This document shows, piece after piece, positions 1 through 64,000 of a DNA stretch of 64,000 nt. The position numbers and the translations under genes were made by a program. How positions within the stretch are numbered: the stretch's first letter is position 1; each line of letters opens with the position of its first letter. The notes under the pieces are model-generated. The model was not told the DNA's origin, searched no databases, and saw nothing but the letters and a program-made list of their open reading frames with translations. This DNA comes from Bifidobacterium breve (lineage in GTDB: Bacteria > Actinomycetota > Actinomycetes > Nanopelagicales > Nanopelagicaceae): positions 1 through 64,000 of the forward strand of contig CAMCXX010000004.1 of NCBI GenBank assembly GCA_945883755.1, written 5' to 3'.

Positions 1-48
1 ATATGGGAACGCAAAAGCTTTCAGTTACTACCTTTATCAGCTGGGAGC

Positions 49-831
49 TTAAGTAGTTAACTTTCCAAGTAGGAATGAGCTTAAGCGTGACATTACCTGC
101 CCGTTACCACCATGTTTAGATGAGAACTCTTTCGAACCATCGGTGCCACACAAGCCAGTGATCGCGCCCTGTCCACCAGGGTGAGATGAGATCCAAGTAG
201 TTAAGTTATAAACATTGCCATTTATAACTGACCAACAGCTGCGGGCGGTGTTGTTTTGCTTTACCTGCTCCATGGTTAATGCAGTTGATTTAGTGGTGGG
301 AGATTCACTTGGTGAAGGCTTGCTAGTTGCAGCTGCGCCGCGAACCACATCGCCCGGAATCTCTTTCTCGCCTACTACAAGCGTGATTGCAGCTTTTGCT
401 TTACCGGTGATATCAACATTGTAGGTGCCACCTTGGCCATCAGCCTTATAACGATATAGGTATAAGTAATTTGTACCGCTATAGGAAAACTTGCTTCGTT
501 CATTAAACTTTACAGTTGTTTTGCTTTTATTTGGAGCGGTGATTACTACCTGAGGCAGTTGAGCATTTTTTAATTTATTTTCTGGAGCTTTATCAATAAT
601 TAAATATTCAAAATTAAGTGTTTCACCCTCATTTAGATTAAAACGAAAACCTTTTTTCTGGCCACTCTTGGTAAAGGCGGCGCGGATTGCAAATGAGATG
701 GTGCCATCGACAAGAAGTGGGCCGCGAGCGGCGGAGATCTCGGTGTTTGCAAGTGTTACTGGTTGATGGGCAGAGGCGGAGACGGGGGCGATAAGAGCAA
801 GAAGAAGAGCTGAAATTAAAATTTTTCGCAC
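49..831 (-). CDS. secreted protein with C-terminal cytochrome b5-like domain
   Basis: This 260-residue protein begins with a clear signal peptide (basic start, hydrophobic residues 5-17, SASA cleavage region). Residues 25-155 form an unrecognised, probably beta-rich extracytoplasmic domain, followed by a Ser/Pro/Thr linker (about 165-182). Residues 185-258 resemble cytochrome b5-type heme-binding domains: an HPGG motif at 217-220 gives the first axial histidine, and H240 in a KHGG context is the likely second ligand. C199 and C228 could form a disulfide outside the cell. The start is GTG, chosen because TAACAT lies exactly 6 bases upstream. It is transcribed away from the lipoprotein gene at 873. 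A secreted heme electron carrier is an inference; the redox partner is unknown. Confidence 0.8.
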   Translation of the reverse strand: MRKILISALLLALIAPVSASAHQPVTLANTEISAARGPLLVDGTISFAIRAAFTKSGQKKGFRFNLNEGETLNFEYLIIDKAPENKLKNAQLPQVVITAPNKSKTTVKFNERSKFSYSGTNYLYLYRYKADGQGGTYNVDITGKAKAAITLVVGEKEIPGDVVRGAAATSKPSPSESPTTKSTALTMEQVKQNNTARSCWSVINGNVYNLTTWISSHPGGQGAITGLCGTDGSKEFSSKHGGNGQVMSRLSSFLLGKLTT

Positions 832-837
832 GACGGG

Positions 838-843
838 ATGTTA
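838..843 (-). promoter_or_regulatory. -10 box of the cytochrome b5-like gene
   Basis: TAACAT on the minus strand ends 6 bases before the GTG at 831, predicting a leaderless mRNA. There is no Shine-Dalgarno sequence. Confidence 0.5.
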
Positions 844-860
844 CAACAATTTGCTGAGAG

Positions 861-866
861 TAGACT
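861..866 (+). promoter_or_regulatory. -10 box of the lipoprotein gene at 873
   Basis: TAGACT ends 6 bases before the ATG at 873, predicting a leaderless transcript. The divergent promoter for the gene at 831 lies only 18 bases away. Confidence 0.5.
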
Positions 867-872
867 TAAAAA

Positions 873-1325
873 ATGAGAAAGCTAGGGGTAAAAGCAAGTA
901 TCTTCCTGGCATTCTCACTTCTATTATCGGCTTGCTCATCCCCCTCCCCCTTTGCGGCATTAACAGATGGCCCCTGTACCGATGATCAGAAAGTTTTAAC
1001 GCAAACTCATATCTCAGCCCAGATTAATGCGATCGCGGCAGAGGATTTTGTAACTGCATATTCATTCGCTGCACCTTCATTTAGAGAATCAATTGATCTT
1101 GAACAATTTGAATTAATTATTAGAGCCCAATATCGAGTATTGATTTCAAATCAAGCTTTCTCCTTCGATGAGTGTCTGATAGAGGCTGGGCAGATAAGAC
1201 AGCAGGTATCGGTAACAGGGGCCTTACAAGATGCCAGACTCTCCTACCTGCTTACGGTGGATGAACTGAAATTAGGCGTAGTTGCCGCCTCAATTATTGA
1301 GGCAGAGGCAAATTTAAATACTTAA
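873..1325 (+). CDS. lipoprotein, DUF4864-like
   Basis: This 150-residue protein has a lipoprotein signal peptide: basic start, hydrophobic stretch, and a lipobox ending in LLSAC with C21 as the lipidated residue. The mature part (about 40-145) has the pattern of the DUF4864 family: an alpha helix with repeated Ala/Asp positions, then a FxxAYxFAAPSFR-like segment and beta strands. That family is of unknown function and has an NTF2-like appearance. It stands divergent to the secreted cytochrome b5-like gene, so both may act at the cell surface. The start is fixed by TAGACT 6 bases upstream. The family assignment is from memory of the pattern. Confidence 0.75.
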   Translation: MRKLGVKASIFLAFSLLLSACSSPSPFAALTDGPCTDDQKVLTQTHISAQINAIAAEDFVTAYSFAAPSFRESIDLEQFELIIRAQYRVLISNQAFSFDECLIEAGQIRQQVSVTGALQDARLSYLLTVDELKLGVVAASIIEAEANLNT

Positions 1326-1371
1326 TCGCGCAAATGATTGAGGTTATGCCAAACAGGAAGTAGATTTAAGT

Positions 1372-1845
1372 ATGATGAAAGAGCAGAAGAAAAAAGATAT
1401 TGAAACTTCAATCCTGCCGATTAAGTATGTCGATTTAGTTGAGGATATTTTCCATGCGGTGCTAGCGATCGCGCTATTTGTAATTGGTGTAGTCGCCTTC
1501 TTCTATACAGTTAAAAGATTAATGGAGACAGATCCGTTTTTCCCAAATGGCATGATTCAAGGCATTAATGACATTTTATTTATTGTAATTATCCTTGAGA
1601 TTCTAAGAACTGTTATCTCCCGCTTTACCGATGGTGTTTATCAACTGGATAAGTTCTTAATTATTGGCGTGATCGCCGCAGTTCGACACATTTTAACTGT
1701 TGGTGCATCATTAACACTTGAGAGCTCAAAGAGTGATTCCGCCTTTGAACGAGCGCTCTTTGAAATGGGCTTAAACGCCTTAATTGTGATCGCCCTAGTC
1801 TTTGCAATATTTCTATCCAAAGCTGCCCACAGAAACAAGCTTTAA
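1372..1845 (+). CDS. PsiE-like membrane protein
   Basis: This 157-residue integral membrane protein has four predicted helices (about 27-47, 66-84, 97-113, 134-150). A charged N-terminus precedes them. The arrangement, with a conserved-looking LEILRTVISRF segment near 74-85 and a loop carrying the IAAVRHIL segment, resembles the phosphate-starvation-inducible PsiE family, whose biochemical role is not established. TAGATT lies 5 bases upstream of the ATG, and a second ATG follows directly. No phosphate-regulon sequence was recognised nearby. A likely terminator follows at 1874. Confidence 0.65.
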   Translation: MMKEQKKKDIETSILPIKYVDLVEDIFHAVLAIALFVIGVVAFFYTVKRLMETDPFFPNGMIQGINDILFIVIILEILRTVISRFTDGVYQLDKFLIIGVIAAVRHILTVGASLTLESSKSDSAFERALFEMGLNALIVIALVFAIFLSKAAHRNKL

Positions 1846-1873
1846 CCGACTCAACTCATTCTCTTAGTTAGTT

Positions 1874-1897
1874 AAGTTAACTTTCAGTAACTTTTTT
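1874..1897 (+). terminator. probable intrinsic terminator
   Basis: An AAGTTA(A)C half and a GTAACTT half pair across a 5-base loop, with one bulged A, and run directly into a T tract. It lies 28 bases after the PsiE-like stop codon. The stem is AT-rich and weak. Confidence 0.4.
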
Positions 1898-1948
1898 ACT
1901 GCTGTGGATTAAAAAAATAGCAAAAAGTATTTTTCGCCAAAATTTGGC

Positions 1949-2197
1949 ATGCACAGATTTAAGTCCCTGAAGGCAAGGGTTTTCTATAGACTTTTAACAT
2001 CTAATCCATTAAATTATCGATTAGGGTTTATAAAGAGTGGATCACATCGAATGCTAATTTCTAAAGGCAAAAAACAGATAACTTTTTCGTGGCATGACAA
2101 TGCTGAAATTCCAGGTTACATAGTTAAACGGATTCTGATTGAGAATGCTCAACTTAGCGAAGAGGAGGCGTTCAAATTAGTACACAAGATCAAGTAA
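1949..2197 (+). CDS. HicA-like toxin (mRNA interferase family)
   Basis: This 82-residue protein matches the HicA (YcfA) double-stranded-RNA-binding-like toxin fold. The GSH motif at 31-33 supplies the catalytic histidine typical of the family, followed by a beta hairpin and a NAEIPGYIVKRIL segment that corresponds to the NKEIPxGTLRxIL signature. HicA toxins cleave mRNA and are neutralised by HicB. The partner starts 11 bases downstream, giving the usual toxin-first hicAB order. The N-terminal 10 residues are less typical and no Shine-Dalgarno or TANNNT box supports this exact ATG, so the start is uncertain. Activity is not shown by sequence. Confidence 0.7.
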   Translation: MHRFKSLKARVFYRLLTSNPLNYRLGFIKSGSHRMLISKGKKQITFSWHDNAEIPGYIVKRILIENAQLSEEEAFKLVHKIK

Positions 2198-2208
2198 AGC
2201 AGGAGCCG

Positions 2209-2397
2209 ATGATTATTAAGGTTGACTTCTTTGAAATGAACGGGCAATGGGATGCCTGGTGTGATGAGGTTGGATTAGCTGGATATGGAAACAATGATCT
2301 CAACAAAGTTCGTGAAGATGTCTTCGATGCAATTAGATTCTCTCTTAACAGAGAGGATATTGAGTTTGTAGAAGAGATTATTGAGGTAGATGGATAG
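2209..2397 (+). CDS. short HicB-like antitoxin
   Basis: This 62-residue acidic protein resembles the N-terminal partial RNase H-like fold of HicB: a first strand with a WDAWCDEVGLAGYG-like segment where HicB proteins read a substrate-like strand, then a helix containing EDVFDAIRF. AGGAG lies 3 bases before the ATG. HicB proteins normally carry an additional C-terminal helix-turn-helix or ribbon-helix-helix DNA-binding domain; none fits here, so this antitoxin would not autoregulate by that route. Its 3' end overlaps the convergent S51-like gene by 20 bases. Confidence 0.6.
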   Translation: MIIKVDFFEMNGQWDAWCDEVGLAGYGNNDLNKVREDVFDAIRFSLNREDIEFVEEIIEVDG

Positions 2398-3100
2398 ATT
2401 GGTTATGCGCTAATTGCTGATCAGGCAATCCCTTTAATACATGCACCATCGCTTTACCCTGAACAACCCAATGATCATCCCCACTTCGCTTAACAATCGC
2501 AGTTAACTCATCAACGCCAATCAAAATTGTCTCTTCAGGTACTTCAAGTAAAATCTTGGCAGCTGAAGCTGGAATCCACCTAAAAAACTTGTCGAAGTGT
2601 GGAATCACTCGAATATTAGGAATTAAATTAAGTCCAGGAGTTGGCTCCTTCTTCGAAAATCTAAAGTTAGGAATCTGTGAACTTAAAACCATCGCACCAG
2701 CACTGCAACCAGCAAGGGATGAACCTGATTGCCAAGATTGATTAATTACATCCCACAATGGTGTCCCAATTAAGCTTTGCGCCAAATAATGAGGATCCCC
2801 GCCTGACATATAAATAAGTGAAGTGTTTTGAATTTGATCTACATACTCGAGATTAAATGCATCTTCGCGGGTAAAGATTGGTAAAAATGTAGATTCAATA
2901 CCCAGCCGATCTGCCTGAGCTTTTCCAAGATCGCGCCAGTAATTAAGCCGCGATTGAGATTCCTGTCCAGCAGCGGTTGGTATTTGTATATAGGTAGCGG
3001 CTTTGCCGTTTTTTAAACCATCTTCAATTAAAGATCTCTCTAACTCCGCCATTGCCGGCAGATACTCACCTGAGCCAACTAACGCGAGCGAACCATTCAT
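2378..3100 (-). CDS. peptidase S51 / class I glutamine amidotransferase-like protein
   Basis: This 240-residue soluble protein has the peptidase E / cyanophycinase-type fold: an N-terminal LALVGSGEY strand, a SGGDPHYL segment near 99-106, and the nucleophile elbow GCSAGAM with S133 as the candidate nucleophile. A later IPHFDKFF segment could supply the histidine. Family members hydrolyse Asp-dipeptides or polymers, but substrate cannot be read from the sequence. Its ATG overlaps the stop of the upstream UbiA-family gene by 4 bases, so the two are translationally coupled. It runs convergently into the HicB-like gene. Confidence 0.75.
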   Translation of the reverse strand: MNGSLALVGSGEYLPAMAELERSLIEDGLKNGKAATYIQIPTAAGQESQSRLNYWRDLGKAQADRLGIESTFLPIFTREDAFNLEYVDQIQNTSLIYMSGGDPHYLAQSLIGTPLWDVINQSWQSGSSLAGCSAGAMVLSSQIPNFRFSKKEPTPGLNLIPNIRVIPHFDKFFRWIPASAAKILLEVPEETILIGVDELTAIVKRSGDDHWVVQGKAMVHVLKGLPDQQLAHNQSIHLPQ

Positions 3101-3744
3101 GAGTAAAAGATAACTAAAACTCCAGCGAGAGTCAGGATGAAAGCGGCAACAATAGAGTTTCTAGTACCAAGCCGTTGCGGCAGACCCTTGATCTCACTGA
3201 TCTGATCCTCTTTCATATCCTTAATTACATTTATAAAGTGGGCGGCCATACCAAAGAGTGCACCCCCTGCCCACATCCAAGTTGGTGGTGTTATATCTTT
3301 TGAGATCGCAATGCAAGATGGAAGTGCGGCAAATGCAATTGCGTATGGCAGTGGCGAAAGGATTGAGAATTTGAAGTAGAAGTTGTATGCCATACCACAG
3401 GCAATACCGAGCATGTAAACCAAGCCACCGTTTATGCCAAGTGGGCCAGCCAAGTTTGCGATAAATGAAAAAGGCACCATCAAGCGCAACCATTTTTGTA
3501 AGTACTCTTTTGTAATGACACCACTTACCAAAGGTTTGTTCTGGCGATTATGTTTTAAATCATCTGCAAAATCATAAAGATCATTGCTCCAGCCAACTAC
3601 TAATTGCCCGGTAAATACACCAAAGGCGATTACATAAGCTGGGCCCTCCCACCAGTAATAGGTAGCGAAGCCAAATGAGATTGCCGTTACTAAAAGCGTA
3701 GGCCCGAAGTGAGATGCCTTAAGTAAGCCCTTAACTCGCTGCAT
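3097..3744 (-). CDS. UbiA-family prenyltransferase-like membrane protein
   Basis: This 215-residue multi-helix membrane protein carries the UbiA-superfamily first Asp-rich motif, NDLYDFADD at 54-62, and a second acidic motif KDMKED near 170-175. UbiA enzymes transfer a polyprenyl group to an aromatic or sugar-phosphate acceptor. It is shorter than the usual 280-300 residues, with about seven rather than nine helices, so substrate and even activity are uncertain. TACAGT sits exactly 6 bases upstream of the ATG, predicting a leaderless mRNA shared with the overlapping S51-like gene. Confidence 0.75.
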   Translation of the reverse strand: MQRVKGLLKASHFGPTLLVTAISFGFATYYWWEGPAYVIAFGVFTGQLVVGWSNDLYDFADDLKHNRQNKPLVSGVITKEYLQKWLRLMVPFSFIANLAGPLGINGGLVYMLGIACGMAYNFYFKFSILSPLPYAIAFAALPSCIAISKDITPPTWMWAGGALFGMAAHFINVIKDMKEDQISEIKGLPQRLGTRNSIVAAFILTLAGVLVIFYS

Positions 3745-3750
3745 GGCTTA

Positions 3751-3756
3751 ACTGTA
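3751..3756 (-). promoter_or_regulatory. -10 box of the UbiA-family gene
   Basis: TACAGT ends 6 bases before the ATG at 3744 on the minus strand, consistent with a leaderless transcript. Confidence 0.5.
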
Positions 3757-3834
3757 ATCCCATATTTATCAAATCCCACATGTATATTTGTAGGTAAGAG
3801 ATAGCAAAAATGTTATCTGAGAAGGAGTTAATAA

Positions 3835-4209
3835 ATGGATGAGAAAGACTTAATTAAGTTATGGAATGGCATGCGCTCTCAAATCATAACTGCGCAAATG
3901 GCACCAGCACTTGTTTTAACCGCACTAGTTGCACTAGCTAGCTTTGATAAGTTTGCTGATGCATCAGATGCCACTAAGTTTTTAGCAGTTGGTGTTGCAG
4001 CAATTACTGGAATTCTCTCCATGATGAGCCAGTACGCAGCAGTGCGCGAGGGTCAAGCGGTACTAGTTGATCTGAAGAGTGTAAAGAGCAAATCTGAGCT
4101 AGGTAAGCAAATTGCTGGTTCTGGTGATCTGCTAAAGATCTCAGCTGGTGCAATTATCGGTTTTGGCTTTGCAGTATTTGCGTTGGTAGTTTGGTCAATT
4201 CTAGGTTAA
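3835..4209 (+). CDS. small two-helix membrane protein of unknown function
   Basis: This 124-residue protein is not recognised. It has a charged N-terminus, two hydrophobic segments around 22-37 and 48-62, a charged loop (about 70-95, rich in Lys and Ser), and a strong C-terminal helix (about 100-122). A GAAGGAG Shine-Dalgarno sequence 7 bases before the ATG makes the start secure, and the absence of a TANNNT box at 6 bases suggests a normal leader. A 41-residue membrane microprotein follows after 3 bases. Confidence 0.7.
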   Translation: MDEKDLIKLWNGMRSQIITAQMAPALVLTALVALASFDKFADASDATKFLAVGVAAITGILSMMSQYAAVREGQAVLVDLKSVKSKSELGKQIAGSGDLLKISAGAIIGFGFAVFALVVWSILG

Positions 4210-4212
4210 TTA

Positions 4213-4338
4213 ATGACCACGCAATTTTTAATAATTACCGCATTCGGTCTCTTCGTTTTGTTCCTACTCTTTAAGTATGAAGGTAAGCGCAAGCGCGGTA
4301 AAAAAGTTACTGGCCGAGGCGGAGATTTCGATTACTAA
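4213..4338 (+). CDS. 41-residue single-helix membrane microprotein
   Basis: An ATG three bases after the previous stop opens a 41-codon frame ending TAA at 4336-4338. Residues 5-20 are strongly hydrophobic, followed by a basic stretch (about 22-34) and an acidic C-terminal DFDY. That is a plausible positive-inside single-pass protein. The stop abuts the ribH stop on the opposite strand with no base between, so the frame fills the gap exactly. Coupling to the upstream gene is inferred from the spacing. No function is recognised. Confidence 0.55.
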   Translation: MTTQFLIITAFGLFVLFLLFKYEGKRKRGKKVTGRGGDFDY

Positions 4339-4788
4339 TTAGAGTACTGACAGCGCAGCTAATGCGCTGTCATACCCTTTATCCTCTTTACTTCCAGCAA
4401 GACCGGCGCGATCTTGTGCCTGAGATAATTGATCACACATTAGAACCCCAAAACCAATTGGCTTTGATCTACTTAAGCTAACCTGCATAACGCCATCTGT
4501 TACACCCTGGCAAACATAATCAAAGTGCGGGGTTTCACCACGAAGTACCAAGCCGACAACTACGGCAATATCAAATCCTTGATCAAATGCTAATTGCGCA
4601 GCGAGTGGTAATTCAAAGGAGCCAGCGACAGTTTTAATTGTTGGTGAGGTTATTCCAGCCACAGCTAATCCACGTTTAGCGCCAGCAACTAATGCATCAC
4701 AAATTTCTGGGTGCCATGATGCCGAAATTATTATCGCCTTTAGATTTGGGTGTTGTTTAACTTGGATTGTTGGTGCGCCATGGCTCAT
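4339..4788 (-). CDS. ribH: 6,7-dimethyl-8-ribityllumazine synthase
   Basis: RibH condenses 5-amino-6-ribitylamino-uracil with 3,4-dihydroxy-2-butanone 4-phosphate to give lumazine. The 149 residues are the normal size. Typical segments are visible: ASWHPEICDALVAGA near the N-terminus, the GSFELP motif, the LRGETPHFDYV segment that includes the catalytic histidine region, and a C-terminal part with KG and ALAAL. It is the last gene of the riboflavin operon; its ATG overlaps the ribBA stop codon by one base. Confidence 0.95.
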   Translation of the reverse strand: MSHGAPTIQVKQHPNLKAIIISASWHPEICDALVAGAKRGLAVAGITSPTIKTVAGSFELPLAAQLAFDQGFDIAVVVGLVLRGETPHFDYVCQGVTDGVMQVSLSRSKPIGFGVLMCDQLSQAQDRAGLAGSKEDKGYDSALAALSVL

Positions 4789-5978
4789 TAGATATCTCCT
4801 AGTGCGTGGTTGAGGATCTCTTTCTTACTCCTTAAGTAATTTTTATTGTGTGAATTAGCTGCACTCTGAATTGGTAGTTGATTGACCTTAACGCCAGATT
4901 TAACTAGCTGTGAAAACTTCTCTGGACTATTACTTAGCAGATCAATCTCGTTAATTTCTAAAGCTTTTAATATCAATACCGCATCCTGGTAACTTCGTTC
5001 ATCAACAGCATGTCCCAATGAGATATTTGCCTGCACCGTATTCTCACCCTTGTCTTGCAACTCATAAGCTGCAATCTTTTGAGCAAGTCCAATGCCACGA
5101 CCTTCATGATCACGCAGATAGATAATTAAGCCACTGCCCTGCTTTTCAATCAACTCAATAGATTTGAGAAGCTGATCACCGCAATCACAGCGCAGTGAGC
5201 CGAAGACATCACCAGTTAAGCACTCTGAATGAATCCGCACCAATGGCTTTGAGGTTAACTCACCAAATTTAAGGATGGCATGTTCGGTACCAAAGTTTGA
5301 GGTAAAGGTGGTGATCTGCCATAGATCATTATTAATTGGCAGTTTCGCCCAAGTAAAGCCTGGCTTAACTACTTTGTTGATTACTGGTGCAATCTCGCGC
5401 AGCTGTGAAATTGAGATAATCTCGATCTGGTGTGCTTTCGCAAACTCCACCAACTGCGCACCGCGCATCATCGATCCATCATCATTTACTAACTCACAAA
5501 TTACTGCTACTGGATTTGTATCGGTTAATTGGCAAAGCGCTACCCCAGCTTCGGTATGACCTGCTCGCGCTTGTAAACCACCATCAACTGCGACCAGTGG
5601 AAAAATATGGCCAGGTCTTGCAAAATCTGCGGCTTGCGAATTGCTGCTACCTAATGCACGCAAAGTATTGGCTCGCTCTTGGGCTGAAATTCCAGTTGTG
5701 CGATCTTTGATTCGATCAACGCTGACTGTAAATGCAGTTGAGTGGTTATCCTCATTGCGCTTAACCATTGGTGGCAGCTTTAATCGCTTGGCAGTTGCAC
5801 TATCCATAGCAGCACAAATAACTCCTGATGTGTATCGAACCATAAAGGCGATCTGCGCAGTGGTTGCAGATTGTGCCAAGAGAATTAAATCTCCCTCATC
5901 CTCTCGGTTTTTATCATCGGTAACAATTAGGAACTTTCCATCCTTAAATTGAGAAAGCGCGGTTGTTATATTACTCAT
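4788..5978 (-). CDS. ribBA: bifunctional DHBP synthase / GTP cyclohydrolase II
   Basis: This 396-residue fusion supplies both branches of riboflavin synthesis. The N-terminal half (about 1-200) is 3,4-dihydroxy-2-butanone-4-phosphate synthase, with the acidic loop DDKNREDEGDL and the RPGHIFPL and GHTEA segments. The C-terminal half (about 205-375) is GTP cyclohydrolase II, with the zinc site SECLTGDVFGSLRCDCGDQL and the RDHEGRGIGL motif. The start overlaps the ribE stop by 4 bases. Both active sites look complete by eye. Confidence 0.95.
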   Translation of the reverse strand: MSNITTALSQFKDGKFLIVTDDKNREDEGDLILLAQSATTAQIAFMVRYTSGVICAAMDSATAKRLKLPPMVKRNEDNHSTAFTVSVDRIKDRTTGISAQERANTLRALGSSNSQAADFARPGHIFPLVAVDGGLQARAGHTEAGVALCQLTDTNPVAVICELVNDDGSMMRGAQLVEFAKAHQIEIISISQLREIAPVINKVVKPGFTWAKLPINNDLWQITTFTSNFGTEHAILKFGELTSKPLVRIHSECLTGDVFGSLRCDCGDQLLKSIELIEKQGSGLIIYLRDHEGRGIGLAQKIAAYELQDKGENTVQANISLGHAVDERSYQDAVLILKALEINEIDLLSNSPEKFSQLVKSGVKVNQLPIQSAANSHNKNYLRSKKEILNHALGDI

Positions 5979-6580
5979 GATTTGTCACCACGTGCAATTA
6001 ATCGCTCTACATACTTAGCTAAGACATCTACTTCAACATTTAGGTAATCATCAACCTTTTTACTAGCTAGGTTGGTATTAGCTAAAGTTTCTGGGATCAA
6101 CCAAACTGTTACCTGATTTTTTGCATCAGCTAACTCACCCACCGTTAATGAGACGCCATCTAGTGCGATCGAGCCTTGCGCAACCACATACTTCATTAAC
6201 TTATCTGGCAATTTCAGATCTACCCGTTGCCACTTTGGCTCTTGGGCAATAGCTACAATCTGCGCTAAGCCATCCACATGGCCCTGCACAATATGCCCAC
6301 CTAGGCGATCTTGGGATTTAGTTGCTAGTTCTAGATTTACCGCATCTAGCACTACTAACTTGCCGATGCTAGATAGATTTAAGGTTTGTACCATTACATC
6401 AACCGCAAATGAGTTGTTATCAAACTCAGTAACAGTTAAACAAACACCATTTACGCTTACAGAATCTCCTACCTTAATCTCAGTCGTAATTGGCGGGCAG
6501 GTGATACTTAAGCGGGCACTGGTATCTGATTGTTCAATCTTTGCTACCTTGCCAACATATTGAATTAAACCGGTAAACAT
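5975..6580 (-). CDS. ribE: riboflavin synthase alpha chain
   Basis: This enzyme dismutates two lumazines into riboflavin and a ribitylamino-uracil. The 201 residues hold two lumazine-binding barrels in tandem: MFTGLIQYVG at the start, with SVSVNGVCLTV in the first repeat, and GHIVQGHVDG and SIALDGVSLTV marking the second. ATG overlaps the ribD stop as TAATG, implying coupled translation. Length and motifs are normal. Confidence 0.95.
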   Translation of the reverse strand: MFTGLIQYVGKVAKIEQSDTSARLSITCPPITTEIKVGDSVSVNGVCLTVTEFDNNSFAVDVMVQTLNLSSIGKLVVLDAVNLELATKSQDRLGGHIVQGHVDGLAQIVAIAQEPKWQRVDLKLPDKLMKYVVAQGSIALDGVSLTVGELADAKNQVTVWLIPETLANTNLASKKVDDYLNVEVDVLAKYVERLIARGDKS

Positions 6581-7587
6581 TACTTAACCCCCGCATTTAC
6601 TTTGGCAGGAATTTGATAGGTAAGTTTTAGATCAGATTCAATTACCTCATTAGAAATTAGAGTTAAGTCGAGGCGATCGCTGATATTTTTTATGCCAATA
6701 TCGGCGATTGAGTTAGTGCCGCTGCCAAAAATTGTAGGAGCTAGGTACAAAATTACCTCATCAATTATTCCGGCTGCTAATAATGCACTGCCCAGGATTG
6801 GACCAGATTCAACTAGCACTCGATTAAAGCCCGCCTGATTTACAAACTCAATTAAGCTTGAGATCTCTTGAGATTTAATCAGCTCTGTCGGTGCATCATT
6901 ATTCAAAATCTTTGCGGCTGGATCAATCTCACTTATTCCCATCACAATTCGGTGGGGATTTTTGCCAGTACCTTTACTGGTTAAGGTTGGGTTATCTGTA
7001 ATCACTGTTTTAGTTGAGGTTAAGATCGCATCTGCTTGGCTGCGCATCTTTGCAACATCGGCTCTGGCATCACTGGATGTGATCCACTTTGAACTGCCAT
7101 CTGCGGCAGCAACCTTGCCATCAAGGGTGGATGCAATCTTCCAGATAAATCTTGGTCGATTATTTGCTAATTTGCTTAGCCAATCTTGATTTATTACTTC
7201 GGCACTCTTTGCCAATAAGCCAGACTCAATCTTGATCCCAGCTTCACGCAGCTTAACTGCACCACCTGCTGCGATTGGGTTTGGATCAGTTACGGCATAA
7301 ATTACATTTTTAATTCCAGATTTAATGATTGCATCTGTGCAGGGTGGAGTTTTGCCAATGTGATTACATGGCTCCAGCGTTACAAATAATCTGGCGCCTT
7401 CTGGAATCTCGCCAGCATCTTTAATTGCTAAAACTTCAGCATGCTCGGCGCCTTGATGAAATCCTTCACCAATTATTTGCCCATCTTTATCTGCAATTAC
7501 TGCACCAACAATTGGGTTTGGAAAGGTTTTACCTAAGCCAAAGCAGGATAGATCAATTGCGCGTTGCATCAATTGTTGATCCTGCAT
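6580..7587 (-). CDS. ribD: bifunctional pyrimidine deaminase / reductase
   Basis: RibD performs the second and third steps of riboflavin synthesis. The N-terminal deaminase domain has the zinc-binding HAEVLAI and PCNHIGKTPPC motifs; the C-terminal reductase domain begins near 145 with an RPRFIWKIASTLDGKVA segment. The open frame extends to 7806, but the extra 73 codons lie on the FMN riboswitch and are not protein-like. I therefore start at the ATG 7585-7587, preceded by a GGAGGG Shine-Dalgarno sequence, giving 335 residues. It is first in the operon ribD-ribE-ribBA-ribH. Confidence 0.95.
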   Translation of the reverse strand: MQDQQLMQRAIDLSCFGLGKTFPNPIVGAVIADKDGQIIGEGFHQGAEHAEVLAIKDAGEIPEGARLFVTLEPCNHIGKTPPCTDAIIKSGIKNVIYAVTDPNPIAAGGAVKLREAGIKIESGLLAKSAEVINQDWLSKLANNRPRFIWKIASTLDGKVAAADGSSKWITSSDARADVAKMRSQADAILTSTKTVITDNPTLTSKGTGKNPHRIVMGISEIDPAAKILNNDAPTELIKSQEISSLIEFVNQAGFNRVLVESGPILGSALLAAGIIDEVILYLAPTIFGSGTNSIADIGIKNISDRLDLTLISNEVIESDLKLTYQIPAKVNAGVK

Positions 7588-7588
7588 T

Positions 7589-7638
7589 TTTGCCCTCCAG
7601 TTGAAAACTTTGTGTTGCGTTTTCGGGGGCAAGGCAAA
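7589..7638 (-). promoter_or_regulatory. predicted SD-sequestering helix of the ribD leader
   Basis: On the minus strand TTTGCCT (7632-7638) can pair with GGGCAAA (7589-7595), which contains the 3' part of the GGAGGG Shine-Dalgarno sequence. No T-tract terminator is seen between the aptamer and ribD, so control of translation initiation rather than transcription is inferred. Confidence 0.45.
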
Positions 7639-7676
7639 TACAAGCAGCGTGCACCCAGATTGAGTACACATCAGTT

Positions 7677-7798
7677 GGATTTCTCTCATCCGGACTTTAA
7701 CCGTCGGTTCGGGAATTTCACCCAATCCACCGGTCAATGGCTTTGACCGGGTCGCAGACTTTAACTGCCGGTTCGGAATTACACCGACCCCGAAATAC
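7677..7798 (-). promoter_or_regulatory. FMN riboswitch (RFN element)
   Basis: The minus strand shows the conserved RFN core: a GGGGTCGGTG start, an AATTCC turn, AACCGGCAGTTAAAG, a second GGGTGAAATTCCC arm, AACCGACGGTTAAAGTC, and GGATGAGAGAA. The closing P1 helix can form between GTATTTC (7792-7798) and GAAATCC (7677-7683), with one mismatch. It lies directly upstream of ribD and should repress the operon when FMN is plentiful. Confidence 0.95.
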
Positions 7799-7807
7799 AA
7801 CACCACA

Positions 7808-7813
7808 ATTCTA
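7808..7813 (-). promoter_or_regulatory. -10 box of the riboflavin operon
   Basis: TAGAAT on the minus strand places the transcript start near 7800-7802, just before the riboswitch aptamer. No good -35 element is seen. It lies back-to-back with the heliorhodopsin -10 box at 7827. Confidence 0.55.
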
Positions 7814-7826
7814 GCCCAGTTGCGGA

Positions 7827-7832
7827 TACTCT
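7827..7832 (+). promoter_or_regulatory. -10 box of the heliorhodopsin gene
   Basis: TACTCT ends 6 bases before the ATG at 7839, predicting a leaderless mRNA. The opposing riboflavin promoter is only 13 bases away, so the two polymerase footprints must overlap. Confidence 0.55.
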
Positions 7833-7838
7833 GATCAC

Positions 7839-8600
7839 ATGAAAAAAGAGATCACATCTAAGAGCCTACGTAAGTTAAATATCTACGCTGGATTGCTGCA
7901 CACAGCACAAATGGCAGCGGTCTTAATGATGAGCAGTGATTTTGCCCTGCCAATCAACGCCACATACATGGCTGGCCCACCAGGATCAACCTTCGCCCCA
8001 CAAGTAACATTATTTGAAACACCGATCGGTTTAACTGTTGCAATCTTTTTAGGATTATCAGCTCTTGCTCACTTTATTGTTGCATCACCAAGATTCTTCC
8101 CACGTTATAGCGCTGGCCTAGCTGCGCAACGAAATTACTTCCGCTGGGTTGAGTACTCAATTAGCTCATCGGTAATGGTGGTCTTAATTGCACAGGTAAC
8201 TGGTGTTGCTGATGTAGTTGCGATCATTGCATTGTTTGGTGTTAACGCATCGATGATTTTATTTGGTTGGCTACAAGAGAAGTATGAGAATCCAGGAAAT
8301 GGTGGCTGGCTACCATTTATCTTTGGCTGTATAGCTGGAGCTGTGCCATGGCTAGCTATTTTATTTTATGTATTTTCAATCGGCGGCGTTGGTGAAGAGT
8401 CAGCACCTGCCTTTGTATACTTCATCGTACTTACCATCTTCCTATTCTTTAACTCATTTGCACTTGTGCAGTGGTTGCAATACAAGAAGGTTGGCAGGTG
8501 GAGTAATTACCTAAATGGTGAGCGCACCTACATCACCTTGTCACTGCTTGCTAAATCAGCACTTGCTTGGCAGATCTTTGCCAATACGTTAATTCCATAA
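7839..8600 (+). CDS. heliorhodopsin
   Basis: This 253-residue seven-helix protein is a heliorhodopsin, the retinal-protein family that is distant from type 1 rhodopsins and sits inverted in the membrane. Diagnostic segments include NDFALP-like DFALPINATYMAGPPG (34-49), FRWVEYSISSSVM (101-113) with the counterion E105, FGVNASMILFGWLQEKYE (133-150), and SLLAKSALAWQIF (235-247) with the retinal-binding Schiff-base lysine K239. H21 and H78 match the conserved retinal-pocket histidines. Heliorhodopsins have a long photocycle and no clear pumping; a sensory or enzyme-modulating role has been proposed. No retinal-synthesis gene is in the window. A small membrane protein follows after 14 bases. Confidence 0.96.
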   Translation: MKKEITSKSLRKLNIYAGLLHTAQMAAVLMMSSDFALPINATYMAGPPGSTFAPQVTLFETPIGLTVAIFLGLSALAHFIVASPRFFPRYSAGLAAQRNYFRWVEYSISSSVMVVLIAQVTGVADVVAIIALFGVNASMILFGWLQEKYENPGNGGWLPFIFGCIAGAVPWLAILFYVFSIGGVGEESAPAFVYFIVLTIFLFFNSFALVQWLQYKKVGRWSNYLNGERTYITLSLLAKSALAWQIFANTLIP

Positions 8601-8614
8601 GGTAGAGAATTAGC

Positions 8615-8986
8615 ATGCGTGTAAATGGAGTACGTAAAACTCTTAAAGCAGGATCAGTTGTTTTTGGTGGCTCGGCGATAGTTCTCATAGTTATTCCATC
8701 AATATTTATAGATTTACTGGCGCTAGATTCAACAAATCAGATGCAATGGTCAATGCGAATGATCGGTGTGACCGTTTTTGCTCTTGCTGGAAATATGTGG
8801 CAAAACTCGGAGCAAATTTCAGTAACTCGTTTAATGCAGGTAGCCCAAGTTATGTTCATCAGTGCAGCCTCCCTGGGGATATTAACTCTATTGATACCAG
8901 CAGAGTTGACTTGGTTTACTTGTTTCTACGCCGCTATTGGCTTTGCATTTGCGATCTCTTACTTAATAAATCTGATAAAAAACTAA
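8615..8986 (+). CDS. four-helix membrane protein, likely co-transcribed with heliorhodopsin
   Basis: This 123-residue protein is not recognised. Hydrophobic segments lie at about 14-36, 47-62, 74-94 and 98-119, giving a compact four-helix protein with a basic N-terminus. The ATG follows the heliorhodopsin stop by 14 bases, with a weak AAGGTAGAG sequence upstream and no separate promoter seen, so it should share the heliorhodopsin transcript. It ends against the protease terminator hairpin on the other strand. A role as membrane partner of heliorhodopsin is only suggested by position. Confidence 0.75.
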   Translation: MRVNGVRKTLKAGSVVFGGSAIVLIVIPSIFIDLLALDSTNQMQWSMRMIGVTVFALAGNMWQNSEQISVTRLMQVAQVMFISAASLGILTLLIPAELTWFTCFYAAIGFAFAISYLINLIKN

Positions 8987-9004
8987 ACGCCTTACGGTTT
9001 AGTT
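8977..9004 (-). terminator. intrinsic terminator of the secreted protease gene
   Basis: On the minus strand AACTAAAC (9004-8997) and GTTTAGTT (8988-8981) form a perfect 8-base stem with an 8-base loop, running into six Ts (8982-8977). It overlaps the stop codon of the plus-strand gene at 8615-8986, and could also slow read-through from that side. Confidence 0.65.
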
Positions 9005-9057
9005 CCGAGTTTATGGAAAGTGGCAGGGTTAGCGCCGGCTTATTTATAAGGTTGTTT

Positions 9058-11157
9058 TTACGACGGAGTTGGGGTTGGCGTCGGAGTTGGGGTTGGCGTC
9101 GGAGTTGGCGCTGGGGTTGGTGCAGTTGAAGGCATAGTGATCGACATCGATTGAGCAGATGCCACAGAACTTCCAATTGAATTACTTGCCTTGACGGTAA
9201 ATGTGTAAGTAACGCCAGGAGTTAAGCCGGAAATATTTAAGCTACCGCCACCTGATTGATTAATAGTGTTAATTCGATTTCCAGGTGAAGAAGTAACTGC
9301 ATATGAAGAAATTGCTGACCAGCCATCTAACTCTGGTGCCGCAAATGAAATGGTAGCTGTATACGAATCGACGGCTACGACAGATGTGATGCTGGGTGCA
9401 CCTGGCACTGTTTGAGTTGGTGCAGTTATAAATTCTGTGTCATAACCGGTACCACTGCCAGAGAGATTAGTTGCCGTAACTAAGCAGATTAGGTATTTGC
9501 CCTTAATTTGATCAAGTACTTGCTTGGTTAAGGTTAAAGTGTTGGACCTTCCTAGAACTGTAGCGAGAGGTGAGGTATAGGAACCGTAGGAACTACTACC
9601 GAATCCCCACTCGTAACTCAGTGAATCGTAGTTAGAAGAGCTTGAACCTGTGCAAGTAGCAACCGAACCAATGCTTGGAGTCGTTCCGTTAGTGATTCCA
9701 CTGATTGAACTACTCGCTGAGTACGGAGATGAGGGTGTTGAGATATATTCGAAATCATAGGCAATTGTTTGTCCACCACCGTTTACTCCGGTCGCAGAAC
9801 AGATTAAGTATTTACCAAATAATGATCGGAGCACAGCTTCAGATAAATAAAGAGATGAAGCACTAGAAACTAAGGTTGATTTAGATGGATCAAAAGAGTA
9901 ACTAGATGCAGCTGAGTACCACGCATAGTTTGTACTTTCCACTTCGTTACTCCAGGTGACGCCACCACATGTGAGAGATGTGCCCAATTTGGCATAAGTA
10001 GAATAAGAAGTTCCCGTCATGCCTGAAATTGTTGGATAAGTTGTGAGTGAAGGTTTACTTGGAACGGTTATTGAAACACTCACGGGTAGGCTAGCGGTTC
10101 GGGAACTTCCGGTAACTTCGCAGGTGAATGTTTGACCTGCATTACTTGCAGTTAACTGAATAGATTTTGACACAATTCCCGAAGCGTTATACGGCGCAGT
10201 CCATTTGTATCTAATCTGTGTTGTATTTTCACTCCAGGTTCCAGTTTCACATGTAATGACAGATCCAACTCGGGCGGATCCAGTAATCGATGGTCTGACC
10301 GTATACGAAGGAGCTGCACGGTTTACTGATGTAGCAGCTTGGGTTGCAACCGCAACTCCAGATTTAATATCTTTTAGGAAATATGTAACCCTGGAAAAAA
10401 TCGATGGTTTACCTAAATCACACTCTCTCATTCCCCAACTTGTAACACCAATAATTACTTCAACATCATTGACAATAGTTGTTAGCGGTCCACCTGAATC
10501 TCCATTACAAGCGCCGGCGTATATTCTCTCCGACCTAATGTACTGACCAGCTGCCAGCATTGTCGTTGATGAATACCCCAATTTAGACATACTCTTTTTT
10601 GCGGCGGCATCCTGGTTAGGTATCTTTGCAGTTCGAAGGAATGTCGCACTCACGCCATTTTGATCCACACCCCAGCCATATAAAGTGTAATTCTTCAATT
10701 TATTTATCTTTGCATTCATGGCAGTAGTTGGTAATGTAATTGGCAGTATATTTGTTACTGGTTTAGTTAATTTCAGAATTCCAATATCGTTAACGATTTT
10801 CTTTGTGCTATATCTAGGATTGCGCCAAGCTGCATTTACTTCAAGTAGTGGTACATCTTCTTCGATGGTATTTGCACCTAGCTTTACAAAATAAAAACCT
10901 TGATCCATCACACAGTGGGCCGCTGTTAAAACTTTATCTGGTTCTATTAAAGAACCCGAGCAAATAAAAGTAGGTTTGTAATAATCCTCCGCTGATTCTG
11001 CATACCAGATCTGCGCTACCCATGGCTTGCTGATCGCAGCATCGGTTATCTCTGATCCATTGACCACAGCCTTTGCAGGACTTGAAATTAGTCCTAGAAC
11101 AGAGAGCGTGAGTGCAAGCGAAAGCAATAGCCTTACTAAACCGGAGATCTTCTTCAC
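9058..11157 (-). CDS. secreted trypsin-like serine protease with Ig-like and FN3 domains
   Basis: The 699-residue protein has a signal peptide (1-30) followed by an S1 (trypsin-like) protease domain. The mature start VVNGSE resembles the activation site; the triad is H81 (TAAHC), D124 (NDIGILKL) and S221 (GDSGGP). After about residue 270 come roughly three repeated Ig-like modules with paired cysteines and conserved tryptophans, then a fibronectin type III domain (about 580-675), and a C-terminal Pro-Thr repeat tail. The start is GTG, with TACACT 6 bases upstream. It is exported and probably degrades protein. No sortase motif or membrane anchor follows the tail, so attachment is unclear. Confidence 0.9.
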   Translation of the reverse strand: MKKISGLVRLLLSLALTLSVLGLISSPAKAVVNGSEITDAAISKPWVAQIWYAESAEDYYKPTFICSGSLIEPDKVLTAAHCVMDQGFYFVKLGANTIEEDVPLLEVNAAWRNPRYSTKKIVNDIGILKLTKPVTNILPITLPTTAMNAKINKLKNYTLYGWGVDQNGVSATFLRTAKIPNQDAAAKKSMSKLGYSSTTMLAAGQYIRSERIYAGACNGDSGGPLTTIVNDVEVIIGVTSWGMRECDLGKPSIFSRVTYFLKDIKSGVAVATQAATSVNRAAPSYTVRPSITGSARVGSVITCETGTWSENTTQIRYKWTAPYNASGIVSKSIQLTASNAGQTFTCEVTGSSRTASLPVSVSITVPSKPSLTTYPTISGMTGTSYSTYAKLGTSLTCGGVTWSNEVESTNYAWYSAASSYSFDPSKSTLVSSASSLYLSEAVLRSLFGKYLICSATGVNGGGQTIAYDFEYISTPSSPYSASSSISGITNGTTPSIGSVATCTGSSSSNYDSLSYEWGFGSSSYGSYTSPLATVLGRSNTLTLTKQVLDQIKGKYLICLVTATNLSGSGTGYDTEFITAPTQTVPGAPSITSVVAVDSYTATISFAAPELDGWSAISSYAVTSSPGNRINTINQSGGGSLNISGLTPGVTYTFTVKASNSIGSSVASAQSMSITMPSTAPTPAPTPTPTPTPTPTPTPS
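9062..9121 (-). repeat. tandem repeat encoding the Pro-Thr tail
   Basis: An imperfect 18-base unit, with the plus-strand pattern GGCGTCGGAGTTGGGGTT, is repeated about three times and encodes alternating Pro and Thr at the extreme C-terminus of the protease. It is a candidate for slippage length variation. Confidence 0.7.
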
Positions 11158-11163
11158 CTATCT

Positions 11164-11169
11164 AGTGTA
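11164..11169 (-). promoter_or_regulatory. -10 box of the protease gene
   Basis: TACACT ends 6 bases before the GTG at 11157, predicting a leaderless transcript. Confidence 0.5.
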
Positions 11170-11202
11170 TTCCTAGAGAATTGAAAATGAAGATTTCTCT
11201 TT

Positions 11203-11373
11203 TTATTTACGCTTAAGTCGGCGAAGGGATCTCTTAATCTCTCTTCGCCTGGCTCGCTCAGCCTTTGTTGATGGTGAGTCAAAGGTCCAGCGCAATAATG
11301 GAATAAAGATGAGCAGCGCCACGAAACCACCTAGGCTTTGAAGAAAGAGCGCATTATTTATTCCGCCAAGCAT
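11203..11373 (-). CDS. 56-residue basic membrane protein
   Basis: The open frame extends to 11565, but the part beyond 11373 overlaps the DUF4287/DUF1801 gene antisense and is not protein-like. Starting at the ATG 11371-11373 gives 56 residues: a hydrophobic helix (about 12-28) followed by a strongly basic Arg/Lys-rich C-terminus. TATAGT lies exactly 6 bases upstream of this ATG, which supports the start. The function is unknown. It lies upstream of the protease gene, which has its own promoter. Confidence 0.6.
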   Translation of the reverse strand: MLGGINNALFLQSLGGFVALLIFIPLLRWTFDSPSTKAERARRREIKRSLRRLKRK

Positions 11374-11379
11374 GCATGA

Positions 11380-11385
11380 ACTATA
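11380..11385 (-). promoter_or_regulatory. -10 box of the 56-residue membrane protein gene
   Basis: TATAGT ends 6 bases before the ATG at 11373. A divergent -10 box for the gene at 11407 begins 10 bases away. Confidence 0.5.
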
Positions 11386-11394
11386 ACCAAATAA

Positions 11395-11400
11395 TAAGAT
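11395..11400 (+). promoter_or_regulatory. -10 box of the DUF4287/DUF1801 gene
   Basis: TAAGAT ends 6 bases before the second in-frame ATG (11407), not the first (11401), and so favours 11407 as the start of a leaderless transcript. Confidence 0.5.
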
Positions 11401-11406
11401 ATGGAA

Positions 11407-11952
11407 ATGGCCACAGCAGATCGCAAATCTCACTTCCCATCGATTGAGAAGAGATATGGCATGCCAATGGCACATTGGTTTAAGCAGATGGAACGGGTTG
11501 CCGGCAAGAAGTATCCAGAGCAGATTGCTTTTCTGCGAGAGAACCATGGCTTTTCGCAAGCCCATGCCAACGCCTTAGTTATGTATACACGTGGCTCAAA
11601 GAGTGCAAAGAGATTTAATACCCTTGATCAATACTTAGCGCCATTTGATCCAATTAAGAAGAAGACGGTTAAAGCAATATTCAAAGCGGCTAAGGCAAAG
11701 TATCCCAAGATGGAGATTGTGATTGCTTGGAATCATCCGCAGCTTAAGTTGGGTGATGATTACATCCTGGGAGTTTCAGTATTAAAAAATCATATTTTGC
11801 TTGGCCCATGGGGCGATAAAGTAATAACGCGATTTGCCGATCGATTGGTGGATTACAAGACCAATAAGAAAACTATCCAAGTGCCGGTTGACTGGAAGGT
11901 AAATGCGAAGTTGCTGCAGGATATTGTTAAAGATCGGGTTAAAGAGCTGTAA
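11407..11952 (+). CDS. DUF4287 and DUF1801 domain protein
   Basis: The 181-residue soluble protein joins two small domains of unknown function. The N-terminal part (about 8-70) looks like DUF4287, with GMPMAHWFKQ and a helical region containing ENHGFSQAHANALV. The C-terminal part (about 75-175) resembles DUF1801 / YdhG-like proteins, with YLAPFDPIKKKTVKAIFK, a WNHPQLK segment and GVSVLKNHILLGPW. The first possible ATG is at 11401, but the TANNNT rule points to 11407. Its stop abuts the convergent gene. No function can be given. Confidence 0.8.
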   Translation: MATADRKSHFPSIEKRYGMPMAHWFKQMERVAGKKYPEQIAFLRENHGFSQAHANALVMYTRGSKSAKRFNTLDQYLAPFDPIKKKTVKAIFKAAKAKYPKMEIVIAWNHPQLKLGDDYILGVSVLKNHILLGPWGDKVITRFADRLVDYKTNKKTIQVPVDWKVNAKLLQDIVKDRVKEL

Positions 11953-12342
11953 TTAAATCTTCACCACCGCATCAATTACCTCTTCAGGTGTCGCCCCTGC
12001 TTTAACCTCTTCGCCAACATTAGTTGGAATTCCATTTAACTGCGCAGTTGCAAGAAGTGTCATTTGCGCTGCGATCTCAGTCATCCAAAAAAGTGAGCTA
12101 GGGCCAGCACGATCAAAGATGCGTTGTGCCTGTGCCAGTTGATCATCACTAAACTTCTCTCGATCATTTTTATCATCATCTAAAACACGCAGTAGGTAAT
12201 TTTTAATATCTAAGGCGATACCTGTGGCATCGCTGGAGGATTCAAGGAGATCCTTTAACTCAGTATCTAGGCTTTTCTTTCGTCGCTTCTTGCGATTTAA
12301 AAAGAGGTAGATCAAGGTGAAGAGGAATAGAAATTCAAACAT
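11953..12342 (-). CDS. membrane-anchored protein of unknown function
   Basis: This 129-residue protein has an N-terminal hydrophobic anchor (about 2-15), a basic RKKRRKK stop-transfer, an acidic region, and a helical C-terminal domain. It is not recognised. An upstream GTG at 12348 is possible, but AAGGAG sits 5 bases before the ATG at 12342, so I start there. It is divergent from tspO and abuts the DUF1801 gene's stop. Confidence 0.65.
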   Translation of the reverse strand: MFEFLFLFTLIYLFLNRKKRRKKSLDTELKDLLESSSDATGIALDIKNYLLRVLDDDKNDREKFSDDQLAQAQRIFDRAGPSSLFWMTEIAAQMTLLATAQLNGIPTNVGEEVKAGATPEEVIDAVVKI

Positions 12343-12405
12343 CGGCACTCCTTGCAGTGGTTAGGAGAGAAAGTTAGCAACCGCTACCGACAGTAGTGCT
12401 TTGAT

Positions 12406-12424
12406 ACCTATCTGTTGAATAGGT
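12406..12424. repeat. inverted repeat upstream of tspO
   Basis: ACCTAT and ATAGGT form a perfect 6-base inverted repeat with a 7-base spacer. It lies immediately upstream of the tspO -10 box, where a repressor could bind. No bound protein is identified. Confidence 0.4.
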
Positions 12425-12428
12425 GGGA

Positions 12429-12434
12429 TAGAGT
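12429..12434 (+). promoter_or_regulatory. -10 box of the tspO-like gene
   Basis: TAGAGT ends 6 bases before the ATG at 12441, predicting a leaderless mRNA. Confidence 0.5.
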
Positions 12435-12440
12435 CGGTTT

Positions 12441-12905
12441 ATGATCAAGGCAGCTGGCTCGATTGCAGGTATTGCGCTAGTTCTGACTTATGCCATTGGT
12501 TCTGGTCTGTGGGTCAATACTGGTGATAATTGGTATCGATCTTTGAATGCCCCAAAGTGGCAGCCACCAGATTTTATCTTTGGCGTCATCTGGCCATACA
12601 ACTTTATTGTTTTAGGAGTTGCCGCGGTAAATGTCTCGCAGCGCCTTAGCACTGGCTGGGTGATTACTTACCTAAGTATCTTTGCGGTCAGCATTGCCTG
12701 CGCTTTAACTTGGGCTTATCAATTTTATCAACCACATAATTTATCGGCTGCCTCTATCGCTTTAACCCTAGTTGCCATCCTGACGATTCCATTATTAATT
12801 ATCGCCTTTAAGGTTTCAGTAGGAATTGGTCTGCTATTGGTGCCTTACCAACTTTGGGTAGCAATCGCTTCATTTCTTAGCTGGAACTACGCCAAACTTA
12901 ATTAA
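12441..12905 (+). CDS. tspO: TspO/MBR family tryptophan-rich membrane protein
   Basis: The 154-residue protein has the five-helix TspO / peripheral benzodiazepine receptor pattern: WYRSLNAPKWQPPDFIFGVIWPYNF (about 33-56) with the conserved W-Y-x-L-x-K-P-x-W-x-P-P arrangement, and a last helix VPYQLWVAIASFLSWNYAKLN. In bacteria TspO proteins bind porphyrins and heme-like ligands; in photosynthetic Rhodobacter TspO acts as an oxygen- and light-related sensor. It converges on the HNH nuclease gene with a 4-base overlap. An inverted repeat at its promoter suggests regulation. Confidence 0.9.
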   Translation: MIKAAGSIAGIALVLTYAIGSGLWVNTGDNWYRSLNAPKWQPPDFIFGVIWPYNFIVLGVAAVNVSQRLSTGWVITYLSIFAVSIACALTWAYQFYQPHNLSAASIALTLVAILTIPLLIIAFKVSVGIGLLLVPYQLWVAIASFLSWNYAKLN

Positions 12906-13567
12906 TCTTTAAGACAGCTATCTAGTAACTTACTTATTGCCGCCTTCTCTGGTGGCGTTACCCACAACTTGTACTTCTCTTTAACTAAAACTTGGCGTGC
13001 AACGTAAGTGCATCGGTATGACTTATATGGTGGCAGCCAGGTAGCCGCATCACCATCACCCTTTTGCCGATTTAATCTAAAATCAACAGCAATCAAATTA
13101 AGTGGATCATTAGCAAAGTTTGTTCGCTGCAAAGTAGTTAACTTAAAGCCACCAGTCTGCCAAGCATTTGATAGCGCAACCAGATGATCAATATCTATAT
13201 TTGATGAGGATTGGCTTAGATCAAAGATAATCTCCTTATTGCTGAATGGATCCAATAATTTGCCAGCAACTACCTTGCAATTATCACTGCCTTCCCTAAA
13301 GACAACCATAGTTAGATCTCGCTTTAAAGTATCATTTCTGGCATCACAACCATTGCGATCTGGATCCCGCCAATGTGGAAATTTATCTCGGCTATACCCG
13401 GTTTTTGGTGCACGACCTTTTACGGCCAATTTATTTAAAGAGCTTAATGCCGCTTCATATTGAGATTTATTAGCTGGTGAATTTGCAGTTGTGCTTTCAA
13501 CTCCAGTTGCTGGTGAGATAGGAATTAATAGAGCGGTGATTAATAAGGTAGATCCAAGCCGTCTCAT
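12902..13567 (-). CDS. secreted HNH (DUF1524-type) nuclease
   Basis: The 221-residue protein has a signal peptide (about 1-23) and a C-terminal domain like those of the GmrSD/DUF1524 HNH family widely exported by actinobacteria. The central DIDHLVALSNAW motif (125-136) contains the catalytic H128, and NLIAVDFRLNRQKGDGDAATW supplies the Asn and the C-terminal part of the beta-beta-alpha metal site. The cysteines at about 74, 97, 185 and 218 may form disulfides. A role in nutrient nucleic acid degradation is likely but inferred. TAAACT lies 6 bases before the ATG. Confidence 0.85.
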   Translation of the reverse strand: MRRLGSTLLITALLIPISPATGVESTTANSPANKSQYEAALSSLNKLAVKGRAPKTGYSRDKFPHWRDPDRNGCDARNDTLKRDLTMVVFREGSDNCKVVAGKLLDPFSNKEIIFDLSQSSSNIDIDHLVALSNAWQTGGFKLTTLQRTNFANDPLNLIAVDFRLNRQKGDGDAATWLPPYKSYRCTYVARQVLVKEKYKLWVTPPEKAAISKLLDSCLKD

Positions 13568-13573
13568 CTAATT

Positions 13574-13579
13574 AGTTTA
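13574..13579 (-). promoter_or_regulatory. -10 box of the secreted HNH nuclease gene
   Basis: TAAACT ends 6 bases before the ATG at 13567, predicting a leaderless transcript. Confidence 0.5.
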
Positions 13580-13600
13580 CTGGCAGATACAGCTGATTCC

Positions 13601-14275
13601 TTATAAAGTGAAGATTAAAGCGATCATAACTACTGAGGTAATTGGCAGCGCTTGAATCAAAGCTTGTAATGTTGAGATTAAATGCGCTGGCCCATTGCGG
13701 CGATGTGAGAATGCACCAAGCACAGAGATAATGACTGGATAGGTAGATAAGGCACCCGATACTCTTGAACCTAAAGTGTTAGCAAGACCAGTTAAAACCA
13801 AGATTAAGACCATAGTGGTCAGCAACCTCACTGGTAACTCCCACTTAGGCGCACTCACCTTGTCCACCGGTTTTTCATAAGCTGGAAAGAGTGCCAGTGC
13901 GATCGCCCAAAGAAAAAATAAGGAGATGATCGCGCCAATATCTGAAAAGTTAATTTGATTGAAGATATAACCGCTTATACAAACTGCAATGGTGGCAACT
14001 GTGATCGCCCTGCCCCACTTAAGTTTTCCAGCAGCTAATGCATAAACATAAGAGAAAACAATTAAGGATAATTGGCCAATTAATACGCCAAGGGCTGCAG
14101 TTTTGGCAAAGGATTGACCCTCTTGTAAGCCAACAATTAAAACAAATGGGCCGGTAGTAAGGGGTAGGCCAAGAAATAAGCCACCCATTCGAGCGCTGTA
14201 CCTACTTTGCAGGATAGAGATAATCCAAACAAAAAATGGTGCTAAAAATAACTTTAATGCCAACAGTAATGTCAC
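13601..14275 (-). CDS. multi-helix membrane protein of unknown function
   Basis: This 224-residue protein is almost entirely hydrophobic, with about seven predicted helices and a short charged loop near 132-148. No family is recognised. A LGLPLTTGPF segment near 36-45 and a later LSTYPVIISVLGAFSHRRNGP segment resemble two halves of a duplicated transporter-like fold, but this is weak. It overlaps the hflX stop by 4 bases, so it is the last gene of the miaB-hflX operon. Confidence 0.75.
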   Translation of the reverse strand: MTLLLALKLFLAPFFVWIISILQSRYSARMGGLFLGLPLTTGPFVLIVGLQEGQSFAKTAALGVLIGQLSLIVFSYVYALAAGKLKWGRAITVATIAVCISGYIFNQINFSDIGAIISLFFLWAIALALFPAYEKPVDKVSAPKWELPVRLLTTMVLILVLTGLANTLGSRVSGALSTYPVIISVLGAFSHRRNGPAHLISTLQALIQALPITSVVMIALIFTL

Positions 14276-15702
14276 AGTAATTCAATTTTTCGAGCTAGTG
14301 CGCCATCTACCATCGCATGCAACTTGGTGCCCTCTGGTAGATACTCCTGCGAAATAATCTCACCGCGTTCATGTACCGCACTGACTAGATCACCACGATT
14401 AAATGGAATTACGACATTAATCTCAACCTTTGGCTTTGGCAGAGCAGCCTCTATCGCCTTAATTAAATTATCTACGCCATAACCGGTACGCGCTGAAATT
14501 GCATAAGCATTTGATTCGCGGCGAAGTAGCTCCATTACAACCTCTGGCTTTGCAACGTCAGCCTTATTAATTGCGATGATCTCCATGATCTCACCGCCAC
14601 CAATATCATCAATTACCTCTCGAACAGCACGGATCTGCTCCATTGGATCTGGGTGGGCACCATCTACCAGGTGCACAATTAAATCCGCCTCCGATACCTC
14701 CTCCAGTGTTGATTTAAAGGCCTCAACTAATTGGTGTGGCAGGTGTCGAACAAAACCAACTGTGTCAACCAATGTATAGATTCGGCCATCATGTGTTTGT
14801 GTCTTACGAACAGTTGGATCTAAGGTGGCAAACAAAGCATTCTCAACTAATACCCCAGCACCAGTTAGGTGATTAAGTAGTGATGATTTACCAGCATTTG
14901 TGTAACCAGCAATTGCAACTGATGGAATATTGTTTCGCCGGCGCTCATTGCGTTTAGTATCCCGAGATACCTTCATCTCTTTAATCTCGCGGCGCAACTT
15001 TGCCATCTTGTCATTAATACGGCGGCGATCTGTTTCGATTTTGGTTTCACCTGGTCCGCGGCCACCAATTCCACCTGCTTGGCGAGATAGTGAATCACCC
15101 CAACCACGAAGCCGCGGCAACATATATGACATCTGCGCTAACTCAACTTGGGCCTTACCTTCACGACTCTTTGCGTGCTGAGCGAAGATATCTAAAATCA
15201 ATGCGGTTCGATCAATTACCTTTACCTTAACCTTTTGTTCAAGGGTGCGAAGTTGCGCAGGTGATAACTCACCATCACAAACAACTGTGTCGGCACCAGT
15301 TGCAACAACTGCTTCACGGACCTCAGTTACCTTACCTGAGCCGATAAATGTTGCAGAGTCAGCTTTATCTCGTCGCTGGATTAACCCTTCCATAACTTGT
15401 GAGCCAGCGGTTTCAGCAAGAGCTGCTAACTCCTTTAATGAGTTCTCGGCATCAAGTGCGCTGCCTTGAGTCCAAACGCCAACCAGAACAACCTTCTCTA
15501 ACCTTAATTGGCGATACTCAGCATCACTAACATCTTGTAACTCAGTAGAAAGACCAGCAACTCGGCGAAGTGCCTGACGATCTTGGAGATCCTGTTGTTT
15601 ACTTTCAACATTTTCAGAGGATTCATACTCTGCCACCGCTTGCGCATTTTCCCGAATTAAGGTTTCAATATCTAAACTATCATCACCTGTTTTATCAATC
15701 AC
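14272..15702 (-). CDS. hflX: ribosome-associated GTPase HflX
   Basis: HflX is a GTPase that binds the 50S subunit and splits stalled or heat-damaged ribosomes. The 476 residues include the N-terminal HflX domain, a glycine-rich RQAGGIGGRGPGETKIE segment, a coiled coil, and the G domain with GYTNAGKSSLL (G1), DTVGF (G3) and NKAD (G4). The start is GTG overlapping the dapF stop (GTGA). Confidence 0.95.
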   Translation of the reverse strand: MIDKTGDDSLDIETLIRENAQAVAEYESSENVESKQQDLQDRQALRRVAGLSTELQDVSDAEYRQLRLEKVVLVGVWTQGSALDAENSLKELAALAETAGSQVMEGLIQRRDKADSATFIGSGKVTEVREAVVATGADTVVCDGELSPAQLRTLEQKVKVKVIDRTALILDIFAQHAKSREGKAQVELAQMSYMLPRLRGWGDSLSRQAGGIGGRGPGETKIETDRRRINDKMAKLRREIKEMKVSRDTKRNERRRNNIPSVAIAGYTNAGKSSLLNHLTGAGVLVENALFATLDPTVRKTQTHDGRIYTLVDTVGFVRHLPHQLVEAFKSTLEEVSEADLIVHLVDGAHPDPMEQIRAVREVIDDIGGGEIMEIIAINKADVAKPEVVMELLRRESNAYAISARTGYGVDNLIKAIEAALPKPKVEINVVIPFNRGDLVSAVHERGEIISQEYLPEGTKLHAMVDGALARKIELL

Positions 15703-16493
15703 AAATACTGATCCAGTTCAACATCCTTCACAATTACCGCTGGTCCAATCAAAGTTGCGTTGCTGTGGCCATCAATTTCTACAATTAATTGACCACCCGG
15801 TGGATTAATAAGCCATTTAATTGGCAGTGATTTCTTGCTTTCAATGGTTGCAGCAAGTGCTACTGCACAGGTACCGGTGCCACATGATTGTGTCTCACCA
15901 ACCCCGCGTTCAAAGACCCGCATATCTAATTGGTTATCATCAGTAAATTGAACAAACTCAACATTTACACCCTCTGGGTAGGCATCTATTGGTGTTACTA
16001 CTGGCGCGGTTTTTAAGTCCCCGACCTTTGATAAATCATCAACAAATACAACTGCATGCGGATTTCCCATATCAATATTTAAACCGCGGTAAGTATTTGC
16101 ACCTTCAACCGCATTAATCTCACCCGGCACCTGCGATACCTGCCCCATATTGACTGAGATATCACCTGTATCTGGCACCGCTAAAAACTTTCGGCCAGCA
16201 CGAGTATTAATTGAATAGATGCCACTTGGTTGATGATTGCGCTCTTGCAGATAACGCGCCATTACCCGAATACCGTTGCCACACATCTCGGCGATCGAGC
16301 CATCGGCATTTCGATAATCCATAAACCATTGATTGCTCTCTTTAATAATTCTGATAAAGCCATCTGCACCGATGCCGGTGTTGCGATCACAGATTCGCTT
16401 TACCTGCTCTGCTGAAAAGGTTAATTTATCTTCACCATCAAATACCAGCACAAAATCATTGTGGGTGCCGTGACCATATGTGCCTAAAACCAT
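15699..16493 (-). CDS. dapF: diaminopimelate epimerase
   Basis: DapF converts LL- to meso-diaminopimelate for lysine and peptidoglycan. The 264 residues have both catalytic cysteines in their motifs, EMCGNGIR and SCGTGTCA. The start ATG overlaps the miaA stop by one base (TAATG). Placement between miaA and hflX is typical of actinobacteria. Confidence 0.95.
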   Translation of the reverse strand: MVLGTYGHGTHNDFVLVFDGEDKLTFSAEQVKRICDRNTGIGADGFIRIIKESNQWFMDYRNADGSIAEMCGNGIRVMARYLQERNHQPSGIYSINTRAGRKFLAVPDTGDISVNMGQVSQVPGEINAVEGANTYRGLNIDMGNPHAVVFVDDLSKVGDLKTAPVVTPIDAYPEGVNVEFVQFTDDNQLDMRVFERGVGETQSCGTGTCAVALAATIESKKSLPIKWLINPPGGQLIVEIDGHSNATLIGPAVIVKDVELDQYL

Positions 16494-17395
16494 TAATTAA
16501 TACTAACCAATAGCTTTTCCATTCGCGCCGCCAAAGTATCAGGTGCCAACCATTTAATTCGATCATCCCGAGAGAACCAGGTCTCCTGCCTTCTAGCATA
16601 AGCACGAGATACCCGCTTGGTCTCCTCTTTCGCAAACTCTTCAGTAGATTCACCATTTAAGTAATCCATTATTTGTTTATACCCCAACGCCATCTTTGCA
16701 GTTGTTGCATCCGCTAATCCCTTAGTCATCAGCAGAGAAACCTCACGGGCAAAACCTTTATCCCACATATCCTCAACTCGCTTATCAATTCGGGCATCTA
16801 AATTTTCTCGATCTAGTACTAAACCAAATTGTCGAGCCGCTGGATATCTGCTGCTCTCCTGCCTTGGCAGATTGGCGGTAAATGGCTTACCAGTTAACTC
16901 AATCACCTCAAGTGCTCTGATTACTCGACGGATATTCTCCTTTGGAATTGCTACCGCAGCAGCTGGATCTAACTTTGCTAACCGCTGGTGCATTACATCA
17001 TTACCAAGTTTTTCCGCCTCATCGGTTATCTGCTGGCGTACCTTTGGATCGGTATCTGGAAAATTTAACTCATCCAATATCGCTTTTATATACAGGCCGG
17101 TACCACCAACTACAACAACAGATTTACCTGCTGCAATTAATTCGTCAATTTTGGTTCTTGCTAAATTTTGATACCAAGAGACATTTGCCTCCTCTTTAAT
17201 CTCAAGTAAATCAATTAAATGATGGGGCACACCATCGCGCTCAGCCACTGTTAATTTAGCGGTGCCAATATCCATTCCTTTATAGAGCTGCATGGAGTCG
17301 GCATTAATGATCTCTGCATCAATCTGCTTTGCGACCGCTACCGCTAAATCACTTTTGCCAGTTGCGGTGGCGCCACAAATGATTATTAGACTCAT
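16493..17395 (-). CDS. miaA: tRNA dimethylallyltransferase
   Basis: MiaA adds a dimethylallyl group to A37 of tRNAs reading codons that begin with U. The 300 residues show the P-loop [12 protein letters not shown], the [17 protein letters not shown] segment, GGTGLYI and the C-terminal YARRQETWF motif. It overlaps the miaB stop by 4 bases. MiaB, which methylthiolates the product, is the next gene upstream. Confidence 0.95.
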
Positions 17396-18828
17396 AGAGA
17401 TTTAAGTGAGGCAAGTGTTGGTATGCCTAGCAAAATCTTCTTATCTCCTTGCTCATCTACCCAAGCGGTATGGGCATTTCCGCCTTGCGTTTTTTCAACT
17501 GAGATTGGTGCGCCAGCAACGATGTGGTTGGCAAATGCTTCAGTTACCTGCACCTGAACTAAATCTCCTGGACGTGCGGTGTTGGCCGAGTTATCAAAGT
17601 GAGTAAGTCTAAAATCTTGAGCACGCCCTGTTACTCGCTTTAAATCAAGATCATGACGGCCTTCATGGGCGCTAACTAATAATTGAATCTGCTTGCCAAT
17701 TAACTTTGTATTCTCACTCTTGGAAATCTCTTGTTGCACTTGGTGCAGTTGGTTGTAGCGCTGGGCCATTACCTCATCATTAATCTGATCTGGCATCGTG
17801 GCAGCTGGTGTGCCCGGACGTTTTGAGTATTGGAAGGTATAGGCGGCGCTAAATTTTGCAACCTTTACTAAATCAATAGTTTGCGCAAAATCCTCATCAC
17901 TCTCACCTGGAAAACCAACGATGATGTCAGTAGTAATCGCAGCATCTGGAATTGCATTGCGAACCTTTTCTAGAATTCCTAGGTATCGATCTCTGCGGTA
18001 TGACCGACGCATCGCTTGCAAAACCTTATCGCTGCCAGATTGCAGTGGCATATGCAGATGTGGCATCACATTTGGAGTTTGTGCCATCGCATCAATTACA
18101 TCATCGGTGAAATCACGTGGATGTGGTGACATAAAGCGAACTCGCTTTAACTCATCGATCTTGCCGCATTCGCGAAGTAATTTAGAGAAGGCTAATCGAT
18201 CACCAAAATCAACACCGTAGGCATTTACATTTTGACCCAACAAGGTAATCTCAATAACCCCTTGATCAACCAGGGCGCGCACCTCACGCAAAATATCTTC
18301 AGCTGGGCGATCCTTTTCAATGCCGCGAAGTTGGGGAACGATACAAAATGTGCAGGTGTTATTGCAGCCAACTGATACTGAAACCCATGCACTAAATGCA
18401 CTGTCACGTTTTACCGGAAGTGTGGATGGGAAGTGTTCAAGGGACTCTTTAATCTCAACCTGTGATTGCTCCTCAATCCGAGCGCGCTCAAGCAATATTG
18501 GAAGTGAGCCAATATTGTGAGTACCAAAGACCACATCAACATAAGGTGCGCGTTTAATAATCGCATCTTGATCCTTTTGCGCCATACCTCCACCAACTGC
18601 AATTTGAAAGTTTGGATCACTTTTCTTACGTGGCGCTAGGAAGGAGAGATTTCCATAAAGTTTATTATCTGCATTCTCGCGAACTGCACAGGTATTAAAG
18701 ACAACTAAATCCGGGTGGGTATCAGCAAGTGCTTGGGTATAGCCAGCATCAATTAACAATCCAGAGATTCGCTCGGAATCATGGACATTCATCTGGCAGC
18801 CGTAGGTTTCTACGACAAAGGTAGGCAT
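17392..18828 (-). CDS. miaB: tRNA-2-methylthio-N6-dimethylallyladenosine synthase
   Basis: This radical-SAM enzyme converts i6A37 to ms2i6A37. The 478 residues contain the N-terminal MTTase domain with three cluster cysteines (CQM, CAVRE and a third loop region), the radical SAM motif CNNTCTFC, and a C-terminal TRAM domain. A TAGAAT box 7 bases upstream suggests its own leaderless promoter, downstream of recX. Do not confuse it with rimO at 22698. Confidence 0.95.
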
Positions 18829-18835
18829 ATGCCAA

Positions 18836-18841
18836 ATTCTA
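18836..18841 (-). promoter_or_regulatory. -10 box of miaB
   Basis: TAGAAT ends 7 bases before the miaB ATG, one base more than the usual spacing in this window. Confidence 0.4.
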
Positions 18842-18856
18842 CTTGCTTAAATTACT

Positions 18857-19345
18857 TTAATTAACTCCAGTTAATTCGCGCATAATGCGGGCGCAAATAC
18901 CATGGCCATAACCTTTTCGAGCAAGCAGACCACTGATTCGGCGGTATACAACCTCAGGATCTAAATGGGCGATTGAGTTGTACTTTCGCTGCGCCAAGTT
19001 AAATGCTTGCAGGTACTCAGATTCATCATCAATCTGATCAATTACCTCGGTGATGATGTCCTGGGAGACTCCCTTGTTGCGAAGCTCTGTTGCAATTACT
19101 CGCTTGCTTAACTTTTTAGCACGTTGGCGAGACTCACTCCACAATTTAGCAAACTCGAGATCATTTAATAGACCTTGTAATTCAAGTGAATCAAGTGCGG
19201 CATTTGCGGTATCAATCTCGCAGCCGCGCTTGATCAAATGTTTAAGGAGCTCATCCCTACTCTTCGCACGGGGTGCAAGTGCATACAGTGCAATTGAGAT
19301 CGCCTCGGAGTAGGGATCACTCGTTACTGACTCTTTTGAGCGCAA
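18857..19345 (-). CDS. recX: regulatory protein RecX
   Basis: RecX binds RecA filaments and modulates their activity. The 162 residues are three-helix repeats; typical segments are ALYALAPRAKSRDEL and the C-terminal ARKGYG. It begins with TTG only 8 bases after the recA stop, the standard recA-recX pair. Confidence 0.9.
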   Translation of the reverse strand: MRSKESVTSDPYSEAISIALYALAPRAKSRDELLKHLIKRGCEIDTANAALDSLELQGLLNDLEFAKLWSESRQRAKKLSKRVIATELRNKGVSQDIITEVIDQIDDESEYLQAFNLAQRKYNSIAHLDPEVVYRRISGLLARKGYGHGICARIMRELTGVN

Positions 19346-19353
19346 GTAATTAC

Positions 19354-20454
19354 TTAGAACTCAACATCGGCGGTTGCCTCATCAACAGCAGCAACCAAGG
19401 CAGGATCTATCTCAGTTGGTACATATGATGCGCGGATCTTCGCCTCAATATCATTTGCAAGATCAGGATTATCAATTAGGAAGGCGCGAGCATTCTCTTT
19501 GCCTTGTCCTAGTTGATCTAATTCGTAGGTAAACCAAGCACCAGATTTCTTTACGATGCCAAGATCTACACCCATATCAATTAATGAGCCTTCACGACTG
19601 ATGCCAACACCGTAAATAATGTCGAACTCAGCCTGCTTAAATGGTGGTGAAACCTTGTTCTTCACAATCTTCACCCGAGTACGGTTTCCAACCGCCTCTT
19701 GACCATCCTTTAATGTTTCAATGCGGCGCACATCCATACGAACTGATGCATAGAACTTGAGCGCCTTGCCACCAGTTGTTGTCTCGGGTGAGCCAAAGAA
19801 GACACCGATCTTGTCACGCAACTGGTTGATAAAGATTGCAGTTGTCTTTGATTGGCTTAATGCACCTGTCATTTTACGAAGCGCTTGTGACATCAAACGA
19901 GCTTGTAGACCCATATGTGAGTCACCCATCTCGCCCTCAATTTCAGCGCGAGGAACAAGGGCTGCAACTGAGTCAACCACGATGATATCTAGCGCACCGG
20001 AGCGAACCAACATATCCATGATCTCTAGTGCTTGCTCGCCAGTATCTGGCTGTGAAACTAGTAGCGCATCAATATCTACGCCAAGCTTCTTTGCATACTC
20101 GGGATCTAATGCATGCTCTGCATCGATAAAGGCTGCAATGCCACCAAGTTTTTGGGCATTTGCAATTGCATGCAATGCAACTGTTGTCTTACCTGAGGAT
20201 TCAGGTCCATAAATTTCAATAACGCGGCCTCGTGGCAAGCCACCGACGCCAAGTGCGATATCAAGTGCGACAGATCCAGTTGGAATAACCTCCATTGGAA
20301 CTGCTTCGCGATCGCCCATCTTCATAATGGAGCCTTTACCGAACTGACGCTCGATTTGGGCAAGGGCGGTATCTAGGGATTTACTGCGATCAGAAGATTT
20401 TTTATTATCTTCTCTTTCTTCTCTGGCGCTATCTTTAGCATTTTCTTTAGCCAT
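19354..20454 (-). CDS. recA: recombinase RecA
   Basis: RecA forms filaments on single-stranded DNA, drives homologous pairing, and promotes LexA cleavage. The 366 residues include the P-loop GPESSGKTT, the VDSVAALVP segment, the loop L2 region [12 protein letters not shown], and an acidic C-terminus. The N-terminal 20 residues are a charged extension common in actinobacteria. A GGAAAG sequence precedes the ATG. The gene has a long leader (about 134 bases) and a LexA box in its promoter. Confidence 0.98.
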
Positions 20455-20542
20455 GAAGTTTCTTTCCTTTCATTTCCTTGACCAGTACTGGTTTTCCAGC
20501 GAGGTCATATCTCGGTCCAGAAGGTACGGAACATCACTGACG

Positions 20543-20561
20543 GCTGGCATAAGGTGCCAGC
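20543..20561 (-). other. hairpin in the recA leader
   Basis: GCTGGCA and TGCCAGC form a perfect 7-base stem with a 5-base loop about 90 bases before the recA start. No T tract follows, so it is not a terminator. Confidence 0.4.
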
Positions 20562-20594
20562 GGAACTGTGGAACCGCTCTGGTTGGGCATAAAT

Positions 20595-20600
20595 AGTGTA
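20595..20600 (-). promoter_or_regulatory. -10 box of recA
   Basis: TACACT on the minus strand lies directly after the LexA box, giving a transcript start near 20588. Confidence 0.5.
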
Positions 20601-20601
20601 T

Positions 20602-20615
20602 CGAACAACTGTTCG
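20602..20615 (-). promoter_or_regulatory. LexA (SOS) box of recA
   Basis: CGAAC-N4-GTTCG is present exactly, matching the Gram-positive/actinobacterial LexA operator. It touches the recA -10 region, so bound LexA would block initiation. lexA itself is not in the window. Confidence 0.85.
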
Positions 20616-20656
20616 AAAGGCTAGAACCGGCTTACAACACGCCGCTAAGTGATCGG

Positions 20657-20848
20657 CTAGCGAAACTTTTCTGGCATCTGCGGGTTGTGTCTTACCACCG
20701 CACGCCAAATCTCATCTGGCTCATCCCCACGCACAATCGCCTGATTAACGGTGATGCCGCCAAGCTCTGAGTGCACGATGTCCTGCGAGTAGGTAGCTGG
20801 ATCTGGAAAGTAATCACTGATGCGCGAGCGCAACTCTGAGATCCGCAT
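20657..20848 (-). CDS. DUF3046 family protein
   Basis: This 63-residue protein matches the small DUF3046 family, found next to recA in actinobacteria. Typical features are the N-terminal RISELRSRISDYF, a SQDIVHSELGGITVNQAI core and the DEIWRAVVRH segment. Its function is not known. It begins 13 bases after the TetR-like gene's stop and lies just upstream of the recA promoter. Confidence 0.85.
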   Translation of the reverse strand: MRISELRSRISDYFPDPATYSQDIVHSELGGITVNQAIVRGDEPDEIWRAVVRHNPQMPEKFR

Positions 20849-20861
20849 CAGGTGGCGCGAA

Positions 20862-21413
20862 TTAAATAAGGGTACGAACTAAACGCTTAGCCTGGGTTGC
20901 CGACTCTTCCTCGGTAATTGGGGATGCGATCTGAGCGATCAACCAGCGAAGGATTAAGCCACAGCCTGCGCTGTCGGCGCCAAAGATTGCGACCAGTGAT
21001 TGGTGCACCTTTACCCACAGTGGGTGATCTGAGATTGTCATCAGCTTTGCAATATCGGTTGGGTCACTTTCAACCATCTGGCGAAGTGCTAAATCTTGGG
21101 AGATCTCAACCGATAACCGGCGCAGGGACTCCTCTCTGGAATCTGCGGCAATTGCTAAATCAGTTAACCGAGTGATCTCAGAGTCAATTAAAAACTCCAT
21201 CATCTCAGCCTTATCTGCAAATTGATTGTAGATCGTTGCACGAGATACCTGAGCACGTAATGAAATCTCCGCCATGTTGGATTCATAGCTTCCTACCTCA
21301 GCGATAACCTCTTTAGCGCCGCGAAATATAGCTTGGCGAGAGCGGTTGCTAGTTGCGTGTTGTTTGGCGTAGGTGCCAGTTAAATTATCGGGAAGGTTAA
21401 AGGCGGCGGACAA
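20862..21413 (-). CDS. TetR/AcrR-like transcriptional regulator
   Basis: This 183-residue protein has an N-terminal helix-turn-helix of TetR type (about 25-70: AIFRGAKEVIAEVG, ISLRAQVSRATIYNQFADKAEMM) and a helical C-terminal ligand-binding domain. The frame opens with TTG three bases after the stop of the ClgR-like gene; no clear Shine-Dalgarno sequence is seen, so the exact start is uncertain. Target and ligand are unknown. The position within the clgR-recA segment may be conserved. Confidence 0.75.
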   Translation of the reverse strand: MSAAFNLPDNLTGTYAKQHATSNRSRQAIFRGAKEVIAEVGSYESNMAEISLRAQVSRATIYNQFADKAEMMEFLIDSEITRLTDLAIAADSREESLRRLSVEISQDLALRQMVESDPTDIAKLMTISDHPLWVKVHQSLVAIFGADSAGCGLILRWLIAQIASPITEEESATQAKRLVRTLI

Positions 21414-21416
21414 GAT

Positions 21417-21692
21417 TTAAGCTGCGGTTTCGACTACTTGCAGAGTTACAAGTGGTGTCTCATGTGCTCTGACTACATTTGCAACATCTAGCAAAATTGT
21501 AGAGAGTGATAAATCAAGGGCTGAACAGATTGCATTTAACAATTCAGATGAGGCCTCTTTGTGTCCACGCTCTACCTCAGATAGGTAACCAAGTGAGACG
21601 CGGGCAGATTTTGCAACATCACGAAGGGTGCGGCCTTGTTCAATCCGGGCAGCACGTAGTGCGGTGCCGATATGTGAGCGCAGTAAAATCAT
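21417..21692 (-). CDS. clgR: ClgR-type XRE regulator
   Basis: This 91-residue protein has a helix-turn-helix (about 10-65) nearly identical in pattern to actinobacterial ClgR, the activator of clp protease genes: [32 protein letters not shown]. Its location downstream of pgsA and cinA also fits. In other actinobacteria ClgR is itself degraded by Clp. It overlaps the cinA-like stop by 4 bases. Confidence 0.85.
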
Positions 21693-22153
21693 GGCTTAAG
21701 GATACGCTCAAATGAGGCTAATGCACTTTCAATTGTTGCGTGGCGGATCAAATCTCGCGATCCGCGCAGGGAGAGGGCGATCGCAAATACCTCTTTTTTG
21801 CTGGCGATCGCGACCCAAACCGTACCCGCCCTTTGGCCATACGCCGCACCTGGGCCGGCTACCCCAGTGGTTGCAATCGCATAATCGCTATTAAATCTCT
21901 TACGCACACCACTCGCCATCGCTTTAGCGACCTCCTCAGAGACAGCGGTAAATTTCTTTAACATTTTTGCATCTACCTTTAACTCATTAATCTTTACATC
22001 ATCTGCATAAGCAATCACACCACCGAGAAAAACCTTTGAAGAGCCAGCCACCTCAGTAATTGCCGCAGCTAATCCCCCGCCGGTAATTGATTCGGCAACT
22101 GATAAGGTCGCTTTTTTCTTACTTAACTTTTTAACAACTGCGCTGGCAATCAC
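21689..22153 (-). CDS. CinA C-terminal domain (nicotinamide mononucleotide amidase)
   Basis: The 154 residues are a stand-alone CinA C-terminal domain, the PncC-type amidase that deamidates NMN. The motifs [19 protein letters not shown] and TGVAGPG are present. The N-terminal MoaB-like domain of full-length CinA is absent, as in many actinobacteria. It overlaps pgsA by 4 bases. Confidence 0.9.
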
Positions 22154-22692
22154 TTTTTAATTACCTGTTTAAAGTAGGCCACACCAGTTGTAATTGTTAG
22201 ATAGATTGCAATCGCCATAAAGATATCTCGTGGAATATGTAACCAGGTTGGCAGGGGCAGAATGTAAAAGCCAACCCCAAATGATTGGAAAAAGGTCTTA
22301 AGCTTTGCACCTTTACTGGCTGGAATAACACCATCTTTAATTACTGCAAAGCGCAGCACAGTAACTGCTAACTCGCGAAATAGCAGGATTGCTGTAACCC
22401 ACCAAGAGAGCAATCCTAAAATCGAGGCACCAATTGCAGCGGTAGCCAGCATCGCCTTATCTGCGATTGGATCTAGCAACTTACCAAACTCAGTTATCTG
22501 ATTGCGATCCCTGGCTAACTTGCCATCTAAAATATCTGATAGACCAACTATAAAAAATAAGCCCCAGGCGATTAAGCGCCAGGTTGTATCATCGCCACCA
22601 TTTTTAAAGAGAGCGTATGCGCATACCGGCAAAAGTAAAACCCGCAGGATAGTTAAGGAGTTTGGCAGATTTGGTAGCTCGAACTTGCTCAT
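22150..22692 (-). CDS. pgsA: CDP-diacylglycerol-glycerol-3-phosphate 3-phosphatidyltransferase
   Basis: PgsA makes phosphatidylglycerol phosphate from CDP-diacylglycerol. The 180-residue membrane protein has the CDP-alcohol phosphotransferase motif as DGKLARDRNQITEFGKLLD followed by PIAD (about 56-78). It follows rimO by 5 bases, as in other actinobacteria. cdsA at 62438 supplies the substrate. Confidence 0.93.
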   Translation of the reverse strand: MSKFELPNLPNSLTILRVLLLPVCAYALFKNGGDDTTWRLIAWGLFFIVGLSDILDGKLARDRNQITEFGKLLDPIADKAMLATAAIGASILGLLSWWVTAILLFRELAVTVLRFAVIKDGVIPASKGAKLKTFFQSFGVGFYILPLPTWLHIPRDIFMAIAIYLTITTGVAYFKQVIKK

Positions 22693-22697
22693 GAAAA

Positions 22698-24083
22698 CTA
22701 GATTACCTGAGCAATTAGATCAGCACCGTTAACTTCGCTGATCACCGCATCCACATACTCACCAACTCGGTATCGATTTCGTGATTTTACAAAGGTTGAG
22801 CCATCTACATCTGGTCCTTGGTGATCAGCTCTTCCCTCTTGCTCCGCCTCATCCTCAATTAAAACTCGAACCGCTTGGCCAACTCTTGACTCTGCGCGTT
22901 GAGATAAAACCTCATCAACAATTGTCGATAGCTCCTCTACCCGCTCCTTGATTAACTCTGGCGCAACCTTGTTTGGCAAAGTTTCACCCTCGGTCTTATC
23001 CTCATCTGAATAACCAAATACACCGATCGCATCTAAATTTGCTTCAGAGATAAACTCAACTAACTCAAGGAACTCAGCATCGGTCTCGCCGGGAAAGCCC
23101 ACAATAAAGTTTGATCTAATTCCCGCCTCGGGTGATAGAGCGCGGATCTGGGTAATTAAATGGAGGAACTTCTCACCATCACCAAAGCGGCGCATCCTTC
23201 TTAATAAATCACCACTTGCATGTTGAAAGGAGAGATCAAAGTAGGGAACAACCTTGTCGACCGAGACGATCGCTTGCAACAAGGATGGGCGAACCTCAGC
23301 TGGTTGCAGATAGGAGAGGCGAATGCGCTCGATGCCATCGATTTTGGCTAAATCAGGCAACATCTTCTCCATCAACTTTAAATCACCAAAATCTTTGCCG
23401 TAACTAGTTGTATTTTCACTAACTAAATAAAGCTCACTAACCCCATTTTCAGCTAGCCACTTTGCCTCATCGATGATCTCAGTTGGCCTTCGTGAGACAA
23501 AGGAGCCACGAAAGTATGGAATGGCACAAAATGAACATCGCCGGTCACAGCCACTTGCGATCTTTAGCGGAGCAACAGGTGCGTTATCCAACCGTTTCCG
23601 CAATACCTGACCTATCGGTGCCACCTCTTTTTGCTTGGCTCGATCAGCTGGCGCAATTGGAAGCAGTGCGCGGCGATCCTTAGGTGTGTGGGTATTGATC
23701 TTGCCGCCATCAATAATTGTGGAAAGTCGCTGTGAGATATCCAGGTAATCATCAAAACCTAAGATTGCATCAGCTTCTGGCAGTGCAGTTGCTAGCTCAT
23801 TTCCATAACGCTCAGCCATGCAACCAACAGCAACTACCGCCTTGGTTACACCATTGCCCTTTAGCGAGTGCGCCTCTAACAATGCATCAACTGAATCTTT
23901 TTTCGCGCTCTCAATAAAGCCACAGGTATTGATAACTGCAATTTCAGCTAAGGCGGGATCTGAAACTAATTGCCAACCATCAGCGGCTAACCGGCCAGCT
24001 AACTCTTCAGAGTCAGTCTCATTTCGCGCACAACCCAAGGTCACTAATGCAACGGTGCGGGATTTAATCTCTGAAATACTCAC
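22698..24083 (-). CDS. rimO: ribosomal protein S12 methylthiotransferase
   Basis: RimO is the radical-SAM enzyme that methylthiolates an aspartate of ribosomal protein S12. The 461 residues have the MTTase N-terminal domain beginning [14 protein letters not shown], the radical SAM motif CDRRCSFC, and a TRAM domain. The TLGCARN start and VGFPGETD identify it against MiaB. The start is GTG; a small hairpin lies just upstream. Confidence 0.93.
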
Positions 24084-24086
24084 AAT

Positions 24087-24102
24087 CCGCTAAGTCTAGC
24101 GG
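24087..24102 (-). other. hairpin upstream of rimO
   Basis: CCGCTA and TAGCGG form a perfect 6-base stem with a 4-base loop, ending 3 bases before the rimO GTG. It contains a TAGACT hexamer on the minus strand that could also be a -10 box (9 bases from the start). Confidence 0.35.
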
Positions 24103-24114
24103 GGAATAAAAAAA

Positions 24115-24846
24115 TTACTCTTTGGTGGCTCCGGCTTGGGTGTACTTATAGCGTGCTACCTCACCAAAATTGCCAGCAACTCCTAAATCAATACCATTTA
24201 AAGTGACCCTTACCGCAGATGCATTTCCAATGGTCATACGTAATGAATCGGGAGCTTGGAAGCTTTGTGTCTGCCCACTTTTAATCTGACCATCAAATAC
24301 TGTTTCACCCTGCTCATTTGTTATTCCAAGCCAGGTTCTGCCATCAACTGCAGTGACAATTAAATTAACACCACTTACATCTGAAGTAGCACTAGGTGCC
24401 GATGGTGATGGCGAAGTGGTTGAAACAGCAACGGTATCTTCATTTGAGGTCGAGACATTATTAATTGCAATGTTAACTACAAATCCAATTCCTAAAACCG
24501 CTGCAGCTAATCCAGCTAAGGTAGAAACCTTCATCACTTTTTTTGCCTTTGGTCGATCAGCAACATTGTTGTCATAAAGTGCATCAATAATTCTTCGAGA
24601 GTTACCTCCCTGTGCTGTCTCAATCTCAGCAACTAACAAATCACCATCTGCCTTAATTACTTTAGCGATTGATCTGATGTGGCCTCGGGCATAGGCAATG
24701 CCACCGCACACCTCAACTGAGTTTTTTTCTAAATCCTCAATTACACCAATTCGAATATTTGTTTTTTTAGCAACCTGCTCAACTGTTAAACCTGCCAGCT
24801 CACGCGCTGCGCGAAGTTTTGAAATCTCAGTCAATGCGGTACCCAT
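24115..24846 (-). CDS. RodZ-like membrane protein with HTH and DUF4115 domains
   Basis: This 243-residue protein has an N-terminal helix-turn-helix (about 9-75), a charged juxtamembrane region, one membrane helix (about 105-127), a Ser/Thr/Pro linker, and a C-terminal beta domain like DUF4115 (about 158-235). This is the layout of RodZ, which ties MreB to the membrane in rod-shaped bacteria. Its place between ftsK and rimO is typical in actinobacteria, where the partner is unclear. No MreB gene is in the window. Confidence 0.88.
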   Translation of the reverse strand: MGTALTEISKLRAARELAGLTVEQVAKKTNIRIGVIEDLEKNSVEVCGGIAYARGHIRSIAKVIKADGDLLVAEIETAQGGNSRRIIDALYDNNVADRPKAKKVMKVSTLAGLAAAVLGIGFVVNIAINNVSTSNEDTVAVSTTSPSPSAPSATSDVSGVNLIVTAVDGRTWLGITNEQGETVFDGQIKSGQTQSFQAPDSLRMTIGNASAVRVTLNGIDLGVAGNFGEVARYKYTQAGATKE

Positions 24847-24893
24847 TCTGCTAGGGGTGATTACTGGCTAAGCGTAAGCCCGTAGGTTGGTAT

Positions 24894-24910
24894 CACCCAA
24901 TAGTTGGGTG
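24894..24910. repeat. inverted repeat between ftsK and the RodZ-like gene
   Basis: CACCCAA and TTGGGTG form a perfect 7-base inverted repeat with a 3-base loop. There is no T tract in either direction. It may be an RNA hairpin or an operator for the RodZ-like gene. Confidence 0.4.
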
Positions 24911-24977
24911 GTGAACTTAAAGTATGACAGGCGTGAATTTTCCAACTCACCCACAGGATAACCCCTGAGATGAGAAA

Positions 24978-27362
24978 TTAATGGCCTTGCAACTGCTCCA
25001 GCACATCTGGCATCTGCTCGGCGGTAATCAAAACTGCGCGAGCCTTTGATCCTTCAGTTGGTCCAACAATTCCACGGCTCTCCATTAAATCCATTAATCG
25101 ACCAGCTTTTGCAAAACCAATTCGAAGTTTACGTTGCAACATCGAGGTGGAACCAAATTGTGTTGATACAACTAATTGAATTGCTTGCAACAGTAGATCC
25201 ATATCATCACCAATATCACTTTCAAGCACCTTTGGTTTAATTGGGGCATTTAAATCAATTCGATAAACTGGTTGCAATTGTGATTTAACATGATTTACGA
25301 CCGCTTCAATCTCCCGCTCTGAGATATAGGCACCTTGAATTCGAACTGGCTTACTGGCTCCCATTGGTAAGAACAAGGCATCACCTTGACCAACTAATTT
25401 CTCTGCCCCTGGTGTATCTAAAATAACTCGAGAGTCTGCTAAGGATGAGGTAGCAAAGGATAATCGAGATGGCACATTTGCTTTAATTAATCCAGTAACA
25501 ATATCAACTGATGGTCGCTGTGTTGCAAGTACTAAGTGGATACCAGCTGCACGTGCTAATTGGGTAATTCGAACAATACTATCTTCAACCTCGCGCGCTG
25601 CCACCATCATTAAATCAGCTAACTCATCAACAATTACTAACAGGTATGGATAAGGCTCAAGAACTCGCTCACTTCCGGCAGGCGCATTTACCTTGCCGGT
25701 TTTAACCGCCTTGTTAAAATCATCAATATGTCTAAAGCCAAAGGTGGATAGATCGTCATAACGCATATCCATCTCACGTACTACCCAAGCTAGAACATCA
25801 GCTGCTTTCTTTGGGTTGGTAATAATTGGTGCAATTAAATGTGGCACACCCTCATAATTTGTTAGCTCAACCCGTTTTGGATCGATCATTACCATGCGAA
25901 CCTCATCTGGAGTTGCCCGCATTAAAATTGAGATAATCAACGAGTTAATCATTGATGATTTACCAGCACCAGTTGCACCGGCAACCAATAGGTGTGGCAT
26001 CTTCGCTAAGTTAGCGCAGAGAAATAAGCCCTCTACATCCTTGCCTAATGCAATTAACATTGGGTGGGTGTCATTGCCAGATACTGGCGAACGCAGCACA
26101 TCACCAACTGCAACTATCTCGCGATCTGAGTTTGGAATCTCAATACCAACCGCAGATTTACCAGGAATTGGCGAGAGAATTCGAATCTCACCACTGGCAA
26201 CTGCGTAGGCAATATTTTTAGATAATGCGCTGATTGCTTCAACCTTTACACCTTGGCCAAGTTCAACCTCATACCGAGTAACTGTTGGTCCACGCATATA
26301 TCCACTTACTTGGGCATCAACTGAGAACTGTTCAAATACCTGCTTTAGTGCTGCCAGCACCGCTTCATTTGCCTTAGATTTTCCCTTTGCCGCAGGACCG
26401 GCACGAAGCAGATCCATACTTGGTAACTCATAAACTGTATCGGCGGTTAAAAGAAGTTGTTGCGGCCGGGTGTTCTCATTTTTTGATTGCTTAACCATGG
26501 TTGGAATAGCTTGAGTTAAGGCTGATTCATCACTCATCTCAACTGAGTAATCAAGTTGCTCCGCTTCATACTCACCATCATCATCTTCATACTCATCATC
26601 ATCCTCAAAATCTGCCACTAAATCCTTAACCAATGGTGAGTCAAAGGGTGGAGTATCACTTACCTCAAACTCCTCGATCTCCTTAGCGGCTCTGCGCTCT
26701 TTGACCTTTCTTATCCCAGCGCCACCTAAGGCAAATACCTTGGCAATCTTGCTCATCAATTTACTTACCGGAGTTTTAGTAATTACCAATACGCCAAATA
26801 AAAAGAGGATCGCTAAAATTGGCACCGCTAAAATCGTGGTAACTAAAGCAACTAATGGTGTTGATACGCCATAACCAATCCAGCCACCACCATGACGCAT
26901 TGCAGTAGCGCCAGTTCCGGTGGATCCATTTAACATATGCAGTAATGCGGTTGTGCTAATTACCAATAGCAGTGTGCCGATGGTGATTCGGCCAGTCTCA
27001 TTACCCTCATCTGGTGCTTTAAATAATCGGTAGGCAAAGTAGAAGATGATCACCGGCGTAAGCAAAGCTAGCCGACCAATACCACCATACAAAAATGAGT
27101 AGGTAGCTTGGCCAATCCAATTATCTAAACCAAACCAGGTACCAGCTGCTGCAATTAAACCGAGAATAAATAGGAAGAAGGCGATGCCATCTCGTTGATG
27201 AGTTGGATCTAAATCTTGGGCGCCTCGAAAAACAAATCGAGTTGAGCTTCCAACCGCCTTAGCAAGTAAGCGCCAGAGTGAACCAATCGCGGAAAAGATG
27301 CCACGCAGCAATGATTTAGCGGGGTTGGATTTACCGCGCTTTCGGCTCTTAGCTCCTGCCAT
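24978..27362 (-). CDS. ftsK: DNA translocase FtsK/SpoIIIE
   Basis: FtsK couples septation to chromosome segregation. The 794 residues comprise four N-terminal membrane helices (about 60-200), an acidic linker (about 235-275), the motor alpha/beta domains with P-loop GATGAGKSS and the LATQRPSVDIVTG segment, and a C-terminal winged-helix gamma domain (about 725-790) that would read oriented DNA motifs. The linker is shorter than in Escherichia coli. Confidence 0.96.
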   Translation of the reverse strand: MAGAKSRKRGKSNPAKSLLRGIFSAIGSLWRLLAKAVGSSTRFVFRGAQDLDPTHQRDGIAFFLFILGLIAAAGTWFGLDNWIGQATYSFLYGGIGRLALLTPVIIFYFAYRLFKAPDEGNETGRITIGTLLLVISTTALLHMLNGSTGTGATAMRHGGGWIGYGVSTPLVALVTTILAVPILAILFLFGVLVITKTPVSKLMSKIAKVFALGGAGIRKVKERRAAKEIEEFEVSDTPPFDSPLVKDLVADFEDDDEYEDDDGEYEAEQLDYSVEMSDESALTQAIPTMVKQSKNENTRPQQLLLTADTVYELPSMDLLRAGPAAKGKSKANEAVLAALKQVFEQFSVDAQVSGYMRGPTVTRYEVELGQGVKVEAISALSKNIAYAVASGEIRILSPIPGKSAVGIEIPNSDREIVAVGDVLRSPVSGNDTHPMLIALGKDVEGLFLCANLAKMPHLLVAGATGAGKSSMINSLIISILMRATPDEVRMVMIDPKRVELTNYEGVPHLIAPIITNPKKAADVLAWVVREMDMRYDDLSTFGFRHIDDFNKAVKTGKVNAPAGSERVLEPYPYLLVIVDELADLMMVAAREVEDSIVRITQLARAAGIHLVLATQRPSVDIVTGLIKANVPSRLSFATSSLADSRVILDTPGAEKLVGQGDALFLPMGASKPVRIQGAYISEREIEAVVNHVKSQLQPVYRIDLNAPIKPKVLESDIGDDMDLLLQAIQLVVSTQFGSTSMLQRKLRIGFAKAGRLMDLMESRGIVGPTEGSKARAVLITAEQMPDVLEQLQGH

Positions 27363-27382
27363 AATATGGCTAAGCCTATTCG

Positions 27383-29065
27383 TTAAACCTCAATAACTAG
27401 TGGAATGATCATTGGTTTTCGACGATGTTCTTCGCCAACCCATGAACCAATTGTTCGGCGCACCACTTGTGAAAGTTGATGAGTACCGTTGAAGCCACCC
27501 GCCACCGCTTTAGCTAATGCTTTTTCAATATCACCTTTGACATCATCAAATAATGATTTATCTTCGGTAAAGCCACGTGCATGAATATCCGGGCCAGCAA
27601 TAATCTTTCCACTCTGTGAATCAATCGCCACTACAACAGAGATAAATCCTTCTTCACCTAAAATTCGCCGATCCTTAAGTGATGACTCAGTTATCTCGCC
27701 AACACTTTGCCCATCAACATAAACATAACCACATGGAACTGAACCAGAGATATCTGCATGACCATCTGCTACATCTACCGTAATTCCATTTTCCGCAATC
27801 ACTACATTATGTTCTGCTAACCCTGATTGCATCGCTAAATCCGCATTTGCTCTCATATGTCGCCATTCGCCATGAACTGGCAAAACATTTTTAGGTTTTA
27901 CAACCTCATAACAGTGCAGTAACTCACCAGCAGAGGCGTGACCGGAAACATGTACTAATGCATTTCCTTTATGAACTACATGAGCGCCAAATCTAGTTAA
28001 CTCATTAATTACCCGGTAGACCGATTTCTCATTTCCCGGAATAAGTGAGGAGGCCATAACAACGGTGTCCCCTTTACCAACTCGGATCTCATGATCACCA
28101 TTTGCGATTCTAGAAAGGGCCGCAAGTGGTTCACCCTGAGAGCCAGTACAAATCAAAACAATCTTGTCGCCGTAATTATCAATATCTTTGTAATCTACAA
28201 CTAAGCCAGCTGGCACCTTTAGATAGCCAAGATCTGCCGCTAACTTCATATTACGAACCATGCTGCGACCAACATAGGCAACCTTACGATTTGCTGCATT
28301 TGCGGCGGTTAATACCTGTTGAATTCGATGAACATGTGAGGCAAATGAGGTAACCACAACTCGACGTGGCGTTTTATTTATCGCCTCTTGCAGTGCTGGA
28401 TAAATATCCTTTTCCGCAACGGTTAATCCCGGCACATCAGCATTTGTTGAATCAGTTAGGAAGAGATCAACACCTTCTCGACCAAGGCGGGCAAATGTTT
28501 CCAGATCGGTAATTTTTTCATCTAGTGGCATCTTGTCCATTTTAAAATCACCAGTATGCAAAATAACTCCAGCTGGAGTTTTAATTGCAACCGCTAGTGC
28601 ATCAGGTATTGAGTGATTTACTTGAACAAACTCTAAAGTAAATGGTCCAACTCCAAGTGTTTCACCCGCTTTAACTAGATGAAGCGGGGCGGTAATTTTG
28701 CGCTCCTTTAACTTTGGTTCAACAAATGCAAGTGTTAACTTTGAACCAATAATCTTGATATCACTTCGCTCGCGCAACAGATAAGGCAGAGCGCCAATGT
28801 GATCCTCATGGCCATGTGTTAAAAAGACCGCTTCAATATCATTTAATCGCTCACGGATATATGAAAAATCCGGCAAAATTAAATCAATACCTGGTTGATC
28901 ATCTCCTGGAAATAAAACACCACAATCGACAATTAATAATCTTGCCTCATACTCAAAGACGGTCATATTTCGACCAATCTCGCCAAGTCCGCCCAGCGCC
29001 ACAATGCGCAGAGTTTTCTTAGCTAATTTGGCAGGGTAAGGCAGACCAGGATGAGGATGATTCAT
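27383..29065 (-). CDS. rnj: ribonuclease J
   Basis: RNase J is a metallo-beta-lactamase-fold endo- and 5'-exoribonuclease. The 560 residues include HGHEDHIGA (zinc ligands), HTGDFK, the beta-CASP region with TGSQGEPLAAL, and the VHGEWRH motif near residue 400. dapA lies 3 bases upstream, the order usual in actinobacteria. Confidence 0.95.
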   Translation of the reverse strand: MNHPHPGLPYPAKLAKKTLRIVALGGLGEIGRNMTVFEYEARLLIVDCGVLFPGDDQPGIDLILPDFSYIRERLNDIEAVFLTHGHEDHIGALPYLLRERSDIKIIGSKLTLAFVEPKLKERKITAPLHLVKAGETLGVGPFTLEFVQVNHSIPDALAVAIKTPAGVILHTGDFKMDKMPLDEKITDLETFARLGREGVDLFLTDSTNADVPGLTVAEKDIYPALQEAINKTPRRVVVTSFASHVHRIQQVLTAANAANRKVAYVGRSMVRNMKLAADLGYLKVPAGLVVDYKDIDNYGDKIVLICTGSQGEPLAALSRIANGDHEIRVGKGDTVVMASSLIPGNEKSVYRVINELTRFGAHVVHKGNALVHVSGHASAGELLHCYEVVKPKNVLPVHGEWRHMRANADLAMQSGLAEHNVVIAENGITVDVADGHADISGSVPCGYVYVDGQSVGEITESSLKDRRILGEEGFISVVVAIDSQSGKIIAGPDIHARGFTEDKSLFDDVKGDIEKALAKAVAGGFNGTHQLSQVVRRTIGSWVGEEHRRKPMIIPLVIEV

Positions 29066-29068
29066 TAT

Positions 29069-29959
29069 TTACTTTAAGTTAACGCCGCCCGCTTGTAGAT
29101 CAACCTTTAACTGCGCGATCTGCGCATCAGTTGCATCGACAAGTGGCAATCTGGTAAATCCACCAGGAAGACCCATTAAATTTAATGCCGCCTTAGTCAA
29201 GATAGCGCCTTGAGTACGGAAGGTTCCGGTAAATACTGGAAGTAATTTTTGATGAATCTCTAACGCCTTATTTGTATCACCGGCAAACCATGCATTTAAC
29301 ATCATTTTTAGATCTGCGCCCACTGTATGACCACAAACTGAGACAAAGCCAACTGCGCCAACGGATAACAGTGGCAGATTTAAGATGTCATCACCTGAGT
29401 AAGTAGCAATTCCAGATTGCTTAATTACCCAAGAGGTTGCTGCCGGATTTCCCTTAGCATCCTTTAGCGCCACAATTTTTTTGTGTTCAGCTAATTTAAT
29501 GATGGTCTCACTCTCAATTTCAACCCCAGTTCTACCTGGAATGTCATAGATCATTAATGGCAGATCAGTTGCATTTGCCATAGCGGTGAAGTGCGCTGCA
29601 ATTCCAGCTTGTGGTGGTTTGTTGTAATAAGGAGTAACAACTAATAATCCATCTGCGCCAGCCTTTGCTGCGCGCCTTGCTTGTTCAACTGAGTGTGAGG
29701 TTTCATTGTTACCAGCACCTGCAATTATCTTTACCTGATCGCCAACTACCTTGCGAACCGCTTTAATTATCTGATCTTTCTCATCATCACTTGTGGTTGG
29801 CGCTTCCCCAGTTGTGCCATTTACCGCGATGCCATCATTGCCATTACCTATTAGATGTGCCGCAATCTTCTCTAGCCCCGCCCAATCAATCTCACCGCTT
29901 TTGGTAAATGGTGTGACCATTGCGGTTATTAACCGGCCAAATGGTGGAGTGATTTGCAT
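29069..29959 (-). CDS. dapA: 4-hydroxy-tetrahydrodipicolinate synthase
   Basis: DapA starts the diaminopimelate branch from pyruvate and aspartate semialdehyde. The 296 residues form the usual TIM barrel, with GTTGEAPT, the YYNKPPQAG segment, the catalytic-tyrosine YDIPGRT region and the Schiff-base lysine in VALKDAKGN. TAGCCT ends 6 bases before the ATG. Confidence 0.95.
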   Translation of the reverse strand: MQITPPFGRLITAMVTPFTKSGEIDWAGLEKIAAHLIGNGNDGIAVNGTTGEAPTTSDDEKDQIIKAVRKVVGDQVKIIAGAGNNETSHSVEQARRAAKAGADGLLVVTPYYNKPPQAGIAAHFTAMANATDLPLMIYDIPGRTGVEIESETIIKLAEHKKIVALKDAKGNPAATSWVIKQSGIATYSGDDILNLPLLSVGAVGFVSVCGHTVGADLKMMLNAWFAGDTNKALEIHQKLLPVFTGTFRTQGAILTKAALNLMGLPGGFTRLPLVDATDAQIAQLKVDLQAGGVNLK

Positions 29960-29965
29960 GCCCTA

Positions 29966-29971
29966 AGGCTA
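29966..29971 (-). promoter_or_regulatory. -10 box of dapA
   Basis: TAGCCT ends 6 bases before the dapA ATG at 29959, predicting a leaderless transcript that probably continues into rnj. Confidence 0.45.
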
Positions 29972-29989
29972 CCTTGCTTTAGTGGTTGC

Positions 29990-30709
29990 TTATGGAGCGA
30001 TTCGTCCAGATTTTTGAAATGCCCCGTATGTAATCGGCATTAACTTAGCAAATTCTGCTTCCATCTTCTCTGCCACCATCTCGATCTCCCGTTGTGGGTA
30101 GGAGGGAAAGTGTGAACCCTCTCGAGCTGTGCGAAGTGATAAAAAGTTCATTAACGCTCTTGCATTCATCGTTACATACATCGATGAGTAAAGAGTAACT
30201 GGCAGAACAGCACGGGCTACCTCGCGGGCAACACCTGCGGTTAACAATTTTTGGTAATTCTCATAGGCAAGTGTGCAGGTTTGCTTAATTGCATCCACCG
30301 TTAATTGGTGTTGTTCTGCTGTTCCTTCAATAAATGAGTAAGCACCAGGCTTTCCAATTTGAACCAACTTGCGATCCTTACTTGGCACATAAAAAACTGG
30401 GCGAAGCTCACGATAACGTCCGCTCTCCTCATTGTAAGAGGCGATGCGGTGGCGCATAAACTCGCGAAAGACAAAGATTGGGGCAGATATAAAAAATGTC
30501 ATCGAGGTATGTTCAAATGGTGACCCATGTCGCTCGCGAGCTAAGTAATTAATTAAGCCTTCAGATTTTGATGCATCAGCACCAACATCTTCTAGTGATT
30601 TGTCTCCCGCAGTTGAAACCCGGGCCGCCCAAATAACATCGGCATCACTGGCGCTAGATTTAACTAGTTCGACACTGACATCATCTCTAAATTGAATTTC
30701 CTCGCTCAT
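29990..30709 (-). CDS. thyX: flavin-dependent thymidylate synthase
   Basis: ThyX makes dTMP using FAD and methylene-tetrahydrofolate. The 239 residues contain the signature RHRIASYNEESGRY. An upstream GTG at 30736 would add 9 residues, but I prefer the ATG at 30709 because TAGGGT lies 7 bases before it. Use of ThyX rather than ThyA makes thymidylate depend on flavin, tying it to the riboflavin genes in the window. Confidence 0.95.
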   Translation of the reverse strand: MSEEIQFRDDVSVELVKSSASDADVIWAARVSTAGDKSLEDVGADASKSEGLINYLARERHGSPFEHTSMTFFISAPIFVFREFMRHRIASYNEESGRYRELRPVFYVPSKDRKLVQIGKPGAYSFIEGTAEQHQLTVDAIKQTCTLAYENYQKLLTAGVAREVARAVLPVTLYSSMYVTMNARALMNFLSLRTAREGSHFPSYPQREIEMVAEKMEAEFAKLMPITYGAFQKSGRIAP

Positions 30710-30716
30710 GCCTGCG

Positions 30717-30722
30717 ACCCTA
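30717..30722 (-). promoter_or_regulatory. possible -10 box of thyX
   Basis: TAGGGT ends 7 bases before the chosen thyX ATG. It is a weaker match than most in this window. Confidence 0.35.
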
Positions 30723-30749
30723 CCTGCGTGGCTCACCTATCCCTTGGAT

Positions 30750-30755
30750 TAAGAT
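30750..30755 (+). promoter_or_regulatory. -10 box of azlC
   Basis: TAAGAT ends 6 bases before the GTG at 30762, predicting a leaderless azlCD mRNA. Confidence 0.5.
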
Positions 30756-30761
30756 AACGGC

Positions 30762-31436
30762 GTGTCAATCACAAATAGGTTTAATCCTCGAACAAATCAG
30801 GTGGATCGAACTGGAATCAGTGTTGCCTTTACCGTTGGCCTATATGGTGCCGCCTTTGGTGCAGCGGCGGTAACCGCCGGCTTCTCAATCTTGCAAAGCT
30901 GTCTGCTATCTATCCTGCTCTTCTCTGGTGCATCTCAATTTGCAGTTGTCGGAATTATGGGCGCCGGTGGCTCAGCACTTAGTGCAATTGCAACCGCTAC
31001 TTTATTAGGTTTTCGAAATGCACTTTATGGCCTGCAGATGGCGCCAATCTTAAAGGTAACTGGCTTAAACCGAGTTCTTGCTGCGCAACTGACAATTGAT
31101 GAATCCACCGCTGTTTCTACTCTGCAAGATAATGATGCCGATCGCAAACGTGGCTTTTATGTAACTGGAGTTGGTGTCTATCTATTTTGGAATCTATTTA
31201 CCTTTCTTGGTGCATTAGGCGCCAGTGCAATTGGCAATCCATCTGTTTGGGGATTAGATGCTGCAGTTCCAGCAGCCTTTTGTGGTTTAGTTTGGCCAAG
31301 ATTAAAAAATAAGTTGCAATTTATAGTTTGTGGTTTAGCGATTGCACTGGCTTTACTACTTACCCCATTAACACCAGCGGGTGTGCCAATTATTACCACC
31401 GTCCTACTTGCTGTGATCTTTGGGTGGAAAAAATGA
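30762..31436 (+). CDS. azlC: AzlC-family branched-chain amino acid exporter subunit
   Basis: This 224-residue membrane protein matches AzlC, the larger subunit of branched-chain amino acid exporters: FTVGLYGAAFGAAAVTAGFS, SGASQFAVVG, and LLGFRNALYGLQMAP. It starts with GTG. Its stop overlaps the start of the AzlD-like gene (ATGA). The pair stands alone on the plus strand in a minus-strand block. Confidence 0.9.
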   Translation: MSITNRFNPRTNQVDRTGISVAFTVGLYGAAFGAAAVTAGFSILQSCLLSILLFSGASQFAVVGIMGAGGSALSAIATATLLGFRNALYGLQMAPILKVTGLNRVLAAQLTIDESTAVSTLQDNDADRKRGFYVTGVGVYLFWNLFTFLGALGASAIGNPSVWGLDAAVPAAFCGLVWPRLKNKLQFIVCGLAIALALLLTPLTPAGVPIITTVLLAVIFGWKK

Positions 31437-31741
31437 CGCCGATTTGGATCGCCGTTATTGGCGCTAGCGTTACCGCATTTTTAAATAAGTATGTTGGGCA
31501 TTCTGTACCTGAGAGATGGTTAAACAAACCAAGATTTATGCGGATTAATACCTTGGTCCCAATTGTTTTGCTTAGCGCACTAGTTGCAGTACAAAGCTTT
31601 GCCGATAAAAAGGAGTTGGTACTTGATCAGCGAGCAGCCGGTGTTGCGGTGGCATTGGTACTGCTTAAATATAAAGCGCCATTTCCGATTGTTGTGATCG
31701 GCGCTGCAATAACCAGCGCCGCGATCTACAACTGGTTTTAA
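31433..31741 (+). CDS. azlD: AzlD-family exporter subunit
   Basis: This 102-residue four-helix protein matches AzlD, the small partner of AzlC: an N-terminal IAVIGASVTAFLNKYVGHSVPERWL segment and a C-terminal helix pair. The frame opens further upstream, but those codons overlap azlC; the ATG at 31433 overlaps the azlC stop and is the standard arrangement. It overlaps the convergent glutaredoxin gene by 4 bases. Confidence 0.88.
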   Translation: MTPIWIAVIGASVTAFLNKYVGHSVPERWLNKPRFMRINTLVPIVLLSALVAVQSFADKKELVLDQRAAGVAVALVLLKYKAPFPIVVIGAAITSAAIYNWF

Positions 31742-32004
31742 AGTACCTTCAACTCCTCAAGCTTTGCCTTAAGAGCGGCATCAGATGGCTCTGTTAAATG
31801 AGTGCCATCTTCAAAAATGATTACTGGAATTGAGCGCTGACCACCATTGATCTCAATTACCTTATCGCTAGCTGAAGCATCTGCCTCAACATCTATATAC
31901 TCGTAGGAAACATTATTTGAATCTAGAAATCTCTTTGAGCGGCGGCAATCACCACACCATTCAGCGCCGTACATAGTGATATTTGAATTAGTTACATTGC
32001 TCAT
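31738..32004 (-). CDS. glutaredoxin-like protein (mycoredoxin type)
   Basis: This 88-residue thioredoxin-fold protein has the redox motif CGDC (about 17-20) after MYGAEW, and a SIPVIIF cis-proline segment. Its size and motif fit the actinobacterial mycoredoxin/NrdH-like group, which accept electrons from mycothiol or thioredoxin reductase. It begins at the dapB stop. Confidence 0.85.
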   Translation of the reverse strand: MSNVTNSNITMYGAEWCGDCRRSKRFLDSNNVSYEYIDVEADASASDKVIEINGGQRSIPVIIFEDGTHLTEPSDAALKAKLEELKVL

Positions 32005-32747
32005 TAAAAACCCTCCATATACTTTTCTAAGCCAACTGTTAAACCTGGATGTTTTACTACTTCACGAACTCCTAGTAATACTCCTGGCATAAATCCTGCT
32101 CTATTGATTGAATCATGTCTAATTGAAAGTGTCTCACCTGGATCACCAAAGATTACCTCTTGATGGGCCACATAGCCGTGGGATCTAATGGAGTGAATTG
32201 GTACATCGCCAACAGTTGCACCACGTGCACCAGCAAGTGCATCCTTTGTTGCATCTGGCATCTTTGCTTTCTTACTCATTTTGCGAGCATCGGTAATCAT
32301 CTGAGCGGTGCGCACTGCAGTTCCAGATGGCGCATCTACCTTATTGGCATGGTGAAGCTCAATAATCTCAACTGATTCAAAGTACTTCGCTGCCACCTCA
32401 GAGAACTGCATCATTAAAACTGCACCCAATGCAAAGTTTGGTGCGATCAGCGCCCCTACCTTTGGATTAGCAGCTAACAAAGCCTTTAACTTTGCCAACT
32501 TTGCATCATCAAAACCAGTTGTGCCAACTACAACACTGATGCCATTTGTAATAGCAAACTCAAGATTTTTCATAACCGCATCTGGATGGGTGAAATCAAC
32601 AACTACTTGGGTACCACTTGTTACAAGCAAATCTAATGAATCCCCTAAATCTAACTGTGCAACCAATTGCAGATCTTTAGCATCATTGATAGCGGTAACC
32701 GCCTCTGTGCCCATTTTTCCTTTGGCACCTAATACTGCAACCTTCAT
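32004..32747 (-). CDS. dapB: 4-hydroxy-tetrahydrodipicolinate reductase
   Basis: DapB reduces the DapA product with NAD(P)H. The 247 residues show the Rossmann start VAVLGAKGKMG, DFTHPDAV, GTTGF, and the substrate motif ELHHANKVDAPSGTA. It overlaps the M16 peptidase stop by 4 bases. Confidence 0.95.
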   Translation of the reverse strand: MKVAVLGAKGKMGTEAVTAINDAKDLQLVAQLDLGDSLDLLVTSGTQVVVDFTHPDAVMKNLEFAITNGISVVVGTTGFDDAKLAKLKALLAANPKVGALIAPNFALGAVLMMQFSEVAAKYFESVEIIELHHANKVDAPSGTAVRTAQMITDARKMSKKAKMPDATKDALAGARGATVGDVPIHSIRSHGYVAHQEVIFGDPGETLSIRHDSINRAGFMPGVLLGVREVVKHPGLTVGLEKYMEGF

Positions 32748-34015
32748 TTGATCAACCCTTCAAATTTAGCTTTCGATCTAAATGGTCCCACTACCGCAAG
32801 GGTAGGAGATGTTGGCAAGCTTTGGCGGGCAATTTCCTTAATTTGATCAGGTGTTACATCTGCAATCTCCTGCAAGATTTGATCAAAGCTCATGATCTCA
32901 CCGTAAACCAACTCACTCTTTCCAATTCTGGTCATTCGAGAGCCGGTGTCCTCTTGGCTTAATACCAATGAGCCAGAGACTGCTCCCTTTGCTCGCAAGA
33001 TCTCCTCATGGGTTAAACCTTTCTCTGCAACATCATGCAAGATATCTTGAATTATCTTGGTCGCCTCAATTGCCCGCTCTGGTTTGCAACCAACATAAAA
33101 AGATAAGACTCCACTTCCGGCAAATTGTTGACTATATGCATATGTTGAGTAAGCCAAGCCGCGCTTCTCACGAATCTCCTGAAATAATCTCGACGACATG
33201 CCGCCGCCAAGTGCGGTAGCTAAAATACTTAAGGCAAACCGTCTTTTATCATTTCGCGCAACACCTTCAACACCATAAACAATATGTGCCTGTTCAGTTT
33301 TACGATCAAGTAATGTCACCTGGCCACGACCAGGCACCTTGACCGCACCCGATAAGCGAATCTCATAATCACTCTTTGGTTGATCTAAAAAATTATCTTT
33401 GCTTAAGGCATCCTCAACCATCTGGACTACCTCTTTGTGCTTAACATTGCCAGCAACTGCAACTACTAAATCCTGTGGTCGATACCGCTTACGGTAGTAA
33501 TTAAATACGGTGCTGCGGGACATCTCATTGATAGATTCAACAGTTCCTAAAATAGGTCGGCCCAGCGGGGTATCGCCGTAATACTTCTCTAAAAATAGAT
33601 CATGAATTAGATCGCTGGGATCATCATCGCGCATTGCGATCTCTTCCAGTACTACCTTGCGTTCGGCATCAACATCAGCTGCCTTAACAACGGATGAGGT
33701 AATTAAATCGCTGATGACATCAACTGCCAGTGGTAAATCCTTATCAATCACACGTGCATAGAAGCAGGTGTACTCCTTTGATGTAAATGCATTTGTCTCC
33801 CCACCTACCGCCTCGATTGATGAGGAGATTTCAAGTGAGGTTCGAGTTTTTGTTCCTTTAAAAAGTAGGTGCTCTAGAAAATGAGAAGCTCCCGCAGTTG
33901 AAAGTGATTCATCGCGGGAGCCAACATTTACCCAAATACCAAAAGCAGCAGAACGAACAGATCTCTCCTCTTCAGTGACTATTCGCAAGCCACTAGGCAG
34001 AACTGTTCTTGCCAT
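32744..34015 (-). CDS. M16-family zinc metallopeptidase
   Basis: The 423-residue protein has the inverted zinc motif HFLEH (near 46-50) with a downstream glutamate region, as in M16B peptidases related to mitochondrial processing peptidase. Position directly after pnp is typical of actinobacteria. Natural substrates are unknown. Confidence 0.92.
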   Translation of the reverse strand: MARTVLPSGLRIVTEEERSVRSAAFGIWVNVGSRDESLSTAGASHFLEHLLFKGTKTRTSLEISSSIEAVGGETNAFTSKEYTCFYARVIDKDLPLAVDVISDLITSSVVKAADVDAERKVVLEEIAMRDDDPSDLIHDLFLEKYYGDTPLGRPILGTVESINEMSRSTVFNYYRKRYRPQDLVVAVAGNVKHKEVVQMVEDALSKDNFLDQPKSDYEIRLSGAVKVPGRGQVTLLDRKTEQAHIVYGVEGVARNDKRRFALSILATALGGGMSSRLFQEIREKRGLAYSTYAYSQQFAGSGVLSFYVGCKPERAIEATKIIQDILHDVAEKGLTHEEILRAKGAVSGSLVLSQEDTGSRMTRIGKSELVYGEIMSFDQILQEIADVTPDQIKEIARQSLPTSPTLAVVGPFRSKAKFEGLIK

Positions 34016-34023
34016 TTACTTTG

Positions 34024-36219
34024 TTATTCAGCCTTCTCTTCTGGCAGATTTGCAGGAACTAATGAGTACTTACCCTTTGGATCAATCTCATTAATTACAA
34101 CCTCAATCTTGTCGCCAACCTTCATAACCTCTTCTAGGTTTTCAATGCGCTTTCCACCATGCATCTTGCGGATTTGCGAGATGTGTAGCAAGCCATCTTT
34201 ACCAGGAGCTAGGTTTACAAATGCACCAAATGTTGCAAGCTTTACAACGCTGCCATTGAACTTATCGCCAACAGTTAGTTGTACTGGATTTGCAATCGCA
34301 TTGATTTGCGCCTTTGCAGCTTCAGCGGCAGATCCCTCAAGTGCTCCGATGTAGATAGTTCCATCATCTTCAATGGTGATATCTGCGCCAGTCTCATCTT
34401 GAATCTGGTTGATCATCTTGCCCTTAGGTCCGATAACTGCACCAATCATGTCGACTGGCACCTTGATCGAAATAATACGAGGAGCAAGTAGTGACATCTC
34501 ATCTGGAGTATCAATTGCTTGCTTCATCACATCAAGAATTGCAAGACGTGCCTCCTTTGCTTGCAGTAATGCAGATGCAAGTACTGAAGCAGGAATTCCA
34601 TCAAGCTTGGTATCTAATTGAAGTGCAGTAACAAACTCCTTTGTACCGGCAACCTTAAAGTCCATATCGCCAAATGCATCCTCTGCACCCAAGATATCGG
34701 TCAACGCTACATACTCAGTTTTGCCATCTACATCATCAGAGATCAGACCCATTGCAATACCAGCGACTGCTGCCTTAAGTGGCACACCAGCATTTAGTAA
34801 TGACATAGTTGACGCACAAACAGATCCCATAGAGGTTGATCCATTTGAACCTAATGCTTCAGAGACCTGACGGATTGCATATGGGAACTCTTCACGTGTT
34901 GGAAGAACTGGAACCAATGCGCGCTCAGCGAGAGCACCATGGCCAATTTCTCGGCGCTTGGGTGACCCAACTCGACCAGTCTCACCAACTGAATATGGTG
35001 GGAAGTTGTAGTTGTGCATGTAACGCTTGTGGTTTTCTGGAGACAAGGTATCTAACTGTTGCTCCATCTTTAACATATTTAATGTTGTAACACCCAAGAT
35101 CTGAGTCTCACCACGTTCAAATATTGCAGAGCCGTGAACACGAGGAATTACCTCAACCTCAGCGGTCAATGCACGAATATCACGAACTCCACGGCCATCA
35201 ATTCGAATCTTCTCGCGAAGAACACGTTGACGTACTAACTTCTTAGTGACAGAACGAAGCGCTGCGCCAATCTCCTTAGTGCGCTCTGGGAAATCAACAG
35301 TTAACTTCTCAACTACTGATTTATTGATCTCATCCAGCTTTGTCTCGCGCTCCTGCTTTCCAGCAATAGTTAGCGCCTTGGCTAGATCATCCTTTGCAGC
35401 CTTTTCAACAACTGCATAAATATCATCTTGGTACTCAAGAAATACTGGGAACTCACCAGTTGGCTTAGCTGCAAGTTTGGCTAATGCCATTTGCGCCTCA
35501 CACAATGTGCGAATAAATGGTTTTGCCGCTTCTAATCCTTCGCCAACAATCTCCTCGGTTGGCACAGTTGCGCCACCCTTGATTAGATCAATTGTCTTAG
35601 ATGTAGCTTCTGCTTCAACCATCATAATTGCAACATCATTACCAGCAATACGTCCGGCAACAACCATGTCAAAGACAGCCTTCTCTAAATCAGAGTGATT
35701 TGGGAATGCAACCCATTGACCTTCAATTAAGGCAACGCGAACTCCACCAATTGGACCGCTAAATGGCAGACCAGCTAATTGAGTTGACATTGATGCTGCG
35801 TTAATCGCAATTACGTCATACATATGATCTGGGTTTAACGCCATCACAGTTACAACGATTTGAACCTCATTACGTAATCCCTTAATAAAGGATGGGCGAA
35901 GTGGGCGATCGATTAAACGACAGGTAAGAATTGCATCCTCTGATGGACGTCCTTCACGGCGGAAGAATGAGCCAGGAATTTTTCCAGCTGCATACATACG
36001 CTCTTCAACATCTACCGTAAGTGGGAAGAAATCAAATTGATCCTTCGGATTCTTTGATGCAGTAGTTGCCGAAAGCAACATGCTGTCATCATCTAGATAT
36101 ACAACAGCGGTTCCCGCTGCTTGACGAGCTAGTCGTCCAGTTTCAAAGCGGATCTCCCGCTTTCCAAATTTACCGTTATCAATCTTGGCCACGGCTGATT
36201 TAACATCTTGACCCTCCAT
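34024..36219 (-). CDS. pnp: polyribonucleotide nucleotidyltransferase
   Basis: PNPase degrades RNA 3' to 5' by phosphorolysis. The 731 residues contain two RNase PH cores with an all-helical linker, then the KH domain ([17 protein letters not shown]) and the S1 domain (about 645-715) ending in a short acidic tail. The catalytic region [18 protein letters not shown] is intact. Confidence 0.97.
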
Positions 36220-36313
36220 GGGTCATCTCCATTTCTTACAAACTTTATCTGCGTTACTTAAGCCATTTCTTTGTCAGGCTTAATAACTAGCTTCCTACTA
36301 AAAGAGAGTGGAT

Positions 36314-36325
36314 CTTCGATCGAAG
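36314..36325. repeat. palindrome in the pnp-rpsO gap
   Basis: CTTCGATCGAAG is a perfect 12-base palindrome within the 212-base gap. The same gap also has a CAAAACT/AGTTTTG stem (36369-36392). No T tract follows either. The gap should carry the pnp leader, where PNPase genes are commonly self-regulated, but no motif proves this here. Confidence 0.35.
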
Positions 36326-36431
36326 TTCACGGCTAATTTTTAATTTTCCGGAAACCACTACCGAGGACCAAAACTCTTGCAATAAAGTTTTGTACTACTC
36401 GTTAATTAACTAATTTAGCTAATTAATTTAT

Positions 36432-36701
36432 TTATCGACGGATACCGAGCTTTTCGATAACCGCTCTATAACGATCAATGTCAGTTTTCGCGAGGTACTG
36501 CAAAATACGACGACGCTTTCCTACCATTAATAACAAACCACGACGGTTGTGATGATCATTCTTATTTGTTTGCAAATGTTCTGTGATCTCATCAATTCGC
36601 TTTGATAAAAGTGCTACCTGTGCCTCTGGGCTGCCTGTGTCAGTCGCAGATGAGCCGTACTTGGTAATGATTTCCTTTTTAACCTCTGGCGATAATGCCA
36701 T
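36432..36701 (-). CDS. rpsO: ribosomal protein S15
   Basis: The 89-residue S15 protein is complete, with [29 protein letters not shown] and [12 protein letters not shown]. The frame opens upstream to 36761, but AAGGAG precedes the ATG at 36701 and 89 residues is the universal length. It lies directly upstream of pnp, the classic order. Confidence 0.97.
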
Positions 36702-36829
36702 ATTTGTATTGCTCCTTCTGTTCTTGTCACGAGGGCCTCGGTGTAAATCACGAAGGCACACTTTCTCGCTTTAGTGGGTAAAGATTACCAGCGCATAAGT
36801 GATAGGGAAAATCCAGTGTAATTTTCCGC

Positions 36830-37705
36830 TTAATTACTAGTCAATTTGCGGGCTTGATCACAATCAATCTTCATCTGATCCAGCAATGGCGCTAATCCGT
36901 CAAACTTCAATGTATCTCTTAATCTAAAACCAAACTCAAGCTTTGCTACTTTGTCATATAAATCTAAACCTATTTGATCAATTGCATACGCCTCTACTTG
37001 ACGGGCACGAATACCGGCAAATGTAGGGTTTGTACCAATTGAAATTGCAGCTGCCCATCTTTGATCTTCTACAGTAAGCCAACCAGCGTAAACACCATCA
37101 GCTGGAATTGTGGCAAGTTTTTCTAAGCCAATATTGGCGGTTGGATAACCAATCTCTCGCCCACGTTTTTCACCATGAACTACTGGACCAATTAAGTAGT
37201 AATTACGAGTTAATAACTCATTGGCTCGCTCTATTTGACCATCAATAATTAATGAGCGAATTCGAGTTGATGAGATAGCTGATCCACGATCCTCTGCCAA
37301 CTTAACAATACTTACATCAAAACCATACTTCGGACCAACTTGGGCTAAGTACTTTGGTGTGCCTTGTGCCTTATGACCAAAGTTAAAGTTTTGCCCAATT
37401 ACGACATGCTCTGCAGCGAAGCGACCAATTAAAATATCCTCAATAAATTGATCGGCGCTTAATTGAGAAAACTCCTTGGTAAAGTTAATTACCTCAACTG
37501 CTTTAGCACCGGCCCTCTTTAGTAGTTCAATCCGATCTTTAAGTGAGATGATCTGGGTCGGCGTGCGCTCTGGTGCGACAACTGAAACTGGGTGTGGGTC
37601 AAAGGTAATCACCGTTACATCACCATGATCTCGAGCGGTAGTGATGATTTGTTGATGGCCAAGATGGACACCATCAAAGATGCCGATCGCAACAACCTTA
37701 CTCAT
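36830..37705 (-). CDS. ribF: riboflavin kinase / FAD synthetase
   Basis: RibF turns riboflavin into FMN and then FAD. The 291 residues hold an N-terminal nucleotidyltransferase domain (IGIFDGVHLGHQ; ISSTRIRSLI) and a C-terminal riboflavin kinase domain (GREIGYPTANI near 178-188). It is 18 bases downstream of truB. By making FMN it generates the ligand of the riboswitch at 7677. Confidence 0.95.
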   Translation of the reverse strand: MSKVVAIGIFDGVHLGHQQIITTARDHGDVTVITFDPHPVSVVAPERTPTQIISLKDRIELLKRAGAKAVEVINFTKEFSQLSADQFIEDILIGRFAAEHVVIGQNFNFGHKAQGTPKYLAQVGPKYGFDVSIVKLAEDRGSAISSTRIRSLIIDGQIERANELLTRNYYLIGPVVHGEKRGREIGYPTANIGLEKLATIPADGVYAGWLTVEDQRWAAAISIGTNPTFAGIRARQVEAYAIDQIGLDLYDKVAKLEFGFRLRDTLKFDGLAPLLDQMKIDCDQARKLTSN

Positions 37706-37723
37706 CTGCTTATTGTTTCATAC

Positions 37724-38596
37724 TCAATTAATTGATGCGGCATTAACTAATATTGGCGCTGCTACCACCGCACCATTTTGTGTTTTATTTTCAAGTAACG
37801 CATAGAACCGATCTTGATTATCTACCGCCGTGGTAATTCCTTGATCTTTGCTTTGCGTGATGGTTCGACCAAAGCCGATCTCTCGAATTTCAGCAAGCTC
37901 TAATTTGCGGATTGGAAATACCTTGCCAATTGCAGTTGCGGTATCAAGCAGGGTGGCATCTGCAATTGATGCACATTGATCAATTGTAAATGGTGATACT
38001 AAGGTGCGATGAAGTGAGATTAGATGTCCACCAACCTTTAATGCATCCCCAAGATCTCGGGCAATTGCTCGAATATAGGTACCGGCTGAACAGGTAACTG
38101 TTATTGCTACCTCAATTGAATCTGACAAGTGGTTGATCTGCTTTACCGTTAACTCAAATACTTCAACATCTCTGGCAGGTATATCTAAAACCTCACCCTC
38201 TCGAACCCGTTGATGTGCAGATTTACCATCGATTTTAATCGCCGATACAGAGGATGGCCGTTGCTTTATCTTTCCAATAAATTTCGCTAGTTCTGCCTTA
38301 ATTTGATCATCACTAATCTTTGAAGTATCCGCAGTTGAGATGACATCTCCTTCTTTATCATCGGTGTGCGTGGCACTTCCCAACGTGATCGTCGCTTCAT
38401 AACCCTTTTTGCCATCTGTAATGTATTGAAGAAGTTTGGTAGCAACACCAACACCAAGAACTAAAACCCCAGTTGCCATTGGATCTAATGTGCCGGCATG
38501 ACCTACTCGTTTAGTGTTCAACCGTTTGCGCACCATTGCAACCACATCATGGCTAGTCATGGCGCCTGCTTTATTTATTAGTAGAAAGCCATCCAT
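37724..38596 (-). CDS. truB: tRNA pseudouridine-55 synthase
   Basis: TruB makes pseudouridine 55 in tRNA. The 290 residues include the catalytic motif HAGTLDPMATGVL with the active-site aspartate, a PSSVSAIKIDGKSAH segment, and a C-terminal extension. It sits after rbfA by 4 bases in the usual infB-rbfA-truB-ribF cluster. Confidence 0.95.
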   Translation of the reverse strand: MDGFLLINKAGAMTSHDVVAMVRKRLNTKRVGHAGTLDPMATGVLVLGVGVATKLLQYITDGKKGYEATITLGSATHTDDKEGDVISTADTSKISDDQIKAELAKFIGKIKQRPSSVSAIKIDGKSAHQRVREGEVLDIPARDVEVFELTVKQINHLSDSIEVAITVTCSAGTYIRAIARDLGDALKVGGHLISLHRTLVSPFTIDQCASIADATLLDTATAIGKVFPIRKLELAEIREIGFGRTITQSKDQGITTAVDNQDRFYALLENKTQNGAVVAAPILVNAASIN

Positions 38597-38600
38597 TTAA

Positions 38601-39014
38601 TTAATCATGTTTTTTGTAAGGATCTTCAAGAATTGGTTTAGCTCCAGCACGTAGCTTTGCTAGCTCCTCATCAGCTTTGTGCATCTGCTCAATTAGATCA
38701 TTCATCTCTTTTGCAGAGTCCTCTAATCCATCTAGGAAAAATTCAAGTGATGGTGTTACTCGAATACCAAGGGCGCGACCAACCTCAGAGCGCAACATTC
38801 CTTTAGCGCTATTTAACGCTGCTGCAGTTGCTTCATGGGCTTGCGTATCACCAAGTACTGTATAAAAAATTGCGGCTTGTTGCAGATCACCAGTTACTCG
38901 AACATCGGTGATTGTGACAAAACCAAGCCGCGGATCTTTAATCCGCGTCTCGATCGTGGTTGCGATCAGCTCTTTAATCCGATCGGCGACCTTTAATGCC
39001 CGCTTACTTGCCAT
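38601..39014 (-). CDS. rbfA: ribosome-binding factor A
   Basis: RbfA assists maturation of the 30S subunit. The 137 residues form a KH-like domain with RIKDPRLGFVTITDVRVTGDL and a GIRVTPSLEFFLD segment. It is separated from infB by 4 bases. Confidence 0.95.
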   Translation of the reverse strand: MASKRALKVADRIKELIATTIETRIKDPRLGFVTITDVRVTGDLQQAAIFYTVLGDTQAHEATAAALNSAKGMLRSEVGRALGIRVTPSLEFFLDGLEDSAKEMNDLIEQMHKADEELAKLRAGAKPILEDPYKKHD

Positions 39015-39018
39015 TTAC

Positions 39019-41700
39019 TTATGCTCGTTTTTTCTCTCGGATCTCATAAACCTGAATTACATCGCCAACTTGTAGATCTTTAAATGATCCAAGTCCGATA
39101 CCGCACTCAAATCCATCGCGGACCTCAGTTGCATCATCTTTAAATCTACGAAGTGAATCGATGGTTAGATTTTCACCAATTACAACACCAGCACGCATTG
39201 TTCTGGCTTTAGCATTTCGGCGAATAATTCCATCAGAGACCATACATCCAGCAATATTTCCAACCTTGCTTGATTTAAAGATATCTCTAACTTCAGCATT
39301 ACCAAGTACTGCTTCTTCAAACTCTGGCTTGAGCAATCCCTTAAGTGATGCTTCGATATCTTCAATTGCTTTGTAGATAACGGTGTAGAACTTAATATCA
39401 ACACCTTCATGATCGGCAAAGACCGCGGTTTGTGGCTCTGGTTTAACATTAAAGCCAATAATTACCGCAGTTGATGCAGATGCCAGCGTTACATCGTTCT
39501 TAGTAATTGCACCTACACCACGGTGAATAACACGAAGATCAACATCAGTTCCAACATCTAGTTGTACTAATGCATCCTCTAACGCTTCTACCGATCCAGA
39601 TACATCTCCCTTTAAGATCAAATTCAAGGTACTTACCTTTGATTGCTCTAGGAAATCCTCTAGGGAAACCTTCTTGCGTGCCTTAGCAAGAGATGCATTT
39701 CGTTGCGCTAATTGACGCTTCTCTGCAATTTGTCTGGCGGTGCGATCATCCTCTGCCACCATAAATGTGTCACCAGCACCAGGCACTGAGGTAAAGCCAA
39801 GTACCTGTACTGGACGAGATGGACCAGCTTCATCAACTGTTTCACCATGCTCATCTAACATCGCACGAACACGACCATATGCACCACCGGCAACAATCGC
39901 ATCTCCAACATGCAATGTTCCGCGTTGTACTAGAACTGTTGCAACTGGACCACGACCCTTATCAAGATTTGCTTCAATCGCAACACCACGTGCCACATCA
40001 TCTGCAATCGCGCGTAGATCAATTGCCGCATCAGCGGTTAACAAAATTGCTTCTAGCAACTTATCAATACCTTGACCATTTAAAGCTGAAACATTGACAA
40101 ACATGGTCTGTCCGCCATACTCCTCGGCAATTAAGTTGTACTCAGTTAATTGTTGACGGATCTTGTCTGGATTTGCACCCTCTTTATCCACCTTGTTAAC
40201 TGCAACCACAATTGGTACATCAGCAGCTTGGGCGTGGTTTAACGCCTCAATGGTTTGTGGCATAACGCCATCATCAGCTGCGACTACTAGGACTGCGATA
40301 TCAGTTACCTTCGCACCTCGCGCACGCATAGCGGTAAATGCTTCGTGGCCTGGTGTATCAATAAAGGTAACGGCGCGAGTATTGCCATCATGTTCGTGGT
40401 GAATTTGATAGGCACCAATGTGCTGGGTGATCCCACCCGCTTCAGATTTAACAACCTCAGTTGATCGAATTGCATCAAGTAATCGAGTCTTACCATGATC
40501 TACGTGACCCATTACCGTCACAATTGGCGAGCGCACAACTAGATCTGCTGGATCAATCTCAGATAGCTCTTGATCTAAATCAATATCAAACTCTTGTAGT
40601 AACTCACGATCCTCATCCTCGGGTGAGACGATTTGAATTAAAAAGCCAAGTTCAGATCCCAAAATTGCAAAGGTGTCTTCATCAACTGATTGAGTTGCAG
40701 TAACCATCTCACCAAGGTGAAATAGCGCTGAAACTAATGCAGCTGGATCTGCCTTTATCTTCTCGGCAAAATCCATAAGTGTGGCACCACGGCGCATCCG
40801 AATTACCGTTTTGCCATCACCACGTGGAACTACTGCACCACCTAATGTTGGTGCTGGTAAATTTTCAAACTCTTCGCGTCGCTCTTTCTTGCTGCGCTGA
40901 TTTTTACCTTTGCTCTTTCCACCTTTACCAAATGCACCAGCTGCGCCACCGCGTTGTGGTGGACGACCGCCACCCTTACCTGCAAATGGTGCGCCACCGC
41001 CAGGAGTTGTAGATGATGGTGAACGATAAGGAGAGTTACCTTGTGGACGTGTACCTGGTGCACCACCTGGACGTTGTCCTGGTCCGCCACTTCCTGCATT
41101 TTGTGGACGTGCTGCAAAACCTGGACGAACAGATCCTGGACGTGAACCTTGCATATCACCACGTTGTCCTGGTGGACGTGCACCACCTTGTGTAGGTGGA
41201 CGTTGTCCTGGTGCTAACCGTTGTTCACCTGGACGAATTGGTCTAGCTGGTGGACGTGGCATTGATGCGCCAGATGAAAATGGATTATTACCAGCACGTG
41301 GTGGACGTGGTAAAGATGTTGGTAATGCAGATGCTGCAGGTGGTGAAACTGGTGCCACCGGTGTTACTGGTGTAACTGGTGCTACTGGATTTAATTTTGG
41401 TTGATCTGCTACTAATTTTTTAGCAGCCTCTTGTAACTCAGGAGGTAGATCCTCAACTGATAATGGTTTAGCCGCCTCTTTTTTCGCAGCTGCTTTTTTA
41501 GCGGGAGCCTTCTTAGCTTTTGGCGCCTCTTCGCTGGGTGTTAGCTCTGGGAACTTATCCATCAACTTACGCAGCACTGGCGCTTCAACAGTTGATGATG
41601 CGGATCGGACAAACTCGCCGACCTCTTGTAATTTAGCTAGTAGCTCTTTACTTTCAAGCCCTAACTCTTTTGCTAATTCGTAAACGCGAACCTTTGACAC
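39019..41700 (-). CDS. infB: translation initiation factor IF-2
   Basis: IF-2 delivers initiator tRNA to the 30S subunit. The 893 residues have an N-terminal helical domain, a long Pro/Gly/Arg-rich linker (about 110-280), the G domain ([20 protein letters not shown]) and C-terminal domains. The start is GTG with AGGAG 5 bases upstream, so translation is from a normal leader. A strong hairpin lies just 5' of it. Confidence 0.97.
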
Positions 41701-41714
41701 TGATCTCCTGTCTT

Positions 41715-41738
41715 GGTTCGCAAACTTTTATGCGAACC
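41715..41738 (-). other. hairpin just upstream of infB
   Basis: GGTTCGCA and TGCGAACC form a perfect 8-base stem with an 8-base loop. On the minus-strand RNA it ends 6 bases before the AGGAG of infB. No T tract follows. Confidence 0.5.
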
Positions 41739-41808
41739 TAAATTGCCCTGCTCATAATTTGTAGGTACTCATTAAAGTTTCATTCTCGTATCGCTCCATA
41801 CAGTTAAA

Positions 41809-42069
41809 TTAATTACTTAAACCTTTTAAGTAATCACTTACCTCTTGCGTATTTAACTGACCCTCAAAATTAAAGGCCCGATAAAAAGCTTTTCGTTCAA
41901 TTGCGATCTCATAACAGCTGGTGTGAAGCCATGCTCCCCGGCCAGGCAGTTTATGAAATTGGTCGACCTTTATTACATTATCAACCAAAACTGTCCGAAA
42001 TAAATCTGTCCAATTTTCTACATCCCGACATGCAATACAACTGCGCTGTGGGATCTTCTTGCTGAACAT
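41809..42069 (-). CDS. YlxR (DUF448) family RNA-binding protein
   Basis: This 86-residue protein is the YlxR/DUF448 protein found between nusA and infB. It has the RSCIACR motif and LPGRGAWLHTSCYEIA segment. A TTG two codons upstream is possible, but the ATG at 42069 is preferred. Structural work on the family suggests RNA binding; in some bacteria it influences RNase P or transcription. Confidence 0.92.
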   Translation of the reverse strand: MFSKKIPQRSCIACRDVENWTDLFRTVLVDNVIKVDQFHKLPGRGAWLHTSCYEIAIERKAFYRAFNFEGQLNTQEVSDYLKGLSN

Positions 42070-42082
42070 TGGCAACCTTACC

Positions 42083-43120
42083 CTAGGCCCCTTGATCAGG
42101 TGAAATATCAGCGTTAACTTCAGGCTGATCTACCGCCGGCGCCTTAATCTGCGTAACTGGATTATCTGGATGAATATCAATTCGCCACTGTGTCAGCCTT
42201 GCTGCAAGTCTGGCATTTTGCCCATCCTTACCAATCGCAAGTGATAATTGATAATCCGGGACAACTACCTTTGCAGATTTTGTTTCGAGATCTACTATTT
42301 CAACCGATGTCACCTTTGCTGGTGCAAGTGCATTAGCAACATATGTTGCTGGATCCTCACTGAAATCAATAATGTCAATCTTCTCGCCATTTAACTCATT
42401 CATTACATTTTGCGCACGTGAACCTTGTGGACCAATTAATGCACCCTTTGCACTAACTCCTGCGCGGTGTGTTCGCACCGATAACTTTGTCCGTGCACCA
42501 GCCTCGCGGGCAATTCCGACAATATCTACAATGCGATCTTTAATCTCTGGGCACTCAAGGGCAAATAACATCTTTACAAATGCAGGATGTGATCTAGAAA
42601 GTGTTACCTCTGGACCCTTTTCACCCTGCTTAACATCAACTACAAAACATTTAATTCGATCGCCATGTTTGTAAACCTCACCCTTAATCTGTTCAACCGC
42701 CGGCACCTTTCCTTCCACCCGGCCGAGATTTACATAAATAATCTCTGCATCTCTTCCCTGTTGTACAACTCCGGAAATTACATCACCAACACTGCCACTG
42801 AACTCAGTTACAACCTCAAGATCCTTCGCCTCACGCATCTTCTCTTTAATTATTTTTCGTGCAGTCTTATCAGCTAATTTGGCAAAGCCATCTGGATTAT
42901 CAGTTATGGTGTCGATGCGATCACCATCTGGTCCTAAAACTGGAACATAAATTAACAGCTCACCAGTCTCACGATTTAAAACCGCTCGACCATGTGGCTT
43001 ATGTTCTGGCAGTGCGGCGTAGGCGGCTGCTACCTCATTCTCAATTGAGCTAATCAATCGCTCAAGTGGTAATTTTTTCTCAGCTGCTAATATTTTAAGC
43101 GCTTCAACATCAACACTCAT
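42083..43120 (-). CDS. nusA: transcription termination/antitermination factor NusA
   Basis: NusA binds RNA polymerase and nascent RNA. The 345 residues contain the N-terminal polymerase-binding domain, an S1 domain (about 105-180) and two KH domains (GARTKLSVRTHR; AIGKDGQNARLAARLTQWRIDI). The C-terminal acidic repeats of enterobacterial NusA are absent, as usual in actinobacteria. It overlaps rimP by 4 bases. Confidence 0.96.
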   Translation of the reverse strand: MSVDVEALKILAAEKKLPLERLISSIENEVAAAYAALPEHKPHGRAVLNRETGELLIYVPVLGPDGDRIDTITDNPDGFAKLADKTARKIIKEKMREAKDLEVVTEFSGSVGDVISGVVQQGRDAEIIYVNLGRVEGKVPAVEQIKGEVYKHGDRIKCFVVDVKQGEKGPEVTLSRSHPAFVKMLFALECPEIKDRIVDIVGIAREAGARTKLSVRTHRAGVSAKGALIGPQGSRAQNVMNELNGEKIDIIDFSEDPATYVANALAPAKVTSVEIVDLETKSAKVVVPDYQLSLAIGKDGQNARLAARLTQWRIDIHPDNPVTQIKAPAVDQPEVNADISPDQGA

Positions 43121-43563
43121 TTGGTTACCTGCTTAAACTCAATCTCAAGTGTTGCCCTCTTAATATCGGTGAAATTAACTTTGCGCTCATCCACTGTGAC
43201 AGCCAATTGTGTTGAATCTTTTATTCGCCCCGAGATCTCGTTGCCATCATTTAAAATAATTTTAATCAGGCGATCCTTATTTTTCTGCCAATGTCTTGGC
43301 TTGGTAAGTGGACGATCTAATCCAGGTGATGTCACCTCGAGCGTAAATGGATTACTTCCCAGCGTTGGTAAATTTTCGACAATCTCACTAATCGCCTTAG
43401 TGGCAACAGTTACCTGATCAAGAGAGAGGTGGGTATCGCCATCAACAATTACGGTAAGCATGCTGCGTCTGCCAGCAGAGGTAATTGCTATATCTTCGAC
43501 ATAAAAACCAAGGGATTCAATGGCCGGTGTAATCGCGGCGGCAACCTGCTCTTTGTTACTCAT
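43117..43563 (-). CDS. rimP: ribosome maturation factor RimP
   Basis: RimP assists 30S assembly. The 148 residues have the N-terminal domain with VEDIAITSAGRRSMLTVIVD, the LEVTSPGLDRPL motif and a C-terminal SH3-like domain. Position before nusA is standard. Confidence 0.93.
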   Translation of the reverse strand: MSNKEQVAAAITPAIESLGFYVEDIAITSAGRRSMLTVIVDGDTHLSLDQVTVATKAISEIVENLPTLGSNPFTLEVTSPGLDRPLTKPRHWQKNKDRLIKIILNDGNEISGRIKDSTQLAVTVDERKVNFTDIKRATLEIEFKQVTK

Positions 43564-43611
43564 TCTTTCTCATCTCTATATTAAGTTTTTTTAAAGCGTT
43601 GTGGCTAAATT

Positions 43612-44379
43612 CTAACTTATAAAGGTATCCCAAGCAACGCGCGCAATTAGCAAGGTAGTAACGATCAGAAATACTTTTCTAACCAACGAAGATCCACCCT
43701 TGATTGCCAGCTTTGATCCAATAATCGCACCAGTCACATTTGCACCAGCCATGATTAAACCTAATTGCCACCAAATATGGCCAGTTAGTTGAAAGCTTAA
43801 AATAGCTCCGATATTGGTTGAGAGATTAACTAACTTGGCAGTACCAGAGGCCTTTAGGAATGCGTAACCAATACCTGAAACTAGAAAGAAGACTAGGAAG
43901 GTGCCGGTGCCTGGACCAAAGATGCCATCATAAAAACCAATTGTTAAACCCATCAGTGCGACAAAAAATAATCTGCGATTGCGGGTGTACTTTAAATTCT
44001 CCGCCATACCGATCTCTGGTTTAAGCCAGGTATAGATCACCATGGCAATTAGCAGGAAAACAATAAATGGTTTGAAGAACTGCACCGGCACAGATGCAGC
44101 AAAGTAGGCGCCACCAATTGAACCGATAAAGGCTGGAACCATCATGGTAAGTGTTAATGGAATATCTGGCTTAATATTTTTAAAGTAATTACGAGCAGCA
44201 GCTGCGGTGCCAAAGGCAGATGGCACCTTATTAGTTCCTAGTATTAATGGCAGCTCTTTATTTGGTAGCCCTAAGATCAAGGCTGGTAATTGAATTAATC
44301 CCCCACCACCTGCCATTGCATCAACAAAGCCAGCAAAGCCAGAGGCGATAACTAGAAGAATTACTATCTCAATATCCAT
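43612..44379 (-). CDS. TSUP (TauE/SafE) family membrane protein
   Basis: This 255-residue protein has about eight helices and the duplicated TSUP pattern: FAGFVDAMAGGGGLIQLPALI near the N-terminus and FYDGIFGPGTGTFLVFFLV in the second half. Members move sulfonates, sulfite or other organic anions; the substrate here is unknown. It lies 10 bases after the proS stop. Confidence 0.9.
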   Translation of the reverse strand: MDIEIVILLVIASGFAGFVDAMAGGGGLIQLPALILGLPNKELPLILGTNKVPSAFGTAAAARNYFKNIKPDIPLTLTMMVPAFIGSIGGAYFAASVPVQFFKPFIVFLLIAMVIYTWLKPEIGMAENLKYTRNRRLFFVALMGLTIGFYDGIFGPGTGTFLVFFLVSGIGYAFLKASGTAKLVNLSTNIGAILSFQLTGHIWWQLGLIMAGANVTGAIIGSKLAIKGGSSLVRKVFLIVTTLLIARVAWDTFIS

Positions 44380-44389
44380 TTAAAACTTA

Positions 44390-46105
44390 CTAACTTCGAA
44401 AGGCTTTTACAACATCACCAACTGCAACCTCTGATTTATCACCAGATTTGCGATCACGTACCTCTACCTTGCCATCTGCTAGCGCCTTACCAACAATAAT
44501 TATCTTTGGAATACCAATTAACTCTGCATCCTTAAATTTAACTCCTGGGCTTGCTTCCCGGCGATCATCCAATAAAACCGATAAGCCAATTGCCTCTAGC
44601 TGCTGACCAATCTTTTCGGCAGTTTCAAATGGCAGATCCTCTTTACCAGTTGCCACAATATGTACATCAGCTGGCGCTACCTCTGCTGGCCAATTAAGTC
44701 CGATCTCATCAAATGTTTGTTCTGCAATTGCAGCAACTGCACGGGATACACCAATTCCATAGGAGCCCATCGTTACAACCTGTGGCTTACCCGCTTGATC
44801 TAAAACTGTTAGTCCTAATGCTTGTGCGTACTTGCGACCTAATTGAAAGATATGGCCAATCTCAATTGCACGATCAATAATGACCGGCTTTGCACACTTT
44901 GGACAAGCATCTCCGGCTTTAACCTCAGCCGCTTCAATATATTGATCAACCTTAAAATCACGACCGCAAACCACAAAGCGAGCATGGGTATCCTTTTTAT
45001 TTGCACCAGTTACCCAATCTGATCCATCTACAACTCGTGGATCAGCGTAAAGTTTTAAACCAAACTCCTTAGCCTTTTGCGGACCGATATAACCCTTTAC
45101 CAACTTTGGATACTTTGCAAAATCTGCATCTTCAAATAGTGCTAGCTCTGTTACACCAGCAAGATTTGCCTGTACTCGCTTTAGATCAACCTCACGGTCA
45201 CCTGGTACTAGTACACAGATCGGCTCGCCATCCTTCATTAACATGACATTTTTCAAGGTATTAGCAGCGGTGATATTTGCCTTGCACTTTGAATTTAAAA
45301 CCTCAACTAGCAGATCAATGGTTGGTGTATTTGGCGTATCTAAAATCTCAATTGCACCAGCAGCTTTTCCGGCAAATGGTTTAACGACAGTTGTCATTGC
45401 CTCGACATTTGCTGCGTATCCACAATCATTACAAAGCACATAAGTATCTTCACCAGTTGGACATGGTGCTAAAAACTCTTCAGATTTAGAGCCACCCATC
45501 GCACCGCTCATGGCAGAGACAATGTTGTACTTAAGTCCTAAACGATCAAAGGTTTTAATGTAAGCGGCGCGATGTGCGTTGTATGAAGCCTCAAGGCCGG
45601 CATCATCTACATCAAATGAGTAAGAGTCCTTCATAACAAACTCACGTCCTCGAATAATTCCACTGCGTGGGCGTGGTTCATCCCGATACTTTGTTTGAAT
45701 TTGATAAATAGATAGTGGTAAATCCTTATAAGATGAAAACTCACCTTTAACCATCAAGGTAAACATCTCTTCATGAGTTGGTCCTAGAAGAAAATCATTT
45801 CCTTTGCGATCCTTTAATCTAAATAGATCTGGACCGTACTCTTCCCATCTATTTGTTGCCTCGTAAGGCTCCTTTGGCAACATCGCTGGAAAGTGAACCT
45901 CTTGAAAACCAGCTGCATCCATCTCTTCGCGAACAATATTTTCAATCTTGCGATAGGTGCGATAACCAAGTGGTAACCAGCTGTAAATTCCAGCAGCAAT
46001 TCGGCGAACATAACCGGCACGAACTAATAATCGGTGGGAAGCGACCTCAGCATCAGCTGGATCATCACGCAAGGTGCGCAGCAATAAGGTGGACATTCGC
46101 AACAT
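44390..46105 (-). CDS. proS: prolyl-tRNA synthetase
   Basis: This is the bacterial-type ProRS. The 571 residues have class II motifs ([21 protein letters not shown] for motif 2), an inserted editing domain between motifs 2 and 3 (about 230-390), and the C-terminal anticodon-binding domain. A TAGGCT hexamer lies 7 bases before the ATG, inside a region that also forms a hairpin. Confidence 0.97.
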
Positions 46106-46112
46106 GCGGGTA

Positions 46113-46118
46113 AGCCTA
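46113..46118 (-). promoter_or_regulatory. possible -10 box of proS
   Basis: TAGGCT ends 7 bases before the proS ATG on the minus strand. It overlaps the edge of the hairpin at 46118-46147. Confidence 0.35.
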
Positions 46119-46147
46119 CCTACTGACTACCGCTTAGCGGAGTAGGT
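46118..46147 (-). other. two-part hairpin upstream of proS
   Basis: ACCTACT pairs with AGTAGGT and an inner CCGC pairs with GCGG across a 3-base loop, leaving a 5-base bulge. No T tract follows in either direction. It may be a weak terminator for the upstream gene or a leader or operator of proS. Confidence 0.45.
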
Positions 46148-46195
46148 TCGCAATCATGGTTGATTTTGAACCAAATTTTCTTACTTGGCGCTTGA

Positions 46196-47122
46196 TTATT
46201 TAGCTTTAACCTTGTCCAGAAAGTCGCCGTTGTACCTAAGTGTCAGAGTGAAACCTGAAAGATTTCGGGAAGTAATAATTGATGCATCGCCAGAATCATT
46301 CGTATTGACTCTATAGGTAATTGATTTAAAACCTTTTCTAGTGGCAGAAACAATCAATCGATCTTCGGCAACATTAGAGGAGATTAATAGCTGATACTTT
46401 CCATTTGATCTCTTATTTACGCCAAGAGTTGCAGATGGATCTTCCTCTTCACCTTCATCTTCAACAGCTGTTACATTTTGATTTGATTTCGCAGTTGGAG
46501 TTGGAGTAGGAGTCGGAGCTACTGTGCGTGTATCTGAGACCGTAGATGTTGGAGTCGGAGTTGGAGACGGTGTTGCTGTGCTTGTTTCTACTCTAGTAGG
46601 AGTTGAAGATGCTGTGCTGGTCTCTGAGGCCGTAGGTGTTGGAGTAGGAGTCGGAGTTGGTGCTCCTAAGGTTGTAAAGCTCTTTGAAGAAGTAAAACTA
46701 GAGCCAGCAATCGATCCATTTATTGTAAATTGATAAGTTGTACCAGCAACTAATCCAGTTAAATTATATGCAACGCTGTATTGGTTTCCACCACTATTAC
46801 CTGTGCAAGAGGACATGGAATCTAACCATGTGGGTGAATAGCTTCCAGAATTTATTACACCTGATGGGCCGGAAACTGTGTAAGAGTAATTCAAATTATC
46901 TCGCTTTGGATACAACATCGAACCTGAGGGTGATTCCAAACATGTGACCCATTGAATTTGGTTCTGGCTATCCGCAATCCCGTCCTGTCTTCCGTAAATT
47001 TCAGATGTCCTACCGCTAATTAGCCAGATACCGACATTCATCTGAGAGTTCGCATTTGAAATGGGTAAAAACATAGAAAAGAAAAATGTTAAGGCAGCAA
47101 CTTTTACAATTCTCTTTAGCAT
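46196..47122 (-). CDS. secreted Pro-Thr-rich protein with Ig-like domain
   Basis: This 308-residue protein has a signal peptide (about 1-25), an N-terminal domain ending in a fibronectin/Ig-like YNLTGLVAGTTYQFTINGS segment, a long Pro/Thr/Ser linker (about 152-218), an acidic patch, and a small C-terminal beta domain of about 70 residues. An ATG at 47134 is in frame, but GGAGGT 4 bases before the ATG at 47122 fixes the start. A surface role is likely; no function is recognised. Confidence 0.8.
   Translation of the reverse strand: MLKRIVKVAALTFFFSMFLPISNANSQMNVGIWLISGRTSEIYGRQDGIADSQNQIQWVTCLESPSGSMLYPKRDNLNYSYTVSGPSGVINSGSYSPTWLDSMSSCTGNSGGNQYSVAYNLTGLVAGTTYQFTINGSIAGSSFTSSKSFTTLGAPTPTPTPTPTASETSTASSTPTRVETSTATPSPTPTPTSTVSDTRTVAPTPTPTPTAKSNQNVTAVEDEGEEEDPSATLGVNKRSNGKYQLLISSNVAEDRLIVSATRKGFKSITYRVNTNDSGDASIITSRNLSGFTLTLRYNGDFLDKVKAK
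46495..46663 (-). repeat. degenerate tandem repeats encoding the Pro-Thr linker
   Basis: Units with the plus-strand pattern GGAGTTGGAGTAGGAGTCGG recur three times, separated by Ser/Thr-encoding segments. The composition echoes the repeat in the protease gene at 9062. Confidence 0.6.
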
Positions 47123-47218
47123 CCCGACCTCCATATTTTGAGTATCCTCTTATTGCTCTAGATAGTAAAGCCAGTATTTAATAATTAATCATGAACAATT
47201 GAGGCCTTTAGCGGAAAT

Positions 47219-48370
47219 TTAGGAGGTAGTTACCGTAGGTTGACCTGAAGCGACACCAGCCGCTTCCATCTCATCGGCAAGGCGCATCGCCTCTTCGATT
47301 AAGGTTTCTACGATTTGTGCCTCGGGAACAGTTTTAATTACTTCACCCTTTACAAATATTTGACCCTTGCCATTTCCAGATGCAACACCAAGATCTGCTT
47401 CACGTGCTTCACCAGGTCCATTAACTACACAACCCATAACTGCAACACGAAGTGGAACAGTCATTCCTTGTAATCCGGCCTGCACCTTTTCAGCGAGTGA
47501 GTAAACATCTACTTGGGCACGGCCACATGATGGACAGGAGACGATCTCAAGTTTTCGTTGACGCAAATTTAATGATTCAAGAATTGAGATTCCAACCTTT
47601 ACCTCTTCAACAGGAGGTGCGGAAAGTGATACTCGAATTGTGTCGCCAATTCCTTCAGCTAATAAAATACCAAATGCGGTTGCAGATTTAATTGTGCCTT
47701 GGAATAGTGGTCCCGCTTCGGTAACACCAAGATGTAATGGGTAATCACACTTTGCCGCAAGTAACCGGTAAGCCTTAACCATCGTTACTGGATCATGATG
47801 TTTTACGGAAATTTTAATATCAGAGAAACCATGCTCTTCAAATAAGGATGCCTCCCATAACGCTGATTCAGCTAATGCTTCAGGTGTTGCCTTGCCATAC
47901 TTTGCTAACAATCTTGGATCTAATGAGCCAGCATTAACACCAATTCGAATTGGAATACCAGCATCCCCCGCCGCCTTGGCAACCTCTTTAACCTTGTCAT
48001 CAAATTGTTTAATATTTCCTGGATTAACTCGAACTGCAGCACAACCAGCATCGATTGCGGCAAAAATATACTTTGGTTGAAAGTGAATATCGGCAATTAC
48101 TGGAATCTGTGATTTCTTAGCAATCTGCGCAAGTGCATCTGCATCATCTTGAGATGGAACTGCAACTCGAACTATTTGGCAACCAGATGCGGTTAATTCG
48201 GCGATCTGTTGCAAGGTGGAGTTAACATCTGAGGTAAGTGTTGTACACATAGATTGAACTGAAACTGGTGAATCACTGCCAACTAAAACTGAACCAACCT
48301 TTAATTGCCGGGTCTTGCGACGAGGAGCAAGTGTTGGTGGTGGCGCCGATGGAATTCCGAGATCAACCAT
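47219..48370 (-). CDS. ispG: (E)-4-hydroxy-3-methylbut-2-enyl-diphosphate synthase
   Basis: IspG is the iron-sulfur enzyme of the non-mevalonate isoprenoid pathway. The 383 residues carry the cluster cysteines in SCPSCGR and [11 protein letters not shown], and the VQSMCTT start region. TAAAGT lies 6 bases before the ATG, with AAGG between, so leaderless or led initiation are both possible. dxr, from the same pathway, is two genes upstream. Confidence 0.96.
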
Positions 48371-48376
48371 GGCCTT

Positions 48377-48382
48377 ACTTTA
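48377..48382 (-). promoter_or_regulatory. possible -10 box of ispG
   Basis: TAAAGT ends 6 bases before the ispG ATG at 48370. An AAGG in between could alternatively act as a Shine-Dalgarno sequence from an upstream transcript. Confidence 0.35.
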
Positions 48383-48388
48383 ACCTAA

Positions 48389-49582
48389 TTAGAGATTTAA
48401 TCTAATTGGATTAAAGATATCGGCGGCGAGTAAAACAATTGATAAGCCAGCCATGAGTACAAAAACCACCATTGTGATTGGAGTTAACCGCTCTACATCA
48501 ATTGGTGCTGGTTTTGGCAAGCCCCGTCGTTTAGCGATTAGGTTTCGAATGCCATCTGCAATAGCTACCGCCATGTGACCGCCATCTAGTGGAAGTAATG
48601 GAAGCAGATTAAACATACCGACAAAGATGTTGAGGGATGCAACAATTAAAATAAAGGTAGCGATCTTCTCATTAGTGGTTAACTTTTCAGTGCTGGCAGT
48701 CTCACCACTGACACGTGCAACACCTACGACTCCGACTAGGCCTTCTGGATCTCGCTCGCTGGTGCCAAAGGTTTGGGAGAGTAGATCTGGAATCTTGGTT
48801 GGTAATGAAACCAGCGCAGTTATCGAGTTTTGTAAAATCTCACCGGTGAAAGTGGTGGCACGCACAGTTGCAGCGATTGGATTAAATCTAATTGTGCCAA
48901 CCTGGTTGATTACGCCAATTACACCAATTGGTTGACCATCTACCATTCGAGTAGCTGGGGTTAATTGAATCTGTAATTGATCACCATTGCGATCAATCAA
49001 CAAATTAAGTGGTTTGCCTGCACTGGCGCGAATTACCGTTACCGCATCTGACCAAAGTTCAAAACTTTCACCATCTATTTCTACAATCTTATCGCCGGCG
49101 ATTAAACCTGCATTTTTCGCAGGGGATGGAGTTGAAGCGGCGCCACAAACCTCAGTTGCACTTTGCGGCACACATTGTGCGATCTCTTTAACTTGATTGG
49201 TTACAGAGGTAACGCCAACTGCGCCAAATAAGGTGATAAGCAGTACAAAACCAATTACAAAGTGCAAAAATGATCCAGCACCTAAAACAATTAATCTTTG
49301 GGTAATTGTTCCCTTAATAAAGGCGCGATCAGCATCTGCTGGTGCTAACTCCTCGCGCGGTGACATGCCAACGATTCGGCAGTACCCACCCGCTGGAATT
49401 GCCTTAAGCCCAAACTCGGTCTCACCACGTTGGGTGGACCAGATCTTTTTTCCAAAGCCTAGGAAAAACTCAGTTACCTTCATGCCAAATTTTTTCGCAG
49501 TTAGGTAATGCCCAGCCTCGTGGATCATTACCGAAACTAACAATGCGACTACAAATGCCAAGATGCCCAAGAGGGACAACAT
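48389..49582 (-). CDS. rseP: site-2 protease, RseP family (M50)
   Basis: RseP-type proteases cut proteins inside the membrane. The 397 residues have HEAGH (about 22-26), a PDZ domain (about 130-225) with GLIAGDKIVEIDGE, and NLLPLLPLDGGH (about 317-328) near the C-terminus. In actinobacteria the gene sits between dxr and ispG, as here. Its anti-sigma substrate is not in the window. Confidence 0.93.
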   Translation of the reverse strand: MLSLLGILAFVVALLVSVMIHEAGHYLTAKKFGMKVTEFFLGFGKKIWSTQRGETEFGLKAIPAGGYCRIVGMSPREELAPADADRAFIKGTITQRLIVLGAGSFLHFVIGFVLLITLFGAVGVTSVTNQVKEIAQCVPQSATEVCGAASTPSPAKNAGLIAGDKIVEIDGESFELWSDAVTVIRASAGKPLNLLIDRNGDQLQIQLTPATRMVDGQPIGVIGVINQVGTIRFNPIAATVRATTFTGEILQNSITALVSLPTKIPDLLSQTFGTSERDPEGLVGVVGVARVSGETASTEKLTTNEKIATFILIVASLNIFVGMFNLLPLLPLDGGHMAVAIADGIRNLIAKRRGLPKPAPIDVERLTPITMVVFVLMAGLSIVLLAADIFNPIRLNL

Positions 49583-50719
49583 TTAAATTAGCTCCTTAAT
49601 TAAGCTCTCTGCTTTACTGCGCGCACTCTGCTCGATAGCACTGACATCAGCGATATCTCTAATTGTAGTTGGCGTATTACTTCCATGCAGTTGTACTACC
49701 TGCTCAACAATCTCAATTATTGCTGTGAACTTAATCTTTCCTGCCAAAAACGCAGCGACCGCCACCTCATTAGCGGCATTGAAGATTGCCGGTAATCCAC
49801 TTCCTAACTCACCACAACGACGAGCTAAATCAATCGATGGATAACGCTCATTATCAATTGGTGAAAAATTCCAGGTGTGTGATTGAGTCCAATCAATTGC
49901 CGGTGTTGCCTTATTAATTCGATCTGGATATGCCAATGCATATGCAATTGGCCCCTTCATATTTGGTGGTGATGCTTGCGCAATTGTTGAACCATCATTG
50001 AACTCAACCAATGAGTGCACCACAGATTGCGGATGAATTACCGCCTCAATTGCGCTGTATGGCAGATCAAACAGGTAATGCGCCTCAATAATCTCAAGTC
50101 CTTTATTTACCAATGTCGCTGAGTTAATTGTTACCACCTCACCCATTGACCAGGTTGGATGGTTTAACGCATCTGTTACAGATACATCTGTTAAATCTGC
50201 ACGGTCTCTAAATGGTCCACCACTTGCCGTCAAAATTAACTTTTTAACATCACTTACCTTGCCAGCAAGCATCGCTTGAAAAATTGCGCTGTGTTCAGAG
50301 TCAACTGGAAATAGATTCTGGCGACCAAACTTCATTACTAAATCACCACCAGCAACTAGTGACTCTTTATTTGCTAGCGCCACCTTATTTCCAACACCAA
50401 GGGCAGAAAGTGTTGGGCCAAGGCCGATTGAGCCAGAGATACCATTTAAAACTATGTCACATGGCAGAGCAGCTATTTCAACTGATGAGTTATCGCCATC
50501 AATTACCTGCACCCCATCAACCGCCGGGGCCGGGGCCATGCTGCCTACAATCGGAACTTTAAATTTCTTTGCCTGCTCCATTAATAATTTAGGATTTTTC
50601 CGACCTGCACTCATGCCAACTATGCGAAATTTATTTGGGTTTGCTGAGATTATCTCTAGCGCCTGAACGCCGATCGAGCCGGTCGAACCCAGCACTACTA
50701 CATCTCTTATTCCGCTCAC
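49583..50719 (-). CDS. dxr: 1-deoxy-D-xylulose 5-phosphate reductoisomerase
   Basis: Dxr makes MEP for isoprenoid synthesis. The protein has LGSTGSIG for NADPH, a DSEHSAIFQ active-site region, and SASGGPF-like TASGGPFRD. The frame opens at ATG 50740, but that codon overlaps gabT's start; the GTG at 50719 has TACTAT 6 bases upstream, so I choose it (378 residues). Its promoter nearly coincides with that of gabT. Confidence 0.95.
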   Translation of the reverse strand: MSGIRDVVVLGSTGSIGVQALEIISANPNKFRIVGMSAGRKNPKLLMEQAKKFKVPIVGSMAPAPAVDGVQVIDGDNSSVEIAALPCDIVLNGISGSIGLGPTLSALGVGNKVALANKESLVAGGDLVMKFGRQNLFPVDSEHSAIFQAMLAGKVSDVKKLILTASGGPFRDRADLTDVSVTDALNHPTWSMGEVVTINSATLVNKGLEIIEAHYLFDLPYSAIEAVIHPQSVVHSLVEFNDGSTIAQASPPNMKGPIAYALAYPDRINKATPAIDWTQSHTWNFSPIDNERYPSIDLARRCGELGSGLPAIFNAANEVAVAAFLAGKIKFTAIIEIVEQVVQLHGSNTPTTIRDIADVSAIEQSARSKAESLIKELI

Positions 50720-50724
50720 CTGCG

Positions 50725-50730
50725 TATAGT
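50725..50730 (+). promoter_or_regulatory. -10 box of gabT
   Basis: TATAGT ends 8 bases before the gabT ATG at 50739. It overlaps the dxr -10 box by five bases. Confidence 0.5.
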
Positions 50731-50731
50731 A
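50726..50731 (-). promoter_or_regulatory. -10 box of dxr
   Basis: TACTAT on the minus strand ends 6 bases before the GTG at 50719. The two boxes are opposite readings of nearly the same bases. Confidence 0.5.
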
Positions 50732-50738
50732 TTTAACC

Positions 50739-52088
50739 ATGTACTCAGAGGCTAAATCACCGCTCGCTCAAAAGCGCAATATTGTTACTGCAATCCCCGG
50801 CCCTAAATCACAGGCGTTAATTGAACGTCGCAAAGATGCAGTTTCGGCATCCCTTGGAATGGCGTTGCCAGTATTTATTGAACGAGCAGATGGAGCAATT
50901 ATTCTCGATGTCGATGGCAACTCAATCATTGATTTAGCTGCTGGAATTGCAGTTGTAAATGTTGGTCATGGAAATACCAAGGTAATTGAGAATGTAAAGC
51001 GCCAAATTGATGCCTTTACTCATACCTGCTTCATGATTGTTCCATACCTAGGTTATGTTGAAGTTTGCGAAGCGCTAAACCGTTTAACACCTGGAAAGTT
51101 TAAGAAGAAATCAGTTTTGATGAACTCAGGTGCTGAAGCGCTAGAGAACGCCGTAAAGATTGCTCGCAGTTACACAAAGCGCCAAGCGGTGGTTGTATTT
51201 GAACATGGCTACCACGGTCGAACAAACTTAACGATGGCGATGACCGCCAAGAACATGCCTTACAAAGATAGCTTTGGTCCTTTTGCACCAGAGATTTACC
51301 GCATGCCAATGGCTTATCCATTTCGTTGGAATGGTGATCAAGCAAAGTGTGCGCAAGAGGCGCTTGAGATGATCACTCATAAAATTGAAAAGGAGATCGG
51401 CGGTAAAAATGTTGCTGCGATCGTAATTGAACCAATTCAAGGTGAGGGTGGATTTATTGTTCCGCCAAAGGGCTTCCTGCCAGGTCTTGCTAATTATGCA
51501 AAAGAGAATGGCATTGTCTTTATTGCCGATGAGGTACAAACTGGATTTGGTCGAACTGGTCAGATGTTTGCAAGTGAGGATGAGAATGTCGAACCAGACA
51601 TCATCACAACCGCTAAGGGAATTGCTGCTGGCTTGCCACTATCTGGTGTAACAGGGCGTGCTGAAATTATGGATTCAATTCACCTAAGTGGTTTAGGTGG
51701 CACCTATGGTGGAAATCCAATTGCATGTGCTGCTGCCCTTGGCGCAATCGAGACAATTGAATCTGAGAATTTGGTCGAGCGGGCAAATAAAATTGGCAAG
51801 ATAATGTCAGATGCACTTAACGCGATGATGAAGAAGTACCCAATTATTGGCGAGGTTCGTGGCCGTGGTGCGATGCAAGCAATTGAGTTAATTAAGCCAG
51901 GAAGTAATGAGCCAAACTCAGAGGCACAACTTGCCATCATTAAGTTCTGTATTAATCAGGGTGTATTAATTATTTCAGCTGGTACTTATGCAAATGTAAT
52001 TCGCCTACTGCCACCACTTACAATTAATGAGGATCTACTTCGTGAAGGTCTATCTGTCCTTGAAGCGGCGATCGCCTCAATTAAGTAA
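50739..52088 (+). CDS. gabT: 4-aminobutyrate aminotransferase
   Basis: GabT moves the amino group of GABA to 2-oxoglutarate, giving succinate semialdehyde. The 449-residue class III aminotransferase has NSGAEALENAVKIAR, EHGYHGRTNLTM, ADEVQTGFGRTG and the PLP lysine K293 in TTAKGIAAGLP. The N-terminal IVTAIPGPKS segment is typical of actinobacterial GabT. Neighbours handle polyamines, so GABA is the likely substrate. No succinate-semialdehyde dehydrogenase gene is adjacent. Confidence 0.92.
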   Translation: MYSEAKSPLAQKRNIVTAIPGPKSQALIERRKDAVSASLGMALPVFIERADGAIILDVDGNSIIDLAAGIAVVNVGHGNTKVIENVKRQIDAFTHTCFMIVPYLGYVEVCEALNRLTPGKFKKKSVLMNSGAEALENAVKIARSYTKRQAVVVFEHGYHGRTNLTMAMTAKNMPYKDSFGPFAPEIYRMPMAYPFRWNGDQAKCAQEALEMITHKIEKEIGGKNVAAIVIEPIQGEGGFIVPPKGFLPGLANYAKENGIVFIADEVQTGFGRTGQMFASEDENVEPDIITTAKGIAAGLPLSGVTGRAEIMDSIHLSGLGGTYGGNPIACAAALGAIETIESENLVERANKIGKIMSDALNAMMKKYPIIGEVRGRGAMQAIELIKPGSNEPNSEAQLAIIKFCINQGVLIISAGTYANVIRLLPPLTINEDLLREGLSVLEAAIASIK

Positions 52089-52091
52089 GTG

Positions 52092-53090
52092 CTAGCGATC
52101 CAATAGATTTCTAGTTGGTGAGTAAGTTCCACCAGATCTCTTTAATGCAATCGCACTTAACGCTTCTAGTACTACTCGATTAGCCAAGATAGCTGTGATA
52201 TCACTGCTGTCATAAGCAGGAGCAACCTCAACCACATCGACACCAACAATTGGTAGCTCTAAACAGATTCGGCGAACCGCCTCTAGCAACTCACGGCTAG
52301 TCATTCCACCTGGTTCAGGTGTGCCAGTGCCAGGTGCCATACCTGGATCTACAACATCAATATCAACTGATAAAAATACGCCATCACATTGATCAGTCAG
52401 AATTGCAAAGGATTCATCTAAAACTGTCTTCATGCCGCGATGATGAATCTCAGTCATCTCATATGACTTCATCCCTTTGCCAGCCATCCAATTTAAAGTC
52501 TTCTCATCTGGCCAGTAACCACGAAGTCCTAATTGCAAGAAGCGATCGCCACGAACTGCACCGGATTCAATTAATCTGCGCATCGGCGTGCCATGACCAA
52601 TTAGCGCACCATAATGATCCTCACCAGTATCAGCGTGTGCATCAAAGTGAATCATCGAAACTTTTCCCTTACCTAAATGATTAGCAACGCCAGTCACATC
52701 AGCCGATGCGATTGAGTGATCCCCACCTAATACAACTGGAATTGCACCAGCTCTTGAGATCTTCTCTGTCGCTGCCTCAAGAACTTTAAGAGATGCAACT
52801 AAATCACCACCTGGCATTAATAAATCACCAGCATCATAAATCTTTAATTTTTGTAATGGATCTATCCGCATTGAAAGATGTGGTCGTAGACCATCATGTG
52901 GCAGGTAATCCCCCATGCGAATTGCTTGTGGTCCCATCTTGGCGCCACTGCGATGTGAGGTTCCGCTATCAATTGGTGCACCAACAATAATTACATCAGC
53001 ACCTTTGTAAGTTTCTGGCTTATCTAAATCACAACGGGCAATTCCAAGAAAGGTGAAATCTGGGCCGTACATATTGCCGATGTTGGTCAT
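52092..53090 (-). CDS. speB: agmatinase / ureohydrolase family enzyme
   Basis: The 332-residue protein is a manganese ureohydrolase: GGDHS, HFDAHADTGED and SVDIDVVDPG supply the metal ligands. Agmatinase (agmatine to putrescine plus urea) and guanidinobutyrase (to GABA) are alike in sequence; both would suit neighbours that import polyamines and use GABA. The frame opens at an ATG 18 bases upstream, inside the promoter; TACAAT ends 6 bases before the ATG at 53090, so I start there. It converges on gabT with a 3-base gap. Confidence 0.9.
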   Translation of the reverse strand: MTNIGNMYGPDFTFLGIARCDLDKPETYKGADVIIVGAPIDSGTSHRSGAKMGPQAIRMGDYLPHDGLRPHLSMRIDPLQKLKIYDAGDLLMPGGDLVASLKVLEAATEKISRAGAIPVVLGGDHSIASADVTGVANHLGKGKVSMIHFDAHADTGEDHYGALIGHGTPMRRLIESGAVRGDRFLQLGLRGYWPDEKTLNWMAGKGMKSYEMTEIHHRGMKTVLDESFAILTDQCDGVFLSVDIDVVDPGMAPGTGTPEPGGMTSRELLEAVRRICLELPIVGVDVVEVAPAYDSSDITAILANRVVLEALSAIALKRSGGTYSPTRNLLDR

Positions 53091-53102
53091 GCTGTAATTG
53101 TA
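53019..53102. repeat. direct repeat, live copy (speB 5' end and promoter)
   Basis: This 84-base stretch, covering the first about 24 codons of speB and its promoter, recurs at 54209-54291. About 77 of 84 positions match by hand alignment, with one single-base deletion in the other copy. Confidence 0.9.
53097..53102 (-). promoter_or_regulatory. -10 box of speB
   Basis: TACAAT ends 6 bases before the ATG at 53090, predicting a leaderless mRNA. The same promoter is preserved in the second copy of the repeat. Confidence 0.5.
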
Positions 53103-53141
53103 TAACATTAAAGTCTTTAAAAGCCTTTCAATATGACAACC

Positions 53142-53168
53142 AAAAACTAGAGAATCGATATAGATTCT
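53142..53168 (-). terminator. possible terminator of the secreted-protein gene at 53227
   Basis: On the minus strand AGAATC and GATTCT pair across a 6-base loop (53168-53151); five Ts follow 4 bases later. The separation of the T tract weakens the call. Confidence 0.4.
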
Positions 53169-53226
53169 TTGCTTTAGCTAAATTTGAAACCCTAGCAAGA
53201 TTGGGGGAAAATTCAACAATAAATGA

Positions 53227-54117
53227 TCACTTTTTTACTGTATAAACTCCTATAAACCTTTTTGTAGATTCAGAATTCATAGATTTGAATTGCACATTGG
53301 CCTTGTACGTTGGTGATTTGTACTTATCATTTGGCATTGGTGAGGATAGTAGAAAGCATGCGCCTTTTTTATGTATCTTTAAATTGCCTCCAATATCACC
53401 TTCAAATGTATCGTGAGAAATAGAGCAAGCTCCCATCGAATCAGCAAACCAAGAGATAGGAACGCCACCCTGTGAAAGTCTCGGCAATGAATACTGCTTA
53501 CCGATCCTTGGATTTTTTGGAATATTTCCTATTGAAACTTTGTCAGATAATTTAACAAGACCAATATCTTTTGAGAGATTAAGTAAATCTGAAGGCTTTG
53601 TGTCAATATTAAGATTGACCAGAGAGGTACTTTCACTTAATCCTTCTTGTGAAATATTTAATGATCCTTGTACATTTTTATAATTCATAACGTTGATTCT
53701 TTTTAATCCAAGACTATTATCTATTCTGCAAGGAACAATAAAACCTGAAACTAACGCAAATGTTCTTCCATAAGTATCTAAACCTGCTTCCGCCTGCCAT
53801 CTAATCCCCATAATGGGGTGATCCACTGGCGGGTCAATCTCTCGATTCCATGCAGCCGGCATGGCAAAAGATTGAGATTCTTGAGACAAGCAAATATTTT
53901 TTGCGCCAACCCCTTTTATGACAACCAGATCTGCTCCAAGTTTTGTGCTATCTGTATAGTTAACTTTGAATGTAACAATATCCCCTACGGAATATGGACC
54001 TTGAGTTATCTGCTCAACCGAAACTACTTCAATGATATTTCTGTCCGTTGCCGAAGCTTGAGTAATTGGAATAATCATTAATGAGCAAATTGTCAGAATA
54101 ATCTTTTTGCGCATCAT
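53227..54117 (-). CDS. secreted protein of unknown function flanked by direct repeats
   Basis: This 296-residue protein has a signal peptide (about 1-22, ending QASA) and no recognised domain. The mature part looks beta-rich, with four cysteines and a late SWFADSMGACSISHDTFEG segment resembling the Ig-like repeats of actinobacterial surface proteins. The frame opens at 54186, but TACTAT lies 6 bases before the ATG at 54117, which also starts the signal peptide. It appears more AT-rich than its neighbours. The flanking copies of the speB 5' end suggest it arrived by insertion or duplication. Confidence 0.75.
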   Translation of the reverse strand: MMRKKIILTICSLMIIPITQASATDRNIIEVVSVEQITQGPYSVGDIVTFKVNYTDSTKLGADLVVIKGVGAKNICLSQESQSFAMPAAWNREIDPPVDHPIMGIRWQAEAGLDTYGRTFALVSGFIVPCRIDNSLGLKRINVMNYKNVQGSLNISQEGLSESTSLVNLNIDTKPSDLLNLSKDIGLVKLSDKVSIGNIPKNPRIGKQYSLPRLSQGGVPISWFADSMGACSISHDTFEGDIGGNLKIHKKGACFLLSSPMPNDKYKSPTYKANVQFKSMNSESTKRFIGVYTVKK

Positions 54118-54123
54118 ATGTGC

Positions 54124-54129
54124 ATAGTA
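54124..54129 (-). promoter_or_regulatory. -10 box of the secreted-protein gene at 53227
   Basis: TACTAT ends 6 bases before the ATG at 54117. Confidence 0.5.
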
Positions 54130-54208
54130 CCCGACCTGATCAAAGAAGTAACCCTTAAAGAAATGGCCAATAGCAATGATTTGCATGGAGCTTAAAACTA
54201 AAAAACGC

Positions 54209-54291
54209 CTTATCTAAATCACAACGGGCAATGCCAAGGAATGTGAAATTTGGGCAAACATATTGCCGATGTTGGTCATGCTGTAATTGTA
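54209..54291 (-). pseudogene. decayed duplicate of the speB 5' end
   Basis: This 83-base segment matches 53019-53102, including the TACAAT-N6-ATG promoter and start. A one-base deletion after codon 7 shifts the frame, giving a 21-residue product that ends in TAG. The rest of speB is absent. It lies between two secreted-protein genes, on the same strand, and could still fire as a promoter into the gene at 53227. Confidence 0.85.
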
Positions 54292-54297
54292 TCGGAG

Positions 54298-54936
54298 TTA
54301 CTTCTGGATAGGCAGAACAAAATCAAGAGGCACTTCAAATTTTGCTTCTCTCTTACTTGAATCCTTGTAATTCAGATAAACTCTGAGAAAATATCCACCA
54401 CTGTAACCTTTTAATCTTTCACCTTGTAAATATGAAAGTGGAATGGTCAAGTCCATGGTCTTAGATTCACCTGCTTTTACATACTGCCAGTCATAATTTC
54501 CTTTCACCACGATGTGTTGTACGCCTTCAGAGTGTTGAACTAAAACTCTAATTATATTTGCATCCACTTTTGATCTGAGAGTTACTGGAAATTTCATCTC
54601 CGCTGAAGAGTTGACAGTTAGCCCTCCCCAGTTAATAGGGCTTAAATAATCTACCTCTAAATCATTTTCTATGCTCCCAGTTTTCAGAATTGTCGCAACT
54701 GAGTCATAAAGATTAACTTTCTCAATGGGTGTTGGTGTTGGCTTTTTTACAGCACCGCCCTTATTCCAAACCAATTTCTTTCCAGATTTCGTACAGGTAA
54801 ATATCTTCCCGGCAACAACAGATTTGATTCCCGCTTTTTTACATACAGCACCAGCTTTTGCTGCTGCAGTTGCTGGAGATAATGGAGTTAATAAAGAGAT
54901 TATTAAAGCCAAGGCAAGTACTTTTCTATGCTTCAT
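54298..54936 (-). CDS. secreted protein with two-cysteine N-terminal module
   Basis: This 212-residue protein has a signal peptide (about 1-26), then a short basic module with two cysteines (about 28-60, GAVCKKAGIKS and IFTCTKSGKKLVW), a KPTPTP linker, and a beta-rich domain (about 75-210). The cysteine module occurs in many exported actinobacterial proteins by my recollection, without known function. It ends 7 bases before the decayed speB fragment. Start: ATG with AGGA 1 base before and TATAGG 8 bases before. Confidence 0.75.
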   Translation of the reverse strand: MKHRKVLALALIISLLTPLSPATAAAKAGAVCKKAGIKSVVAGKIFTCTKSGKKLVWNKGGAVKKPTPTPIEKVNLYDSVATILKTGSIENDLEVDYLSPINWGGLTVNSSAEMKFPVTLRSKVDANIIRVLVQHSEGVQHIVVKGNYDWQYVKAGESKTMDLTIPLSYLQGERLKGYSGGYFLRVYLNYKDSSKREAKFEVPLDFVLPIQK

Positions 54937-55002
54937 TCCTGAACCCTATACTTCTGTCTAACGAACGACTCATCGCCATAGTTCTGACTGCTAATCACTA
55001 TC

Positions 55003-55632
55003 TTATTTTACGGAAAACGAAGCATTTGGTATCAATGCCGGACATAGTTGACCGGGGGCAACTAGTGGTTCAAAATGCCACCACTCATTTTCATATACGC
55101 GACATAAGCCAAATTTATATCCATTTATTTCAAGCCACTTCGCACCAGCTGGTCCAGTTGGATAATTAACATCTATGGCAATTCCTTTTGGATGATGAGA
55201 TAGGTCTGGCGGTAAAACCCATTTACTTGCCTCCTCAACAGTTTTGTATTTCTCAACTGCTTCATTGAATAAAACAAGTTGCCTATCTTTGCTTCTAAAA
55301 CCAGAGGTTATATATATTTTTACTCCCTCCAATTCTGCTTGAGCTTGTGCTGCTAGAAATCTATTTTTTACCATTGGATTTAAATCAAAGACATCTTCGC
55401 TAGGTGCAGTAATTTGGGTTGCGCCAAGTGATTGCTGCTCGGTCATGCATCCAATTGTTTCTGTAGTTTGCCAATAGTAATTAGTAGTTTGCTCAAAGCA
55501 CCACAACGGCGTTTCTATCACTACTGCAACTGGTGTCGCCTCTTGATATGTATCTTTTTCATAGTAAATAACTGAGATCAAAAGGACCAATAGATACCCG
55601 GTACCAAAAAGTGCGAGATACCTTTTTTCCAT
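55003..55632 (-). CDS. membrane-anchored D,D-carboxypeptidase (VanY family)
   Basis: This 209-residue protein has an N-terminal membrane anchor (about 7-24) and a VanY-type zinc peptidase domain: SGFRS (110-114), SHHPKGIAID (145-154) giving the SxHxxGxAxD zinc motif, and EWWHFE (183-188). Such enzymes trim D-Ala from peptidoglycan stems. The start is supported by TACACT 6 bases upstream. C45 and C62 and C177 and C197 could pair. Confidence 0.88.
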   Translation of the reverse strand: MEKRYLALFGTGYLLVLLISVIYYEKDTYQEATPVAVVIETPLWCFEQTTNYYWQTTETIGCMTEQQSLGATQITAPSEDVFDLNPMVKNRFLAAQAQAELEGVKIYITSGFRSKDRQLVLFNEAVEKYKTVEEASKWVLPPDLSHHPKGIAIDVNYPTGPAGAKWLEINGYKFGLCRVYENEWWHFEPLVAPGQLCPALIPNASFSVK

Positions 55633-55638
55633 TAAAGA

Positions 55639-55644
55639 AGTGTA
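55639..55644 (-). promoter_or_regulatory. -10 box of the VanY-type gene
   Basis: TACACT ends 6 bases before the ATG at 55632, predicting a leaderless mRNA separate from the pot operon upstream. Confidence 0.5.
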
Positions 55645-55694
55645 ATTATGTGAGTGCTATCTATCAATATCAGATTTGAAATTAGAAGTTAAAG

Positions 55695-56495
55695 TTATGA
55701 AAGCTTGCTCTTGCGTTTGCTGGCTAGGACCTGTCCAACAATCACAATTGCCAAAGCAATAAAGAACATCGCTGCACCAATCACATTTGCTTGTGCTGGT
55801 ACGCCTCGAATCGCTGAGGTATAAACAAACTTTGGAAAGGTAATTTCAGTACCAATGGTGAAGTTGGTGATGATGAAATCATCAAATGAAAGGCTGAAGG
55901 CCAACAGCGCAGCAGCTGCGATACCTGGTGCTACTAATGGCAATGTCACTCGGCGGAAGGTTTGCCATTCGTTGGCGTATAGATCCATCGCCGCTTGTTC
56001 CAGTCGTGGATCAAGGGATGCAATTCGCGCTTTAACTGTTACAACCACAAAGGAGATACAAAACATGATGTGCGCAATAATTGTTGTAACAAAGCCAGTA
56101 TCAACTCCTAATCCAATAAACATAGTAAGTAAAGATGCGCCAAGAACAATCTCAGGAGTTGCCATTGGTAGGAAAATTAGTAGGTTTGTAGATGAGCGAC
56201 CTTTGAAGTGATATCTACCTAGTGCAAAGGCGATTAAGGTTCCTAAAATTGTGGCAAATATTGTGGAGGTTAAACCAATCTTTAATGAGTTACCAAGTGC
56301 GGTACAAATTTCAGGCGCAGCACATGGATTTGCCCAATTCTTTAGGGTGAATCCCTTCCAGGTTAAATTACTTTTGCCACCGTCATTAAATGAAAAAGCG
56401 ATGGTGTAAATAATTGGAATAAAAATATAGGTGAATGCTAAGAAGGCGTAGATTCTGATTAGATTCTTAGAGGCCCAACGCTTAACTGATCTCAT
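55695..56495 (-). CDS. potC: polyamine ABC transporter permease (PotC type)
   Basis: This 266-residue permease has six predicted helices and the ABC-interaction loop EQAAMDLYANEWQTFRRVTLPLVAPG. It closely resembles the spermidine/putrescine PotC class. It overlaps the potB-like stop by 4 bases and is last in the potD-potA-potB-potC order. Confidence 0.9.
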   Translation of the reverse strand: MRSVKRWASKNLIRIYAFLAFTYIFIPIIYTIAFSFNDGGKSNLTWKGFTLKNWANPCAAPEICTALGNSLKIGLTSTIFATILGTLIAFALGRYHFKGRSSTNLLIFLPMATPEIVLGASLLTMFIGLGVDTGFVTTIIAHIMFCISFVVVTVKARIASLDPRLEQAAMDLYANEWQTFRRVTLPLVAPGIAAAALLAFSLSFDDFIITNFTIGTEITFPKFVYTSAIRGVPAQANVIGAAMFFIALAIVIVGQVLASKRKSKLS

Positions 56496-57385
56496 ACTAA
56501 CTCCTCAGTACCAGCTCTTCGGATATAGAAGGTCACTAAAATTAATATTGCAGCCATCAACATAAATGAGAGCGCTGCTGCAGTTGGGTAATCAACTATT
56601 CGGAAGTAGTAAGCATCAATTACATTTCCCAGCATCTTGCTCTTGGGATCTCCCAAGATTGCCGCATTTATGTAATCACCAGCTGCTGGAATAAAGGTTA
56701 GTAATGTGCCAGCAACAACACCTGGCATGGAAAGTGGCAGCGTTACCTTTCTAAATGTAGTTAAGCCATTTGCATATAGATCGCCGGCCGCCTCCATGGT
56801 GCGTGGATCAATTCTTTCTAAGCTGGCATAAAGTGGCAGCGTCATAAATGGCAGGAAGTTGTAGGTAAGTCCGGTGACTACGGCAAATGGTGTTGCGGTA
56901 ATTGAGGTGGTGTCACCAATAATTGAAACCGCTCGGAGCGCCGAGACAACCGGTCCCTCCTCACCCAAAATCTGCTTCCATGCAATTGTGCGAAGTAAGA
57001 AAGAGGTAAAAAATGGTGCGATCACCATTACTAATAAAATATTTTTATATCGGCCAGATTTAAAGGCGATCGCATACGCCAATGGATAAGCAATTGCTAG
57101 CGCCAAGATGGTGGCTAGAGTTGCATATAGAAATGAGCGATAGAACTGCTCCTTGCTGGCTAAGAAAGCATCTATGTAATTTTGAAAACGGTATGTCTGT
57201 TCAAAAAAACCGATCTCACCAGCTGGAGTTTTAGTTGAGGTAGCACCTAATTGCAGAATGGGAAAGATAAAAAAGATGCTGAGCCAGATTAAGCCAGGTG
57301 CAAGGAGAAGATATGGAATTAGCGAGCGATTGTTTTTTAAACCTTTTAACCTATTTGTAGTTTTCTGAACATGCAAAAAAGCCAC
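56492..57385 (-). CDS. potB: polyamine ABC transporter permease (PotB type)
   Basis: This permease has six helices and the coupling-loop segment MEAAGDLYANGLTTFRKVTLPLSMPG. The frame opens at 57451 inside potA; those codons look unlike protein. The GTG at 57385 lies just after the potA stop with GGAG upstream, giving 297 residues, and is preferred. Confidence 0.88.
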   Translation of the reverse strand: MAFLHVQKTTNRLKGLKNNRSLIPYLLLAPGLIWLSIFFIFPILQLGATSTKTPAGEIGFFEQTYRFQNYIDAFLASKEQFYRSFLYATLATILALAIAYPLAYAIAFKSGRYKNILLVMVIAPFFTSFLLRTIAWKQILGEEGPVVSALRAVSIIGDTTSITATPFAVVTGLTYNFLPFMTLPLYASLERIDPRTMEAAGDLYANGLTTFRKVTLPLSMPGVVAGTLLTFIPAAGDYINAAILGDPKSKMLGNVIDAYYFRIVDYPTAAALSFMLMAAILILVTFYIRRAGTEELV

Positions 57386-57387
57386 TG

Positions 57388-58518
57388 TTAGTGAGCTCCT
57401 GCAGATGCATCTTGGCTGCCATCTAAACCAAAGGTAAACATCGGCTCCCAAGAGAGAACAACTTTTTCGCCCTTTTTAAGGAAATCAGAGTCATCATCAT
57501 TTTGTTCAAAGACCATTAACTCTTTGCCCCATGGCATCTCTACCTGATACTGGGTTGAAACACCGATGTAGGAGATATCAGATACGACGCCGCCAGTTAA
57601 TACATTGCCAGTTGCGCCCTTGCCCTCTGGTGCAATTCTAAATTTTTCCGGTCTGATTCCAGCCAAAATTGAAGCACCCGTTGCTGATGAACGACGCTTT
57701 GGCATTGCGATCTTATTGCCGTGCAAATCAACAATTAAATTATCACCATCATTGCCACTGACAGTTCCTGGAATTAAATTAGATTGACCTAAGAAGTTAG
57801 CTACAAATGCTGTCTTTGGTGAGTCATAAAGATCATCGGGTGATCCCATCTGCTCGATCTTGCCATTGTTCATAACGGCAATTGTGTCCGCCATGGTCAT
57901 CGCCTCTTCTTGATCATGAGTTACATGCACAAAGGTGATACCTATTTCAGTTTGAATCCACTTTAACTCAATCTGCATCTGTCGGCGCAGTTTTAGATCA
58001 AGAGCGCCAAGTGGCTCATCAAGCAGAAGTAATGCTGGTCGATTAACAATCGCACGTGCAACTGCAATACGTTGCTGTTGACCACCAGATAATTGACCTG
58101 GCTTGCGTTGAGCTAGTTGTGGTAATTCAACTAAGTTTAAAACCTTATCTACCTGCTCCTTGATTAAATCATTGGAGATTCCACGTCGGCGTAAACCAAA
58201 GGCGATATTTTCATAAATTGAAAGGTGTGGAAATAATGCGTAATTTTGAAAGACGGTATTAACTGGGCGTTGATAAGGTCTCATATCGGTGATATCGGTT
58301 GTACCAACATGAATCGAACCCGAGGTTGGCTCTTCTAATCCAGCGATCATTCGCAAGGTTGTGGTCTTGCCACAACCTGATGGACCAAGCAATGCAAAGA
58401 AAGAACCTTTGGCAATAGTTAAGGAGAGATCATCAACTGCAACAAAATCTCCAAATGTCTTTGTGAGATTACGAAGAATTAAATCTCCGCGTGCAGATGT
58501 AGATGCATCCTGCGCCAT
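57388..58518 (-). CDS. potA: polyamine ABC transporter ATPase (PotA type)
   Basis: The 376-residue ATPase has GPSGCGKTT (Walker A), LSGGQQQR (signature), LLLLDEPLGALD (Walker B) and a C-terminal TOBE domain (about 255-350). It energises uptake of spermidine or putrescine with PotB and PotC. It starts 33 bases after the binding-protein gene. Confidence 0.93.
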   Translation of the reverse strand: MAQDASTSARGDLILRNLTKTFGDFVAVDDLSLTIAKGSFFALLGPSGCGKTTTLRMIAGLEEPTSGSIHVGTTDITDMRPYQRPVNTVFQNYALFPHLSIYENIAFGLRRRGISNDLIKEQVDKVLNLVELPQLAQRKPGQLSGGQQQRIAVARAIVNRPALLLLDEPLGALDLKLRRQMQIELKWIQTEIGITFVHVTHDQEEAMTMADTIAVMNNGKIEQMGSPDDLYDSPKTAFVANFLGQSNLIPGTVSGNDGDNLIVDLHGNKIAMPKRRSSATGASILAGIRPEKFRIAPEGKGATGNVLTGGVVSDISYIGVSTQYQVEMPWGKELMVFEQNDDDSDFLKKGEKVVLSWEPMFTFGLDGSQDASAGAH

Positions 58519-58551
58519 TTACCAAGCCCCCTTAAAAAACTAAATCTAAAT

Positions 58552-59784
58552 TTAGATATTTCCAGATGCTTCTTGGAAAGCGGTCTGGAAGGAGGTCTCT
58601 TCAGCAACTGTTAAGTCACGGAAAATTTTCAAGCGAGATAATGTTGAAGCTGATGGGAAAATAAACTCACTCTTTGCAAGCTCTGGATCAATACTCTCCA
58701 TCGCCTCCTGTGCGCCCTTTACTGGTGTTACATAATTGATGTAAGCAGCAGCGGTAGCAGCAACAACTGGGTCGTAGTAGTAATTCATCAAAGTACTTGC
58801 CTCTGTTGCCTTAGATGATGTCATGGGAATCATGAAGTTATCACCAGAGATGGTTCCGCCTGATTCTGGAATTGCGAAATCAAATTTGCCATCATTTTCT
58901 AGCGCTAATTGGAAGATATCGCCAGACCAACCAATTACGGCAACCGCATCTCCGTTGAAGAGATCCTGGACATAATCATTTCCCTTTACCTGGCGGATAA
59001 ATCCATCTGAAATCTTGCCTGTCATGAAATCAATTGCATTCATAAATTGGTCTTCCGTGAATGGTTTTGCGATGTCTACGCCTTGGTATTGCAAAATAAT
59101 GCCGATGGTGTCGCGCATCTCTGATACGACCTCCACCTTGCCCTTATTGGCTGGTGCAAATAATTGATCTACAGTTTTAATACCACCAGGAATCTTCTCT
59201 TTATTCCAACCAAAGCCACCCATAATTCCCTGGTAGGTCATTGTCTTCTTGCGGCCTGGATCAAATGTTGGATTTAATAATGAATCAAGGATATTTACCT
59301 TATTTGGAAGCGCGGCTTCATCTAGATCTTGTAGGTAACCAAGACGTGCCCAACGAGCGGTCATCCAATCGGTTAAGGTAACAATGTCATAACCAATATC
59401 TTTATTTGCTTGAAGCTTTGGCTGTACTGGTGCATTGAACTCATCATTATCATTAATTACTTCACTGTACTTAACATCAATTCCGGTTTGCTCGATAAAT
59501 GCAGTAAGTGTTGGAAATGAAATTCCATCATCTGCTAAATCTAAATACTCAGGCCAATTTGCCCAGCGAAGTTGTCCGCCGCCACCGCCGCTACCACTGC
59601 TACATGAAGCAAGTGCAAGTGCTGCTCCTGCGCCACCAACTCCTGCCAACACTGTTCTGCGGGATAATGATTTTGAAATTAAGTTTTTAATCTCTGATGG
59701 AATCGAATTATCTGCCGCTAACTTATTTAACTTACTCTTTTTTGAGTTACTTGAGTTATTTGTGTTGGAGCTGTTGTTGGTCAT
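58552..59784 (-). CDS. potD: polyamine-binding lipoprotein (PotD type), Tat-exported
   Basis: The 410-residue solute-binding protein has an unusual 40-residue Asn/Ser/Lys-rich start, then twin arginines (SRRTVLAG, R42-R43), a hydrophobic stretch, and a lipobox ending LASC with C61. That points to Tat export followed by lipidation. The mature part opens with RWANWPEYLDL, typical of PotD-like proteins. It is the first gene of the importer operon. Confidence 0.92.
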   Translation of the reverse strand: MTNNSSNTNNSSNSKKSKLNKLAADNSIPSEIKNLISKSLSRRTVLAGVGGAGAALALASCSSGSGGGGGQLRWANWPEYLDLADDGISFPTLTAFIEQTGIDVKYSEVINDNDEFNAPVQPKLQANKDIGYDIVTLTDWMTARWARLGYLQDLDEAALPNKVNILDSLLNPTFDPGRKKTMTYQGIMGGFGWNKEKIPGGIKTVDQLFAPANKGKVEVVSEMRDTIGIILQYQGVDIAKPFTEDQFMNAIDFMTGKISDGFIRQVKGNDYVQDLFNGDAVAVIGWSGDIFQLALENDGKFDFAIPESGGTISGDNFMIPMTSSKATEASTLMNYYYDPVVAATAAAYINYVTPVKGAQEAMESIDPELAKSEFIFPSASTLSRLKIFRDLTVAEETSFQTAFQEASGNI

Positions 59785-59861
59785 CGCACCACTTTCTGAT
59801 CAGGGCTGAGAGAGATCAGCCACTTGGATTAGCGAAATCCTAGACCCCAAAAGCGCTGCTG

Positions 59862-61289
59862 TTAAGCATTTATATTGGTCATTACATGCTTAATTCTGGT
59901 GTAATCCTCAAAGCCGTAACCTGAGAGATCCTTACCAACTCCAGATCGACCAAAACCACCATGAGGCATCTCAGCCACCAGCGGAATATGGGTGTTGATC
60001 CAGACGCAACCAAAATCAAAGGCCTTCGCCAATCGCATCGCCCGACCATGATCCTTTGTCCAAACACTTGAAGCTAGACCGTACTCAACCCCATTTGCAT
60101 ACTCAATCGCCTGGCTCTCATCTGTGAACTTTTGAACTGTAATAACTGGACCAAAGATCTCATTTTGAATGATCTCATCATCTTGTTTTAGATCAACTAC
60201 AACAGTTGGTGCAAAGAAAAATCCTGGGCGATCTAATACCTTGCCGCCGGCAGTTACTTTGGCATGTGCTGGCAGGCGATCAATGAAGCCTTTAACTCGC
60301 TCTAATTGATTGGCATTATTTACTGGGCCAACTAATACATCCTCATCTGGATTTCCTACTGCAATCTTATCCTTAGCTTGTTCAGTTAATAACTGCACAA
60401 ATTTATCGTAAGCACTCGCTTCAACAATTACTCGAGTTGCAGCGGTGCAATCTTGGCCAGCATTAAAGAAGCCAGCAACTGCAATACCTTCTGCGGCAGC
60501 TTGTAGATCAGCATCGGCAAATACAACAACTGGTGCTTTGCCACCAAGCTCTAGGTGCACTTTTTTCACATCATCGGCTGCTGATTTTGCTACCTCAATA
60601 CCTGCACGAATTGAACCGGTAATTGAAACCATCGCTGGAATTTTGTGTGAGATTAAGGCACGGCCAGTATCCCGCTCGCCACAAACAACATTAAATACAC
60701 CAGCTGGTAAAAACTCACTCATAATCTGCGCCATAAATAAGGTTGAAGCGGGTGTGGTGTCAGATGGTTTTAATACAACAGTATTTCCAGCTGCGATTGC
60801 TGGTGCCCACTTCCAGACCGCCATCATCATTGGGTAATTCCATGGGGTTACCTGCGCACAAACGCCAATTGGTTCACGTCGCACAAATGAGGTCATGCCA
60901 TTCATATACTCACCCGCTGATTTACCCTCAAGATTTCGAGCAGCACCAGCAAAAAATCTAATCTGATCAATCATGGGCGGAATCTCCTCGCTCATGGTGA
61001 CTGAAATTGGCTTGCCACAATTTTCAGATTCAATTGCAACTAATTTTTCCGCATTTGCTTCAAGCGCATCGGCAATTTTCAGTAAGGCCTTTTGGCGAGT
61101 AGATGGTGTGGCATCGCGCCACTCTGGAAAGGCGGCAGCGGCAGCTTTTAATGCGGCATCAACATCTGCCTCATTTGAGTTTGGTGCAGTCGCAAAAACT
61201 TTTCCGGTTGCGGGATTTACTAACTCAGTTGTTTTGCCAGATTTAGAATCTACCGATTGACCATTAACAAAATTCTTTAGCACCTTCAC
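59862..61289 (-). CDS. aldehyde dehydrogenase, aminobutyraldehyde type
   Basis: The 475-residue NAD-dependent enzyme has ELGGKAP (E247) and FNAGQDC (C281), the general base and nucleophile. The overall pattern and the pot genes suggest 4-aminobutyraldehyde dehydrogenase (PatD-like), which makes GABA for GabT. The start is GTG with GGAAAGG upstream. No putrescine aminotransferase lies nearby. Betaine aldehyde dehydrogenases are close relatives. Confidence 0.85.
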   Translation of the reverse strand: MKVLKNFVNGQSVDSKSGKTTELVNPATGKVFATAPNSNEADVDAALKAAAAAFPEWRDATPSTRQKALLKIADALEANAEKLVAIESENCGKPISVTMSEEIPPMIDQIRFFAGAARNLEGKSAGEYMNGMTSFVRREPIGVCAQVTPWNYPMMMAVWKWAPAIAAGNTVVLKPSDTTPASTLFMAQIMSEFLPAGVFNVVCGERDTGRALISHKIPAMVSITGSIRAGIEVAKSAADDVKKVHLELGGKAPVVVFADADLQAAAEGIAVAGFFNAGQDCTAATRVIVEASAYDKFVQLLTEQAKDKIAVGNPDEDVLVGPVNNANQLERVKGFIDRLPAHAKVTAGGKVLDRPGFFFAPTVVVDLKQDDEIIQNEIFGPVITVQKFTDESQAIEYANGVEYGLASSVWTKDHGRAMRLAKAFDFGCVWINTHIPLVAEMPHGGFGRSGVGKDLSGYGFEDYTRIKHVMTNINA

Positions 61290-61328
61290 TTTAAAGCCTT
61301 TCCACTTCTAACTTATTTTCTAGGAAGC

Positions 61329-62438
61329 TTACTTAGCCGAGGATACTTCGGCCGCTGCTAATTGACCACATGCCCCATCAATCTCACGGCCACGGGTATC
61401 GCGAACAGTTACCGGCACCCCATAACCTTCCAGGATCTCAACAAAGGCTCGCTCATCTTCGGCCCTAGAGGCGGTCCACTTTGAACCGGGGGTTGGATTT
61501 AGTGGAATTAAATTTACATGTGCATTTTTATTCTTCAACAAGCGGCCAAGTAGATCTGCCCGCCATGCTTGATCATTAATATCTCTAATTAATGCATACT
61601 CAATTGAGTAACGCCTGCCAGTCTTTGCTTCATAACGATCTGCTGCCTGTAAAACCTCGCGCACCTTCCAGCGAGAGTTAATTGGCACCAAGGAATCTCT
61701 CAATTCATCATCGGGAGTATGCAATGAGATAGCAAGTGTTACTGGTATATCCTCATCAATTAACTTATCAATTCCACTAACTAAACCAACTGTTGATACG
61801 GTAACTGATCGAGCACCGATACCAAGACCATTTGGTTGTGGCGAGGTTAAATTTCTAACTGATTGCATTACCGGTTTGTAATTAGCGAGCGGCTCACCCA
61901 TTCCCATAAAGACCACATTTGATAAACGAGTTTCACCCCCTGGTAACTCACCGGCTGCACACGCCTTTGCCGCCATCACAACTTGAGCGGTAATTTCACC
62001 AGCGGTTAAGTTTCTAGTTAATCCTGCTTGGCCAGTTGCACAAAATGGGCACTTCATTCCGCACCCGGCTTGGGATGAGATACAAACTGTGGTGCGATCG
62101 GTGTACTTCATCAATACCGATTCAACCAATACGCCATCATGTAATCGCCATAAATCTTTTCTGGTCTTGCCACCATCGCAGGTAATTGAGCGAACTAAGG
62201 TAAGTAATTTAGGTAAAAATGCATCAGCTAATGGTTGGCGAAGCTCCTTGGGAATATCACTCCAGGACTCTGGATCATCGTTGTAATGAGTGAAGAAATG
62301 AACCGCTAATTGATTGGCACGAAAGGCTGGTAGCCCAAGCTCCTCCGCCCGCTCCTTGCGCTGTGCCACAGTTAAATCAGATAAATGAATCGGTGCTTTC
62401 TTCTTCTCAACTGGTGCATCAAATACTAAATCAATCAC
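61329..62438 (-). CDS. rlmN: 23S rRNA (A2503-C2) methyltransferase
   Basis: RlmN is a dual-specificity radical-SAM methylase of 23S rRNA and some tRNAs. The 369 residues have CGMKCPFC (CX3CX2C), the GMGEPLAN segment, and a C-terminal catalytic Cys in GACGQLA. The start GTG overlaps the cdsA stop by one base. Confidence 0.95.
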
Positions 62439-63283
62439 TAGAGGTACCGATTAATTAATTCAAAGGCAAACCAAACCGCAGGTGCGGTAAAGAGTGCTGA
62501 ATCTAGCCGATCCATAATTCCGCCATGGCCAGGAAGAAGGTTAGACATATCTTTAATCGCTAGATCTCGCTTGATTGCACTTTCAATTAAATCACCACAG
62601 GTTGCAGTAACAACTGTCATCAATCCAATTGCGCTGCCGATATACCACGCCACATCAAAGGTGTTATGAAAAATTAAGGCACCACCAATTAAGGATGCGA
62701 CTAAACCACCAATTAACCCCTCCCAAGATTTCTTAGGACTGATACTTGGCGCCATCTTATGTTTACCAAAGATAACTCCGGCAAAGTAGGCGAAGGTATC
62801 GTTGCAGGCGATCAAAATAACTAATGCCAATATTCGCTCACCGCCCTCTGGATCGTTGGCTAGCAACAAGATAAATCCACCAAGAACGGCAAGGTAGAAG
62901 ACTGAGAAGACCGCCGATGTTGATCGCTTAATAAAATCTTTTTGCGAGATAAGTAATAGTAAAAACATCAAGATTGGAATGATTAAGCCAGTTGAGACCG
63001 CTAGCCCTTCAGTGTCACCAAACCAAGAGGCGAGCAAAATAATTAAGGAGGCGGCCATAATTGGTAGATCCGGTAGTTCAATCCCACCAGTTCGGTAGGC
63101 GTGGGTTAACTCGCGAACGCCCAACATAATTACTACACAGATTAAAGCTAAAAACAAAAGTGGCTGTAAGTAGATGGAACCAAAGATCAAGGTAAGTAAA
63201 AGTAGGGAGACTAAAATTGAAGGCAGTAACTTACGGCCTGCGCGTTTATTTATCGCATCATTAATTGAATGCAGATCAGCCAT
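62438..63283 (-). CDS. cdsA: phosphatidate cytidylyltransferase
   Basis: CdsA makes CDP-diacylglycerol for phospholipids. This 281-residue polytopic protein has [12 protein letters not shown] and the signature [21 protein letters not shown] followed by IMDRLD. It starts 2 bases after frr. It supplies the substrate of PgsA at 22150. Confidence 0.95.
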
Positions 63284-63285
63284 AT

Positions 63286-63849
63286 TTAAACTTCTAGCAG
63301 TTCAGCTTCTTTATGCTTTAACAGCTCATCAATCTTTGCGACATGATCTGAGGTAACTTTCTCAAGCTCTTTTTCAGCTCGAACTAAATCATCTTTTCCA
63401 ACCTTGCCATCTTTTTCTAGCTTTTCCATCGCCTCTTTTGCAATTCGGCGAACACCACGGATTGCTACCTTTGAATCCTCAGCCTTTGATTTTGCAACCT
63501 TAATAAACTCTTTACGGCGCTCCTCAGTTAACTGCGGAAAATTAACTCGGATTACAACACCATCAGAGCCTGGGTTAACACCTAAATCTGAGTCACGAAT
63601 CGCTTTTTCAATTGCAGCCAGAGCACCCTTATCGTAAGGAGTAATTAACGCTAATCGCGCCTCTGGTACCTGAACAGTTGCAAGTTGAGCCAGAGGAGTT
63701 CCAGTGCCGTAGTAATCAACCATCAACTTAGCAAACATTGCTGGATGTGCTCGACCAGTTCGGATCGCGGCAAAATCCTCTTTCGCAACATCAATCGCCT
63801 TATTCATCTTGGTATTGCAATCAGCTAGCTGGGTATTTAAATCAGACAT
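63286..63849 (-). CDS. frr: ribosome recycling factor
   Basis: Frr releases ribosomes from mRNA after termination. The 187 residues have the usual three-helix bundle pattern with AAIRTGRAHP and the C-terminal helix. AAGGAG precedes the ATG. It is followed by cdsA and rlmN and preceded by pyrH, as in other actinobacteria. Confidence 0.96.
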   Translation of the reverse strand: MSDLNTQLADCNTKMNKAIDVAKEDFAAIRTGRAHPAMFAKLMVDYYGTGTPLAQLATVQVPEARLALITPYDKGALAAIEKAIRDSDLGVNPGSDGVVIRVNFPQLTEERRKEFIKVAKSKAEDSKVAIRGVRRIAKEAMEKLEKDGKVGKDDLVRAEKELEKVTSDHVAKIDELLKHKEAELLEV

Positions 63850-63880
63850 TTAAGACTCCTTTAAGTAATCGCAATCCTAG

Positions 63881-64000
63881 TTAAGAAACTAGAGTTCCGA
63901 TACTTTCTCCCTTAACCGCTCGCTTAATGTTGCCATTTTCCTTCAGATCAAAGACCACAATCGGCAGCTTGTTCTCTCGGCACAGCGCAAAGGCGGCCGC
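63881..64000 (-). CDS. pyrH: UMP kinase, C-terminal fragment (runs off the window)
   Basis: The last 39 codons of a minus-strand frame end with TAA at 63881-63883. The visible part contains [19 protein letters not shown] and [11 protein letters not shown], which match the PyrH C-terminus, including the nucleotide-binding core. PyrH phosphorylates UMP. The start lies beyond 64000. Confidence 0.9.

Follow-up and report, generated by a model that had tools for sequence, protein, structure and literature searches.

What heliorhodopsin (HeR) does is unsettled, and the partners tested to date have been chosen mainly by gene neighbourhood. HeR neighbourhoods were described by Bulzu et al. 2021 (PMC8612252), where COG4270 is named in Fig. 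3, and ten neighbour groups were given in a later survey (PMC11109279). Neither riboflavin genes nor an FMN riboswitch is among the HeR partners in these two papers from the open-licence literature. In Trichococcus, HeR aids a photolyase (PMC9769723). Here we describe an HeR gene from a member of the Nanopelagicales that starts back-to-back with a riboflavin (rib) operon headed by an FMN riboswitch.

The heliorhodopsin gene, the riboflavin operon and the gap between them

The window, i.e. the whole 64-kb stretch of DNA that was analysed, contains the following features at this locus.

7839 to 8600, + strand: heliorhodopsin (HeR) gene, 253 aa, predicted leaderless (PF18761, NF038020)
7827 to 7832, + strand: predicted -10 box of HeR, TACTCT, at -12 to -7 of the ATG; TANNNT position kept in relatives
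7808 to 7813, - strand: predicted -10 box of the rib operon, TAGAAT; falls in the TANNNT peak of related riboswitches and is unchanged in the sister species G078
7674 to 7801, - strand: FMN riboswitch aptamer (RFN element); RF00050, 100 bits, E 5.6e-22, gathering score 66.2, model positions 1-138 of 138
7581 to 7644, - strand: predicted expression platform, a hairpin hiding the ribD start (fold of 7673-7577)
7598 to 7593, - strand: ribD Shine-Dalgarno sequence, paired inside the predicted hairpin
7587 to 7585, - strand: ribD AUG, covered by the predicted hairpin
6580 to 7587, - strand: ribD, 335 aa (TIGR00326 equivalog, 306 bits; PF01872, PF00383)
5975 to 6580, - strand: ribE, riboflavin synthase alpha (PF00677, 4.6e-47)
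4788 to 5978, - strand: ribBA (PF00926 and PF00925)
4339 to 4788, - strand: ribH, lumazine synthase (PF00885, 2.7e-40)

The HeR protein gave full-length matches above cut-off to models of heliorhodopsin (type 3 rhodopsin): 322.6 bits to PF18761 (cut-off 26.7, 1.8e-96, model positions 1-242 of 242) and 334.8 bits to the NCBIfam HeR equivalog NF038020 (cut-off 100). The regions SLLAKSALAWQ, with the TM7 lysine, and FRWVEYS, with the counterion glutamate, aligned with the 48C12-type HeR structure chain 9ljj; by this alignment the regions of both the retinal-binding lysine and the counterion glutamate are present. A BCD-type (Blh) dioxygenase was not found in this 81%-complete genome. Of 25 genomes of genus g1, just 2 yielded a Blh-type retinal-forming dioxygenase; the three complete, HeR-bearing genomes were not among them. 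Given this scarcity, retinal for HeR may come from an external source or from another enzyme.

On the opposite strand, the complete aptamer scored above the RF00050 gathering threshold for sequence and structure, and it was 100% identical in G078. The genes downstream follow the order ribD-ribE-ribBA-ribH. The segment between aptamer and ribD (7673-7577) had a predicted folding energy of -34.9 kcal/mol (z -3.8) that was equalled by 0 of 200 shuffled sequences. As the predicted hairpin pairs the ribD Shine-Dalgarno sequence and covers the AUG, the model suggests that ribD is controlled at the level of translation.

A gap of 37 bp separates the aptamer end from the HeR start codon. The preliminary description had placed -10 boxes on opposite strands 13 bases apart in this region, and TAGAAT and TACTCT lie exactly at 7808-7813 and 7827-7832. 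A sigma-70 consensus scan picked up neither promoter because the -35 boxes are absent or weak; support for the promoters was instead drawn from positional conservation across relatives. Among 86 distinct sequences upstream of HeR, mostly from Nanopelagicales, 46 had TANNNT at exactly -12 to -7 of the ATG and a further 13 had it at -13, whereas nearly every other upstream position had it in 0-5 loci, with 8 at -9 (binomial probability for -12 to -7 of about 1e-46). SD-like motifs were found upstream of HeR in only 8 of the 86. With a -10 box 7-12 bases before its start codon and no Shine-Dalgarno sequence, the HeR gene of the window has the layout of a leaderless message, in agreement with the earlier prediction, and HeR appears to be usually leaderless in Nanopelagicales. 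In 28 related FMN riboswitches the TANNNT peak fell at -9 to -13 relative to the aptamer, with a -10 box roughly 12 bases ahead of it, and the aptamer is thus the most likely start of these transcripts. The same start, proposed earlier for the rib mRNA, is also predicted here.

From these positions we infer transcript starts at about 7801 (- strand) and 7839 (+ strand), 38 bases apart. The 37-bp gap differs from that of G078 by six substitutions, which left TAGAAT untouched and changed TACTCT to TACCCT, still a TANNNT match. In a symmetric bidirectional promoter the -10 element is shared, the -10 elements of opposite strands overlapping. The two boxes of this locus are separated by 13 bp, and the arrangement is not of that type.

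Given the predicted starts, the polymerase footprints (-40 to +20) would overlap by about 40 bp, and some mutual exclusion of the two promoters is plausible. One could then suppose that regulation acts in cis only, the promoters excluding each other so that rib transcription and that of HeR oppose one another. The close spacing of boxes and starts, the overlapping footprints and the retention of both -10 boxes in G078 despite six substitutions in 37 bp are consistent with such coupling. However, the arrangement is retained only in two close species, no shared operator was seen beyond the -10 boxes, and HeR commonly has tight divergent starts with unrelated neighbours. The upstream neighbour of HeR was divergent in 41 of 85 loci of the order, often at a distance of 40-110 bp; a tight divergent start is therefore ordinary for HeR in this order. 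We regard cis coupling as improbable.

Three further observations concern the surroundings of HeR and the window at large. G078 carries a second, distant HeR gene (L081, 3319-4089) that is 38% identical and has a clear Shine-Dalgarno sequence; the main copy has the leaderless layout. Between HeR and the f9 gene, positions 9058-11157 of the window encode a trypsin-like protease that bears a fibronectin type III domain and a PT-rich tail; this protease is missing from the corresponding place in G078. An operon of HeR with orf123 (8615-8986) was considered and rejected, since in G078 HeR is followed by neither orf123 nor the protease. An Actino-pnp RNA element (RF01688, 65.9 bits) lies at 36308-36372 on the - strand.

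Distribution and history of the arrangement

We searched 296 genomes of the order and found HeR in 185, RibH in 173 and both in 120. Strict back-to-back adjacency was confined to this genome (G000) and G078, whose shared proteins at the locus are 93-97% identical. Comparison of gene order across HeR genomes, proposed in the preliminary description, thus showed that the adjacency recurs in a sister species and that its strict form is found in no other genome searched. The junction could in principle join two unrelated loci by misassembly, the source genome being 81% complete and in 38 contigs. Since the separately assembled G078 has the same junction and an identical aptamer, we consider an artefact highly improbable.

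Looser proximity was wider. The rib genes lay within 6 kb of HeR in eight other genomes, five of the same genus and three elsewhere in the order. In the five (G081, G088, G071, G083 and G080) rib was divergent from HeR as in G000, across a distance of 1.4-3.3 kb occupied by a COG4270-like gene and others. In most other genomes of the genus the nearest divergent neighbour of HeR was a COG4270-like gene, typically at 47 bp, and rib was either 1.4-3.3 kb away or at some other site. RibH was convergent with HeR in G011 and G008 of genus g2, and in G227 of genus g11 about 5.4 kb separated HeR from rib on its upstream side. None of the 13 complete single-contig genomes with both HeR and rib had them closer than 40 kb, and no rib genes were found near HeR at 66 loci elsewhere in the phylum, in flanks reaching at most about 8 kb to either side. 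Overall, HeR and rib were within 10 kb of each other in 10 of the 120 genomes with both, spanning three genera and two rib lineages; random placement in a 1.25-Mb genome predicts about 1.6%. This excess leans against pure chance, although the events are few and related and do not constitute a clean test.

Presence and absence were also compared. In 108 near-complete genomes of the order, 49 had both HeR and RibH, 25 HeR only, 17 RibH only and 17 neither, an association that is not significant (p=0.14). When only the 25 genomes of the genus were considered, the two were associated (p=0.017), a value confounded by incomplete genomes and shared descent. The complete genomes G067 and G068 have kept HeR and lost rib. 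In several same-genus genomes without RibH (L084, 6480-7154; L043, from G068; L047, from G067; and others) the gene headed by the FMN riboswitch belongs to the PnuC family (NMN_transporter). This gene is likely to be a riboflavin importer, and the pattern suggests a switch from riboflavin synthesis to uptake in RibH-less genomes.

To follow the history of the locus, a maximum likelihood tree of Rib proteins was set against a FastTree species tree. One rib type comprised G000, G078, G071, G081 and G088, and a second comprised G080, G083 and members of genera g2, g11 and g15 (100% support each); a third type lies beside argG in a sister clade of relatives of G000. As the Rib tree and the species tree disagree, rib operons appear to have been lost and replaced or transferred. 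It is possible that the rib side of this locus, which shares its rib type with G071, G081 and G088, was derived from the layout of these genomes by loss of three intervening genes. We do not claim such descent for the whole arrangement, because the order of f27, PsiE, f6 and S51 differs. The closest relatives, G076 and G085, were compared for an empty site, and neither of these fragmented genomes showed HeR or rib: the contig of G076 stops at f9, just short of the HeR position, and that of G085 has other genes beside HflX.

Many gene families accompanied HeR at least as often as rib did. Among 88 HeR flanks, rib was present in 8-9, f15 in 22, S51 in 18, UbiA in 17, f9 in 17 and COG4270 in 15; among 80 named HeR loci, a CryB-like photolyase was present in 10 and rib in 4.

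The explanation that we favour, and consider probable, is that two separately regulated accessory units were brought back-to-back by gene shuffling, with no need of functional coupling between HeR and flavin. HeR would be transcribed rightward into a leaderless mRNA from a promoter with only a -10 box, and the rib operon leftward from its own promoter as an mRNA starting at the FMN aptamer. FMN would most likely repress translation by allowing the hairpin to hide the ribD Shine-Dalgarno sequence and start codon. The two units would meet because both were drawn from a pool of accessory genes, shuffled in the HeR neighbourhoods of Nanopelagicales, that would include HeR, COG4270/DoxX-like, S51 peptidase, UbiA-like, PsiE, DUF393, SOUL and CryB genes, among others. 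The rib operons would have entered this pool more than once, with direct contact between HeR and rib arising in the ancestor of the two sister species. The geometry would make some promoter interference likely. Judged from its spread, the HeR-rib pairing appears to be young and not kept by relatives, and the exact junction is probably incidental.

CryB-type photolyase and the proposed flavin link

The preliminary description had further suggested a link between retinal light sensing and flavin supply. The comparison did not establish this: strict adjacency occurs in two sister species only, G067 and G068 keep HeR without rib, HeR and RibH are not significantly associated across the order (p=0.14), and the 66 other actinobacterial HeR loci are without rib. 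A link between flavin and HeR is nevertheless possible, and its best support comes from the proximity of HeR, CryB and rib in genus g2, which is a different genus from that of the window.

A gene for a CryB-type (6-4) photolyase is found in genus g2 divergent from a rib operon led by an FMN riboswitch (L427, 4116-9252; L430, 1-5304; L405, 3-4188). The CryB-like proteins matched the structures PhrB 4dja and CryB 3zxs. G001 and G021 have CryB and the FMN-rib operon pointing away from each other. In G011, one contig ends with HeR-RibH-RibBA and another contig carries RibBA-RibE-RibD-riboswitch followed by CryB-DUF393-COG4270; the two RibBA pieces overlap in query coverage. No CryB-like match was found within the 64-kb window.

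DMRL is the product of RibH. PhrB, a prokaryotic (6-4) photolyase, has DMRL as a chromophore (PMC4619345). Its class is documented to use FAD and DMRL, both of which stem from the riboflavin pathway. In A. photophilum, rib and phrB belong to one expression group, heR is up in the dark and rib genes are up early in the light, and the locus tags place heR at a long distance from the rib cluster (PMC8591293).

These observations could be read as a photobiology cluster, in which rib supplies an FAD precursor and DMRL for CryB-type (6-4) photorepair and HeR modulates one of the enzymes in light. The chromophore of PhrB (PMC4619345), the effect of Trichococcus HeR on photolyase (PMC9769723) and the shared expression group of rib and phrB in A. 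photophilum (PMC8591293) fit this reading, as do the reports of HeR with photolyase and glutamine synthetase, a model for enzyme modulation. So do the CryB-like gene in 10 of 80 HeR flanks and the proximity of CryB and rib in G001, G021 and G011. Against it, the window has no CryB-like match, proximity of rib and HeR is limited to some members of a single order, HeR is retained where rib has been lost, and heR and rib of A. photophilum differ in their time courses and lie at distant loci (PMC8591293). We consider this reading unlikely. Also rather unlikely is a broader form, in which HeR, rib and CryB make up a shifting Nanopelagicales cluster, HeR light-tuning the supply of flavin and DMRL to photorepair, and the pair described here is a stripped-down version.

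Repeated proximity of HeR, CryB and rib within the order deserves a focused test. If the association is functional, lumazine synthase and CryB are concrete, assayable candidates in very abundant freshwater bacteria. If it is not, the locus clearly illustrates that a tight divergent arrangement can mislead functional inference where genomes are shuffled and streamlined.

Comparison with known systems

The riboswitch itself is ordinary. It resembles the FMN riboswitches (RFN, RF00050) that head bacterial rib operons in its full aptamer, rib gene content and predicted start-sequestering hairpin, and only the back-to-back neighbour is unusual. As in the published surveys of HeR neighbourhoods (PMC8612252, PMC11109279), HeR of a freshwater actinobacterium lies beside accessory redox and photobiology genes, and the peptidase, DUF393 and GSDH genes of the HeR transcripts in those surveys resemble genes around HeR here. 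In contrast to those cases, the neighbour described here is on the opposite strand and outside the HeR operon. The Trichococcus HeR-photolyase system (PMC9769723) is alike in that HeR is genomically linked to flavin-dependent DNA repair. There, the photolyase gene belongs to the operon of HeR and its product was assayed for interaction; here the neighbour is an operon for flavin biosynthesis.
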